A DNA stretch of 64,000 nt from Psococerastis gibbosa (lineage: Eukaryota; Arthropoda; Insecta; Psocodea; Psocidae), in the NCBI GenBank assembly GCA_963971405.1, contig OZ020484.1, forward strand, positions 37,284,770-37,348,769, read 5' to 3'. The notes below the pieces were generated by a model. It saw only the letters and a program-made list of their open reading frames with translations, did no database searches and had not been told where the DNA came from. The translations under genes and the position numbers were made by a program. Shown here piece after piece: positions 1 through 64,000 of the stretch (position 1 is its first letter; the number at the start of each line of letters is the position of its first letter).

Positions 1-957
1 ACGCTCATTATCACTAGGAGAATACTTTTTACTTTTTTCACGGGATCCGGTGCAACTATTCTCATTGGCTTTTCGTAAAATATTTATATCGTTGGCACAA
101 TTAACATGATCGTCTCCAGCACCACGTGTACTTCCATTGCCAGCATTTGATGAAATTTCAACCCATTGAATAAGTTTTACAGCACTGTTGACTTTTTTAG
201 AATTTTTATTTGATTCAACTTCCTGCTCGGTGGAAGAAAACCGCTGGGTTAACTTGTCATGTTTGTTAAAAAGTGTCACATTTAGTAGCTTATTAGGAGC
301 GGTTTTGGATTCTGCAATATTTTTTCGAGTTGAGGCGCAAATTTTGAAGGACGGCCTTGTCATAGGTTCCCTACTTTCAAGATTAACACCGCCGCCAATA
401 CTCTTGCGTCTTAACATTCTGGCCACTCCAGCCCTCCAAACAGCAAAAGAATCTGAACCATTTTCCGGTTGAAAATCTCCAAGTTGGTCATTCGAACCAT
501 TTTGGCACCGAACAACATTAATAATTCCGGTCCTCCATGCAGCCGCAAAATCAATTAGAGCCTCATGTTCCGCTTCAATAACTATGACATTGCCATTGGC
601 TATTATGCTTCGATGCACGCACATTCTTCTGGCTGCAACCAGTAGTTCCAACTCTTCATCGCTTATACTTAATAAATCGATTTTGCTATGTTTTTCCGTC
701 TGTTCTTCCAATGATTTAGCGTTTTCGGTAATAAAACGTTGGTATTTACGTGTAGGAGATGTAGATCGTGGTTTTTTCACTGCCTTCGGTAGATTGACCT
801 TAGCATCGGCATTTAGTTTCCTTTTCCTAGCGAAATTTTCCTTTGCGATTGGTCCACGTTCTGCAACAATCTCCACGTCGCTGTCTATTTCTATAATCTG
901 CACATCGCTGTCCATCATTGCCAAGTAAACTCGTTTCCAACGGTGTCGAAGGCACAT
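1..957 (-). CDS. Partial gene, unknown nuclear-like protein with SIM-like motif (3' end outside window)
   Basis: The minus strand is open without a stop from an ATG at 957 to base 1, 319 codons, and continues beyond the window. An in-frame TAA lies directly before the ATG. A splice acceptor (gcttttcag) ends at 962, so this is an internal or second exon whose first bases are untranslated. Alternative in-frame starts are Met14 and Met15. Residues 19-31 (VQIIEIDSDVEIV) look like one or two SUMO-interacting motifs, an aliphatic core beside acidic residues. Basic clusters RKRK and KKPR follow and could be nuclear localisation signals. Two copies of an F-A-x-W-R-x-G motif occur about 30 residues apart (AAWRTGI and AVWRAGV). 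The remainder is Ser/Asn/Lys-rich and probably disordered. I do not recognise the family; a nuclear role is an inference from motifs only. The long open frame in AT-rich DNA makes coding likely. Confidence 0.72.
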   Translation of the reverse strand, partial: MCLRHRWKRVYLAMMDSDVQIIEIDSDVEIVAERGPIAKENFARKRKLNADAKVNLPKAVKKPRSTSPTRKYQRFITENAKSLEEQTEKHSKIDLLSISDEELELLVAARRMCVHRSIIANGNVIVIEAEHEALIDFAAAWRTGIINVVRCQNGSNDQLGDFQPENGSDSFAVWRAGVARMLRRKSIGGGVNLESREPMTRPSFKICASTRKNIAESKTAPNKLLNVTLFNKHDKLTQRFSSTEQEVESNKNSKKVNSAVKLIQWVEISSNAGNGSTRGAGDDHVNCANDINILRKANENSCTGSREKSKKYSPSDNER

Positions 958-961
958 TTAA

Positions 962-1261
962 CTGAAAAGCAAAAATTTTATATTATGAATTTGTAGAATG
1001 CAGTAAATAACCCGATTATAGAGACAACGCCAGGAAACAAGATTAATAGTTCCTGAAGGTCGAAATAGCCAAACAGTTGACTTGAGTGGAAGGGGACGTG
1101 AGAACGACACGATAAATCGTATCATCGTTCAAGAATAACTAGGTTCGACTGTGCTTTCATTTTATGATTTTAATAATTTCATCAGGTACTCACTCTCTCT
1201 GTCATGCTCGGCAGTCAACATCGAGGATTTACAACAAATGAAAGTGTTTACACCGGATGGC
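962..1261. other. Intron or 5' flank of the left-edge gene, no feature seen
   Basis: AT-rich sequence upstream of the acceptor of the left-edge gene. I found no exon, RNA gene or clear repeat here. An untranslated first exon could lie further right but cannot be placed from sequence alone. Confidence 0.4.
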
Positions 1262-1565
1262 ACCAAACCATAAACTATAAGTATTGCCGATAGTGGTAAA
1301 ACGTAGGGGGGAGTCTGGCAGCCCTGCGATGGGGGAAATGGCAAAAGAAGCATTGTATAGTTCCAACATAAAGAAAACAGCGGATATTGATAAATAAGTT
1401 TTCGCGCAATCTTGCAATCTATATAGCTGGCTTTTGACTGTAACTTTTGGGCTTACACGAGGAAACTACCGCATAATCGTTGAGTGACCTGAGCTCTGGA
1501 TGCCCAACCAGCTCACCTGGGTTTACAGGATTGTTCATGTTACGCCTAGTGAAAGTTATGCCCAT

Positions 1566-1606
<41 letters not shown>
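1262..1606 (+). mobile_element. Retroposon (SINE-like) with 37-base poly(A) tail
   Basis: A unit of about 345 bp ends in an uninterrupted run of 37 A (1570-1606). A second, diverged copy lies in the opposite orientation at about 31065-31365. Shared blocks include GCCGATAG..CGTAGG..CTGGCAGCC, the sequence TTTTGACTGTA, and ACACGAGGAAACTACCGC followed by AATCGTTGAGTGAC. The poly(A) tail marks retroposition. I cannot name the family. The long, pure tail suggests a fairly recent insertion. Confidence 0.7.
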
Positions 1607-1607
<1 letters not shown>

Positions 1608-2980
1608 AGCTAACAGAAATTGGTTCCTGAGGTAAAGCGGAGTACGAATTACCATAATATCTAAATCCACAGTCCTTTTTTTAAATTATCTAAATAAAAA
1701 TTGCAAGAAATTGAAAAATTACCGTACTAGAATGGAAAAATATAAATGTATAGACACCTCGCTAAACCCCTACTTGTATAATATAATATAATACTAATAC
1801 TACTAGTATATATAAACTAAACAAACCAGAGCTTGCCAATCGAAATAAGTAGACTGGCAACCCCTGAGCTCATCGTAGGATGTCATACATATTTCAGAAC
1901 TTTGTGACAAGTTTCAATTAAATTGCAGGATCGAAACTATAAATTATTTGCGTCCCACGGTTCGCATTTTGGCCACATAGGTTTCCCTTCAAAATTTTAA
2001 ACCTGAAATGTAGTAGTCAATATCAATGTTAATATGTTATTTCATATAAATCAATCCATAATGAGACAATTTGATTGAAAACTTCGACCTACCTACATTT
2101 TTTTTACCATTCACACCTATGGCCTATCTACAATAGTCAACGAATATTAAAAAAAATATTGTTCGTGATACACCCTCCACCTCGGGTAGTATTAATTTAT
2201 AGAAGTATCACACACACTTCAAATTATGTTGTAACTGAAATAGTTTAAAGTGTTTCTGATACGGTACCGTACTTCATAAGGAAAAGGCCTACGCTATGGT
2301 AGGTACTCATTAGGGTCTTTTAATACAAGTCATTGAGGTTAGACATTTTAAACCTAAGCCCTTTACAAGGAAAGTGGCAAAAGATCGTTCCGCGTCGTGT
2401 AAATTTGACCTCCAGACATTTTCACAACCACAGCTTTTACACCGATTTATTGAGACAGGCAGGGTATTTTTTTTTATAAACAAAAAGTAATTAAAATTAT
2501 TTATTAATGCAATCTCTACAGCAGTGTCTATAATTACTAAAATAAGTTTGGTTGTTGGATGGAAAACTCCAAACTACAATATATTGCACAATAAGTGAAT
2601 TAAAGTAGGCCTGCAGTAAAAAGTTTAAAAGGTAAGTTTACAATTTACAATGAGCAAACAATAGCTTTTAATTCATGTTAAAATATTGTACATGTTCTAA
2701 TGTTGCCGAGCCAAATTAAGTCTGTTTGCACACCACCCAAACACACAATAAGTTGTACAGCCTACGAGAAACATTTGTAAGCCTTTGCATGCATGGGGTT
2801 TATGAAATAATAACTTGGTGACAGTGTCTTCCCTAACTGCAGCATACTTTTTTATCTGCAGAAGTGGAAAATTTGCAAATCAAGCACGTTTGCCTTTACT
2901 TGCCCCCTTTCATCACTGCCATGGCTCATTACATGTGTGATCCAGGTAGTGTGGCTGAAATTTGAAGATAAATAAAAACG

Positions 2981-3287
2981 ACTTGGCGGGATTCGAACCC
3001 ACGATCAACGTCTAACCGGGGCGTCGTCTTAACCGCTCGACCACAAGCCCCCACAAGAACAGTTAATGAATATCCTCTACTTATATATGTGTACAACATT
3101 GCCTTTATTGCATTAAGTAAGTAAGTTAGATAGTTGTGTAGCTGTGCTACCCTGTCAAACATTAAGAATCATGTCAAAATACGAGCATATAAGTAGAGGA
3201 TATTCATAAACTGTTCTGGTGCGGGCTTGTGGTCGAGCGGTTAAGACGACGCCCCGGTTAGGCGTAAATCGTGGGTTCGAATCCCGT
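2981..3287. repeat. Inverted pair of tRNA-derived SINE heads
   Basis: A minus-strand tRNA-like copy (3050 to 2981) and a plus-strand copy (3223-3287) face away from a roughly 170-bp centre. Both have a box A-like TGGTCGAGCGGTTAAG and a box B (GGTTCGAATCC). Flanking sequence is also inverted: an AGTAGAGGATATTCAT block beside the right copy matches the reverse complement beside the left one, so the palindrome extends well beyond the tRNA part. The same SINE appears at 33842-33890, 41388-41460 and 44831-44959. Confidence 0.75.
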
Positions 3288-3299
3288 TTTTATTTATCC

Positions 3300-5500
3300 T
3301 CTAATTTTTGTTATAACGTGGAGGTAGCCTCTTCAACCAAAAGTTAATTTGAAAGTCAGTGTTATGTACTCCATATAATACTGCAATAACAGGTAGTGTG
3401 GGATTAACTGAACGTAGGACCTGTAGCGAGACCTCCCAGCCGTCCCGACCTAACACCCACTCCCACATCAAAACAGGAGAAGTCCTGAAGATGCTGGAAT
3501 AAAAGCGTCCTTGACTTAGGGAGAATGGTTTTGGGGCGGAAAGTGGATATAGGCGTAGTAGAATATGGGCCAGGGTCAGTCATACATTAAATAAAAACAA
3601 ATACTGCCTTATTTTAATTGAGCTGTAACGGTAGGCTATTATTATTATTATTGAAATATTTAGGGCAACCGATTTCGAGGAGTAGAAGCAGAGGAGGCGT
3701 TTCGTCAGCTCTTCCAACCTGAGGGAAAGTTGTAAGCAGGGAAATTCGAGCGCAAAATTATAGTCAATGGAAGACAACCCACCAGAATTGTCGAAAACAA
3801 ATATTACATTCCTTCCTCTTCTTTAATTATATTCATTATTATTGCATTATACTCTATTTTAAAAGTCTTTTCCATGAAGTTTTCCATTATCACATTTGAC
3901 TTACAGTTACATGGTCAAACCCTAGGGAACATGTGAATGTCGCCAAATTAGATACACTATATGGGAAATATTCGAGAGTCTGCGTTGTAGGTTATTAGTT
4001 TTTCCTAAATTTCTGTGAGGCTGACAATGTATTCCCCGATCCTAGTCTTAAATTAGGGAGCAAAAAAAGCCCAATTAGCCGCTTCTATGTTACCCTCTTA
4101 AATTTAAGGCAGACGGTAAATGACGTTCGAAGCGTAATGAAACAAGTCTAAGCACTGCTATTATAGACGATAGTACGCATATTGTTCCTATTGCACTAAA
4201 ACAAATTATTCATAAAGGGTCATCGCAAAGGCATTGCCTTTAGACAAATCCAAAATACAAACATTGTATCTAAGTATGTAAAACAGACCATTGTATTCCC
4301 ATAGGTATCATGCATTTAATTAAGAAAGGCTAAAAAATGGAAGAATTCTCTGCAGCTCTGCAACCAAGGTCACACTTTGTAATGAGCCAGGAAGCTGGGA
4401 CTCAAGGCCTCAGGCTGATAACTAAAATGCACCATCGGTTTTCTGGGCAAAACCAATGTTCCCCAATTCGGATAGAAACTGGAGAAACAATCAGTTTGAC
4501 AAACCGATATTTTAGTCCATTTAATACCGCCCGCGTCCAATATTAACAATTCAATACTGCAGTTACACTAAAGCCGCGACGCCTGTCCAACAGTTCAACA
4601 CCCGAGCTCTTGTTTATACATGTGCGTTTCCTTGTATACAGAATTAACTTACCACTAATGTAGCCAAAGATAAATTGTAATCTAAATATCGTTCAATTTA
4701 TTTTATGAACAACTTACTGCAAACACATTTTTTTCCAAATTACACCGATTCAAACAAACAATTAATATATTATATCTAACATACCTGTTGACATTTTATT
4801 TTTGTAATTTTTATGAACACCCCAAGCGGCAAGCGTCCGCCACTCCTCCAGACCTTTACCAACAAAACAAAGCTTGAGTTGCGCGCCTTTTTTATTTTAC
4901 GTTGATTTATTCACTATTTGCGCGGAAAATGAAACTTATTATTTTTCCTATTTATTTACATTATTTTGTTTATTGTGCAGCACCTTCTTAAAATTACCTA
5001 CAATTCTTTATGTTAGACTCTAGTTAAATTTTCTAGTACCTACGGTATTTGCGGAACATACAACTTGCTTAAAAATTACACAAAGCAAGTCTTTTTGTAC
5101 TTATGTACTTACAACTTACTTACTCACTGACTATCAGTCCAATCAGAAGCGGCCCCCTATGTGATAATGCAAAGATGGAGTACCTATATTATATTAAAAA
5201 CAACTACATATTTTGGTGAAGTTCATACTTCACTAGAAACGTTGGCAATGGTGTGTTTTGGTTCTACAAAATTCGGAGTTTGTAAGGTAGAGCATATTCC
5301 AGGATGGGCTATCCAAATATAATTCCCTTAGAAGGGATAATATCAAAGCGGCTTCATCCGTCTTGAAAATTTAAAAAATAACCGTTACAAGAGGATCATT
5401 TACGACGTGGATACAATTCGAGGAGTGGATGACTGGTAACAGTGGAAGTGGAGGTTCCCATTATCATTCGTGCTGTTTTTGTACACACTACACTAGTACT
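3300..5500. other. Intergenic, nothing identified
   Basis: AT-rich DNA with short TTA runs. The only longer open frame (4337-4546, plus) has no recognisable domain and no splice or codon signal that I trust. No repeat of the families catalogued elsewhere in the window was found. Confidence 0.4.
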
Positions 5501-6025
5501 CATGGCCGTGCCTACTGCCTAGGGGGGTGGTCCATGGGGTCCGACCCCCCCCCCCCGAAATAAATTTTTGTATGTAAACCTGTATGGTTTGATGAATTTA
5601 TCCATTAATTCATTACATTCATTCAATCAATAATGAAAGGGAAATTAATTCTTAGTAACTTATGCTTATTTTACATGAAAAAAATCAACACATTGACCAA
5701 GTACTTTCACAAAAAATATATTACTCAAAATCCTTAAAACCCCAATACTACAGAGCTATTTTTTCCATATTTTTCTCCGGGGGAGGCCCCCGGGCCCCCT
5801 TTCTCTAGGTTAGAATATTCATAAAACGTCACGAATTTGGGCCCAATTATCATTTTTTTCTCTAGGGGGACCCCCGGGCTCCCCTTTCTCCAGGGTATAA
5901 TATGCGTATGACCTCACTAATTTGGGCCCATTTATCGATTTTGTTTCTCCCGGGAACAAGCAAGGTCTTGGCCCTTGGGGTCCTAAAGCCCCCCCACCCA
6001 GAAATTTTGGGAATTTACGCCAATA
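5501..6025. mobile_element. Composite of hAT-like MITE fragments
   Basis: The left end (CATGGCCGTGCC..) and the TGTAAACCTGTATGGTTTGA block match the MITEs at 45731-45894 and 58121-58331. The right end (..TTTACGCCAAT) matches the terminus of the element at 43416-44110. Between them are modules with TGCGTA-type sequence and CCCCCGGG palindromes. No target duplication joins the two ends, so this is probably a rearranged composite rather than one insertion. Confidence 0.6.
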
Positions 6026-6680
6026 ATGGTCTATCTGTCTGTTTGTTTCTCGATTTGCGGGAAACTATACTCGGTAGAATTCGATGAAATCATGCATGTG
6101 ATGGGTTCACAAAAAAAATATTTTTCAAAAACGGATCCAATGATTTCTTTAAATTCAAATATGATGGTGTCATAGGCTATATTGTGGTCGTTATTATTTA
6201 TAATGCAAAAAAAAAAAACAATGGGTCACTTGATGGGCCCCATGGATAGTTTGATTTGGGGGCACAAAAAAGAATTCAATGTTCATGAGAAAGGACTAAA
6301 ACATAATTGTTCTGAAGGGATCAATTACTTTGCATAACCTGCCATTATTAAGTTTACTGTGTTGAATTAATTGGTTTGCCAAATCTTGACTATGCAATCG
6401 TCCCATTGACCAATTCAAATGCTTTGAGATAGAAAAAGTCGAGGCGACCGAAATATAGCACTAAGAAAATCCTTTACCATGGAACTACTCATTCTATCTA
6501 GCTATCTATGATAATTATTGATAAATAGGAAAGCATGTACGGTTTCACTCGCACTGGATATTGCAGAGTGCGGACCCTATGATGCATGAATTATAGATAG
6601 GCACCTTGATTATAATTTATATTATTACACGTTCCACCCTCAATATGGGTTCCTTTTTTGGTGTCAACTCTGCCCCCCCC

Positions 6681-7508
6681 CAGTGCCGGATTAACCCATG
6701 GGCACTTGGGGCACAGGCCCCCGCCCCCCTCCCAGAAATGCCTAAAATTCCGCCCCCCCCCCAACGAAATTTTTTTTAGATAAAAATATTTAAAAAAATT
6801 AAAAGTTTTGAAATTGGTGGGACATTATGTTTTGTCTTGTTGGTAGATTTATAGAGGAGTTTGACACCAGACGCGGACGAAGCAGCACTGCGGGCAATCG
6901 CCCCCCCCCCCCCTTGGAAGGAAATTACTATATTCTTTGCCTCTAAAATCTAAGTGTTACTGCACTCAAAATGCGTAAAACCCCACTATTTTTCAATCAA
7001 GTTCTCCCGGGGGAGACCTCCGGCCCCCCTCGTTCACAATAATTATATTAATTCCTTGTTATTTATATACCTTCTTCCTCTAAAATGCGTAGAACCCCAC
7101 TATTTCAGCCCTATTTTTCAAAAAATTTCACCCGGTGGAGACACCACTATTTCGCAATAATATTAATTCCTTGCAATTCATATACCTTATTCCTCTCAAA
7201 ATGCGTAGAACCCCAATATTTCAGCCCTACTTTTCAAATTTTTCACCCGGGGTGGACCCCCGGGCCCCCCTCCTTCGCAATTATAGTAATTGCCTATAAC
7301 CTCTCATAGTTCCTGCTATCAAAATGCGTATACCCCCGGGCCCCCCTTCATATCATCCGAACCGAACTATAAGGTCATTAATTTAAAAGCTGCGTACGTC
7401 CATGAGAACGGCTTTCCCCATTTTATTCACTTTTATGAAGACCCACGGCCCCCACATATCTTGTGCTCCCGGCGCCCTCCCCCCCCCCCAGGTGTTGATC
7501 CGGCACTG
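6681..7508. mobile_element. hAT-like MITE with internal ~117-bp tandem units
   Basis: The termini are inverted: CAGTGCCGGATTAACCC on the left and TTGATCCGGCACTG on the right. Both sides carry eight or more C, compatible with an 8-bp duplication but uninformative in a C run. Inside, a unit beginning AAAATGCGTA(A/G)AACCCC recurs at about 6966, 7083, 7199 and 7321. Most copies also carry a CCCGGGGG/CCCCCGGG block. Open frames across it are proline-rich artefacts of C runs. Confidence 0.7.
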
Positions 7509-7952
7509 CCCCCCCCCCATCGTAAAACACCAGAATATTGTATGCGCAGATAGCCTACGCGTACAATAGTAGATGTGTCCCTGTTTCATTAAGCCTTCTG
7601 GCGCAGGTTGAGACATGTTGCTAGTGTATAAGTTGCCACTTGCCAGTATCAGGCTTATTTCGGTTGCTCGTTAGTTTCTGCCTCTGTGGTGCTGGGTGTC
7701 AACCAAGGTGCCTGTAAAATGGAAAATTTGAGCTTGGAGCAACGCTCGGTCATTACATTTTGACCCTGGAGGGAAACGGACCAAAAGTGATTCATGAACT
7801 GCTCCTTGCAGTCTAGTAAAGAAACAAATTCGGTAGGTATTTTAATTAGATTATCATCTACTTTTTAATGACAATGTCTCCCATAGAATAACTTATTAAA
7901 TTAGGTACGTCTAGATCAATATTTTCGCCTGAAATGAAATTTGCTGACCGTG

Positions 7953-10900
7953 CTACGAAACAAATGCATAAATACTTCCATTAAAGGAAGATGATGATGA
8001 CGAAGATCGCCTAGTTTTCCCAGGCTCCCGTTTATTCATACCGATGATATCATTCTTCTTCCCTACAGAGCGGTCAAGAGAACTTGATGTAAAATGGAAT
8101 TGAGAGTTTTCCGTATTCTTCGACTTGTTTGTTGTCCCGACTCTTAGACCATTCACAGTTGAGGGTTTTTCTGGACGCCTATTCAAGGGCGGTGCCTGCG
8201 TCCGAATCACAGGTTTTGCAGTTGTGCTGGACTCATGAGTCTCGGGCTGCCGCTGATTAACTGGGGCAGAAAACGCACCGTGTCCTGACAGACGTTCGTC
8301 TGTCGGTTTCCCCGGAGCTTGTGGCTCGTACGGTCGCTGCTCTTGTTTCGTTGGCATGACTGCGCTGTGAATAAGTTCTTGAATACTATGATCAGTATCG
8401 GGGTTCGGTTGAGTTCTCACCGGAAATTCATCGTAGTCCTCGCTTTCCTCTTTCATAAAGTCAGCCATCGCCCTTTCTGGATCACTAACTCGACCAGCGA
8501 ATAGTGTTACGTTGTTAATTGTGTCTCGAATGAAGAAGAAAAATGGTTTGTCAGCAGTGAATTTTTGAAGGTGTTGTCCCATCAACGGCACTATTTCAGC
8601 CACTGCAACATTACAAAGTTTCAAGTTAGACTCAATTATTGGGAGGATGTCCTTATATTTCCTGTAATTTAGTAGTTATGCAACCAAAATATCATTACAA
8701 AAATATTATAGTAATAGTTGTACGTAGATTTCTAACTTCTGATAATGTGGTTATATTAAATATATAATATAGTCTATTGCATGGAACAAATTTTGTTCCA
8801 TCATCGCTTGAAAATTCTCAGTAGGCAACTTAGGCAAGGATCTTGGATGACACCACAATGCCTTGTAATGGGGCGGTATACCGCAAAACTTTTCAGGCTA
8901 TGGTGAGATCCAGCTGTAGACTACTTTGCCTATATTATTACATTCACATATAATCAACTACTTCTCACCGCTCACGTACGCAACTGAAGTTAACAAATAT
9001 GTACAATAGGTTAGTGTTATTACTATATAGATGCTTACTGATTAATAATAGTAATGAATGCAAACAAAACTAACGTAAAGGTAGGCAATATAACTTACTT
9101 CAATTTCTATACAGTAAATAATATAGTAGCCTATACACCATTAGGTGGATAATAAATTACAAGAACCGGTCCGAGTTTACTCGAACATACTTTCAAATTT
9201 ATCAAGTAGTAGCTAGAGAAAATGAGTAATTTCATGGTAAATAATTTTCCTATAGTTAAATTTCGGGCATCTCGAGGGGGGGGGGCGTTGTCCAGCTGAC
9301 GTCACTGGAGGTGAGGTAAATTCTAGATAGGTCAGACCAACAAATTACCACACAGCAATAATGGCAGGGCGCGCAATGCATTTGAGCGCGAATTTTCTAT
9401 CATTTTTTTCAAAAAATAATGTTTTGTACAAAACTAAATAGTTTTTTGGGAAAGCAACATGTTCAGTTTTGTTACTCAATTTAACACCTAAAACATGCCT
9501 GAAGGTAGAAATCATCGATAGAAAGGTTTCGAAGAAAAATAATTTCTTACTCATTTTTCATTCAAATTTAGTTATTTTTATTTTTTACCCCCAGAAGCAA
9601 ACTATCAAGGGCAAGCGACCCCCGCATTTTGTCAACATTAATAACGACTACAATCGTTGGAAATCGTTGGAGCCGTTTTCGAGAAATAATTTTTTTAGAC
9701 GTTTTTTCGGAGTATTTTGAAAATAAACCCCCCCCCCCCCCAAATTGAGTTAGGCCAAAATAAAAAAAATTGTCCCGAGGTATGATTTTTATGAACCAAC
9801 ATGCCGAATTTCGTCAAAATCGACCGAGTAGTTTGCCCGGAAATCGACGCATAGACGGACAGAGCGACAGACAGAGCGATAGAGCGACAGACAGAGCGAT
9901 AGAGCGACAGACAGACAGACATTTCGTAAAAACCATTTATTTGGGTTCCTGGGACCTCAAAACGTGCAAACCCGTTGAAATCTCGGAATCGAAAATTTCG
10001 ACAATCAGCACAAAGGTTTCCTTATACTACGTATAAATTGGAAAGCAATAACGACAGCGGTTAGTCTAGTCTAGTGCTCTTATTTATACATTGTTGCATA
10101 AACACATTTTTGCTGAAATCGTTTTTAAATCTTTCAACGATTTTGTAAGTGTTAGCTGAGCAATAGGCCTTACCCGTTGCAGCTGCAGCTTCACTGCCTT
10201 CTTCATTCACGACAATCCTGGCGGAATGGAAAACATTGCTGATTGAAATTGTGTCGTTTGCTGACTCAAGAATTCTACTGAAGTTGGCGTCGGCACTGAA
10301 TGCCTTGGAAATGTCGACACGACGGAGCGCCTCGACTAGATCTTGTTTGAAATCCAAACTGAATTTTGGCAATTGGACTTGAACTTCTTGGGGCTGCAGT
10401 TTAAACAGCGCTCGATGGAACGGTTCAATGGTGATATCTTTTTCCAATTGCTTGATATTTCCTTGTGGAAGAAAAATCAGCATCGAGAATCGTTCATCCT
10501 GAAAAATAAAAATAACCTCAATTTGATAAATTGATAACACAGAGTTGGTACCTATTTAACTATGTATAGGAAGTCTCTAGAATCTAGATACAGGCGGCAG
10601 CATCACGGAAGGGAAGACATGGAAAAATTCGAAACCCTATTCTCCACCTGCCGGGTTGGTATTTTTTCCGTATACTGTATTTCCTTTCTCTAAATCTTTA
10701 CTTATTATAGGTACGGTATTTAATGCAGTGCATTGCCATGCAATTGCATTTATTATAGGTACAGTATATTTTTTTAAAGGATCAATCTTTACTTCTGAGA
10801 ATTCAACTGTAGGGAACTTGGTCATGTCCACTCCAGGGGCGCCGCCAAATTGTTTCAGTGCTTTGCCCAGGTCAGCATTCAGTTCTCGTTCTAGTTCTTT

Positions 10901-13900
10901 CGTGGGCTCCACCAATTTTCCTCCACTGCTTTTCTGTTTGTATTCCTTAATTTTGTCCAAAAATAATTGCTGTATAGGGTCACTGGCTTTTTGAAGAAAT
11001 GGAGCGGCAACGCCGATATTTCTCCTAAATATGGAGGGAAGGGACCTGGCTGCTTTAATGGCCTGCGTCTGAATCATGTTGATTTCAGATTTTAAAAAGC
11101 AGACGATGCCGAATGCCGAAAGGTATAGTAGGCTACCTACCAGATATGGGATTTCAATAGCTTTTGCATCAAGCAGTCCAATGTAACCATATTTGAATGT
11201 GCCGGTTCTCTGCATGAACCAAGTATCGACACAGCCACCATCTGCTTTCCGAAAACATCGACTCGGCACCCGCTCAAAGGGTATCTTCCATGGAGCTTTG
11301 AAGTAAACAGCGCTAGCCAATAGCGCATGCGCCTCAGAGGAAAGTTGATCACGCGTGATCATGTTTTGAATGATCCCGTTGGTTTCTTTCGAGATCCAGT
11401 CGTTGACTTCTGATGCTGCCTTAGTTGAGTCCACGGGAAGGCTCTGCAGTCCCCCGTGGAATTTCTCCTTAAGTACGTTGGCAAATGCACGATTTGGTGC
11501 ATGATTATTCATGAGGAAGAGACGAGTAGCCAGTGATAACTTAGTCCTTTTAGGTTTCTCCTGGAACAATTAAAAATTTGAGATGATGGGTTTCCTTATC
11601 ATTTTGAAACCTGCTTTTGTCCAGAACTTCCCGTTGCAAAACATATAATTTCGGTAGGACCTAGAAAACAGGCACGATAAACACCTGCATATACATAGTG
11701 ATAAAAATTATTTTAAAAGACTTCACTGGAGCCATCCATAAATTACGTAACGTAAAAATTGGGAATTTTAAACCCCTCCCTCCCCCTCCATGTAACGGAA
11801 CCGTAACGATAGTAGCCACCCCCCCCCCCCCCCCATTTCTTCATTCTCCTGCCAATTCTTTGCTCAGAGGGGCCATCCTCCCTTCTACGCGATTAATTGC
11901 ACTCGTACCAGGGGCATTGGTAGCTATAAATAAAGCATCCAAGTTTTGTTCTACGAAGTGATGAATATTGCAATATTTGTTCGGTTTTATCGCGCGTACG
12001 GTACTTTGAAAAAATTATTTAATCTATTGATAACTTTATAATATTAAAATTGAATTTTTTCGTTACGTAACGCCGGTCTATACCCCTCCCTCCCCTATCG
12101 TAACGAAGCGTAACGCTGATGGGAGCCCCCTCCCCCCCCCCCAGAAGCGTTACGTAATTTATGGATGCTCCCTGTTCGCAGAACTTGGATTGTACCTATA
12201 GGCTATGCAATTCATTCAATTCATCCTCCGCATCATCATCCTCAACACCGCATCACCGAGAGTCGAAGAAGGGAACATTGCTATAAGTTTGACTTTGAGT
12301 TTGATCACACCGTCCATACCTGAGTGAGTTTCATATTTTATCTTGAAAGAGATCATTCCTGTTCCTTAACTCAAAATAAACATTTCATACTAAATTCCTA
12401 AACCCGCATTTATTTGGTATCATACGATACGGTAGCAGCAGTTCGGTATGAGAGGAGTTCTGCTTAAAGGTCATCATTTAGTCTACGCATAAACTACATA
12501 ATTATTGTGTAGAAACCAAAGCCTGTCCCTTACTTCAAAAGCCTGCACCCAGCTGTGAACAATATCCCTTGCTCCCGGGGGTTCAGCGGGAAGTCTGAGG
12601 GCGAACTGAATCTCTTCTGACGTTGGGCCCGAGGAGCCCTCCATCAGCATCGCCAGCAGCACCTTCACACTGATGGGTGACAGAGCAATATTCCCCTCGT
12701 GCAGGCGAGACACAGCCTGAAAATTTCAACAAATACTCTGTATATCCCATTATGATCCATTGCTGAAAAGGTAACAGTGACGCGCCATTTGCCTCTGAAC
12801 CCTTAGGCGGGGATTCCATCGACCGGCTAGGGCTAAATACAGAAACGGTGACGTGGTAGCAGACATTCAAGACTTAGGCGGGGTTTCCACCGACCTCGCA
12901 TTACAGAATGCAAATGACATTGACGGAAATGTTTGTTTTCCTCTATTCCATAGTTAAAATTGATCAATGATCATACAATAAAATCACAAACAAACTAAAA
13001 TTAAAAAATGGCGTCATGGGATATGTTAAGTACAAACATTTTAATAGATTTCTATAAAAAGAAAAACAAACATTTTTTTAATTTTAGTTTGTTTGTTTGT
13101 GATTTTACTCTATGATCATTGATCAATTTTAACTATGACATAGAGTAAAACAAACATTTCCGTCAATGTCATTTGCATTCTGCAATGCGAGGTCGGTGGA
13201 AACCCCGCCTAAGTCTTGAATGCCTGCTACCACGTCACCGTTTTTGTATTTAGCCCTAGCCGGTCGGTGGAATCCCCGCCTTAAGAACTGATATGCTAAA
13301 ACGAGGCATATCAGTTACGGTATGCTACAGGTTCATGATATTTTGAATTTTGTATGCTTTGTAGTAACAGGTAAGCATGTATGTATTGTACATGTGAAGC
13401 CGATAAAATCAATATGTTACGGTTTGTTTTAACCGCGAACAGGTCGAATCGAATTGAATCGGCTTATAGAAGCATGAGTCTCAGCTAGGGGATGGTCATG
13501 CAAAATGGGAATGTGCATGTTTTCTTCAATTCTCAGTTTAATTCCTTCCAAAGCACCTAACTAAAAAAATAAGTACAGTAGCTTATTGTCCGATACATTT
13601 CCACCCGAGAGCAGCCTGCAATGAAAAAACCTCTAGGCCTAGTGCCGACAAGCGAAGTGAGAAAAGACCTTATAATTTGCTGACTCACTGGTGGAGCAAA
13701 AGCCAAAATGATAGGCTATACTCTTCGGTTGAAATGACATGGCGATGGCCCTCCCGCCATGAGATGCGTCAACCAGCCTTGCACAGCTATGAACTTATAA
13801 TGTAACCTTTAATTATTCATGTAGGTGCTTTAAAAGTTACGTTTTGCTAACCTGGAGCAGTTCTACGTCAAATTGTGCGGGGCGATGTGCACTAGGCTTG

Positions 13901-16900
13901 TTAAATTCAGTTAACTGTCGCGCCCTCACACTGTGGCCTTGGGGAAGTCCACTGCATAATTTGACTGCTGTAAAAGAAAAGTAGGTATACATTTTTAACA
14001 TCTATCAGATTTAGATAATCCGATAATAGGCTATAATACGTACGTGCGGGTGAATTAATTGACTCAGTTTGACATACATTATATGGAACATGCTGTAGGC
14101 TATAACTCGAACCCGCGCAGTACCTATGTAATTGGTAGTCTATAGCTTAGTGATAGCTTGATAGAGAGAAATCCATTTGTAATTTTATGTATTTCAGACG
14201 ATTATATACTTACACGGTATACATATGGCACTGTATAATAGGGCGAGGGCCTAGATGAAAACTAAAAACACCATGAATGTTAAAGATAATTTTTGCAATT
14301 CAAGCAGGTGGTATAATGACCTAATAATTGCACTCATGAGTGTACATGTTGTACATGGTAAACTGGAAATACTTTAGCACAGGAGACTGACCCAAAGTCC
14401 GTATATATAATACGGTCATTTCAGACCCCTGGGCCAAGGCCAAACCTCGGAAAACTGATCCCCGTAAAATGTTATTTTAAGAAATCCTACGCCCAGTCGG
14501 CGAGGTGATCAACCATTACAAAAAAAGCATTGACGGATATACGAGTATGTATTCTTACCATCTGTGGAAAAACACGGGAATGGACATTTTTAATAATTGA
14601 TTAATTAATAATTCCCTAAATAAAACCACCACACTGACAGACCTTGACACCTTGAGATGTAATATAGACTGAACCACCCCCCCCCCCCGCCCCGAGCTCC
14701 GGGTTCACCACTTATTAAAAATGCAATACGTATATAGCAACTTTCACCCACGTGCCATTAACCTATTTTCTCAACACTGATGAGCTAGCGTCAGTAGCTG
14801 GGGGGGGGGGGGACACATCGCCAATGGCGTCAAATTGGAAAAAAACATAGTCAACAGGCATATTACGGTATGTAAATGATGGCGGGACTGTGAATACTTC
14901 AACTGAGCTACCCCTCGACCCCGAAATCGTAACAAAAAATTTATAAAAGTAATTAAGCAACTAGAAATAACAAAATATGTAAACTTTAATTATTAGGATT
15001 TCATTGAGGCGTGGGGGTTTGTTCCGGCAGCAGCCAACCTGCAATTATAACGTGGTTAATAAACTTTTTGTCACTTAATCGTAGCCACGTGTGAGAGGTA
15101 TTTCTCTGAATAAAAATTAATATAAAAAAAAACTATTTATGAACAACAATGTCTTTAGGGAGGCTGAGCTCTCTTTTTTCCTGTAGCGTCCATTAAGCGA
15201 ATTAGATAACCACTTTAAAGCCCCACGCTTCTGTAGAACTAGAAACTCACTATTTTGTATATACCTATTTATTCAACAACTAAATATCCCCCGGGGACCC
15301 CCCTGCTTCCAGTTTTGCTTATATAAAGTTCTCATCTGCAAAATCGAAGAACTTTTGCTGACAAATTGCGGAAAACCCCATTATATTTCAGGCCTATTTT
15401 ATCAAACAATTTCCATGAGGGGACCCCCGGGCTCCCCTTCTTTGTAGTAATATTCGCCACCTGTAAATTCTAAACGTTACTTGCCCACAAAATGCGTAAA
15501 AACCCCACTAATTTATTTTTATTTTTTTAAACCCCGGGAGGGGGGACCCCCGGGCCCCATTCGGCCTATTGAACACTCGGGCACCTGCGCAAGGGAAGTT
15601 AATGTCATGTCCCCTGATTTATAAGCTGCGTACGTCCATGAGAACGACTTTCCAATTGTACTAAAATTTTATGAAAATGGGGGGGATGCAATGAAACCCC
15701 CCCCCCCCCCCTATCGTTGCGCCACTGGCTAGCGTGCATGGTTTTGAAGTTTGGCCTGTTGGTTGAGAAGTTATGGCATACAAAAACCATCCAAAGGAAA
15801 ACTGAGAAGAATCCTAGTAGACCTACGTAAAGTCCATAGAGCGTAATCGGTTTGTCTTGGAACTGTGGATGATGGTGCGCCCTATTGGGGGCAGTCCATG
15901 AAGTGAGACTATGGTTATGGTCAGGAAATTATCCACTAGTCACGATTTTCACATTGGGCGCTATACACGGGTTTCCCAGGCCAAGTGCGGTCACTAATCA
16001 TATGATAAGCATTGTTTTCTTACTTTTTAATCCACAAATTGCTGGTGATTAACAATGTAGGCTCTATCATTATCATCGATCTTAATTAAGAGGAAAGCGA
16101 AATAGTCACTCTCCATTTCAGGGACAAAGTCAAATCTCACAGGAAATACCTATATGATATCTTGATTGTAGAGCCATCAATGAGATTTTTTTTTTTTTGT
16201 TTTTTTATAATATGCTAGGCGCTCTGCCCGTTTTGGGCTTCCGCGCTCATGTTGTTATCGCGCCAAACCCAACCCTTCTCAGAGTGTTCCGAAGAGGGGG
16301 GTTGACATTAGAAATTTTATGACGAGAGAGGTTACCAGTGGTTCGGCAAGAGCACGACTTCCCTTATCAAGCAGGCTCCATGGTCCAAATTGCCATGATG
16401 ATCGCCAATATTCGATAGAACAGGCATTTAAATATGCATAATTTCTTCAAAAACATTTTTTTTTTTCAAAAACGAATCAACAAGTTCGGTTTTGTTACTC
16501 TACTTAAATTTAACGCCTAAAACATACGGTACCTCAAATTAGAAAGCATCGACAGAAAAATTCCACAGAAAAATAATTTTTTAGCCATGTTTCATTTAAA
16601 GTTGAGTTTTGTAATAGTTTATTTTTACCCCCAGAACCAAACTATAAGGGGCAAGCGACCTATTGCGTTTTATTAACATTACAAACGACTGCCTACAATA
16701 TACAGTACCTATGTGAATTTAATGAAAATTGAGAAAAAAAATTAGCCTTTTTTGGGAGCTTTTCGAAACCAAAATTGAGTTAGCCTAAAGAAAAAAAAAA
16801 TATCCCGAGGTATGATTTTTGTACACCAACATGCCAGATTGCATCCAAATCCGCCAAGTGGCTCCTGAGACCTCAAAACGTATAAATCCACTGAAATCTC

Positions 16901-18020
16901 GAAATCGAACATTTCTACCATCACATCACAAAGCTTTGTTACGTAATTAAATATTTAATTTCAAAAACAAATTTTTAGTGAAGTTGTTTAACCACATTAT
17001 TAAGCTGGCCATTCACGAGGGCTTCAAACGGACTCGCGCCAATCCAAATGGCGCGTCCTGTTCCATTTGGCGTTAGCGCTATTTAGAGGAGTCATCAAGA
17101 CTACGCAGAACCACTCCCTCCAAATCTTTCAAATTGTACAGTGAGACGATATGGGAGAGGTACTTTTACACTGTACAATTTGGAAGATTTGGAGCGACTG
17201 GTTCAGCGTAGTCTTGATGACTCCTCTAAATAGCGCTAACGCCAAATGGAACAGGACGCGCCATTTGGCATGGCGCGAGTCCGTTTGGAGCCCTCGTGAA
17301 TGGCTACCGCGCATTAAAGAACCGGTCCGAGTTTACTCGAACATGCTTTCCAATTTATCAAAATTAGTAGGCTAGATAGAGAAAATGAGTAATTTTATGG
17401 TAAATAATTTTCCTATGGTTAAATTTCCGATATCTCGGGGGGGGGGGGGGTGTCCACCTGACGTCACTGGAGGTGAGGTAAATTCTAGACAGGTCAGACC
17501 AACACATTACCACACACCTATACTGGCAGGGCATGCAATGCATTTGAGTGTGAATTTTCTATCATTTTTTCAAAAAAAACATTTTTTTTTACAAAACCAA
17601 ATACTTTTCTGGGAAAGCAACCTGTCCGGTTTCGTTACTCAATTTAACACCTAAAACATGCCTGAAGGTAGAAATCATCGATAGAAAGGTATCGCAGAAA
17701 AATTATTTTTTAGTAATTTTTCATTAAAATTTAGTTATTTTTATTTTTTTACCCCCAGAAGCAACCTATCAAGGGGCAAGCGACCCCACGCATTTCGTTA
17801 ATATTAATAACGACTACAATATATGTGAATTTAAAAGAAATCGTTCGAGCCGTTTTTGAGAAATAATTATTTTAGACGTTTTTTTGGAGTTTTTTGAGAA
17901 TAAAACCCCCCCAAATTAAGTTAGCCCCAAATAAAAAAATTGTTCCGAGGTATGATTTTTGTGAACCTACATGCCCAATTTCATCAAAATCGACCGAGTA
18001 GTTTGCCCGGAAATCGACGC

Positions 18021-18063
<43 letters not shown>

Positions 18064-19066
18064 TTTCGTATAAACCACTTTTTTGGGACCTCAAAACGTG
18101 TAAATCCGTTGAAATCTCGGAATCGAAAATTTCGACAGTCACAAAGCTTTCCTTATACTACGTATAAATTGGAAAGCAATAAAATGTTTGATATGCTAAT
18201 CATATGGTTAGGGAAATATGGGTTACTTATATGGGAAAGACGAGATACGATTATGGTTGATGTGCCACCAGAGACTGGATCTAGGAAAGTTTCGGTTCTC
18301 AAACCCCACACCGACATTTTTTCCAACTACACACCTTGACGGACCCCGCACAGTGAATTTACTAATTTTACCTTGTGGCAAAAATGGACAATATGGGGTT
18401 CTTGATTCCTCCCTTAAAGTAGAGCTGTCATAGCTGGTGCACAGGGGTGATCCAGATCCCCTGGACCTCCCCCCCCTGGCTACGGCCATGCTTATAGCCT
18501 ATGATCATGCAATGTAACTGTTCCTGCAGTACGAGCAGGTATGTGTTCAGTAGTTCTAACTGGAAAACAATTCTGCTTTTTGTTCCTTTAATGAACTTGT
18601 TCTTGTCTTCAGACAAATTAATTTAGCTCTCTAAATTCGAAATTAATGTTATGGTTACCCTACCCTTTAGGCTTGGCATTTTATTACGCGTTTATTCGCA
18701 TGATCTCCTCGATGCCAGACGGCATTTAAAGAGTAGATTTCGATAATTTATGTACAGTAGGTAAACAACTGTAGGCAGGCAGCAACATATATTTGGTAGT
18801 GCAGGTCAAATAACATTATGATTAGAAATCCTAATCAGACCCGACGCACAGTATGTACGGTATCGCATTGAAAACTTCTGGAGCAGACGACATGATTGTG
18901 TATGTTTATCTTAAGACAACATTGACAGATGAAAAAGTCGAGAATGATAGCTTATAGACTATAGTGTAAGCCTTATAATACAGCCCTGTGGTGATCCCAT
19001 CGCGCCTTTTTGGCTTTGTGGCGCAGGTTTTAGTAAAAATTTAAATGGTTTTTTGATAAATACACA

Positions 19067-19099
<33 letters not shown>

Positions 19100-19676
19100 G
19101 ATGTTCACCTGTCGAAATTCCTGCTCTTCTGGAGCATGCATGTCTAATAACGGTATGCATACAACAAGTAGCTTCTGCTTTTGCTGTTGAGTGTAATCAA
19201 GTGATAATATTTTATGCAATGTTAAGCCCACAGGATTCCTGCATGCATATTCCAAATTCTTGTTAATTCTTGTTAATCTTTTATTGTACTCTGAATGCCT
19301 TTTATTTTCTATAGGCATTTAAAATTCGAATAAAAATTTCATTTTAAAAACCCCAGCTGGTCAAGTATTCCTTTATTTCTATCGTATACCTATGTAAGTG
19401 CATGCTCGTAGCCTCCTTTAGTCCTTCAATTAATAAGTACCGTACCTAGCCCAGCCATACCAGTTTAAGTAGAGTACCTACCTACTTAGATTAATTCTGC
19501 CAAACGGAAACATGGGGAAATCCTCAACTATATAAATATATGTACTTGGTTTGAGTCATTAATTAATTAAATAATAGACTTATCAACTGCGCATTTCATC
19601 GTAAGGTATAACTATTAATTCTTCGATCTTTGAACTTACCAGCGACGAGGAAAAACGGAAAACACCTTAGAATCAT
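7953..19676 (-). CDS. Serpin A, secreted serine protease inhibitor with long C-terminal tail
   Basis: Six coding exons with matching phases: 19676-19640, 13967-13852, 12716-12534, 11560-11141, 10498-10174 and 8602-7953, giving 576 residues. Residues 1-12 (MILRCFPFFLVA) form a short signal peptide. The helix A region (FDVELLQ) leads into NIALSPISVKVLLAML; the shutter region reads SAVYFKAPWKIPF; then DERFSMLIFLP. The hinge EEGSEAAAAT is inhibitor-type, with small residues at P12-P9. Counting from it gives P1-P1' = Leu367-Met368, with Phe375 at P8' as in alpha-1-antitrypsin. The fold ends at FAGRVSDP (residue 402). A further 174 Ser/Thr/Pro/Lys-rich residues with no visible domain follow before the stop, which is far beyond the usual serpin end. 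Exon 1 is less certain than the rest: it is tiny and 5.7 kb away, but its phase, donor and signal peptide fit. Probably extracellular. Confidence 0.88.
9163..10051 (+). repeat. Interspersed repeat with GACA-type microsatellite, copy 1
   Basis: About 0.9 kb, from AAGAACCGGTCCGAGTTTAC to TATAAATTGGAAAGCAATAA. It holds a G run, a block reading CAAAATCGACCGAGTAG, and a GACA/GACAGAGC microsatellite at about 9855-9924. A close copy in the same orientation lies at 17317-18182, with a partial copy at about 16440-16942. It occupies most of serpin A's last intron, starting 123 bp past exon 5. Not assigned to a superfamily. Confidence 0.8.
10637..11077 (-). CDS. ATP5PF: ATP synthase-coupling factor 6, mitochondrial (intronless nested copy)
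   Basis: The frame runs 146 codons from ATG at 11077 to a TAG at 10637. Residues 1-19 form a basic presequence ending FRRNIGVAAP. Residues 31-100 follow coupling factor 6 closely: SDPIQQLFLDKI, EYKQKSSGGKLVEP, ELEREL, then DMTKFPTVEF. This subunit sits in the peripheral stalk linking F1 to Fo in the inner membrane. Residues 101-146 have no counterpart, since the family normally ends near residue 105-108. An A-rich stretch (CCTTTAAAAAAATA) marks where homology stops, so the original stop seems lost or replaced. The copy lies wholly within serpin A intron 4, on the same strand. Lack of introns suggests a retrocopy; the intact frame suggests it is young or still used. No poly(A) tail or target duplication was found. 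It could alternatively be the normal host gene. Confidence 0.85.
   Translation of the reverse strand: MIQTQAIKAARSLPSIFRRNIGVAAPFLQKASDPIQQLFLDKIKEYKQKSSGGKLVEPTKELERELNADLGKALKQFGGAPGVDMTKFPTVEFSEVKIDPLKKYTVPIINAIAWQCTALNTVPIISKDLEKGNTVYGKNTNPAGGE
11728..12173. mobile_element. MITE with ATCCATAAATTACGTAACG inverted ends
   Basis: The left end reads GGAGCCATCCATAAATTACG and the right end is its inverted form ending TTTATGGATGCTCC. Interior C runs and further GTAACG/CGTTAC inversions support a foldback structure. It lies in serpin A intron 3. The CAGGG-like outer bases resemble hAT ends, but I could not find a matching 8-bp duplication. Confidence 0.7.
12806..13280. mobile_element. PIF/Harbinger-like MITE H1
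   Basis: 475 bp flanked by TTA on both sides (12803-12805 and 13281-13283). The long inverted arms begin GGCGGGGATTCCATCGACC and include GACGTGGTAGCAGACATTC, CTTAGGCGGGGTTTCCACC and TGATCATTGATCA. Other copies are at 40771-41150, 56013-56400 and 56401-56769. The 3-bp T(A/T)A-type duplication fits PIF/Harbinger. It lies 90 bp upstream of the acceptor of serpin A exon 3. Confidence 0.82.
13970..16990. other. Serpin A intron 1, 3' part
   Basis: Mostly AT-rich, unassigned sequence with several long G or C runs. At about 15286-15730 it holds hAT-MITE fragments: TGCGTAAAAACCCCAC and CCCCCGGG modules, and a TGCGTACGTCCATGAGAACG block shared with 7390-7410. At about 16440-16942 it holds a partial copy of the GACA repeat that lacks the microsatellite. 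No exon other than those assigned to serpin A is supported. Confidence 0.55.
17004..17313. mobile_element. TTAA-flanked foldback element (piggyBac-like MITE)
   Basis: A near-complete palindrome with arms of about 140 bp. Both arms carry CCATTCACGAGGGC, AAACGGACTCGCGCCA, TTAGCGCTATTTAGAGGAG and TCATCAAGACTACGC in opposite orientation. TTAA lies at 17000-17003 and 17314-17317, the duplication typical of piggyBac elements. No transposase is present, so it is non-autonomous. Confidence 0.78.
17317..18182 (+). repeat. Interspersed repeat with GACA microsatellite, copy 2
   Basis: A close copy of the repeat at 9163-10051, from AAGAACCGGTCCGAGTTTAC to ATTGGAAAGCAATAA, with a clean (GACA/CAGA)n array at about 18018-18063. 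Its left end abuts the TTAA of the foldback at 17004-17313. That TTAA may lie at the repeat's own edge, or the foldback may have inserted at it. Confidence 0.8.
18975..19100 (-). repeat. Repeat with (ATT)n tract; second copy at 42735-42840
   Basis: The block GGTGATCCCA..GCGCCTTTTTGGCTTT..GGTTTTAGTAAAA ends in (ATT)n at 19070-19098. An inverted copy with (AAT)n lies at about 42735-42840 (plus). Two copies on opposite strands show a dispersed family; I cannot name it. Confidence 0.55.
19109..19318 (-). CDS. Possible small coding exon (70 codons), unknown
   Basis: An ATG at 19318 opens a 70-codon frame, continuing past an exact donor-like CAG|GTGAAC at 19109/19108. It starts MPIENKRHSEYNKR and includes DYTQQQKQKLLVVCIPLL. 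The composition is protein-like, but I recognise no family. It lies within the first intron of serpin A, next to an (ATT)n repeat, so it may be a transposon remnant. No partner exon was found. Confidence 0.2.
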
Positions 19677-19679
19677 AAT

Positions 19680-22460
19680 GAATAGTGGCAACTAACAACA
19701 CCACTGGGATGCGAATAGACCTCGACTACCTACTCCAGACCGCCGCAATACCTAAGACGAAGACGATCTTCACCATAAGACAAGTATCTGTGAGAACACA
19801 CATCCGGCTACTATCATTAACTGTTTTGGTCGGTATTTACAAGTACAACCGAGGAGTTCTTGTCACCGTAGTCATCGTAATTGCACTTTAATAATAAATA
19901 TATCAGCTAAGCCTAAAAAGTTAGAAAATTAGAAAAGATTGTAGGCCTATGTGTAGCCAGTAGCCACAGAAAAATATATATAGGTATTTTATATATTTAC
20001 TAACATACTAATACTGCTAATACTATATTATATATTCTGTATATATAATAGTAGTAGTAGTGTTCGTCGGGTTAATAACGACTTAGGTCTCATATTTGGG
20101 CCGACTTTACTGTCCTATGCCAGCCCATAGGACAGTGGACCTCCTGATTACAGTGGATTCCGAACCACTTGGGAAACACAGTGAAGTCACACGATTAGTT
20201 CGGAGGTGACCAGGATAAGTCCTACCATGTTTCCCTACCGATACTGTGCACACAACCAAGTTATCTGCAGCTTTGAACCTGCTCTGGTCCGCTGAATTCA
20301 ACTTGGTATGGCGGCCGGCCGTTATATATACTATATAGCTGTATATATACTATATCCTATACTTATACTTAGTCAGGGAATGTAGAGTAGTGGTATAGGC
20401 TCCGACTTTCGCCCGAAAACTTGTTGTTGGTCGAGGCCATACTTGTTACATTTTCTGGCCATATAAAGCCTGGGCCTTCCAAGTGTAGTGAAATAGAGGG
20501 CTTTATAGCCCTAACTCCGCTCGGTTTGCTTAGTAAGTAAATTAAATTATATATATAATATTATGTATTAATTGTTCTGCATTATAGCCAGGGTACCTGC
20601 CTAGCCCTACTCCCCGGCTTAGTTAGCTTTCATATTCATCAATATAGCCTACGTCTTATACCTAGTTAAGTATGATATGCGTATAAGTATATACACAGTA
20701 AGCAGGCATAGAGTACCTGTCATATTATATTATTGGCAAAATGAACGGAAACTGAAGAATAAATTCATGGAAACTATTAGAACCTTTAAAAAGGTCTGGA
20801 GCCTATGACCAAATTTATGCCGTTTTATAACGTTTATTATAGTCTTATTTTAGTCAAAATTATAATTTCAAATAGGCTAGGAGGACGCTTAATAGCTCGC
20901 AGACGAGCCATTAACAATATACAAGTACATAAAAAAGCGTAATAAGTACAATAGAAGCTACTGTACACAGTATCTTTTTCAATTCGTAGGGTGGACTGGC
21001 CTATAATTTTAATTCTACTTCTATCCTATAATTATTACTTCCTATGCTACGCACAACAAACGAAACTACTGTCGTAGCCCATATGGTGAGAAGGGTAAAG
21101 CTGTTATAGGGCTAAACTTTAGTTACGTATCAAAAGATCAAGTATCGTAGCCCAGGTGGGCCTAACTTGATGGCTGCTTTGTTCGCCTGTGTGCCCTGTT
21201 GTATTTATTTTGCCTCCGGTCACCTTGTCCATAATAAATAATAATAATAATATGACAGGACGACGTAAGGTATAATATGGGTCGTAGCCTCTAAGTCAGA
21301 GAAAAAACAGTCCAGAAAATGGCATTTGAAAATACAAATTTAGTTTACAGTACTTTAAAAATTATAAAGTCAACATGCAGTATTCAGATACCGTACAGCA
21401 TTGTATAAGCCCTACCATCATTTCACAGCAAAATTTTAAAAGTAAATGCCGCTCGTGTAAGGTTATGAGATCGTTCTCTGGTTCCCCACGTAATATTCAA
21501 ATTGTGTATCCGGATGCTAGAGCTTAATACTGTAGGCTATAATAAGATGGATTCTTTGGTAAGAAGGTAGGAAGAACTTGCGGGAGGCTGCAGGTGTTAC
21601 AACCAGGGAGGAGGATACCTGTCATGAAGCTCACTCACATGCTCATCTTCATTTTCTAAATTTATGTGCCTGAAACACAGAATAGGGGCTATCTATAATA
21701 CGTTTCATTATAGGCTATATACCACCCGACCACGATAAGATGGCACTTGGAACACTTTATTTGTTCGAAGACTTGCCTAAGCGGAAGACCGAGTATGTTC
21801 AATTTTTATAAGTGCTCCAGGTGCTATCCTATCGGGGTCAGGTAGTACCTTCAACCATACAATACTCAAGACACGCCGTGTTAAAATTTCCAACAAAAAA
21901 TGACATCACACACTGGCAAAAGCACTCGGGTGACCAGGTTACCTATAGCAACAAAGTCTCTGTTTCTAGGTAACTGGTGAACAAATAAATCTTTTGCCAG
22001 CATAAATCTGGACTGTGACGTCATCCACTGGCAAAAGATAAACATAATGTTGGTGCCCCAAAGTTCTCATGCAGTGTATCTAGAATGCCGCATCTAGAGT
22101 ATTATATGGTCTAAGGTAGTACAAAAAAATACCCAGACTAGCTGGTTTTTACTACAAAGACAAGAACAAAGATACTGCGCAGGTACGGTACATATTGTAA
22201 CAGCATAACCCGATGTAGCTAAATCTCATCCTAAAGGGAAATTGATATCAAATAATGTATATAGTCCTACCGGTATGGTAAATCATTTAGCCTCGTTCCG
22301 AAGAGAATAAAATAATAGCTCTCACCAGTATCTAGGCTTAGCTTAGGTGTGGATATATGCAGATAACATTTTGCGGACATGCGGAATAAATGGTAATGTT
22401 AAAATTGCGACGGTTTAGATTGTATAGACATACTGCCATTAACTTGAAGAGAAAGATCCA
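19680..22460. other. Region between serpin A start and serpin B end
   Basis: 19680-19900 is less AT-rich and probably holds the serpin A 5' untranslated region. The rest is AT-rich with TATA-type runs and an (AAT)n at about 21235. A palindrome-like patch at 21900-22035 pairs CACTGGCAAAAG with CTTTTGCCAG. A SINE-2 copy (plus) covers about 20385-20535. No exon is supported. Confidence 0.5.
20385..20535 (+). mobile_element. SINE-2 copy
   Basis: Begins with a tRNA-like head (GTAGTGGTATAGGCTCCGAC, then GTTGGTCGAGGCC as a degenerate box B). A body follows with CTGGGCCTTCC and GGGCTTTATAGCCCTAACTCC, ending CTTAGTAAGTAAA. Other copies: 36540-36712 (minus), 46183-46355 (plus), 60722-60905 (minus), 63548-63712 (plus). 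Confidence 0.72.
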
Positions 22461-22822
22461 CGTAGAAAATTGGCACCCCGAAATTAAATAGGCTACTTTT
22501 CATCATTCATTTCATTAACTCAGCAAGTTATTAAAAATTTGGCCCATGTAAGTTGTCGAAGACTACTTCGTGCATCATATAATCGGGTATTTTTACATTT
22601 AGTTTTTGTAGTTTTTTCAAAAATCCCAGATTACGTCAAATTTTAGATCCCCTGGTTTTTAAGAAAGAACTAAGGTACCAAAAATTTAATATTTCCTATT
22701 ATATGATGAAGAAGGCTTCTGCAACTTACATGAGCCAAATCTTTAATAACCTTGCTTTGTTAATTAATTAAAAAATAAAAGGTTAATAAAACAGCCAATT
22801 TCGGTGTGCTAATTTTCTACGT
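22461..22822. mobile_element. Foldback element downstream of serpin B
   Basis: The ends are inverted: CGTAGAAAATTGGCACCCCG on the left and GGTGTGCTAATTTTCTACG on the right. Inner blocks also mirror each other (GCCCATGTAAGTTGTCGAAG against CTTCTGCAACTTACATG). It ends about 170 bp beyond the serpin B stop, so it may lie in or near its 3' untranslated region. Confidence 0.65.
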
Positions 22823-22990
22823 ACTTAGTATGTCCTCTTAAGAAATATTTGGAGACTTTCCTGGCAGTAGCATACACACTCGTATTGCATTATTTTTCGA
22901 TTTCCATCGATCATGCCTAATCAGGCTAATAAAACCGAAAATAATTAAACTAAAACTAATGCATTCTTTGGTCGAATTCTCAAAACTGGC

Positions 22991-25900
22991 TTACAGATCA
23001 TCCATGGATTCTATTGGCATGAGATGATGGGGCGGCATGCTGCCAATGTCTGGCACATCCAGTTTATCTGCAGTGACAGATGGATTTACAAGTTTACCCT
23101 CGAAGATAATGGATCCCGTTTGCTCATCTTCTATGTAAAATAAGAATGGATGCGACGCGTTGAACTCAATCTCAGGGATTCCCAGCTTATGCACCAATTC
23201 CATTTCTGAAATGTAAATATTTGTTTCGGTGAGTTTCTATATGACGTCAAATTGTAGAGTTGCGTCATGGTAAAATATTTAAGTTGTAAATAGCCGTGAG
23301 CGTTGCCAGCAGCCCGATCATGGCGACTTGGGATTATTATAATACCGGGGTTTATTCAATTGTTTCAAATAAATGAGTGCAAATTCAAATTGATAAATTA
23401 ATATTTTTGGTGAGTTTTTAATATTTAAAAATTCTACTTCCACATTTAAATGTTAATTAGTATTTCTTTCAATTATAAAACAATGCAACCATTCTCTTGT
23501 ATTCCATTAATTTATTAATTTGAATTTCCCGCGCATATTTTATCACCGTTACGGGACACCATACAACTGCGGTATTAGAAAATAAACCCCGGTATTATAA
23601 TAATCCCCAATCGCCATGATCGGGCTGTAGCTGTATAGACAAGGTGTGGCTGTGGACCTCTCCCCCCCCCCCCCCACTCGGTGTAGATTCGCCTAGAGTC
23701 TTGATTTTGCTTGAGCTTTACAATGAGCATACCTAAATTTTGTTACATTATAATCATCGTATCTAATTATATCCTGGAAGCTTGAAGAATAATAAATACA
23801 TATAGGCATGCACATGGACGGATACAGGGGGGGGGCCAGGGGGTAGCTGCTTCCCCCTCCCCACAAATATATATATAATACTTACCAGTAGCAGCAGCGG
23901 CGATGGTGCCTGTTTCAGTGACATGAATTGAAGCTTTCTGAATTATATTAGAAACAGTTGGATTCTTTTCCCCCTTATAACCGACAATTCCATGGAAATC
24001 GTCACTATTAGAAAATATTGACTCCAACCCCATCTAGAAATAATATTATTTTTAAAGATTTCTCCACTCCATACTGTAGTTATAGTATAACAAAAAGAAA
24101 ACTGCATAATACTGCAGCTTGAAATTAGCTAGCCTACTCCATGCAATACAACGGAAAACAATGTACACTAGCACCCAATGTAGTAAAGACACTCATAGCC
24201 TATAATAATTGAACTAATGACTTCTAAACCACTCGACAGATTTTCAAAGCAGTGGTACGTAGGGCTTAGACTATGGACGGATACAGGGGGGACAGGGGAA
24301 GTAGCTTCACCCAAACTTTAGCAAATCTATTTGAAGTTAATTTATTATACTCTAACTTAATCGGTACTACATATTATGTTTGTTCTATTTTTACCCATTC
24401 TACCCCCCCCCCCCTAAAAATGGGCTGGATCCGTTCCTGGTTTAGACTCTACCGTATTGTAGGCTTGAGCCTACTTCTTGAAAACAACTTACATCTGAGA
24501 GAACTTTCTTCAAATTCATGACGAAATCAAAATGGAACACCGGCAAGATGACTTCAACCGAAGTTTCTTCCAATAGGTGGGTAAGTCGTCGCAAATGGAA
24601 TGGGCTGATTTTGCTCAAAAGTTGGTTCAGTCCATCGGCCCTACGTGGCAACACTATATACATGGAAAATTTATTGCCCTGAAATACGAGTAATATATAG
24701 AGGAACATTAAATAGAAGTACAAATATAACGTGACAAAATTCAATATTGAATTTCTACAATATACACACTACACAGTAGATAAACGACGAAGAAGTGCGA
24801 GATTGGTGTGAAAGTCAGCACACTGCCCTGGCTAGTTAGAGAAGCGGTATCGAATTCCGATTTCTTTCAATTGTTCTCTTGTTTATCTTTCTTTCTTTCT
24901 TTAATTTGATCCCTGTATAGTGCAATATCTTGCTTTCTTATATACAGTATATCATAATTATATATATCATAATTATATATACTCATAATATCTTACATGT
25001 AGGATACGGTGGCCGGTAGGTTCTCTACTACTTTACGTCAATAGGTATATGATACATTCATCCAACTATTTAAATTAGGTAACGGCAAAGGCTTTCTCGG
25101 CCGGATTCTACTGGTTTTTTATCTTATTTATATTAGAGTTCATTATGGGCTATAGGTCTACTACTGTAGAAGTATTGGGTATAAGGAGAGGTAGAGGAAA
25201 AATGTGTGAAAGATTAGCACTCGCAATTTTTAACCTTGTATGGGAGACGTAGAAGCCTTGCATCGAGATCCTGGGACTCAGAAATATAATAAAGGCCAGT
25301 TTTGGTCATGTACCGTACAGGCAACGGTCCGTCGGGAGTTAAGAAATTTCCGTTGAAACTGTCTTTCTCGGGGAAAGGTTGTCTCCATTTTCCCTGGAAG
25401 TATACAGCATTCACCAGGACCATTGATGTTTCTCGCAAAGCCTCCACTGAAAGAAGGATTAAAAATAAAACTTCGAAATTGATGCACTTGCAGCACACAT
25501 AGGCTCAGTCTACGGTACCCATGCCATCAAATTAGTACCTACCGCGTAGTCAAAACATTCTTAGAAAATATTGCCGTACCAAGATTTTGACAGCGAGTGC
25601 CAGGGTTCTGGCTGTCAGCCAATCATTATGTTAGCTCTGCCTCCTGCAGGATTTGACCAAGTATCAGATAGACCGCTATCCATATGCTGAACAACCTGTT
25701 CAAACCACCATGCTGGTGGAGCCAACCTCCCCCAGCAATTCTAATCCCACGATGAAAAAGTGCATTCAAGGACATGATGTTGAAGAATCTCTTCTGCCCC
25801 TTATAGGCTATAATGAGGGGAGCACGAAATAAGTAAAAGAATCCGTGACAATCACTACATAGCCTATTTAAAGACCTTATTCACTATACACAATAGTAAT

Positions 25901-28900
25901 TATACTATTAAGGCTAGTGCCGGATTAACCCACTTGGGCACTTGGGCACTTGGGGCACATGCCCACGCCCCCCCCCCAACGAGATTTTTTTATATAATAA
26001 AAATATATGTTTATATAATAAAATAAAAAATTGAAAGTTGATAACAATGTCCAAACAAAGTTTTGAAATTGGCGGGAAATGCGAGGAGAGCGCCAATAGC
26101 ATTTATGAATTTTGGAGGAGTTTGCACCCACGGCCCCCACATTTCTTGGACCCACGACCCCCACAGGGATTAATCCGGCACTGATAGTGTGGCTGTAAGA
26201 TAACTTATTGGACTTTCGACAAGAAAACATTTCATAATATGGGTGGCTGGCTCGTCTGTGCTTCCCTTCTCACATTGGCGCACACGTCATTGTATTAGTA
26301 ATTGGAATATTCAATAATACTATACAATAGCCTAATAGCCCTGCATTATAATTGTTGTGAGGAATGGTCACGCTGCGATGGTAGTGCCCATGGGCTTACC
26401 TGGCTATTCTAGAATGACGTAGCCTAAATAGGATTTAATACCTACTGGAGGAACCGTAACCATTTATAAATTATGCTACTCACCAGAGTAAATACCATGA
26501 CGTAGGCTAACGTCACAGTATTGACCAAATCATGGGGATAATCAAGCCTCACCTGTAGCCTAGGTGCGGGAGCCTCGTGAATCTACAGCCTCTCATTACA
26601 TGGTTCCAGGAATTTTATTGGAATTGCCATTTCAGTTCGGAATGCACAGTAATCCTCTTTTTTTCTTATCAAACTAAGAAAACCTAGCTGCTTTAAGGCT
26701 AAACTCGTGACTTAGAGCTATACAAAGGAAGACGCCTACCGTGGAACACATACATACATACCCACTGATGATTTCGACCGCAGAGTTAGACGAAACGTTA
26801 GGAACTACCGGTACTCTACAAGATCGACCATGGCCCATTAACCCTCGGAAATTCCTGTTCCATCTGACTAACTGTATATTAGATCAAATTTCCGCGTTGA
26901 ATCCCACATTATGCCAGATTTTGGATAGGCTGTGTAATAATTGCTTTAATTGCTAAGCTACTTAAATATATTGTATATATTTGATGTATATGTATGTTTA
27001 TGGATTTTCATTAGTGTAGCCTAATAGCAGGGCTGTAGCCTGGGGGCAGGGAAGCTCAGCCCCCCCAAACGTTCTGCCGCCCCCCCCCCCCCCAAGAATG
27101 GCATAACTATTTTACAGAAATAATTAGATTACTCGTGACTTCGTGGTATTTCATTTTAATAAACAAAAAATAACAAAAACTTAGAATTTTAGAAAAACTT
27201 GTTATAACAACCCGAATTTGTAAAACGATTATTTGGGTTTTACTAATTCGGGTTGTTATAACATGTTTTCTTAAACTCTAAGTTTTCGTTATTTTTTTGT
27301 TTATTAATAACTATTTTTTCAGTAATATAAATTCAAAAAATAGCCATAATTAGCCTATTTCAAAAAAATCGTTTTGTGAAATTTGAAACTCCCGTTATAG
27401 GTAGGTACTTAATTTTTGTTGTTTTTGGAGTATAACTTAGATCTGATTATGACAACCCAATTTTTATGCATCCAATTTTGGGTGGGGAGGGGAGTTTAAT
27501 CTCATATTTTATATCATCCATGTACAGCAGAAATTTCCAGCTATTTTTTCATGACTGTGACGTGAACTTACCGTTAGCGATGATATTTTTTATATGTCCG
27601 TGAGTGATTGTTTTTACCCACTCATTAATTTTTGCGGCCGTGGATGACGCAGAGTGAAAATTAATTTTTTCTATGAAAGTGCCGTAGTATAGGGATAGTA
27701 CTCTCTTATACCAATTTCTTGAGTGCAGTCTCTTGTCAATGTAAATACGGTTTCCGATTTCCATGTCAAAGTGAGGATTTGGAGCCTATATAAGGAAATA
27801 AACATTATTCTCCTCGTACCTAGATTATTTTTTTTACTTTTAATTTGTAACTGCTATTAGACTATGCCCGAGTTTGGCCACTTTACCACAAAATTGTGAT
27901 GAGTCAATAGAATCTATCAATCTATACCTAGGTATAAGGTACCTACTCAAAATGTTCCAGCTTCCAAAATCATTTTAAATTGAGAACCTAGCAGTACCCA
28001 GGCGCGGATCTACGGGGGGGGGGCTAAGGGGGCTATAGCCCCCCCCCCCCCCATTAGGGTCCTCAAAATGCGTAAAACCCCACTATTTCTGTCCTATTTT
28101 TCACAAATATTTCTCCCGGGGGAGACCCCCGGGCCCCCCTTGTGCTCGATTGTATTAATTACCCATCGTATAGCACCCTTATTGCTCTAAAAAAGCGTAA
28201 AACCCCGATATTTCTGCCCTATTTTTCAAGAAAAATTCGAAATTTAATCTTAGCCCCCTCCTTGGTCTCATTCTAGATCCGCGCCTGGCAGTACCTATTT
28301 AATCTTATTATACTGTTAACTGTATATTAATTATATTTAAGGTTTGAGGCTCATGTAGAAGAGGATCTTCTTTTGCGATACCTGGTGATTACCTTCAAAA
28401 ACGTTTTAGCCTACCTGTAGAGTTTGAAGAGTGGCACTGTTTTGAGCTCTTGTGACAGTTTTGGTAGTTCTGATTTGCAGTGCTTTCTCTAGATCTCTAG
28501 CTACCTGCCCCGTTGCCGACTCGTACAGCATTGCTAACAGAAATTTAACACTAATAGGTGATGCTATCACATTGCCAGGTACTCGCTCGTCTAAAACCTG
28601 TAAAGCAATATAACCCGTAAGCTTAAGTTCTACAGTTGGGACATGCGCTCCCGCAAAAAATATTTTTCAGGATTTTGGGTGGAACCTGCCAACACGTCTT
28701 CGACCAGTCAGTATAAAGGACGTGCGGCCCACCAGGAATTCAAAAAATATTTTTGGCGGGTGTGAATGTCTCTCCTATCTAGAACTCTAGCCTCGCCGCC
28801 TGCACCATACCTTTTAGCCTCAGTAGTAGTTTAATTTTAGCTGTGAATTTTTATTATAGCCTACAATCTATTTTAGCATGCGTGCCAACGTGCCAAATAA

Positions 28901-29647
28901 TAGGCCGATTATAATGGTCATATCATATATGTCATGTCATAAATATCTAATCATTCTACTAGTGGATATGGATACACAGTACGGTAATTAAAGCACCCAG
29001 ACCAAAGTAATGAGCATACGGTAGGCCTAGGTACCTACCCTACAGTCTTAAAGGTTCTATATCAATGTAAAATCCTTATAGGCTATAGCTTATAAGTGAC
29101 AGGAAGTATATTTACAGGGGGTTGGTTTATAGGCCATATAAGGCTATGCAATTGTATTGTAACACATTTTATCGATTCGATTGCATCCCGAAGGTACGAT
29201 ATCGAGCCTATGTTATTTCTTTAATGTTAATTGCTTCCTTCAAGCGTTGCCACCGCGCAATTGTCGTCGACGTGTGCTATAAATTTACCTATCTCGAGTA
29301 ACTAAACAGTTATGTTCCTATAAAGGGAATGTAAGTACTGTATATACTACAACGTATAATAGGCCTATATAGCCTACTGATCCTATCCAGTAGATGTCAG
29401 AAAATCAGTCTTAATTATTAGTTAGGTATTAACTATACGATTGAATGGTTCATTACTACAACCGCTATATATATAGCCTAGAACTTACAGAACAAAGCGT
29501 CCAATCGAACTTGTCTTTTCGATCCCCCAGGAAGGGTATGAAGTCGTCATCATCACCAAAGCTTTCGTCTTCGATTTCTAATCTGTTGGCACCATGCGTA
29601 AAGACCAATAGGTTAGCAACCAATACCACCCAGCAGCACGTATTCAT
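22991..29647 (-). CDS. Serpin B, secreted serine protease inhibitor, predicted P1 Lys
   Basis: Seven coding exons with consistent phases: 29647-29489, 28597-28415, 27785-27572, 25446-25235, 24678-24493, 24033-23886 and 23205-22991, giving 438 residues. The first starts three bases inside an acceptor, so an untranslated exon lies upstream. Residues 1-19 are a signal peptide (CCWVVLVANLLVF core). An acidic stretch (GDDDDF) precedes FDWTLC of helix A. NVIASPISVKFLLAML, LVNAVYFQGKW, LRLPYK and KFSMYIVLP are serpin landmarks. The hinge TETGTIAAAAT is inhibitor-like. Counting gives P1-P1' = Lys374-Leu375 with Phe382 at P8', suggesting a trypsin-like target. The fold ends at FEGKLVNP (residue 409), followed by a 29-residue tail. 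Four intron positions match serpin A exactly in phase; serpin A lacks two further ones. A tandem paralogue of serpin A. Confidence 0.9.
23310..23627. mobile_element. Foldback MITE in the reactive-loop intron of serpin B
   Basis: The ends CAGCCCGATCATGGCGA and TCGCCATGATCGGGCTG are perfectly inverted and continue into TATTATAATACCGGGGTTTATT arms. A related pair of ends bounds 59119-59830. It starts 105 bp past the acceptor of the last exon, inside the intron that splits the reactive-centre loop. Confidence 0.75.
25917..26190. mobile_element. hAT-like MITE, relative of the 6681-7508 element
   Basis: The left end TAGTGCCGGATTAACCC and the right end GGATTAATCCGGCACTG match the termini of 6681-7508, with an internal CCACGGCCCCCACAT..CTTG block also shared. 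No clean duplication was found. It lies in serpin B intron 3. Confidence 0.65.
27170..27310. repeat. Palindrome around ACCCGAATT
   Basis: Two arms, each carrying TTGTTATAACAACCCGAATT or its inverse and an AACAAAAACTTAGA-type block, flank a loop of about 25 bp. C-rich sequence at 27060-27095 suggests it is part of a larger MITE. It lies in serpin B intron 2/3 flanking sequence, downstream of exon 3. Confidence 0.55.
27999..28287. mobile_element. hAT-like MITE with perfect 8-bp target duplication
   Basis: 289 bp bounded by perfect 14-bp inverted ends (CAGGCGCGGATCTA) and flanked by GCAGTACC at 27991-27998 and 28288-28295. The 8-bp duplication and the CAG..CTG ends fit the hAT superfamily. Inside are two modules of the AAAATGCGTAAAACCCC type with a CCCCCGGG palindrome. 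It lies in serpin B intron 2. Confidence 0.88.
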
Positions 29648-31064
29648 ATTCTGAAAACAAATAGGCTGATATAAGCTAGATCAATGTAATAGAGCAGAAA
29701 TAGGCTACAGCCGCGTCCGTATACTGTCACTAACGCAAAGCCGTGATGCAAAGCTTTCGATAGGTGTCTATAGAGACACAGTCATAAAACTTAAAACCAT
29801 GACTGTCTTGTCCTTCTCGGTGGTTCGCCATATAGCCGTGAAGGGAAGGCTAATTACTCCCCTGTCTTACTGATCAAATATTCGAAAAATGTCGATGATG
29901 TGGTGGACAAAATGCATCCCCCCCCCCTCCCCCAAGAAATATTTCTGCCCTTGCGGCAATGCACCACCTAACTTCGTTCAGTCACAGGCTTCCATGCGAA
30001 CATGTAAACTGATAAACGCTTCTCGCCTGGATAGCTTTTATTGCCTAAGAAGATGGAAAATTATTAGGTGACGTGACCAAAAAGAGAGCTTACCTACCAG
30101 TTATGATCTAAGCTGACAAAGCTCTAGTCAAGGCAATAAGCCAGCAAGAACAATACGGTAATAACAAATTGAACAATATTAGAGATTAGCTAGCATGCAT
30201 CTACTGGCACACGTTATCACTAGACCGCAGAGTCCCCACCGCAAACTTCTCATTTCTACTCACACGTAGCCTCCATCAATAACAGAGGGAGAGAGTGGGA
30301 ACCACACGCTGGTTTGCATCTTAATTATTATTTAGATTTGGGCAAGGCTATAGGGCCTACTCGTACCTACTTACTATATACGCACAACTGTCCATCACAC
30401 CTACCTATAGGATCTACATGCCTACATCCCTATCCGGCGATCCATTGGCAGGGTATTTGTCAGAGGAGGACCCGATCAGAAGTGGGTGGCATACTGTACA
30501 ATTACAAAATGTGGTCTACTGGGGGGGGGGGGGCTATGAGCTTCCGCCATAATGCATGCCATAATGGAGTCGCCCGCTACTGTATCAGCACCACGTGCTA
30601 ATGATTCAATGACTCCACTTTTCCAGATATAAACCTTCCCGCACAAATTTAAATTTATAATAATTAAATATTCTTCCCATCTACAGATACATATATATAC
30701 ATATATATACTTTATATACACATATAAAAAGATTATAATTAAAAAAGAAATTGGGTAAGGATAGGTAGGTATAATACCAAACTAGCAGCAAATTAAACTT
30801 TGATAGGCCTACAGTTTTATTTTATTTTTAGATGTTTAGGCTAGCCTAGTCCGTTGAGAAACTTGGTCCACCTAATTGGACCACCGCATGAAGCCCCTCC
30901 AACTCCCCAAGATAGGCTATGCGAGTAGTAATATATTATACTCGTTTGTACTCTCAATTCTGCACTAATATGATTATGCAACTATGTAAAGGGGACCCAT
31001 TTGATATTGCAATTTGCAGCAGCTGCATCATTTTTGTAAATTAATTAAGCTGTAGCCACTAGCC

Positions 31065-31365
31065 AGGCGTGTTGGATGGGCATCCGGAGCTCAGTCACTC
31101 AACGATTACGCGGTAGTTTCCTCGTGTAAGTGGGTGGTACTCGCCATAAGCCTAATACAGTCAAAAGCGAGCTATTTATATTGCAAGTTAAGTGCGCAAA
31201 ATTAACTGCGCCTGTTGCATTGTTCATCTGCCGCTAAATTTATTTTCTTTTTTATGTTGAAAACCTACACTTAACTTATACTTAACATGTAATATAAAAT
31301 ATTAATATTCACCCATCGCGGGGTTGCCAGATTTCCCCCTACGTTCCACCTATCGGCAAAACATA
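31065..31365 (-). mobile_element. Retroposon copy, no visible poly(A) tail
   Basis: The reverse complement matches 1262-1600 at GCCGATAG, ACGTAG, the CTGGCA block, CTTTTGACTGTA and ACACGAGGAAACTACCGC followed by AATCGTTGAGTGAC. It is diverged, has small insertions, and lacks the long A tail of the other copy, so it is older. Confidence 0.62.
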
Positions 31366-31446
31366 GCCCAATCAGTTATATGCGGAGAGCATCAGAGAAC
31401 TACTTTGCTGTATTCCTTTTCTTAAAGTTGCACAAAATAACTCATT

Positions 31447-31755
31447 GGCCCTGATTACACACTGGAATATTTATTCGAACGAAGAAATATTCGGGTCGCA
31501 TAAATTTTCAGATTCCCTCATATTACAAGCTCCAATATGTTAATGTCTCTATAGCTACTGTAGCGACATTAGCTATTACAGTAAGTTATAATCGGTGTTG
31601 CTGTAGAACAACAGAATAGACAGCGAAATTAAAGAACAATATGGGTAAGCAATTCTGGTATTGTAGTGTGTAATATTTATGCGACCCTAATAGTTCTTCG
31701 GTCTAATAAATACTGTAATTGGGTCGAATAAATATTCGAGTGTGTAATCAGGGCC
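31447..31755. mobile_element. Foldback element with GGCCCTGATTACACAC ends
   Basis: The left end GGCCCTGATTACACACTGG and the right end GTGTGTAATCAGGGCC are inverted, with mirrored TATTTATTCGA inner blocks. A degenerate relative lies at about 58450-58560 (TAATCACGGCC). It sits in a sequence related to 53546-54149, giving a nested arrangement. Confidence 0.65.
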
Positions 31756-32730
31756 GTTCCAATTTTTCTTCGACCCATATTTATTGGATCGAATATTGGG
31801 CCAATATTCAAGTGTGCAATATGGGGGATTGGGCTATTCTTTTTTCATGGAATATTCAAGGCTACTTGATCCGAGCCTACTGTACATTATTATAAACTGT
31901 TTTACTATAAGCTTAGACTTAGAAGTTGCCAAGGAAATGTTAGTTCATAGTTCCTCCTTTTCATACGTTCAGTAAACGTAGCATGATGCAGCCAATTCCT
32001 TGTCCATACCTGTATTATGCTTTTGCGTGATGAAATGAGAATTTCAGGGTTTACACCTAATGAAAAGCCAGAAACTACGATAAGCTAACGAATTTTATTT
32101 TTAATTTTATTTAGAAATATTGCAAAAATGTATTTAACAAAGCATAAAGTACAATATGGTACCGGTATACCTAGATACAAGTATTATACAAGTAATACAA
32201 GTATTGTACGAACGTTACTTAGGCTCAATTCTTCCAAACTAGACTTCAAAAATTGAAATATTTTTTAAATTCATTTAGGCCTAGAATAGCCGGTAGTGGG
32301 TTTTAACGAGGGCTTCTGTGAATGAAACATTTTGAAATTCTTGATATGCCATATGGCAAGTACATTAATATTAAGGTATAGTAGGTACTGAAAAATGGTC
32401 TGTATTTTCATATTAGATAGATACTGTACTAGTTATGAAAAATAAATATGTACGGGTAGTAAAATTAGAAAATACTGTAGACTTATTACCTCCATGACGA
32501 TCGCGTATCTATTGTCTACGGATATGTTTTCAGCAAAATGTACCGCACCTACAAAAGGTAAAGTTGTAGACCCGTCATAGAGAAATCGAAAACCTTTAAT
32601 ACAGTCAGCTATGTGGGAAAAAGTAAGTAGATACCGTAGATTTATAAAATATAAAATGTTTGGTAGTCATTCAAAAATGTCCATCATAATTGCGCACTTA
32701 AAAAAAACTTCTAATAATAGTACCCACTAG

Positions 32731-32752
32731 TACCGTACCGTACCGTACCGTA
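32731..32752 (+). repeat. (TACCG)n microsatellite
   Basis: Four perfect TACCG units followed by TA. Single GTACGGTACC-like words are scattered through the window, but this is the only pure array seen. Confidence 0.9.
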
Positions 32753-33282
32753 TTACTACATACGATATTTTCTTTGTCAAATTAACATAAAATTGAACGT
32801 CCTCTATGTTATTATGAAATATACGGAACTTGAATAGAACATCTGATGAATCAATTGTAAAAAAGACAGTGGCAGAGAATGAGTTACAATATAGCCTGCA
32901 TTCTATTTCCTGCTATAGAACTTGAATGTTATTTTCGTCTCCTAGACACTGTGCCTCCAACGTTCATTCATTTGGTATACGTTCTCTTTTAAGATTCATC
33001 AACAAGAGCAAATTATGACGGCACTGCCTTCCTTTCACAGTTTACGTTCTATTGTATTTTAAATACTGCAATAAGCTCGTCTTAAAGTACATAATACACA
33101 GGCAAGAGTTATTATTTAAAAATAGATTGCATTGCCATGATCAAAGGACACGTTTAAAAAAATAAAGTAACACAAAAATCAAGCAATTAAAATAAAGCGT
33201 ATAAAGTCAATAATCTTAACATTAATATTTTGTCAAAAGGAATGGATATAAGTTAGATGCGCATCACGAAATATCACAGCTC

Positions 33283-33468
33283 TTAAATGTTGACACAGCG
33301 TAAATGTTTGGAAGGAACGCGACTTGAAAACTGCGATGTGCTGGCAACAGGTGCTGCGGCCACTCCATCCGGCTGAGCCATTTGTGCCACCTGCGGCAGT
33401 GCCTCAAGCGGCTCTTTCTTGGAAGGCTCTCCCATTAATGTTTTAAGGCACATCTTCCTCTCACTAAC
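33283..33468 (-). CDS. Possible alternative last exon of the ChaC gene
   Basis: After a strong acceptor (ttttcag ending at 33469) a phase-0 frame runs 61 codons to a TAA at 33283, starting VSERKMCLKTLMGEP and ending KHLRCVNI. It lies 1.4 kb downstream of the ChaC stop on the same strand. A GTTAGT donor-like site sits inside ChaC exon 4 at 34926, directly after the codon for Gly in LVLEG and also in phase 0. Joining them would replace the last 20 residues of the short form with 61 others, giving 302 residues. Alternatively it is the last exon of a separate gene. No domain is visible; the segment is rich in Pro, Ala, Val and Ser. Confidence 0.5.
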   Translation of the reverse strand, partial: VSERKMCLKTLMGEPSKKEPLEALPQVAQMAQPDGVAAAPVASTSQFSSRVPSKHLRCVNI

Positions 33469-33841
33469 CTGAAAATTAAAGTAGGCAGGTAGTGATAAAA
33501 CCGGATAGGTAGTAGATTGGATAGGCAGTGGATTGATAATTCACTATAAATGCATAATTTATTAGCGTTGTAAACGACTTTTATGTATGAAACTTTCTAC
33601 AAAAACTATCTACTATACACTGGGCAGTGGGGTTCTTCCTGACACTTCTTTTTTCTTACAGGAAGAGTTATATTTGACATTAAATTGACTTAGGTCGAAG
33701 AAGCAACAAGTTGTTAAAAATGGATAATTTAACGCTTTACGCAATTAGATTCCGTGAGATACGATATTTGTGTAGCTGTGCTAACCTGCATAAAGATATA
33801 CATATGTAAATCGTTTCCATGAGCATCAAATAGATAATCAA

Positions 33842-33890
33842 GTCTATGCCTCGGAAAGGCGTAGAACGTGGATTCGAGTCCCGCATTGTC
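33842..33890 (+). repeat. SINE-1 (tRNA-derived) fragment
   Basis: A short piece with CCTCGGAAAGGCGTAGA and box B GATTCGAGTCCCGC, matching the anticodon-to-T-arm part of the other SINE-1 heads. The 5' part is missing or too diverged to see. Confidence 0.55.
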
Positions 33891-34099
33891 CAGATTTTTT
33901 AGCATAGTTACAATTCCACTAGATGGCAGCAACTATTCTCAGACTGGCGGTCGCAACTAGAGTCCATTTAATTTATTGGGCTTTCTTCGAACGCACCCGA
34001 AAAATAACTAAATTAATGTACCTCCCCAGATTGTCCTTTGTTGTTTTAATCTTAGAAATGTGTTCGAGTTTAGGAAGCATACACCTCACCAGTCTCATA

Positions 34100-34190
34100 G
34101 GCGGATCTATTGGGGGGGGGGGGGGGGGTCTCATTCTTTCCTGGCCAAAAATTTGGGGGGGGAGGGATTCTCCTAGATCCACCCTTGTCA
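34100..34190. mobile_element. Short hAT-like MITE with an 18-G run
   Basis: GGCGGATCTA on the left and TAGATCCACC on the right are inverted and resemble the ends of the 27999-28287 element. Between them is a long G run (about 34111-34128) and a second one near 34154. No target duplication was resolved. Confidence 0.5.
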
Positions 34191-34863
34191 AGTCTGAAAC
34201 ACCAGGAGGAGCTGCCACCCACGTTCGCGGTCATGGTCATGGTCGCGAATCGGGACCAGCCCCGATCCCGAAAGAAAACATTTATTAATTTAAGGTCATA
34301 TTGGAAACAAATCGCTAAGTGCCCCCAGAAACTGTAGTTCAAGTGACGAAAATATACTTTCGACTTTCGTGATTTCGTCATTGTTTATTAGTAAAAGTCT
34401 CTCAATCTAATCTAAACTAATCATTGCTTTTTGATCATGGTTAGACTTCCGGTAAAATAATAATCTCACCAAGACTAGCCGCAGCCCGCAGAGCGTCCAT
34501 AATTTATGGTGAATATAAGGCCGGTGCAGGTCTTTCCCACTGAGGGTCTTCACTTCTCTTTATTGACGCAAAATTGCAGTTGCTCTATTCTGGGATACCT
34601 ATTTTATTTCCTCCAATATCAATATCAATTTCCTTGTAGTATACAGCAGACAACAGTACTACTATTGTAATTGTTTGTAAACCAAAGACTAGGACGAGAT
34701 TAGGACATTTTGTAACTACACACAACACACTAGCCGCAAGAGGGGAAAACCCGTAAAGCGCTTGTTAGTTATAAAATCCCTTTGGGAGAACTGGATAACT
34801 GTGTCGACTAACTCTGCTTAACGCATCAACGCTTTAATTATGGTCCCAGTAGTCCGCCCCAGA

Positions 34864-37800
34864 CTAGCATGGCATTTTGGCACTGACTGCAGCGGGATCG
34901 TAGCATAGGGATTCAAAAATACTAACCCCTTCAAGAACAAGTGCTTCCAACCCAAACAAATGGTCATCAGTGGCTTCGGGGAACGTCTCCCGCACAAAGT
35001 CAGCCAATCGCAGCAGATACTCGACGTTGTGACCGCTGCCTCCGGAGCTGCAGAGGATTTGCTCGGCGATGTCCGTCAGCGGGCTGTCCCCGAGCCAGTG
35101 CCTGCTGGAGGGGGTCGCCACGTACAGGATAACGGGGAAGGGCGTCGTCGAGCTGTGCCGCGGGTGGAACGTGGATAGCGTCGTGCGGTAGCCGCCCAGG
35201 TCACATTCTCGATTATTCAGGTACGGCAACGCTGCTTCGCCCGTTACTTTGAATGCTTGGCCCCAAACAACACCCTGGAAAAACAAATTAAACCTTTCTT
35301 GATCAATAACTGAGGTGGCATATTGTGCAATGAACGATTGAGATTCAGGAACAACAGCTGTACTTTTGTACGTTGTTCGTACGTTTGTTCATGTAACCAT
35401 GGCATCGTGAAATGGTTTGGAAGGTCATCACTTTCGTGGTCCAGCCTCGTCGTCCAGACAAAGTGGTGCATAAAACTAGGATGGATTTACACAGGCAATC
35501 ACACGAATAACAGCTCAAACGCCAGAGGAAATCTTAGCGTAAAGAGAAGTAAGTTACAGATACAGTGGGACCATGCAGGAAGATAGCGGAACAGTTTATT
35601 CGATTTTGTAAATGTATACGTTTATGCAAATATTGGAAGAAACAAAAGGTTTCACTATTTTTGTCCGCTACTAGTATATATGAAAATATCACGCAAATTG
35701 GCTCGTAAACTTTCCATTTTACCCAGCACACTTGCAAATCAAATTATTTGCCAAAACAAGTAGTTGGCTATAATGAAAATAATAGCATAGCCATGTTTCC
35801 TTATCAGTTTATCACTAGAAAATTAACAACAGTGCCAGGCATACGTGCCATAGCAAACGAGACGGCATGCAGCTGTTATTGCAGACCTGCAGTGGCCATT
35901 TTAATACTATCTATAAGTGCTGGGAATACAATATATACCGTACAATAGGCTACGCTATACTTGGCTTACCGTCATTCATTCATTCATCAGTCATGCCTAA
36001 TTAATTCAGAGTTCAGTAAGGGAACTATTTTATTACAGAAACAATAACTTACTACATGGAATTTAGGTCATATGACACAGTATATAGTACTGCAGCTGTT
36101 TAGGCACCTATTCAAAAGGCGAAAAGAATAGGAAACAATTGTTTCTTCCACAATATATCAATACAATCAGGGTACCTTCACTTCCCACCCCTCCTCGCAG
36201 TATAAAATAATATTAGTGCACATCCCCTTCCAAATGCAGTATGCACCCAGTTGTCAAATTGCTACTAAGCCTCCGAGATAAAATCTTAGAAGTCTACGCA
36301 CTACGCTGAAGCTGTCGAACGAAGAGGCCGAAGAAACGTCCGCTTTCATATCGACCACAGTCCATCGGACATCAGTTCTGATTCTACAGCTTCACCATCT
36401 GACTGCCGCCGTGATTAGGCTATAATATATTACATATATAGGTACATGTAATATATTATGCTATACATGTATTATGCCTCAACGAGTACATGTATAACTC
36501 CTAATAAAAATAAATAAATATTGAATTTTTTGTTCTATTACTAAGCCAACCTAGTGGAGTTAGGGCTATAAAGCCCTCTCTTACACTCAACTAGGAAGAC
36601 CCGGGACCACCTGCGTTGCATGCTCTCCGAAGCATGGCCAGAAAAAGTCGCAAGTGTGGGACTCGAACCTTTCGGGTGGAATTCGGAGTCTGCACCATCA
36701 CTCTACATGTCCTGAATGTGCTAAAGATGTACTAAAGAAACATTTGTTTATTGAAAGATGGACCGCAAAACCCTTGACTTTCATACTGCAGCTTATCTTT
36801 TCGAGTAAGCCTACTCAGATAAGAAAAGGCTTTCTACGGAGGTCAACAAGACAATGACCTACTTAATGAACCATTAAATTTAGCAATGACTCAACTTGAG
36901 CCCCCACGGGTCCTACAGTAACGCTTACCAGCACATTTACCAGACGTGTACAAGTCGGCATTCTCCAGATCCAAACGGCATTGGCCAAGCCGAGGCTTGC
37001 TTACAAGTATGTAAGAGTCCGATAAATTGCACAAATTGGCACGAATAGGCTTTATCAGGAATTTTGGTGAATGAACAATAAATTATTATTATTATTATTA
37101 TTTTACTTTGAGACAGGGCAATAAATTATAGCATCAAGAAGATATATCAATTAACTATGTCAGTCTGTTGTATATTACCTTCCAATTAATATTATTAATT
37201 CCGTAATAATATGCACATTCTAAAAAATTGAATGAGCTTGCTGGTGATCAAGGAACGTGTTAAACAACATTGTACAAGACTCCAGTCAATTTCAATTCTG
37301 CCCACACCTCTTTGCAAATTAACCAGGGCAAGGGCACACCGGCAGAGCACTGCCAGTCCCTTCCAATGACGTGTTAATCATTCACAAACACATTAACAAA
37401 TTTTAACTATATAGGATTGCACATTTAGGAAGCCACTGATATCATGTATTTACTGTTTAGCCTATACAATATTGCACAAACTGTGTTTACTACTTCTCAG
37501 ATAGCCCAGGGTAGATAATTTAATTAAAGACATTAAATTATAGTAGAATGAACCCCATTAGAAATGGAAGATAATATGACAGACATTAAAGGAAAAATAA
37601 ATCTGAGCTCGAGGGGTAGGTAGGGGTGGTTTTTAAGGGAGAAATACGGTAAATCTTCATTTCCGACAAAACTACAAGTCCTATGGAAAAACGTCAAATG
37701 CGGAGCTTGGTTACAAACGTGGCCAACTCCATTTTTTTTACAAAATGGGGTTTAGATCCGACCGTGCAGAAAATTTTAATGTCCACCTGCACGTTGTAAA

Positions 37801-40800
37801 ATAAAGTGACAATGCAGCCAGATTGCGCACAGAAGCGCTGAGAAGTCTAGGGTTAGCTATTAAAACTTAATGCAATTTTCAACAGAAAATCCACTCTCCT
37901 GAAAAATTCTACAACTTGGAGTTGGCCATGTTTGTAAACAGCCTCCTCAAATATCAAAAAGGTAGGTAGTAACTTTACTGATTACACTTTTTTCACATAA
38001 CCTCAAATTTTATGAGAAAAATGCCAAAAACCAGGGTTTTGGTTTTTTATTTATAACTTGCACAACAATAAAAAAATTTACGTGCGAATTGGGGAAAACT
38101 TACCTTTTTATGTTCTAAATACACTGTAATTTTTTTGAATTAAAATATTAATTTTTTCCAACTAATTTTGACTATGTATGGAAAAAGCATCCTAATTTTC
38201 AATCGAAAAATCTCACGTCGAAATGTCTATTTTTTTTAAAAATTATGTGAGCTTTTTGTTCGTTGAAATCTCTACTTTCCGATGGTATAAAAAACAATAT
38301 ACCCTATTGTGCAAAATTTTCTTAAAAAATGCAAAAAACGAAATCGAAAAATGATGTCTTTAATATTTAAAACATTTTTTTTTTTTACAAAAAGATTAAT
38401 CGCATAGGCTACAAACAATTTAATGAATGTATCCGATTGACCTTTTCAGTCGCATCTGTAGGTTATTACCCGTGATGAGTACGACACGTCTCCAATTGCA
38501 TGGCGTGTAAAGACTCGCACAAGTGCAAGCACGTTACCACCTGGCCATCGAAGTCAATGCATAGTCCGGTCAATTTAGTTTACCGAGTCCCTATAGTTAT
38601 ATCTGCGTCTATCAGCTCTAAAATAAAAATAGCAATATTTTCGTTCTTAAATATTATGTTTTACGTTACATAACCTAAAAAAATAAAATCGAATGATATT
38701 TTAGTACAATATTAGATGCGAGTTATTGTAATTTTGGATGACTACATTGGCCGGACTATATTTTAAATATTAAAGACATCATTTTTCGATTTCGTTTTTT
38801 GTATTTTTTAAGAAAATTTTGCATAGTAGGGTATACTGTTTTTATACCATCGGAAAGCAGAGATTTCAACGAACAAGAAGCCCACCTAATTTTTTAAAAA
38901 AAATCGACATTTTGACGTGAGATTGATTTTTTGATTGAAAATTAGGATGCTTTTTCCATATATAGTCAAAATTAGTTGGAAAAAATTAATATTTTAATTC
39001 AAAAAAATTACAGTGAATTTAAGGTATTTAATTTAGGTAAGTTTTCCCCAATTTTCACGTAAAAAATTTTTTTATTGCGAAAGTTAAAAATAAAAAATCA
39101 TGTTATTTGACGTTTTTCCATAGGACTTGCAGTTTTGGTCGGAAATGAAGATTTACCGTATTTCACCCTTAAAAACCACCCCTACCTACCCCCCGAACTC
39201 AGATCGCCCGTAATTTATTTTTCCTTTAATGTCTGTCATATTATCTTCCATTTCCAATGGGTTTCATTCTACTATAATTTAATGGTTTTTTTCACAATTT
39301 TTCAGGGGATCTACCCTGGGCTAAGAGAACCCCCTCCTAGTATATTTCTTGAAAGGATATTTTTTATTTAGGGGCGGCCGGAGAAGGAATTCATGAATCA
39401 ACTGAAGAAGGAGGACGCAGAAGCTCCAACGTACCAAAAGGAAGAGGAAGGCACAAGACCGAGCGAGCTGGAGAATGATATGCAGAGAGTTGCTGACAAC
39501 CAATCTCTGAAATTGTGATCTCAGAAGATTTATTTATATTTAATGAGAAATAATTTATCTAGCCTACTTTAAATTTAACATGCTACAGTAGTATAGTAGC
39601 AGGGGAGAAATTTAAATAACACGGCACCACGATCTATAGGTGTGGCCTATAAAACTAGTCTTCTATACGGCCTATACATACTGATGGCTTCTACAACTTA
39701 TAAAAACGCAATGATCATCGCGTAAGACTTCCGACAGCCTACATGATCGGAGTGCCCTTATTAATACGAAACTCGGTTATCAGGAAATAATTTTTGATAA
39801 GTCACGCAGTCTGCAATGAAACTAAAGTATTCTGTAGGTGTATGACTAGTGACTGGTGCATCAACCTCATTTTGTTATCTAATAGAAGGCTAGACTCGTA
39901 ATTATCTGATTATCTGAAATGTGCATGATTTTGCCGATTTTTTATCATTTTAATTTTGAAAAATATCCGTGTATAGTATCAGTAACCCATGATTCAATTT
40001 AAGCACACCCGTCACGAGAATGCTGGAATGTTTACGAATTGGCATACTGCAAATCTACAGGCTTATATATAAATATATATAGCCAAATATTGAAAGTAGC
40101 CTACATAGGCTTCCATGAATGAAATGTTTTGAAAGAGCTCTCACAAAGTTAGAAATCTAGTTTTTCTTCGGCAGTATTATATTTCAACCATAAAACTATA
40201 GCTTTGCTTACCTCGCTGTCTTCCACTAAGGTTGCCACTCGCCCCGGCTGAAACCAAGAAAACAACACCTTGACATATATATACTATTGTGGTCGGATGT
40301 CAAAATACAGTAATATTTATGTAATCAATGAAGAAGCTAGAATTTCATTAGGCGGGTATTCCACATACGTCAATCGTCAATGAAAAATTGAAAAATGACG
40401 TTTTAGCAGACATTATAGACATACTAAAAATTCTGCTACCACGTCAATTTACGTCATTGTTACGTCATTTTTCAATTTTTCATTGACGATTGACGTATGT
40501 GGAATACCCGCCATACGCATGTTTACATCGAGTAGACGCGGTAGATTGGACCAATTCTTTCAATATTCAATATTACCCGTTACAATACAGGCCATTATGA
40601 ACACACTGTCAGACATCCTCTGTAAACGTATAGTACAGCATAGTAAACATGGAAGGTAAACTGGAGAGCTACATGCTACTACCATGAGATACAGTACGAG
40701 GCAGGTAGCAGAGAAAGGGTCCAGGACTGCCGATTTTGGCAGCGGCTAGATGAATTACGGTACGATATTAGGTGCCCATTCCATTGACCGGCTAGGGCTA

Positions 40801-43800
40801 TTTACAAAAACAGTGACGTGGTAGCAGACATTCAAGACTTAGGCGGGGTTTCCACCGACCTCGCATTGCAGAATTGAAGGAAATGTTTATTTTCCTCTAT
40901 GCCATAGTTAAAATTGATCAATGATCATACAGTAAAATCACAAACAAACTAAAATTAAAAAATGGCGTCATGGGATATGTTAAGTACAAACATTTTAATA
41001 GATTTATATAAAAAGAAAAATTCTAATTTCCGTCAATGTCATTTGCATTCTGCAATGCGAGGTCGGTGGAAACGTCACCTAAGTCTTGAATGTCTGCTAC
41101 CACGTCACCGTTTTTGCAAATAGCCCTAGCCGGTCGGTGGAATGGGCGCCTTAACAAAATTTACCCAAGTCCGAATAATAATTTCAAATGCATCGACCTA
41201 CAACCTGACATTTTTGTGGCTTTAACCGCCGAAAACATGGAAATCCCTCCATATAATAATTTATGTTGTATGCTTGAATAAGTAGCCGAGTTAAAATTAG
41301 GCTATGAGGCCAACAACTGTGTAACTTGGTGGATTTGGGAACATTGTGGTTCACGAATAGACCGAAATTAGAGGATATGGAAAAAACTGGGCTTGGCGGG
41401 ATTCGAACCCACGATCTACGCCTAGCCGAGGCGTCGTCTTAACCGCTGGACCACAAGCCCCGACAAGTCCAGTACCAGTCCAGTCACGGATAGACAGTTA
41501 ACCGTTATTTAGGGCCTACGAGAACAGTTCCAAACTTAGACTGTAAATGAAATTGAACCAATATATTACAAAATATTTTATAAATGTCAACATCATTCTT
41601 TAATCTGGTAGCGTAGCTTTATTAGCTAAATTTTTCATTTGTAAAAGGGGCAGGGGGTTAAACCACTTTAGGAGTCAATGACCTATTTACAAATGGTTAA
41701 GCCAAGCAGTGCGACGTTTTAACGCCTTGAGATGATAGGCCTACCACCACGGACTCAGCACGTGAGCAAATGTGGAACGTCTGCCAAGAATGCCGCAGCT
41801 ATAAGAGCAGATGATTCAAATATTAACGGTGACCCTGGGCAAATACATATATTACCCGTCGTTAATTTCACTAATAATTTGCAAATTAAGCTAAAACGAC
41901 GAGCATGTGATCTCAATCAGGCTAATATTTCAATGGAGCCTTTATATGCCAGAGGCCCAAGCATGTGATTCAACTCCATAATCACCGATAACTTAATTCA
42001 ATAAATGCCATTATTTTTAACGAAACCTCAATAATTTCAAGAGAGTTAAAATATAATTTAATGCAAGATGGAGCCTAATCGGAATCTCATCTATACGATG
42101 TACAATAATAACATCAAGTAGGCCTGCATTACTAAAGATTCTACGTAGCCTACACGTGAAAATAAAAAGCCGTCCGAAAACGTGATTAGAATAGTGTTTT
42201 CTGACTATAGAGATGGCAAATAGGCAGTCTTGGTTGTATATGACAGTGCCACACTGATGGCAACGTGCAATATACTTTTCTGCACATGATCAATGAGCCA
42301 GATAAAATAACGATTCAAGTCATGGCGTTACTATTGCGATTAACATATGATTTTTAATTCATTCCAATCGGTACCTACTGGGTGCCTGGGTACCTGTCAT
42401 CCTCAAAGAAGCGCAAATAAATATGCAACATGGTGGTACAGTAGGTACAATAATAATTAAAGATAGATCTGAAATCTTCCTCATAGGCGCTTATTCCACC
42501 GACATCAATAGTTCACTATTGACATGTTTGACGTGGTATCAGACATTAAAGACAGTGTAAAAATGTCTGCTACCACGTCAATATCAGCAATATTTAGACT
42601 ATTGACGTCGGTGGAATAAGCGCCATATCAGCATAAAAAATCCTTCCAGAGGGAACTTAACAAAGCAACGGTACGAGTACTAGCTTTGCTGTTTATAAAT
42701 TAGTATAGGTACCTTATTAGATTATTATGAGTAACTACTGTAATAATAATAATAATAATGCGTGTATTTATCAAAAAACATTACAAATTTTACTAAACCG
42801 GTACCATAAAGCCAAAAAGGCGTGTTGGGATCACCACAGTAGTTATATGGTAAATACTTGTCCAAGGATTGCCTCGATTTTTCCTATCCTAAAGCACTGG
42901 ATTAATTTATGGGACAATTGTACAGTCTACAGTGGACAGCCCAAAATGATATTGAACTATACAATAATGTCAATATGTCATGGTATGCAATGCATTGGGG
43001 CACGGATTACATGATTACGTTTCCTTGCTTGAAAGAGCAATTTGATTGGCTTTGTTACTCTATTTAACACCTAAAACATACCTGAAGTTAGGAAGCATTT
43101 TTCTGTCTTTACGACGAATATTTACTGTTAAATTGGACTTTGCGCAAAAAACGAGTGGCATTGTCATCCCGCTGAGGGGTAGGGGGATCTCTGAATGGGC
43201 CTGAAGGTCGCTGTTACGGAGCTCTACTGTCACTTGTCAGGAACAGACAGCCAAAACTAATTTCTGTCATTATTTTCTTATTAATTGATATTGTTCTTCA
43301 ATTGTAGTAAATTATTGGATAAGAATGTCAGTATCAACTTAAATTTTGTTTTGTTTAATCCTCCTAATTTTCATGTTCAGAAGAAATGTTTATTTTTATT
43401 TTTTAGGGACTGCAACATTGGCGTAAATTCTCAAAATTTCTGGGGGGGGGGCCTTAGGACCCTAAGACTTTGATCCCCCGGAGAAAAAAAAAATCGATAA
43501 ATGGGCCCAAACTAGTGAGGTTTTACACATATTATACCTTGGAGAAAGGCCCGGGGTCTCCCCCGAAGAAAAAATTGATGAATAGGCCCAAATTCTGGAG
43601 GTTTTACGCATTTTGCAAGCAGTACAGTTGAGATTTTACAGACGAATACATACTGAGGGGGTCTCCCCCGAAGAAAATTTTTGAAAAATTGGTCTGAAAT
43701 ATTGGGGTTTTAAGCATTTTGAGACATATATTTTTGTGAAAGTACTTGGTCAATATGTTGATTTTTTTCGTGATGTCTTTCATATGAAATAAGCATCATA

Positions 43801-45669
43801 CCAAGAATTAATTTCCCTTTCGTTATTGTGGATTGTATTGGCCTTTCGCCTTCATAACGTCTTTGTTAACAGAAATCCTGGGGGGGGGGGGCCGGGGGGG
43901 AAAATTGGAAAAAATAGTTCTGAAAATTGGGGTTTTCAGCATTTTTAGTAATATATTTTGATTTTTTTCATGTAAAATAAGCATACTAAGAATTAATTTC
44001 CCTTTCATTATTGTGGATACTATGCCTTTAGCCTCCATAACGTCTTTGTCACCAGAAATCCTGGGGAGGGGGGGGGCTACGGGTGGACCTGGGGGGGCAT
44101 TACGCCAATGGACTGCAATAAATCATTGACTGTTGCTTACCTTGCCATCGGTGCCGCGATGTGTGGTGTTGCCTTGCCAGAAACGTCGGGACACCCCTTG
44201 GACACAGCCAGTCATGGTCTCGGAGAACTGGAACCCCTGGTGCCAGCACAGGGACCCGTACCCGAACACCCAAAGACCCGAGTGACCCATCTCCTCCACA
44301 TTACTATAACAGGCCCGATGACTGGTCGGAGACCTGCTCGGTGCAGGGGACCCGCTGCAACATGAATAAACCCGATAACATCGTGAGACACACCCACCTT
44401 TAGCCCCACTTTCCTTATTTGTCTAAAGTCACAGGAAATATCAATGGTAGAGCTGCCATTGAGACATTACGATATAGAAGAAGCGTTATTCTAAATTTTA
44501 ATACATAATATATGCGGCCATCACTAACAAACATTGGGCACTGTTAAATAGAACTCCATCCGCACCATGCTGTCCGCTTTTTATACCAACCCATTTCTAT
44601 ATGAACTATACTGCCAATCGGAGACAGCCACATACTTTCATACGTATCAAAACGTAAAGGAACACTTCTTCTTTCATGGAATATTTGATTTTTTACACCC
44701 ATAATTCAATCGACTTCGATGGCCAGGTGGTAACGTGCTTGCACTTGTGCGAGTCTTTACATGCCATGCGATCGGAGACGTGCCGTAACTCAACACGGGT
44801 AATAACCTACAAAGGCGATATGCGAATAACCTTTTTTTTTTTTTTTTTTTTTTAAAAATCCCTCTCACCTAAATTACAGAATTTAGAAAAATTGGACTTG
44901 GCGGGATTCGAACCCACGGTCTACGCCTATCCGGGGCATCGTCATAACCGCATAGTCCAGTTTTTTCTAAATCATCTAATTTCGGTTAAAACCAAAGTTA
45001 TAGTTTAATGTCAGTGTTATATACTATAGCACATAACACTGCAATATATTTTTCCCCTCATGCTTAAGATACAAAATATGTAATGTGTCTGTCTGTTGTA
45101 TAACGCATCCGTTCATCATTTAGGTTACAAAAACTAACCCCAGGAAATATAAAAAAAAAGGTTAAAAACTTCACAATAAGCATGTAAAAAGTACTATACT
45201 AAAAAAAATTCTCATGTTCAGAATATATGAAAGTACCTATTCATAAAAATTATATGTATGGAAACAATTTTGTGAAGGGCATATCAGAATGCTGAAAAAA
45301 GTTTTCACATATTATAGCCTATGAAAATATCTCAAAATTAACCTTAATAATGCCAAAGTCGGACTTCATCAACATGACATTGACATATATAGTATAATTG
45401 CTGAATAGTATAAGGCTCTGCCGTTAAATATTTTTTTCTCATTCTACAGTATCAATGTAGGCTGAGGTCAAGGTGAAGGCTTATAAATCTACTAAATAAA
45501 TCTACTACAATACTATATCAAAGGTTTTAGGGAATTGTACCCACCAATAGGAAGAAGAAGAGACAGACATAGAAGACGTCATAGATGACGTATCATCCAT
45601 CGTGAAGGCAGCTGGGGCCTCTTCATCAGACTGATTGACATTTAGACTATCTCCCATCCCGTCCGCCAT
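34864..45669 (-). CDS. CHAC1: ChaC-type glutathione-specific gamma-glutamylcyclotransferase
   Basis: Four coding exons join in phase: 45669-45545, 44354-44141, 40247-40212 (36 bases) and 35274-34864, giving 261 residues. The enzyme cleaves glutathione to 5-oxoproline and Cys-Gly in the cytosol. The N-terminal 64 residues are Ser/Pro-rich and family-variable. The nucleotide-like fold begins WVFGYGSLCW (residues 70-79) with the YGSL substrate loop, then SRRFWQGNTTHRG (97-109) and, from the mini-exon, PGRVATLVEDSE (114-125). YLNNRECDLGGYRTT contains the expected catalytic Glu148. DIAEQI, SGHNVEYLLRLADF and DDHLFGLEALV complete the family pattern. The SGHN-type C-terminal half and extended N-terminus are closer to vertebrate CHAC1 than CHAC2, but the symbol is provisional. 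Introns carry many MITEs; one starts 30 bp from the exon 2 donor. In mammals CHAC1 is stress-induced; nothing here tests that. Confidence 0.93.
36540..36712 (-). mobile_element. SINE-2 copy
   Basis: The reverse complement has the tRNA-like head (GTGCAGACTCCGAATTCC, then GGTTCGAGTCCCAC) and the GGGCTTTATAGCCCTAACTCC body, ending CTTAGTAATAGAAC. It lies in ChaC intron 3. Confidence 0.75.
37502..39323. mobile_element. 1.8-kb long inverted-repeat (foldback) element
   Basis: The ends TAGCCCAGGGTAGAT and ATCTACCCTGGGCTA are inverted. Long arms then mirror each other: ATTATAGTAGAATGAA, TCTTCATTTCCGAC, CTATGGAAAAACGTCAAAT and TTTTTCCATA..TAGTCAAAAT all recur inverted. The left arm carries about 300 bp (37700-38030) absent from the right. 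The loop holds another repeat (38403-38578). No transposase frame is present. It lies in ChaC intron 3. Confidence 0.78.
38403..38578. repeat. Interspersed repeat R3 (possibly tRNA-related) in the foldback loop
   Basis: Copies lie at 38403-38578, at 44697-44830 (opposite orientation) and, diverged, at about 57885-58020. On the reverse strand of this copy a box A-like TGGCCAGGTGGTAACG is followed by TGCTTGCACTTGTGCGAG. A clear box B is not seen, so tRNA origin is only a suggestion. Confidence 0.6.
39372..39518 (+). CDS. Possible terminal coding exon of an unidentified plus-strand gene
   Basis: After a pyrimidine-rich acceptor (ttttttatttag) a phase-0 frame of 48 codons ends in TGA at 39516-39518. 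It reads GRPEKEFMNQLKKEDAE near the start and ENDMQRVADNQSLKL at the end. The composition is charged and Gln-rich, clean for an exon and unlike the AT-rich surroundings. It lies 48 bp right of the large foldback, antisense to ChaC intron 3. No upstream plus-strand exon was found, so it could be a stranded exon of a disrupted gene or a transposon piece. Family not recognised. Confidence 0.35.
   Translation, partial: GRPEKEFMNQLKKEDAEAPTYQKEEEGTRPSELENDMQRVADNQSLKL
40351..40512. mobile_element. PIF/Harbinger-like MITE H5 (short subfamily)
   Basis: 162 bp; GGCGGGTATTCCACATACG and its inverse form the ends, with CAATCGTCAATGAAAAATTG arms around a centre carrying GCAGACATTATAGACA and CTACCACGTCAAT. 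Flanked by TTA on the left and ATA on the right. It begins about 100 bp upstream of the ChaC mini-exon acceptor. Confidence 0.78.
40771..41150. mobile_element. PIF/Harbinger-like MITE H2
   Basis: 380 bp flanked by TTA at 40768-40770 and 41151-41153. The ends GGTGCCCATTCCATTGACC and GGTCGGTGGAATGGGCGCC are inverted. The interior matches H1, including GATCAATGATCA and AAAATTAAAAAATGGCGTCA. It lies in ChaC intron 2. Confidence 0.82.
41388..41460 (-). repeat. tRNA-like head of SINE-1, fully foldable copy
   Basis: On the minus strand a seven-pair acceptor stem (GGGCTTG with CAAGCCC), a D-arm, an ACGCC/GGCGT anticodon stem with loop TCGGCTA, and a T-arm with GGTTCGAATCCC are all present, followed by a T6 run. 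Position 33 is C rather than T, and other copies differ in the loop, so this is better read as a SINE head than a tRNA gene. The 3' CCTCTAATTT body is shared with the 3223 copy. Confidence 0.65.
42486..42624. mobile_element. PIF/Harbinger-like MITE H6 (139 bp)
   Basis: Flanked by ATA at 42483-42485 and 42625-42627. The ends are GGCGCTTATTCCACCGAC and its inverse, with internal TTGACGTGGTATCAGACATT and ATGTCTGCTACCACGTCAA arms. It shares ends and the GTGGTA(G/T)CAGACATT core with the larger H1-H4 but not their middle. Confidence 0.85.
43416..44110. mobile_element. hAT-like MITE beside ChaC exon 2
   Basis: 695 bp with perfect 11-bp inverted ends (CATTGGCGTAA) and an 8-bp duplication GACTGCAA at 43408-43415 and 44111-44118. 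The interior has G runs, TTTTACGCATTTTG-type modules and a duplicated ACGTCTTTGTTAACAGAAATC / ACGTCTTTGTCACCAGAAATC block. The element ends 30 bp from the ChaC exon 2 boundary at 44141. Confidence 0.88.
44697..44830. repeat. Interspersed repeat R3, second copy
   Basis: GACTTCGATGGCCAGGTGG, TAACGTGCTTGCACTTGTGC and ACGGGTAATAACCTACA match the reverse complement of 38403-38578. A SINE-1 element abuts its right edge, possibly an insertion into it. It lies in ChaC intron 1. Confidence 0.62.
44831..44959 (-). mobile_element. Complete tRNA-derived SINE-1 with poly(A) tail
   Basis: Read on the minus strand: a tRNA-like head (44959-44894) with box B GGTTCGAATCCCGCC, a short unrelated body (TAAATTCTGTAATTTAGG), then a run of about 22 A (44852-44831). 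This tail establishes SINE-1 as a retroposon and explains the other tRNA-like copies in the window. Confidence 0.75.
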
Positions 45670-45730
45670 TGCCACGAGACATCAATTACCTAAAACACCC
45701 GCAAAACTAACAACAGTACTACATGTAGCC

Positions 45731-45894
45731 CAAGGCCGTGCCCAGGTTTTGATTTCGGGGGGGGGGTCCAAAAAAAAATTTACGTAATTTATTAATGAAT
45801 TAATGGATAAATTCTTCAAATCATACAGGTAAAAAAATTATTTCGGGGGGGGGGAGTCCGGACCCCATGTACCACCCCCCTGGGCACGGCCATG
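45731..45894. mobile_element. hAT-like MITE just upstream of the ChaC start codon
   Basis: 164 bp flanked by the perfect 8-bp duplication ATGTAGCC (45723-45730 and 45895-45902). The ends CAAGGCCGTGCCCAGG and CCTGGGCACGGCCATG are inverted with one mismatch. It lies 61 bp upstream of the ChaC ATG, so it is in the 5' untranslated region or proximal promoter. Confidence 0.88.
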
Positions 45895-45904
45895 ATGTAG
45901 CCTA

Positions 45905-48900
45905 TAACGTATGATCTTTAAACCAAAACCACTAGATATGTTCAGATTCAGGCACACTGGGTAGTATTATGCCTAGGCACTATATTTACATAGGAAGTTA
46001 GGTGCTAATTGCCAGCATCAGGATCGATTAGCTTTTCCATTGAGTGTTTAGAATGGATGTTGGAGGATTTCATAATCGAGATGTCAATTGATACAGAGTT
46101 CCGATAGGGGGAGGCCGGCGGGGGCAGTGGAGTGGTTCCATTCCCCTTCCCAACGATATGTTTGGGCAATATACTTGGACATGCAGAGTAGTGGTACAGA
46201 CTCCAACTGAAAGGTAGTTGGTTAGAGTCCTACACTAGCCACATTTTCTGACCTTGCTTCGGAGGGCATGTGAAGCAGGCGGTCCCGGGCCTTCCTAGTA
46301 AGAGGTGTAAGAGAGGGCTTTATAGCCCTAACTCCACTAGGTTGGCTTAGTAATAGAACCAAAAAGTCAATATTTATTTATTATATATTTATACTTTGTA
46401 GGCGTCAAAAAAAAATTTGTGTGCAATTAATTTTTATTAAATAAATCACTATGGCTTTAAAGTAGTGTGCATGATCAGATATTTTACTAAACAAAGGCCC
46501 TCCGGTAGGGGTGAAGCGGCCTTACGGCAAAATCTAAAATTATCAATGTAAAAACTCCTCCTGAAAACAAGGGTGTGATTATTGCGCTTTTAAGTCCAAT
46601 CGGAGTCCCAACCCCTCCCGCGAGACACCAAGGCCACTCGGTTTTTGTGCAAAATTGATTTTCACAGTAAATACATTTTATATATTATTGTACCCATAAA
46701 AAGGATTCTTCTTCTTCTTCTCCCCCCCTAATAAATGAAAAAGATTCAAAGCATTAAAAGAAATATTTTATATTATATTTTGATACATGATATGTGGCCG
46801 TCACTAGCACCGATTGGCCACAATCGTCAGAATTGAGATGTGCAAAGTTCGCGGCCACACGCCTTACCAACAGTTTTTTAAACAAATCAGTGCTAGTGTT
46901 GGCCCCATAATATCACGTATAAAAATCGAGAAATATTTCTTTTAATCCCTACAAAAACAATCTAGATCTACAATAAATGTTTACAGTGAAATTCGACTTT
47001 CTGCAAAAAACGATTGGGTGGAGGGAGAGGGGGGGATCCAATTAGTTTGGGAACTCATTGTAGGAGTACTGCACTACGTGGGTAGAGTACGTAGTTTATA
47101 CCCCAGGCACATAATATATGCTAGTTTCACATCTATGGACTGTTTGATGAAGTATTCGAATCCGAGCTGATAGCCCGCGCTCGATTTTATCAACTTTTTT
47201 AATAGAACCCAAATTAAAGAACATCCGAAAAAAATAGCATGCTTAATATTTGAGTTTCAATGGATTGCCACCATCAGCTTCAATAGCAGTATAGCCTTAT
47301 CATTCCTTCCTTGAATGATTGGGTTCATTTAACCAATGAAGCCAGGTATAAATACCGGTATACCGCCATTGCATTGCGGAAGTTAATATGCCCCTTATCA
47401 TTCTTCCAGGGTCTAATAATCATGGGACGGTTTAGGCCTAGGGTACCTGGTAATGTAGGTACCGATACCGTATTCATATTACTCGTACGTAGGGAATTAG
47501 GGTACGATCATTTCTTTAGGCTGCTGGTCAGTAATGGGAATGTTTTTACTGAAACTAATAATAATGCAGTCGAGAGGCGTTTTACATATTGTAGATTGTA
47601 CAGTAGGTACATCCAGCACATAGTCTAGTTTCCCAGCCCCCACTCCCCATGTTTCCTTGGTGTCTTTATGGAACATGGCGAACATATTAGGGGCAGAAAG
47701 ATTTCAATGATTCACAGTAATTTCCCTAAGCTCCTTTAATTTCAAGCGAAGTTTCATGTGAATAAAGAGTAAGAATGTTGTTATAGGTTGCATATGACGA
47801 TGCGTAGGCACTAAGTAAGTAAGTAAACATGTATTGAAACATAAAACAAAATACATAATATTTGTATGGTCGCCCTAAGCACAAATTTTCTCTGCCTTAA
47901 AATAAAATAAAATAAATAAATAATTAAACCTACAACTATTACAACTAATCTTTCATATTTATATTAATAACATATCGCACGTAACGAAAAGTCCAAGTCT
48001 AATCTACTCTTTCAAATAAGGATTCCACCCCATCTCGTCTCATCAGCAATTCCCGGATTAATTTTGAAAATTTATTTATTGAGAAGACGACCCAGGACAA
48101 ATACAGAGCACGTTAAATTTAACGTACAATAGATTTCTCCGATATTTGTATTTTCCTACCGATTACTGAATAATATTCATATTAAGTATTATTCATATTT
48201 ATATTATGTACCGTATTATAGAAAAAAATCCCTTTCTGCTCTGCCTTTCGGCTCTGGCCGATCAGTGTAGGGAGATTCCGCGGACCCTGCTCTTACTCTA
48301 CGCTACCTACGCTATACATAAGTAATAATAACAAATAAAAAATACTTCATTATTTTCCCGACCACAACATCAACACACAAAACTATTGTGTTCCAAATTT
48401 CGAACCACAATGCCGACTATGAACTGTTACTTATTAAATTATTTTCAGTTTGACTGGACGCCATCTTAAAATTATTGATTTGTCGTAAAAAGTGGTTATT
48501 AATACTATCGAAGATAATAATAAAGGCTTTCAGTAAGGTTTCAATACTTTCCTCTGCAACCAATATTAACTGAGATATGAATTATATAAGGTTTGAATTG
48601 GCCGCCATCATGCAACTAAGTAGTGGATCTGGCTGGTTAACAAACTCGATCAAGACATTTGTGTGATCAATTTTTGTGCCAAGTTTCACAAAAATCAGAT
48701 AATATTTACGGAAGTTAGCGTGTTTCCTAAAATCGATATACATACTAGTACATATAATATACTGTATATACATATATATAACATTTTGAACGGAGGGTGG
48801 TTTTAGGCTGAGGGGGTCATGAAATGAAAAGTTGTGAAGAAATTTTCTGGAAGTCGAACATTGGTCGCCATCTCAATAGGTAGATGAATCTCCCTAAAAA

Positions 48901-50960
48901 GTAACTACCGTATTTTTGATTAGTCCCTGGAAATTACTGTGCCTTTAATCTATATGATTAAATGTTGAACCTTTTTTTATCATTTTCAATAATTGCTAAG
49001 AATATGATTTTCCAATTTAGGCTGAGTGCTGTTGATTTTTAGATTTTAAAATTATTTTAAAATTACCTAACCCATATTACTTTTTTTTGCAAACTTACGC
49101 GAATCGATAGGGAGCATTGGTTAAACTTTATATATAAAGTCCCACAAAAGTTAACTCTAAGAAATTAATTCGGTGAGACGCGCGAGTGGGTGCGTCTACT
49201 GGCCGCAAATCACTGATCCCAGCACGACCGACCGCACTCTCCTCCGACAACAAACTTGATCAACTTGTCACATAGCCTCCTTATTAACCCAACGCAAACA
49301 GACGCACGTTGTTGTGCTAGCTGGTTAAGAGTTAAAGACCGCATTGTGTGAAAGCAACGCTTAGTCAAGAGGCGATGAAGGCCCACCATTCTGGGACGGA
49401 CAAGTTCAAGGAAAAAATCCAAACTAGGGACGTGGACTGTAGTTGTGGAAATCAGTGGGAAGTCGTAGTACAATATTGTGACTCATATTTTCTGCTGTTC
49501 ATTTTTTCATAATATGCTGATTCCTTGAATAAATTGTTGTTCAACGTTGGTGCTGTTCACGTTGACGTTACAGCTTATTGGTTCTACATATACTCTTATA
49601 TTTTTACATTATAACGGAAGAATCTCAGAAGGTTCTGCAAAATTACGGTTATGCAACCAAGTCCCATGACTCATAACTATTTGCCCGAATTTCCAAATGA
49701 AAAAACATATAAAAATATGGTAGGGTTAACTTAACTTTGACGACACTCAGACCTCAGACTCAAGCCTAGCTAGCTTAGAGGCGGTCTCTCTTCTAGCATT
49801 GTATTTTGATGAATCTATCTAAAACTAAAAGCATACCATTTTCCATTCGAAGATAAGTTTTGAACCTAACCTAACTGTAAGTTCAGTAGCCTACAGATAT
49901 TATCAAACGAAACCTATGTTTAATTATCTCGGACGCCGGTTATTTCGTATATGCAGATTCGGGGCACCTACTTAGCTAATGCTTTTGTGTTATATTTGAT
50001 CGCATCTGTAAATTGTGCAGACGGTGCTCAGTCACCTTGATACCTTCTTGAAAATTGAGGGTACTTGAGCCCCTGAGCACAATGTGAATATTCACACAAA
50101 AACAAGACTAGCCTACATCGCCGGCTTTGTAAATCAGTACCTAATTTTGTTGTCAGTTGTCCGCAATGTTTGCTAAAATTTTCCTTTTTCGTTGCATAAC
50201 TATAAAATTGTAGGAAATGGAGATGAAAAGGCTAGGTGTGCTTGTCAGGGGATAACATAACTCATCATAAATTGGAAGGCAGAGACAAAACTAAAACGGT
50301 CTAATTTGAACGTGTTTCTTGTCCGAGCAAAAAGAAAATTGCAGCCTGTGTCGTTGACATACGGTTAGGCAACAGTCATATCACAGCGTAAGCTTAGGCT
50401 AGGAGACGGCATAAATTTCTAGGATCTACTTTATTAAAAACTTAGTCTATTAATAAGACTGCAGGTCGGACTAAGATATTACCATTCATTCATGACTAAC
50501 AAGGGGAATCATTTAAAATTTACGATGTTACCAGATGAGGTTAGCACAAGTCTTCTTACCTTCAACTTGGATATTCCCGAAAATAAGGAGAAGACAGCAC
50601 TACCACAGTAAAAGATTGCATAGAACTTCATTAACAGAATAATTAAGGAAGTACCTGTTCAAGACAACCGAGCCAAATTAAAATCACAGAGACAAAATTC
50701 GTAGTAAACAACTCAGAAATCGATGATAATATTAGGATCCGCATTACGATTTACGCGGTGAAAGTAGATGATGCAACGAAAAATAAAATTATGATATATT
50801 GTAACTACATAAATATCAGTAAAAATGCAACTAAATTTATGAATAATATCTTAAATCAACGAGACTTTATTTAAATTTATGATAAAGCCGATAAAGGGTT
50901 ACTGACCTAGCTCTTATTCGTTAACTTTCAACAGAAGTACCGCCATTTTAAATTGATCAG
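45905..50960. other. Gene-poor region upstream of ChaC
   Basis: Apart from a SINE-2 copy (46183-46355) I see only AT-rich DNA, short (CTT)n near 46705 and a less AT-rich patch at 49170-49480 that might be a promoter or untranslated exon. No frame here has a recognisable domain or convincing splice sites. Confidence 0.4.
46183..46355 (+). mobile_element. SINE-2 copy
   Basis: Has the head GTAGTGGTACAGACTCCAAC, a degenerate box B (GTTGGTTAGAGTCCTAC), CGGTCCCGGGCCTTCC and GGGCTTTATAGCCCTAACTCC, ending CTTAGTAATAGAACC. Confidence 0.75.
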
Positions 50961-50966
50961 CCAGTT

Positions 50967-51040
50967 GGCCCATTAGCTCAGTTGGTTAGAGCGTCGTGCT
51001 AATAACGCGAAGGTCGTGGGTTCGATCCCCCCATGGGCCA
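50967..51040 (+). tRNA. tRNA-Ile (anticodon AAT)
   Basis: A 74-nt cloverleaf: acceptor GGCCCAT/ATGGGCC, D-arm GCTC/GAGC, anticodon stem TCGTG/CGCGA with loop CTAATAA (anticodon AAT, T33 and A37 present), variable AGGTC, T-arm GTGGG-TTCGATC-CCCCC, discriminator A. Box A (TAGCTCAGTTGG) and box B (GGTTCGATCCC) are intact, and a T7 run follows within three bases as a Pol III terminator. One flaw: T-stem pair 50-64 is T-C, where a T-A pair is expected. Probably functional, but the mismatch leaves some doubt. No SINE body or poly(A) follows. Confidence 0.93.
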
Positions 51041-51049
51041 TTCTTTTTT

Positions 51050-52900
51050 TAAATTATTTTAATAATTTTTTTATTATCCCTGTATTTTTAATTTACGTCC
51101 ATAAATAAGGTTTTTTTCACCTTCATGACTCCCCCAATTTCAGAATCGGTTCACTTGATAGCCTATATGAAACTCCAATGCGTATTTAGGAGGAACGTAT
51201 AATTTGACTGTTTTGATCTCATAGTTCTAGCCTCGAGTTCTCTATAAAGGCCTAGAGTCAGAGCACAGCTGCTCTAGCCTAGTCTGTCTATCCAGGCCCA
51301 TCGCTGATTTATGATATTTATGATATGCTGATTTTAATTCGACTGCAGCTTCAATCTTTTGCACCACACTTTCTATATTTTCCCAATAAGCTTAATTTTA
51401 ACAAAGACCTGCAGCTTATATATACGCAGGTCAAGGTCGAAGGAAATACAAAGGGTGGCTTGCACAGGGAAGCACACTGTGGCTCGTATACGATATCGAT
51501 GTGAGGCAGATCGCTGAACTGATCGGCCGGTGTCGGCCCGTGACAGCCCTTTTCCATATAATCTACAAACCTTCGAAGGTCCATGTCTTCCGAGAGTCAA
51601 TGTGCCAACTATTTCCACATTATGAACCTTTATTGGCAGAGCCAGATTAACCCACAGCCTGGGTAACTGAAAATTCAATTAAAATTGATTTGATAGGCCT
51701 ATGTAGGTATGTACTTATCGAATTGCCCTTGCACACCACCCCGGGGGATGAGTCCAGTACTTTCTTTAGAGAGCTCAACGATGGGGTTTCTAATGAATTT
51801 GGGTTCGTCAACAAAAACTTGAATTATGCAGACAGACATTCATCGGAGCACAGGAGGTCCGGACCTCCAGGAATTCTATCCGTGGGATTATTTTTAAGTG
51901 CAACCCCAACAGTAAATTTTTATGAATTTTTATTTTAAACTAGTGCATTCTTATTGATAATTTAATCAATGATGGTGATTGGCGTATTGTCCGGTGGTGG
52001 AGAGTCAATAAGGGCTGCTTATTCGGCATGTATACTGGGTAAATCTGACACTGTCTAGATTCTTCATGTTTAAATGCCTCTTCTATATCAAAGATTGGCG
52101 TTCATCAGGGCAGTTTGGACCTTGGAGATGGCTGCTCTGAAATGGGAAGCTATACTATAGTCTATTGCCTATTTTAGGACCATACATAGATACTGTGTTA
52201 ATAAACGGGAATCTTGGCACCATTATCGAATGTTCAGTAAAATAATGGGAGCAATTTCAGTAGGCCTAGGTCAAATGGTAAACGATCCAATATCAAATTT
52301 AAACATAGGTGTTGTCTGTGCTTGAATTCGAGTGGCACATGAAACCCAAAATTTAAGGGCAAAATCAAAATCCACTTGGTACGCTCCTTCGCAGGATATT
52401 GAGAATTTTGAAAATCTCGCCCAATCTTAACTTCTAACACCTAGGTAGGCTACTTGCTGTCGTACTACCTAATAATTATAGTGTGTCCAAAATGTTAAAG
52501 AATTGACATGAGTACGGCCGCCGGTTGTAAATAATAACGAAATTGCCGATTCAGCCTGCAGATACACGACTATGTAACCTTGTCAAAGTCATAATGGAAG
52601 TTAAATATTTTATTTCCTTATTTCTAAATTTTCTTACTGTACTGTAAATTTTACTAGGCGGTTGGCATTGACGGCAATCAACTAATTTTTCGCACATGTT
52701 ATTGTTAGTAGTCATAGGTACCTAATGTAAATAAATTATTCAATTTTCTGAAAGTATTAGTTCAATTAATTATGGGCTATTTTGTTACAATGGCGGATCG
52801 GGTCAAGACCCCCCCCCCCCCCTAAATGAGTAAATTCATATGATAGTAAAAAAAAATTAATTTAATAAAATTCAAATTTTCAACAAAAAAATAATTCTTT
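51050..52900. other. Intergenic, nothing defended
   Basis: AT-rich DNA between the tRNA gene and the mariner remnant. A minus-strand frame at about 51584-51410 (MDLRRFVDYMEKGCHG..) is somewhat protein-like but lacks splice support and a known domain. A C run marks 52808-52822. Confidence 0.35.
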
Positions 52901-52920
52901 TAAAGTTTTACGTACAACTT

Positions 52921-53481
52921 GTAACCGACGAGGCCCGTTCTGGACGCCCATCCACATCGCTAATGGACGAACACCTCACCCGTGTGCGCGAATTGTTGAA
53001 CTCAGACCGACAATGTCGTATGATGTCGGAATTACTGAACTTGCCAAGAACCATTTTCCATTAGATTGTTTCGGAAGACATGGCCATGCGGACGATTTGC
53101 GCAAAATCATGGCAATATACCGTCTCACACAGCCTTTGGTGTCACCTCCTACTTGACTCGGAATGGTATCGAAACGATTCCCCAGCCACCCTACAGTCCA
53201 GACTTAGCCCCAGCGGACTTCCTTCTACTTCCTCGACTGAAAAGGGAACTCAAAGAACATCATCTGGGCACCCTGGAGAACATCCAACTACTACGACGAC
53301 CTTACTGAACAATATTCTGGCAGAGGAGTTCCAGGGAGCTTAAATACAGCATAGGAATTACATTGGCAAAAATGTATTGAAGCAAGCAGAAGGGTCTTCT
53401 TTTGAAGAATATTAAAGTGCAGTACTTGTATGTTCTATTTTGTAAAAAAAATCAGGCTCATTACTTTCCGGACAGACCCTG
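52921..53481 (+). pseudogene. mariner transposase pseudogene and 3' inverted end
   Basis: EARSGRPSTSLMDEHLTRV (from about 52929) matches the helix-turn-helix linker of mariner transposases. RTIFH is followed by an in-frame TAG, then a frame change. PYSPDLAPADF, the conserved block of mariner catalytic domains that holds the last catalytic acidic residue, lies at about 53189-53221, followed by LKRELKEHHLGTLENIQ. The middle of the catalytic domain is missing. The right end ..TTACTTTCCGGACAGACCCTG with TA after 53481 looks like a mariner terminal repeat. The left end was not found. Confidence 0.85.
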
Positions 53482-53593
53482 TACTATACCTAGTATATTG
53501 TACATACACTGTTGACTGTTGGCTCGGATCAAGTTCCCATGAATTCCATGAAAGCAGAATCGCCCAATCAGTCATGCGGAGAGCATCAGGGAA

Positions 53594-54070
53594 CATGGGC
53601 GCCGGTTCCATAAGGCTTGGTATGGCCCGGGCAACAGTGTATGTACAATGTACGGCCCGGGCCATACCAATATTCACATTGGTATGGCTCAGCCATACCA
53701 ATAATTTTAGGAATAACCACCTCATATTGTTTTTAGTGTATTTTGATAAATAAATTCACTATTTTACATTGCACTTATTTAGAAGAAATCTTGTAATTTA
53801 TTATGAAAATTAAAAATTAAAGGAAATGAAATCGTCAAATCGATTATTTAAATCGAAATTGGTGGGAGCGCTGAAGAGAGTTGGCGCGTTGATGACTGTC
53901 CACCTCGGCCAGGCTGATCTTTGATTTATTGAAATCATCTACAGCTACAGAGTGAAGCTATATATTTATTGGGGGGGGGGGGGGAATTGACTCCTTTCCC
54001 CCCCTTAAAAAAAAGATTTCCTCGGGCAATGTTGGGCCATACCAATAATTTTCACAACTCGGCGCCCATG
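53594..54070. mobile_element. hAT-like MITE with matching empty site elsewhere
   Basis: 477 bp with perfect 11-bp inverted ends (CATGGGCGCCG) and the duplication TCAGGGAA at 53586-53593 and 54071-54078. The flanks align with 31373-31425, where the sequence reads through without the insert (GGAGAGCATCAGAGAACTACTTTGCTG). The interior has an inverted GGCCCGGGC(C/A)A block and a G run at 53972-53982. Confidence 0.9.
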
Positions 54071-54469
54071 TCAGGGAACTACTTTGCTGTAGGCCTATTC
54101 CTTTTTTTAACGTTGTAAAATATAACTCATTGGGCGATTCTGCGTTCATGCAATAACTTATACATGGGTATGCCTACTTGGTACAATAGGCCCAATAGGC
54201 TTAAGTGCACACAGGTAACACCTGTACCCCAATTAATAAAAAAAAAAAATGCCTACTTGATCCGGGCCAACAGTAAAACTATGTAGCCTATATTCAATCG
54301 CTATGTTTACTATAGAGTATAGGTATAGATAGTAAGATAACAGATTTTGAATGTTTCGCATAATGAAAACCGTACACCTAGTAGGCTGTGAAATAATTTA
54401 CTGTACCTTACGTTACATGTATTATCCAAATTTCCGAAGAACCAAGCATATACATATATATGCTTACAA

Positions 54470-54860
54470 GCGGTTCCCGGCGCAGCCTTCGGCTGCTGCC
54501 TCCACTACTTGCGCCTGCCAAAGGCGGCAGCCTCGCGGTCACTGCTCATGTAAGTTAATTGTGGTCACACACAACACACACGCAGCACCAACTGTCGGGA
54601 TAAACGAAAATTAAATATAGCGCAGTCTGCCGCTAGATGTCGGTTGATGTCGGCAGTACCAGCAGCCATGTACACGCACCAATGTAAAATATTCCAAAAT
54701 CAAATTATAAAAACATTCTCCAGTGGACGAAAGTGTTAATCTAAACAATCCTCGAATCTCCTTGAACACACACAACAATATTCATTATAATCGGTCCAGT
54801 CGTTTGAGAGGAGGCCCGGAACATACACACGGACAGTCGAAATACTGTATATATATTAAG
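54470..54860 (+). repeat. Unclassified interspersed repeat
   Basis: It begins with a GC-rich palindromic piece (CGCAGCCTTCGGCTGCTGCC) and ends with ATCGGTCCAGTCGTTTGAGA, then an ACACACGGACAG stretch and TATATATTAAG. The latter combination is typical of dispersed repeats in arthropod genomes, but I see only one copy in this window. Confidence 0.4.
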
Positions 54861-55358
54861 ATATATTAAAAATGTAGGTGATGTGTTAACTCTTTAATAA
54901 CCTCTTGGAAACTAAAAATCATGAGCCTTGTGGTGCCCGTGTCAATATTTATATGTTTGATGAGAGTGATAATTGTGAAATATGTGGGCCAATCAAGGGC
55001 CTCCCTCGCCCACCCACCATCGCTTCGGTCGCCCCCATCCTTACGCAACCGCATACTACTCCCATTTAGGTTGCCCTCCATTGTCTCCCACCAGCAATGG
55101 AAAGTTCAAAACGTAGTGTGCTGGGTCATGGGTGATGACTGTCGCAGAAATGTTACAATTTTGTAGAAGATTAATTTCAACTTGCTGACACAACTTTTAA
55201 TTGCTGATGCTGTAGCCAATGAGTACGCTTACACATCTTTGCGTTCTCACTATGATATTTATATTCTCAAACAGCCTGACTTTACTATTTGTTGTTGACC
55301 GTCTCATTGTTATAAGAGAAAACCTGAGGCGGAAAAGCCTTAGAGATGTTCAAAACTA

Positions 55359-55702
55359 CAGTAGAACGCCGATTATCCGAACGCCGATTAACCGAATCGC
55401 CAATTATCCGAATCGGTTCTAAGCGTAATATTAAGCTTGAGAATGCTGTCTTTACGTGGTTTCTGCAGCAACGATCTATTGGGCAACCGATTTCAGGACC
55501 GATTTTATGTCAAAAGGCGCGAATGGGCGATATTGTAGAACTGTGTTTGTTAAATACATGTACCTAGGTATGTATTAATACAATTTATTCTATGCGTGAC
55601 AGTTCGTGTTTCTTTGTTACCAGTCTATGTCCGATTATCCGAATTTACGATTATCCGAATCGAGTCCAGTCCCAATTACTTCGGATAATCGGCGTTCTAC
55701 TG
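55359..55702 (+). mobile_element. Tigger/pogo-like element, internally deleted, with CENP-B-type HTH remnant
   Basis: 344 bp flanked by TA. The ends CAGTAGAACGCCGATTATCC and its inverse are pogo/Tigger type. At about 55434-55510 one frame encodes LENAVFTWFLQQRSIGQPIS, which matches the CENP-B/Tigger DNA-binding helix-turn-helix. The catalytic DDE part is absent, so it cannot move itself. Confidence 0.88.
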
Positions 55703-56012
55703 TATATATCAGATATGAAATGTCAATCATGGTGCCGAAAATATCACATCCTTATAGATTCTTAGAAGAAATGCTCTTCAACGTTTGTTGATGAATAATG
55801 TGTGCCCGTCTCTAACGCCGATTCTGAATTTTATTGGTAAAAAAAATAACAGGTAGTGAGAGTGTCCTGAGGAAGGTGTTCAAAAATTGTAAAGGCACAT
55901 ATCCTACAAAAAAACACCCACATTTTTCGGGCTAACCCACTTCAAACAAATTCTATTAACTTCCTAGCTACCTACTAATCTTACTCTACACTATTAAGGC
56001 GCATAGGGCTAA

Positions 56013-56400
56013 GGTGCCCATTCCATTGACCGGCTAGGGCTAGCTATTTCCAAAAACGGTGACGTGGTAGCAGACATTCAAGACTTAGGTGGCGTCTCCA
56101 CCGACCTCGCATTGCAGAATTGACGGAATTGTTTATTTTCCTCTATGCCATAGTTAAAATTGATCAATGATCATACAGTAAAATCACAAACATACAAACT
56201 AAAATTAAAAAATGGCTTCATGGGATATGTTAATTACAAACATTTTAATAGATTTCTATAAAAAGAAAAACAAACATTTCCGTCAATGTCATTTGCAATC
56301 TGCAATGCGAGGTCGGTGGAAACGCTACCTAAGTCTTGAATGCCTGCTACCACGTCACCGTTGTTGGAAATAGCCCTAGCCGGTCAATGGCATGGGCGCC
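56013..56400. mobile_element. PIF/Harbinger-like MITE H3
   Basis: 388 bp with ends GGTGCCCATTCCATTGACC and GGTCAATGGCATGGGCGCC and the same interior as H1 and H2. It is preceded by TAA and followed by TTA. H4 follows without a gap. Confidence 0.82.
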
Positions 56401-56769
56401 TTAATACAAATACGGTGACGTGGTAACAGACATTCAAGACTTAGGCGTATTTCCATCGACCTCGCATTGCAGAATGCAAATGACATTGACGGAAATGTTT
56501 GCTTTTCTTTTTATAGAAATCTATTAAAATGTTTGTAATTAACATATCCCATGACGCCATTTTTTTAATTTTAGTTTGTTTTTTTGTGATTTTACTCTAT
56601 GATCATTGATCAATTTTAACTATGGCATAGAGTCAAACAAACATTTCCGTCAATGTCATTTGCATTCTGCAATGCGAGGTCGGTGGAAACCCCGCCTAAG
56701 TCTTGAATGTCTGTTACCACGTCACCGTATTTGTATTTAGCCCTAGCCGGTCGGTGGAATATGCACCTT
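56401..56769. mobile_element. PIF/Harbinger-like MITE H4, left end truncated, inverted interior
   Basis: It starts inside the left arm (ACAAATACGGTGACGTGG) without the terminal repeat and ends ..GCCGGTCGGTGGAATATGCACC. The middle (TTTTAGTTTGTTT..TATGATCATTGATCA) is in the orientation opposite to H3. Abutment of two copies suggests insertion of one copy at the TTA end of the other. Confidence 0.75.
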
Positions 56770-56999
56770 GGATCAGCCAAAAAGGACGAAAGTATCACCA
56801 GGGCTGATGACCTAGATTTTATAGACCTTTCAAGCGTCTGCAAGCGATTGGGACAAAAACCCACACATGCTGTTGCCCAATGTCAAACAACCAGATTACG
56901 TTTTTCGTCATCAAAGAGCCTCAGCCATGTTGGTCCACTTAATTTTAAACATTCTCGATACCTTTAAGAAAAACTCTAACTTAAAATCTGTCACCACTA

Positions 57000-58110
57000 C
57001 TTCAACCCAACCTTCGTCACCATTGAACCCTTTATATTAAAATAGACAACATTTTCCAGCTTTTCAACCAGCTTTTATACATAACCACACCAGAAGTGAG
57101 AATTCCAAAGGTGTTATTTTCAATTTTCATGCACAAACCAGTGTGTGGGTGGTAGGTTAACTATGGCCGTGAATCACCATGCTGCACTATTCAGCTATTA
57201 ATTTAATTCAAACATCTGTACGACAAGAAAAACTTCATAATGCGGCAAACAACGTAAATTGAAGGTGTCCCTCGAGCCTACCGCCGGGATCGTTCGCCAA
57301 TTTACGTTGCAGGTCAAGGGGTCACTCGTATGCCAAGTCCCTATGACCCCGGCTGCACTTCACTGGAGAGGAATTTTCGACGACGAACTTTCTAAAGTTT
57401 GCAGCCTCCATTTATAAAATGGGATGACAGTCGGATAGGTTCACCGTTAACGAGAATGTCGTCTTAGACTTTTTGCATTGATACGTTACCATCCCATCTG
57501 TTATTAATAACATCCTCATCAAAAAGAGATGGATCATGGACGTCTCGCTGAAAGACCAGAGTGACATAGGAAGCAATGAAAAGATGCGGCATCGCCCGCC
57601 CCATAAATAGATGTACCTAGGTACATACATATAGGTCTATATAGCATATGAATACAGTTAAGGTATTATAATGAATACAGTCGGTTTCGCTTGTTAGCAG
57701 GGCAGGAATCGGAAATCTATTCAGGGGAGACGATTTTTAAGTAATGCATAATCATACAGAACCACTTAGCAAAGAAGACCACTAGAATATGTGACAGAGC
57801 GTATAGTACTATAGTAGGTCTATACTGTATCTTTCCTGTGACTATTTGTTTTGTAATCTATTAATCTATTGCATATGAACAATTGAATGAATGTATCCGA
57901 AGAACCTCTTCAGTCACCTCTGTAGGTAATGCCTGTAATGATTAACGACAGCAGATAGATGAGTTATTATCGCTGCTGCTGTGTAGCTGTTGAGATGACT
58001 CGCACAAGTATATGTATGAGTACACTACCAGTACCTACACAGCATATTGTTATATACCACTATGCCAACCACGACGTCTAAATTAAAATTAACAAACGTA
58101 AAGGCAACCT
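57000..58110. other. Intergenic with diverged R3 repeat
   Basis: 57885-58020 resembles repeat R3 (GAATGAATGTATCCGA, TCTTCAGTC, ACTCGCACAAGT). The rest shows no exon or named repeat. A plus-strand frame at about 56763-56967 beside H4 is unassigned. Confidence 0.4.
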
Positions 58111-58120
58111 ACCTATACTG

Positions 58121-58331
58121 CATGGCCGTACCCAGGGGGGGTGGTCCATGGTCCCCCCCCCCCGAAATATTTTTTTAAATGTAAACCTGTATGGTTTGAA
58201 GAATTTAAAAATAAATAAAATAAAAATAAAATGGTTTGAAGAATTTAACCATTAATTCATTAATAAATTACATTAAAAAAATTGTGCATTCCCCCCCCCC
58301 CCCCCCCAATCAAAACCTGGGCACGGCCTTT
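58121..58331. mobile_element. hAT-like MITE, relative of 45731-45894
   Basis: The left end CATGGCCGTACCCAGG and the right end CCTGGGCACGGCCTTT are inverted, with CTATACTG and CTATACTT on the two sides (7 of 8 identical). The internal TGTAAACCTGTATGGTTTGA is shared with 5501-6025. It contains a run of C at 58290-58307. Confidence 0.75.
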
Positions 58332-59118
58332 CTATACTTTATGTACTTTAATATAGGGTGTACCTACAGTAAAGCATTGTAAAAAGGGAGTGGAGGGCGG
58401 TTGCCCCTCCCCCTCCTATTGAGTTGGGAAAAATCGAAAAGTATTGGTTCAATCCCCCATTACACACTAAACATAAAAAATCCAATATTTCTTCGATCGA
58501 ATATAGGCCTACAGTATATTGGATTGAATAATTATTAAAGTATGTAATCACGGCCAATATAAGCATTTTTGGTAAAGGTGCAGTTTAGCTACCCCTCATA
58601 AAATCACAAAATTTGGTTCTATATCGTTGATTTAGCTTTAAAGAAACCTATTACCGAAAGAATTAAAAGTTCTTGAGTTACAGCCCAATTTAGTTCGAAG
58701 TTTTGCATGAGCAGGTATAGGGACAAATTGCTCATACAATTTTTTATGGAAGGAACATTGTCAGAGGCATGTAAATAATACAACCCTTGCTTAAAATATG
58801 AATTCCCTTGCAAATGAGATGTTTTCCTTCCATATTAAAAACATTTTCATTCGACTTTTGATACAGCGGGGTAGCTAAACTGGACCAAATTTTTATGGGT
58901 TTTGCATTTTTATTATTATTTATTATATTTATTTAAATAAATAATGACTTTTGTTCTATTACTAACCCAACCCATGCGAAGACGGAGAGTGGCGTATAAG
59001 AAACAACGGAGAAGAAATAGTCCGGTTCATAAAAGCCTAACGCATAATATGGCTGGGACAGGTCGTAAGAATGTCAGACGACCGCATGCCGAAAAAATGT
59101 ACACAGCAAGCATAGCAG

Positions 59119-60720
59119 CAGCCTGATCATGGCGATTATAATACGGGTATTTATTTAATCCCCTGGTATTAAAAATGTAAAACAAGATAATTTTATAATG
59201 GAAAGTGCTATTCAAAATTTGTTTGTTTACATTTTTAATCCCCTGGTAATAAAAATGTAAGGCACTATAAACCCGGGTATTGTCATCCGCCATGTTGTAT
59301 CCCAAATTTCCTATGTGGTAAGTATTGTAAGAAAAGTAAAATATTGAAAAAATTAAGATATACGTTTTAGTATTTTCTTATGAACTACTTCCCTAGTTGG
59401 TAGCACGATTTTTAAATAATAATAAATAAACAACGGTAAATTTCTAAAAATTAATAGGTAAACACCCAATGCTTGGCTTATACACCAGACTTATAATGGA
59501 TACAACATGGCGGATGACAATACCTGTCTAATATAGAGCCCTATTTTTTATGAAACACTTCCCTAATTGGTAGAACGTTTTTTATATAAAAAATAACAAC
59601 AACGATAAATTTCTAATAATAAATAGGTAAACGCCCAATGCTTGGCTTATACACCAGACGTATAATGGATAAAAAATGGCGGATGACAATACCTGTCTAA
59701 TATAGAGCCCTATAAAAATGTAAACAGGATAATTTTATAATGGAAAGTGCTATTCAAAATTTGTTTGTTTACAGTTATAATCCTAGGGTATTTATTTAAC
59801 CCCGGTATTATAATCGCCTCGATCAGGCTGCAGGAAGACAACTTACCGGACATCCTCGAAAACGCTGAATGAGTTGGAAACTGACCTTCGCGAGTTGGTA
59901 GTCCGTAGGTAGATGATAGAGTGTTTTAGAAAAATGAGGGGACTGGAGGAGTGTCGTCGAGCAGGCCAAAGCCGTTGAAGGGCTGTAGAGCCAGAAAAAG
60001 AAGAAGAAGAATCACTGCCAATATAATTATTTTATTGTGTTTTGCATTTTTAAATAAATAAATAATGACTTTTGTTCTATTCCTAACCTAGGGCTCTATA
60101 TTAAACAGGTATTTTCATCCGCCATTTTTCATCCATTATAAGTCTGGTGTATAAGCCAAGCATTTATTATTAGAAATTTATCGTTATTTATCGTTGTCTT
60201 ATTAATTGTTATTTAAAAAACGTTCTACCAATTAGAGAAGTGTTTCATAAAAAATACTAAAACGTGTTTTCTTTTTTTTTTCAATTTTTTTTTTTTACAA
60301 ATAATGAGGTTCTGTAGGGACAGTTTTGGTCGCTATAGGTTCGCTGACGAAAAACCGATATCCATATTATTCAAAATGGCCGCCATTTGCATGCGAAAAC
60401 TAAGCTCTTAGCATCTAATTAATTCTTTTAATATTTTTTATAATATTTTTACTATGCCTGGACCTTATTTCGCTGCATATAATTTAATATATATATTCTC
60501 CATGATTTATAGAAAAATATCACTTTAAAATAATACGTAATTAAAAATCATTTTAAAATAGTATTGAGGCTTATGGAAAAATCAACGCTTTGATATCATT
60601 GCAACTGGTGCTGCCATCTACAAAATGACGCCACAAATGAACCCCATTACAATACTTACCATATAGGAAATATAGGATAAAAAATGGCGGATGACAATAC
60701 CCGGGTATATAGTGCCTTAA
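59119..60720. mobile_element. Nested foldback cluster
   Basis: Outer ends CAGCCTGATCATGGCGATTA and its inverse bound 59119-59830. A second pair, AGGCACTATAAACCCGGG with ATTGTCATCCGCCAT, bounds about 59260-60719, so the two overlap. Blocks with ATGGCGGATGACAATACC(T/C)G and ATAGAGCCCTAT or their inverses recur at about 59275, 59508, 59677, 60107 and 60683. This is a stack of foldback insertions and duplications. Confidence 0.65.
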
Positions 60721-60721
60721 T

Positions 60722-60905
60722 TCCTAACCCAACCCAGTGGAGTTAGGACTATAAAGCTATATCCTAGGTCTAGGGCCTACACTAAACTAGGAAGGCCAGG
60801 GACCGCCTGATTTAAATGGCCATGACCAGAAACTGTAGCAAGTGTGGGTCTCAAACCAACAGCCTTTCGGGTGAAAGTCATAACTCGTAACCCTACTCTA
60901 CGCCA
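60722..60905 (-). mobile_element. SINE-2 copy
   Basis: The reverse complement ends CTTAGTAATAGAAC-like and carries GGCCTTCCTAGTTTAGTG and GTTGGTTTGAGACCCAC as box B. The body has an AGCTTTATAGTCCTAACTCC variant. It abuts the right end of the foldback cluster. Confidence 0.7.
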
Positions 60906-60909
60906 GTGG

Positions 60910-61790
60910 TGACTTCTTAATGTAAGCAAACTTGTGATTGAAATAATCATCCCGTGGCTGGATACCGTAATCAATATGGCTGCTAGTGTAGCCTACACAA
61001 GATAAGTACCTACGCAATTTCGATGGGAAAATAGCCTGCACAAGCTAAGTACAGAGCTTAGACCGGGTCCAGGTATCCGTTCTACTATGCTGCAATGTGT
61101 AAGACTTCGATATTTTTTACGTTGCTACTTATCTCTGATAGTTGGCTTATGGTTAACGGGTGCCCCGTAAGGTATATTATGGCTCCCGGTGTTCCAGTTA
61201 ATAAATTTCTATGGAAGTAATAAGTTATGTTATTGTGAACAGCGAGTAAACATTATATTGTATGTATTCGAATTAGGTTCGCAGAAACAGCCAAGCAGGA
61301 TTATATAAATGACCACAACCCTTAACCCCCCCCCCCCCACCCTCAGAATTGTGGCGACGCCCTTGGAGAAAATCCTAACTATTCCATTTACAGGCTGCTT
61401 AGCTACTTATTTGTAGCTACTAGGAATTGAACAAAAAATGCCTGGAATTAATGGAGGATGGAGTCTGGCGAGTGAACACAGGGAGCATGCGCATAAATAA
61501 GAAGAAGACTCGTGAAAGTTCACTAATTCATTGGCTATTTGTCACAATTTCGTTGACCTCTGCGGAACCCGTTTAGTCCCTGCGACCCAGCGTCCCATGG
61601 GAGACACATGCTTACCTACCCATAATGTCCCCATACATGCATGTCTCGGGGTATAGGTCTGACTCGGACTACACAAGCCTAAGTTCTGTACCTACTTGTC
61701 CATGCCCTTGCAATGTCCTCGGGGTAATGCATTTATGGTTTAAATGAGATTCTGCTGCGCTGGCGACACTCTTATTATGGGATTCAGAAA
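60910..61790. other. Intergenic, nothing identified
   Basis: A C run at 61327-61340 and otherwise unassigned AT-rich DNA. No exon, RNA gene or repeat with a second copy was found. Confidence 0.4.
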
Positions 61791-61800
61791 CACTAGATAG

Positions 61801-62110
61801 CAGAGGCGTAAAGTTTTAGAGTGATGGCGGGGGCAAAACTAAGTAGACCTTATGACGTCATCAGGCAGGATAAGGAAAAATTGAAGATATACGAGTAAGT
61901 GCAAAATAGTAGGGTTTTACGCATTTTAATAGTAGTAAAGTATAGCTGTAGATTTTACAAAGCTAACAAAGGACTGCTTATATTCATATTGCTGCAAAGG
62001 GGCCCGGGGGTCTCCATGAACCACGTCTTGCAATGCTCAAAAAGCCCCCCCAAAAGGAGCTGGGAGGGGGGGGCAAGATGGACCATGCCCCCGCCAACTT
62101 TACGCCCCTG
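61801..62110. mobile_element. hAT-like MITE with perfect 8-bp target duplication
   Basis: 310 bp; ends CAGAGGCGTAAAGTT and AACTTTACGCCCCTG are inverted with one mismatch, flanked by CTAGATAG at 61793-61800 and 62111-62118. It contains a GGGTTTTACGCATTTT module and GGCCCGGGGG as in the other hAT MITEs here. Confidence 0.9.
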
Positions 62111-62569
62111 CTAGATAGGTATACTGCACCTGATGAAAAATCCTCATAAACGGTTGCAGAGCCGTGAACCGCCCCATCGAAAAGAGTTTGTCGAAGTTTA
62201 TAATTTAGGGGGGGGGGGAGTCAAAAATGTTTGGAACTCCCCAAAATAAAATCCGACTGTGTATGTAGGGGAGGGGAGATTGCTCTTTGGCCAAAGGAAT
62301 TCACTCAACAGCGCTGAAAATACGAGACAGTAAGCATTAGTTTTGTAGGTCTAATAAGGTGGCTAATTTCTGACGCACTGATTAACTCTTTATTCACCCA
62401 TGCGTAATCATTTAATGCGCGTAAACCTACTATAGTATTATAAAGATACATTTTACTAAGTTTCGCTACGGTGGGCAGTACCCTCAGGCGTCAGGAGGAC
62501 CCTTTGTGCCACGCTCGTGGGTGAATCCGGCCTAATAAAGGTGACATGGGACCGACTTGTTCCTATGCA

Positions 62570-63112
62570 TAGGGATCCAACGATACTACTGATATAATAC
62601 TAGTATCGATACTTTTCTTTCGATACCACTGGTATTGATACCCGATACTTTTCATTCAATACTTGCAGGTATCGATACCTATTTGCTGGTATTGAATTAA
62701 ATAATACCTACCACACGACTAAACTTTTTCCCGTTATTTTTTTTTAATTTTCAAAATAGTCACCAACCTGCTGTGTGAGTGTTCTTTCGTAAGCAAAGTA
62801 TAGAGGTTGGTCTAGGTTAATTTTGCGCGCCTGATTGTTTAGAAATTTTAATTTGCAATTCCCCAGTTTTTTTAATATTGAATTTAAGTTATTTTTACTA
62901 ATTTATTTATTTATTTAAAGAAGTTACCAGAATTTTTCAAAGGCGTGATACCCTGGGTCCATGGATGCACCCCTGCGAGCAGGCATTCCATTCGATACCA
63001 AAACCTCATGATATCGATACTTTTCTTTCAATACAATACCAGTATCAATACCTACCATTCAATACCGGTATCGGTACAAGAATCGATACATTTGTAAAAA
63101 TTTGGATCCCTA
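62570..63112. mobile_element. hAT-like MITE with GATACCGGTATC-type palindromic repeats
   Basis: 543 bp with perfect 11-bp ends TAGGGATCCAA, flanked by CCTATGCA at 62562-62569 and 63113-63120. Near both ends are clusters of ATCGATAC/GATACC(G/A)GTATCG words. The TAGGGATC terminus and 8-bp duplication fit hAT. The middle carries no transposase. Confidence 0.9.
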
Positions 63113-63369
63113 CCTATGCAATTAAATTCTTTTCCACCAGCTACCCGTCTCTAGACCACCCCTCTGCAGTTTGAGGGACTGCTGGTGGGCCTTTTTGCTT
63201 TTCGAGCATACTGGCTCCCCCCCCCCCCTCTCCCCGGCTTAGGCCTACTTGTATTTAGCTTCCCAGTGTTAAATTTTACTTACCGCATATGCATTGCATG
63301 TTGCATCATATATCTTGTCTATACTAAGTTATTGTATAATACTGTGCAATATACGTAATCATTATAACT

Positions 63370-63560
63370 CAATCGATCTGCCGGGGGAGACCCCCGGGCC
63401 CCCCCCCCCCTGTGCTCGATTGTATTAATTACCTATGATATAGAACCCTTATGACTCTGAAAATGCGTGAAACCCCAATATTTCAGCCCTATTAAAAAAA
63501 AAAATCGAAATTTAATCTTAGCCCCCTCCTTGCTCTCATTCTAGATCCGCGCCTGCCCAG
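63370..63560. mobile_element. hAT-like MITE fragment, truncated at left
   Basis: CCGGGGGAGACCCCCGGG, TGTGCTCGATTGTATTAATT, ATGCGTGAAACCCCAATA and the right end CATTCTAGATCCGCGCCTG match 27999-28287. The left terminus is missing. A SINE-2 copy abuts the right end. Confidence 0.75.
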
Positions 63561-63712
63561 ACTCCGACCTTCACCCGAAAGGTTGTTGGTTCGAGTCCCA
63601 CACATTTTATGACCATGCTTCGGAGGTCATGTAAAGCAGACGGTCCCGGGCCTTCCTAGTTGAGTGTAGGAGGAGGCTTTGTAGCCCTAACTCCGCTAGG
63701 ATGGCTCAGTAA
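63548..63712 (+). mobile_element. SINE-2 copy
   Basis: AGACTCCGACCTTCACCCG and GTTGGTTCGAGTCCCACAC form the head; CGGTCCCGGGCCTTCC and GGCTTTGTAGCCCTAACTCC form the body, ending CTCAGTAATAGTAC. The best-preserved box B of the family. Confidence 0.78.
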
Positions 63713-64000
63713 TAGTACAACAACAAAAAGTCAACCGTTTTGATTGTATCTTCAGGTGTTTGTTTATAAAAGCCCTATACAGGACACTACAATAAAACAT
63801 ACAATAGACACATACAGACATCTCTCATTTGCCAACCTTAACAAAGATCCGCGGACAAAGGAGATGAATTTCAAATGAATGATGCACTTGAACCTAATGA
63901 GTCGACAAGGTAGGTGTGGCGGTCCATCTAAATAAATGTAATGAGAAGACAACAATGTTAGATGCAGCCCTACCCCCAACCAGGTGTCGTCTATTAGCTC
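63713..64000. other. Right edge, nothing identified
   Basis: AT-rich sequence to the end of the window with no supported exon or repeat. Confidence 0.4.

Follow-up and report, generated by a model that had tools for sequence, protein, structure and literature searches.

Does the serpin A gene of Psococerastis gibbosa encode a fusion with a mitochondrial protein, does it harbour a second working gene, or does it carry an inert sequence in one of its introns? The question arises on the minus strand of the window (the whole stretch of 64,000 nucleotides analysed here), where no stop codon interrupts the frame that leads from a serpin exon (11560–11141), across its donor at 11140, into a sequence resembling coupling factor 6 of the ATP synthase (CF6; ATP5PF-like). 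We regard it as highly probable that this sequence is a young processed retrocopy of CF6 that landed in a pre-existing serpin intron, is removed together with that intron and is inert. The features on which this reading rests are collected in Table 1.

Table 1. Features of the serpin A locus, with positions given in the coordinates of the window
Feature	Position	Strand	Basis or remark
Serpin A exon (exon 4 of the earlier note)	11141..11560	-	Pfam Serpin, profile 77-218; borders by inspection
Serpin A intron, 642 nt, phase 0, with the CF6 retrocopy inside	10499..11140	-	Inspection
Candidate target-site duplicate, 5' copy, TACTATACCT	11121..11130	-	Pair matches 9/10
Retrocopy, parental exon 1 part (5'UTR, 34 nt, identical)	11079..11112	-	Alignment to parent
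Retrocopy, parental exon 2 part (153 nt, identical; ATG 11077)	10926..11078	-	Alignment to parent
Retrocopy, parental exon 3 part (148 nt, six substitutions)	10778..10925	-	Alignment to parent
Open 46-codon tail, starts TTAAAAAAATA, without recognisable parental homology	10640..10777	-	Shuffle test
Candidate target-site duplicate, 3' copy, TACTGTACCT, just past the A-run	10757..10766	-	Pair matches 9/10
Dispersed repeat piece	10599..10663	-	Recurs on contigs C2 and C12 (matches of 80 and 83%)
Stop codon of the read-through frame	10637..10639	-	138 nt ahead of the next serpin exon
Open stretch with the next serpin A exon, DERFSM... to EEGSEAAAATG	10061..10498	-	Pfam Serpin

The open frame and its host intron

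The frame in question (11569–10637) is open for 310 codons, and its translation matches the Pfam families Serpin at residues 5–145 (E 2e-24) and ATP-synt_F6 at residues 176–259 (E 8.5e-28; 97 bits against a cut-off of 27.9), which bears out the description in the earlier note of a serpin exon 4 that can be read without a stop through its donor into CF6. The CF6 start codon at 11077 lies 63 nt into the intron and shares the serpin frame. At the base composition of the window, however, 21 codons are free of stops with a probability of 0.24, which, multiplied by 1/3 for the frame, gives an expectation of ∼ 0.08. Thus, chance does not account for the similarity to CF6 (the parental gene described below has the same base at 329 of 335 positions), whereas the in-frame joining is close to chance, and the continuity of the frame is, by itself, weak evidence. 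A fusion gene by design was rejected as the main reading on this ground.

The serpin exon ends in phase 0 at the predicted donor CTG/GTAGGT and serpin A resumes at 10498, directly after the predicted acceptor TTTCAG, both sites having been placed by inspection. Four stretches of serpin A match the Pfam Serpin profile, at positions 12–73, 77–218, 216–330 (the stretch with the next exon, E 2.5e-29) and 336–370, so that the gene appears to be intact from profile position 12 on. We take the sequence EEGSEAAAATG to be the hinge of its reactive loop. A search against NCBIfam, a library of prokaryotic families, gave no family. In a scan with a scoring matrix, the donor at 11140 reached 8.1 bits and was the best of the GT sites scanned in 10400–11160; the second-best site, 10647, had 4.9 bits and is in phase 1, and the best cryptic donor in phase (GAA/GTAAAG at 10792, phase 0) had 4.3 bits.

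The intron itself appears, from a comparison within the window, to be older than the CF6 copy, because a neighbouring gene, serpin B, has an intron at the same position and in the same phase (LPYK/GNKFSM vs IPYL/DERFSM in serpin A) that is devoid of CF6. Serpin B was identified by reading the window, and inspection placed the end of its exon at 25235 and the next exon at 24678. When CF6 was compared with the whole window by tblastn, there were three matches, namely the serpin A copy with an E-value of 4e-64 and two others with 6.4 and 9.0, none of them a significant match in the serpin B intron. In a protein search of the whole genome with the serpin exon, the sole match at E 0.001 among the best 11 candidates was the exon itself, and there was therefore no closer paralogue to display the empty intron site.

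A three-exon parent and the ends of the copy

The earlier note had proposed to look for a multi-exon ATP5PF gene elsewhere in the genome, and a search with the CF6 part of the frame found one, a three-exon gene at C1:19026008–19030502, on the same contig and ∼ 18 Mb away. The search returned two pieces of it besides the copy, and a DNA search added its 5'UTR exon. By the alignment borders, its introns measure 666 and 3473 nt (in locus L004, exon 1 ends at 1041, exon 2 occupies 1708–1860 and exon 3 starts at 5334, with the stop codon at 5500–5502), and its 106-residue product matches solved CF6 chains with a best E-value of 3.4e-24. Since the genome contains this other, multi-exon CF6 gene, the sequence in serpin A is a retrocopy and not the CF6 gene of the host. 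The copy (11112–10778) joins the parental 5'UTR exon, exon 2 and exon 3 with both junctions exact, as expected of the intronless CF6 copy nested in a serpin intron that the earlier note had recognised. In the alignment, no parental sequence from upstream of the 5'UTR was found in the copy, the match covering only the final 34 nt of parental exon 1, and the copy presumably starts near the parental transcription start.

Searches of the same genome for CF6 (409 Mb in 68 contigs, with only the best candidates scored) gave three matches at the protein level, four at the DNA level and three with Pfam, each of them either the copy or the parent, and no third CF6 locus was among the best-scoring candidates. 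Pfam searches of the genome for two other families, too few for a rate, revealed no further copies of ATP synthase d (three matches, all pieces of one multi-exon locus) or of COX6A (one match). On the 17-kb contig C68 of the same genome, COX1 can be translated without interruption under the invertebrate mitochondrial code and has an arthropod look. The 8-base core of the insect NRG motif, which is RTTAYRTAAY in the excerpted text of PMC2241641, was matched at two sites within nt 1–6000 of L004, each of them in parental intron 2, and is absent from 10061–11600.

The CF6 sequence had been described as intact. This holds for its frame, which is open over 100 of the 106 parental codons, but not for its own C-terminus and stop, which are lost. 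Ungapped homology ends at codon 100 (BLAST and local alignment extend it by 4 bases past a 1-base gap, and these were left out of the counts), and what the copy contains is less than the full parental coding sequence with stop. Because the last codons, the stop and the 3'UTR of the parent are missing, the 46 residues of the tail come from the intron; the coordinates and tail length given in the earlier note were correct, 10777–10640 making 46 codons after the last CF6-homologous one. The best alignment of the parental 3' end within the tail was equalled by 737 of 2000 shuffles. The final 8 codons of the tail lie in a dispersed repeat piece (10663–10599), and the stop at 10639–10637, which ends the tail, arose by chance. 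A check for poly-A after the 3' truncation returned only TTAAAAAAATA, possibly a remnant of such a tail, and the candidate target-site duplication TACTATACCT / TACTGTACCT is suggestive at most, because 20 of 300 shuffles matched as well. The unclear poly-A tail and the non-significant duplication both count against a young processed retrocopy.

Copy and parent do not differ in the first 241 bases; the six substitutions are confined to the 94 bases from offset 241 to the end of the 335-base match (P 4.3e-4 under random placement). Such clustering is not predicted by a simple young copy. It could be explained by a source allele with a variant exon 3, by error-prone repair of the 3' junction or by cDNA overwriting of an older copy. 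A third CF6 locus or an alternative last exon of the parent was also considered as the source of the 3' differences and rejected: neither turned up among the best-scoring candidates of the genome searches or in the 27 kb around the parent (L013, L004 and L014), where the one match outside L004 was 15 nt long (E 0.37).

Of the changes in codons 1–100, 4 are synonymous and 2 non-synonymous, which corresponds to a dN/dS of 0.14 for the pairwise, unpolarised comparison of copy and parent, and the binomial probability of so few non-synonymous changes under neutrality is 0.025. The comparison of dN/dS between the copies that the earlier note had suggested thus leans, if the value of 0.14 is taken alone, towards constraint, but six substitutions are too few to establish selection. 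Being clustered and unpolarised, with the constrained parent mixed into the pairwise counts (some of the six changes may have arisen there), they cannot carry a claim of function. The intact frame needs no selection either, since the copy is young.

Weighing the alternatives

Judged by its sequence, the copy is most likely inert. Spliced mRNA of the multi-exon CF6 gene would have been reverse transcribed, and the cDNA would have landed in the orientation of the gene within the pre-existing serpin intron, 28 nt from its start, with retrotransposon machinery presumably responsible for both copying and insertion. During normal transcription of serpin A, the copy would be spliced out with the intron and have no effect. 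If the intron were retained, the frame would end 138 nt short of the next serpin exon, which bears EEGSEAAAATG, and the serpin would be cut before its reactive loop. From what is generally known of nonsense-mediated decay and of serpins, the early stop should trigger decay of such an mRNA, and its product should not be inhibitory.

It is unlikely, although it would fit the open frame and the low count of non-synonymous changes, that the copy is a live retrogene, which, transcribed from the serpin promoter or a new one, would provide an additional CF6 protein whose C-terminus is changed, with expression perhaps biased towards the male germline. A strong testis bias of OXPHOS duplicates in D. 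melanogaster, reported in the excerpted texts of PMC551531 and PMC2241641, also favours this reading, but the copy includes no sequence from before the 5'UTR, its own stop and 3'UTR are gone, its tail is intronic and in part a dispersed repeat, and youth suffices to account for the frame. With the promoter region uncopied and the C-terminus lost, positive evidence for the live retrogene raised in the earlier note does not extend beyond the open frame and a weak synonymous excess, and the same is true of the serpin–CF6 fusion that the earlier note had envisaged. Such a fusion, produced by intron retention or by use of the weak cryptic donor at 10792, which is in phase with the acceptor and would leave CF6 residues in frame within the serpin, is very improbable: the open frame that spans the donor is expected by chance in ∼ 8% of cases, retention drops the C-terminal part of the serpin, the cryptic donor scores 4.3 bits against 8.1 for the regular one and the serpin fold would probably not tolerate an insert of this size. 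Were serpin A a secreted protein, the CF6 moiety of any fusion would enter the secretory pathway with it.

The position of the six substitutions and the lack of recognisable homology past codon 100 are what an older retrocopy would also display if its 5' two thirds had been overwritten by fresh parental cDNA, leaving the diverged 3' third and the tail in place. Because the identical stretch spans three parental exons, the overwriting would need a cDNA template and could not be a one-step genomic conversion. We consider this history quite improbable, as the same pattern would follow equally well from untidy repair of the 3' junction or from a source allele with its own exon 3 variants. Little probability likewise attaches, from the sequence, to the compound view that the copy would be in use, as a serpin–CF6 chimera or as a second CF6 with the 46-residue tail, and that the clustering would reflect repair of an older copy by parental cDNA. 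An artefact that placed CF6 in the serpin intron is hardly credible even for a single assembly: no point in its support was found, the serpin exons flank the copy in the right order and six substitutions separate it from the parent.

The retrocopy, young and probably inert, is a warning as well: youth and a modest coincidence are enough to explain an intact in-frame domain in an intron, and the locus could be mis-annotated as a serpin–CF6 fusion gene.

Comparison with known retrocopies

The kind of insertion described here is well known and the retrocopy is of a common, ordinary type, although we found no report of a CF6 insertion in a serpin intron in the open-access literature searched. In PMC2241641, 26 of the 34 duplication events inferred for OXPHOS genes in Drosophilidae are judged retropositional and 7 of the 34 lie in introns of other genes, so that the location is less unusual than the earlier note had supposed. 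The authors took these duplicates to be functional because all of their open reading frames are intact, whereas the copy in the serpin intron has lost its own 3' end and stop. What it shares with the retroposed OXPHOS duplicates of insects (PMC2241641; PMC551531) is that a nuclear OXPHOS gene has been copied, without introns, to another site. A close likeness is the mtacp1 retrocopy of D. persimilis, which is also very young and intronless and matches a spliced mRNA, UTR included, but no promoter (PMC2241641). That copy is reported to be 100% identical to its source and to have an 8-bp target-site duplication, whereas the CF6 copy is identical at 329 of 335 bases, is truncated at its 3' end and has no significant duplication.

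According to the available part of PMC11675541, a genome-wide survey of eight species of Lepidoptera with a pipeline of its own, 1904 of 1993 retrocopies were classed as intact and 1133 as chimeric, so that an intact or host-fused retrocopy is usual there; that part mentions no case of CF6 or of a serpin host. The P. gibbosa locus illustrates cleanly, and at an early stage at which the first 241 bases are still unchanged, how mitochondrial genes give rise to retrocopies within other genes.

Two names in use for Drosophila, CG12027 and ATPsynCF6L, presumably refer to one gene. As we read the columns of the table in PMC551531 (seen in excerpt), none of the 55 ESTs for ATPsyn-Cf6, a gene with 2 exons, comes from testis, and testis is the source of both ESTs for CG12027, for which the table gives 2 exons in D. 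melanogaster and 1 in D. pseudoobscura. The excerpted text of PMC11012351 lists ATPsynCF6L among the ATP synthase subunits for mitochondrial development in testis. The copy in serpin A is like CG12027 in being a second copy of CF6 (PMC551531), and differs from ATPsynCF6L, which is listed with the testis subunits (PMC11012351), in that it is young and its tail is altered.

COX1 matches in the genome

A Pfam search for COX1 across the contigs of the P. gibbosa genome returned 43 matches, one of which lies on the 17-kb contig C68, judged to be mitochondrial by its gene content. The remaining 42, located on other contigs (e.g. loci L017 and L018), apparently represent many insertions of mitochondrial DNA into the nuclear genome.

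The CF6 retrocopy and its serpin host

All six substitutions that separate the CF6 retrocopy from its three-exon parent are clustered in the 3' part of the copy, and homology to the parent ends abruptly after this cluster. On the far side, a direct repeat lies a short way past the 3' end of the retrocopy. In the host gene, serpin A, the frame of the last exon stays open past the serpin match, and the predicted protein may thus carry a long C-terminal extension.

Sequence features in and around serpin A
Feature	Position	Details
Open stretch with last serpin A exon	7953-8675	174 further residues open past serpin match
Direct repeat	10702-10767	18 nt, TTATTATAGGTAC[GA]GTAT, 94%, 48-nt spacing
Substitution cluster	10778-10871	6/6 substitutions
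Serpin A exon	12483-12725	
Inverted arms	12805-13281	194 nt each, 95% complementary, 89-nt spacing

Inverted arms

The paired arms, placed immediately upstream of the tabulated serpin A exon, look like a foldback or MITE-type element.
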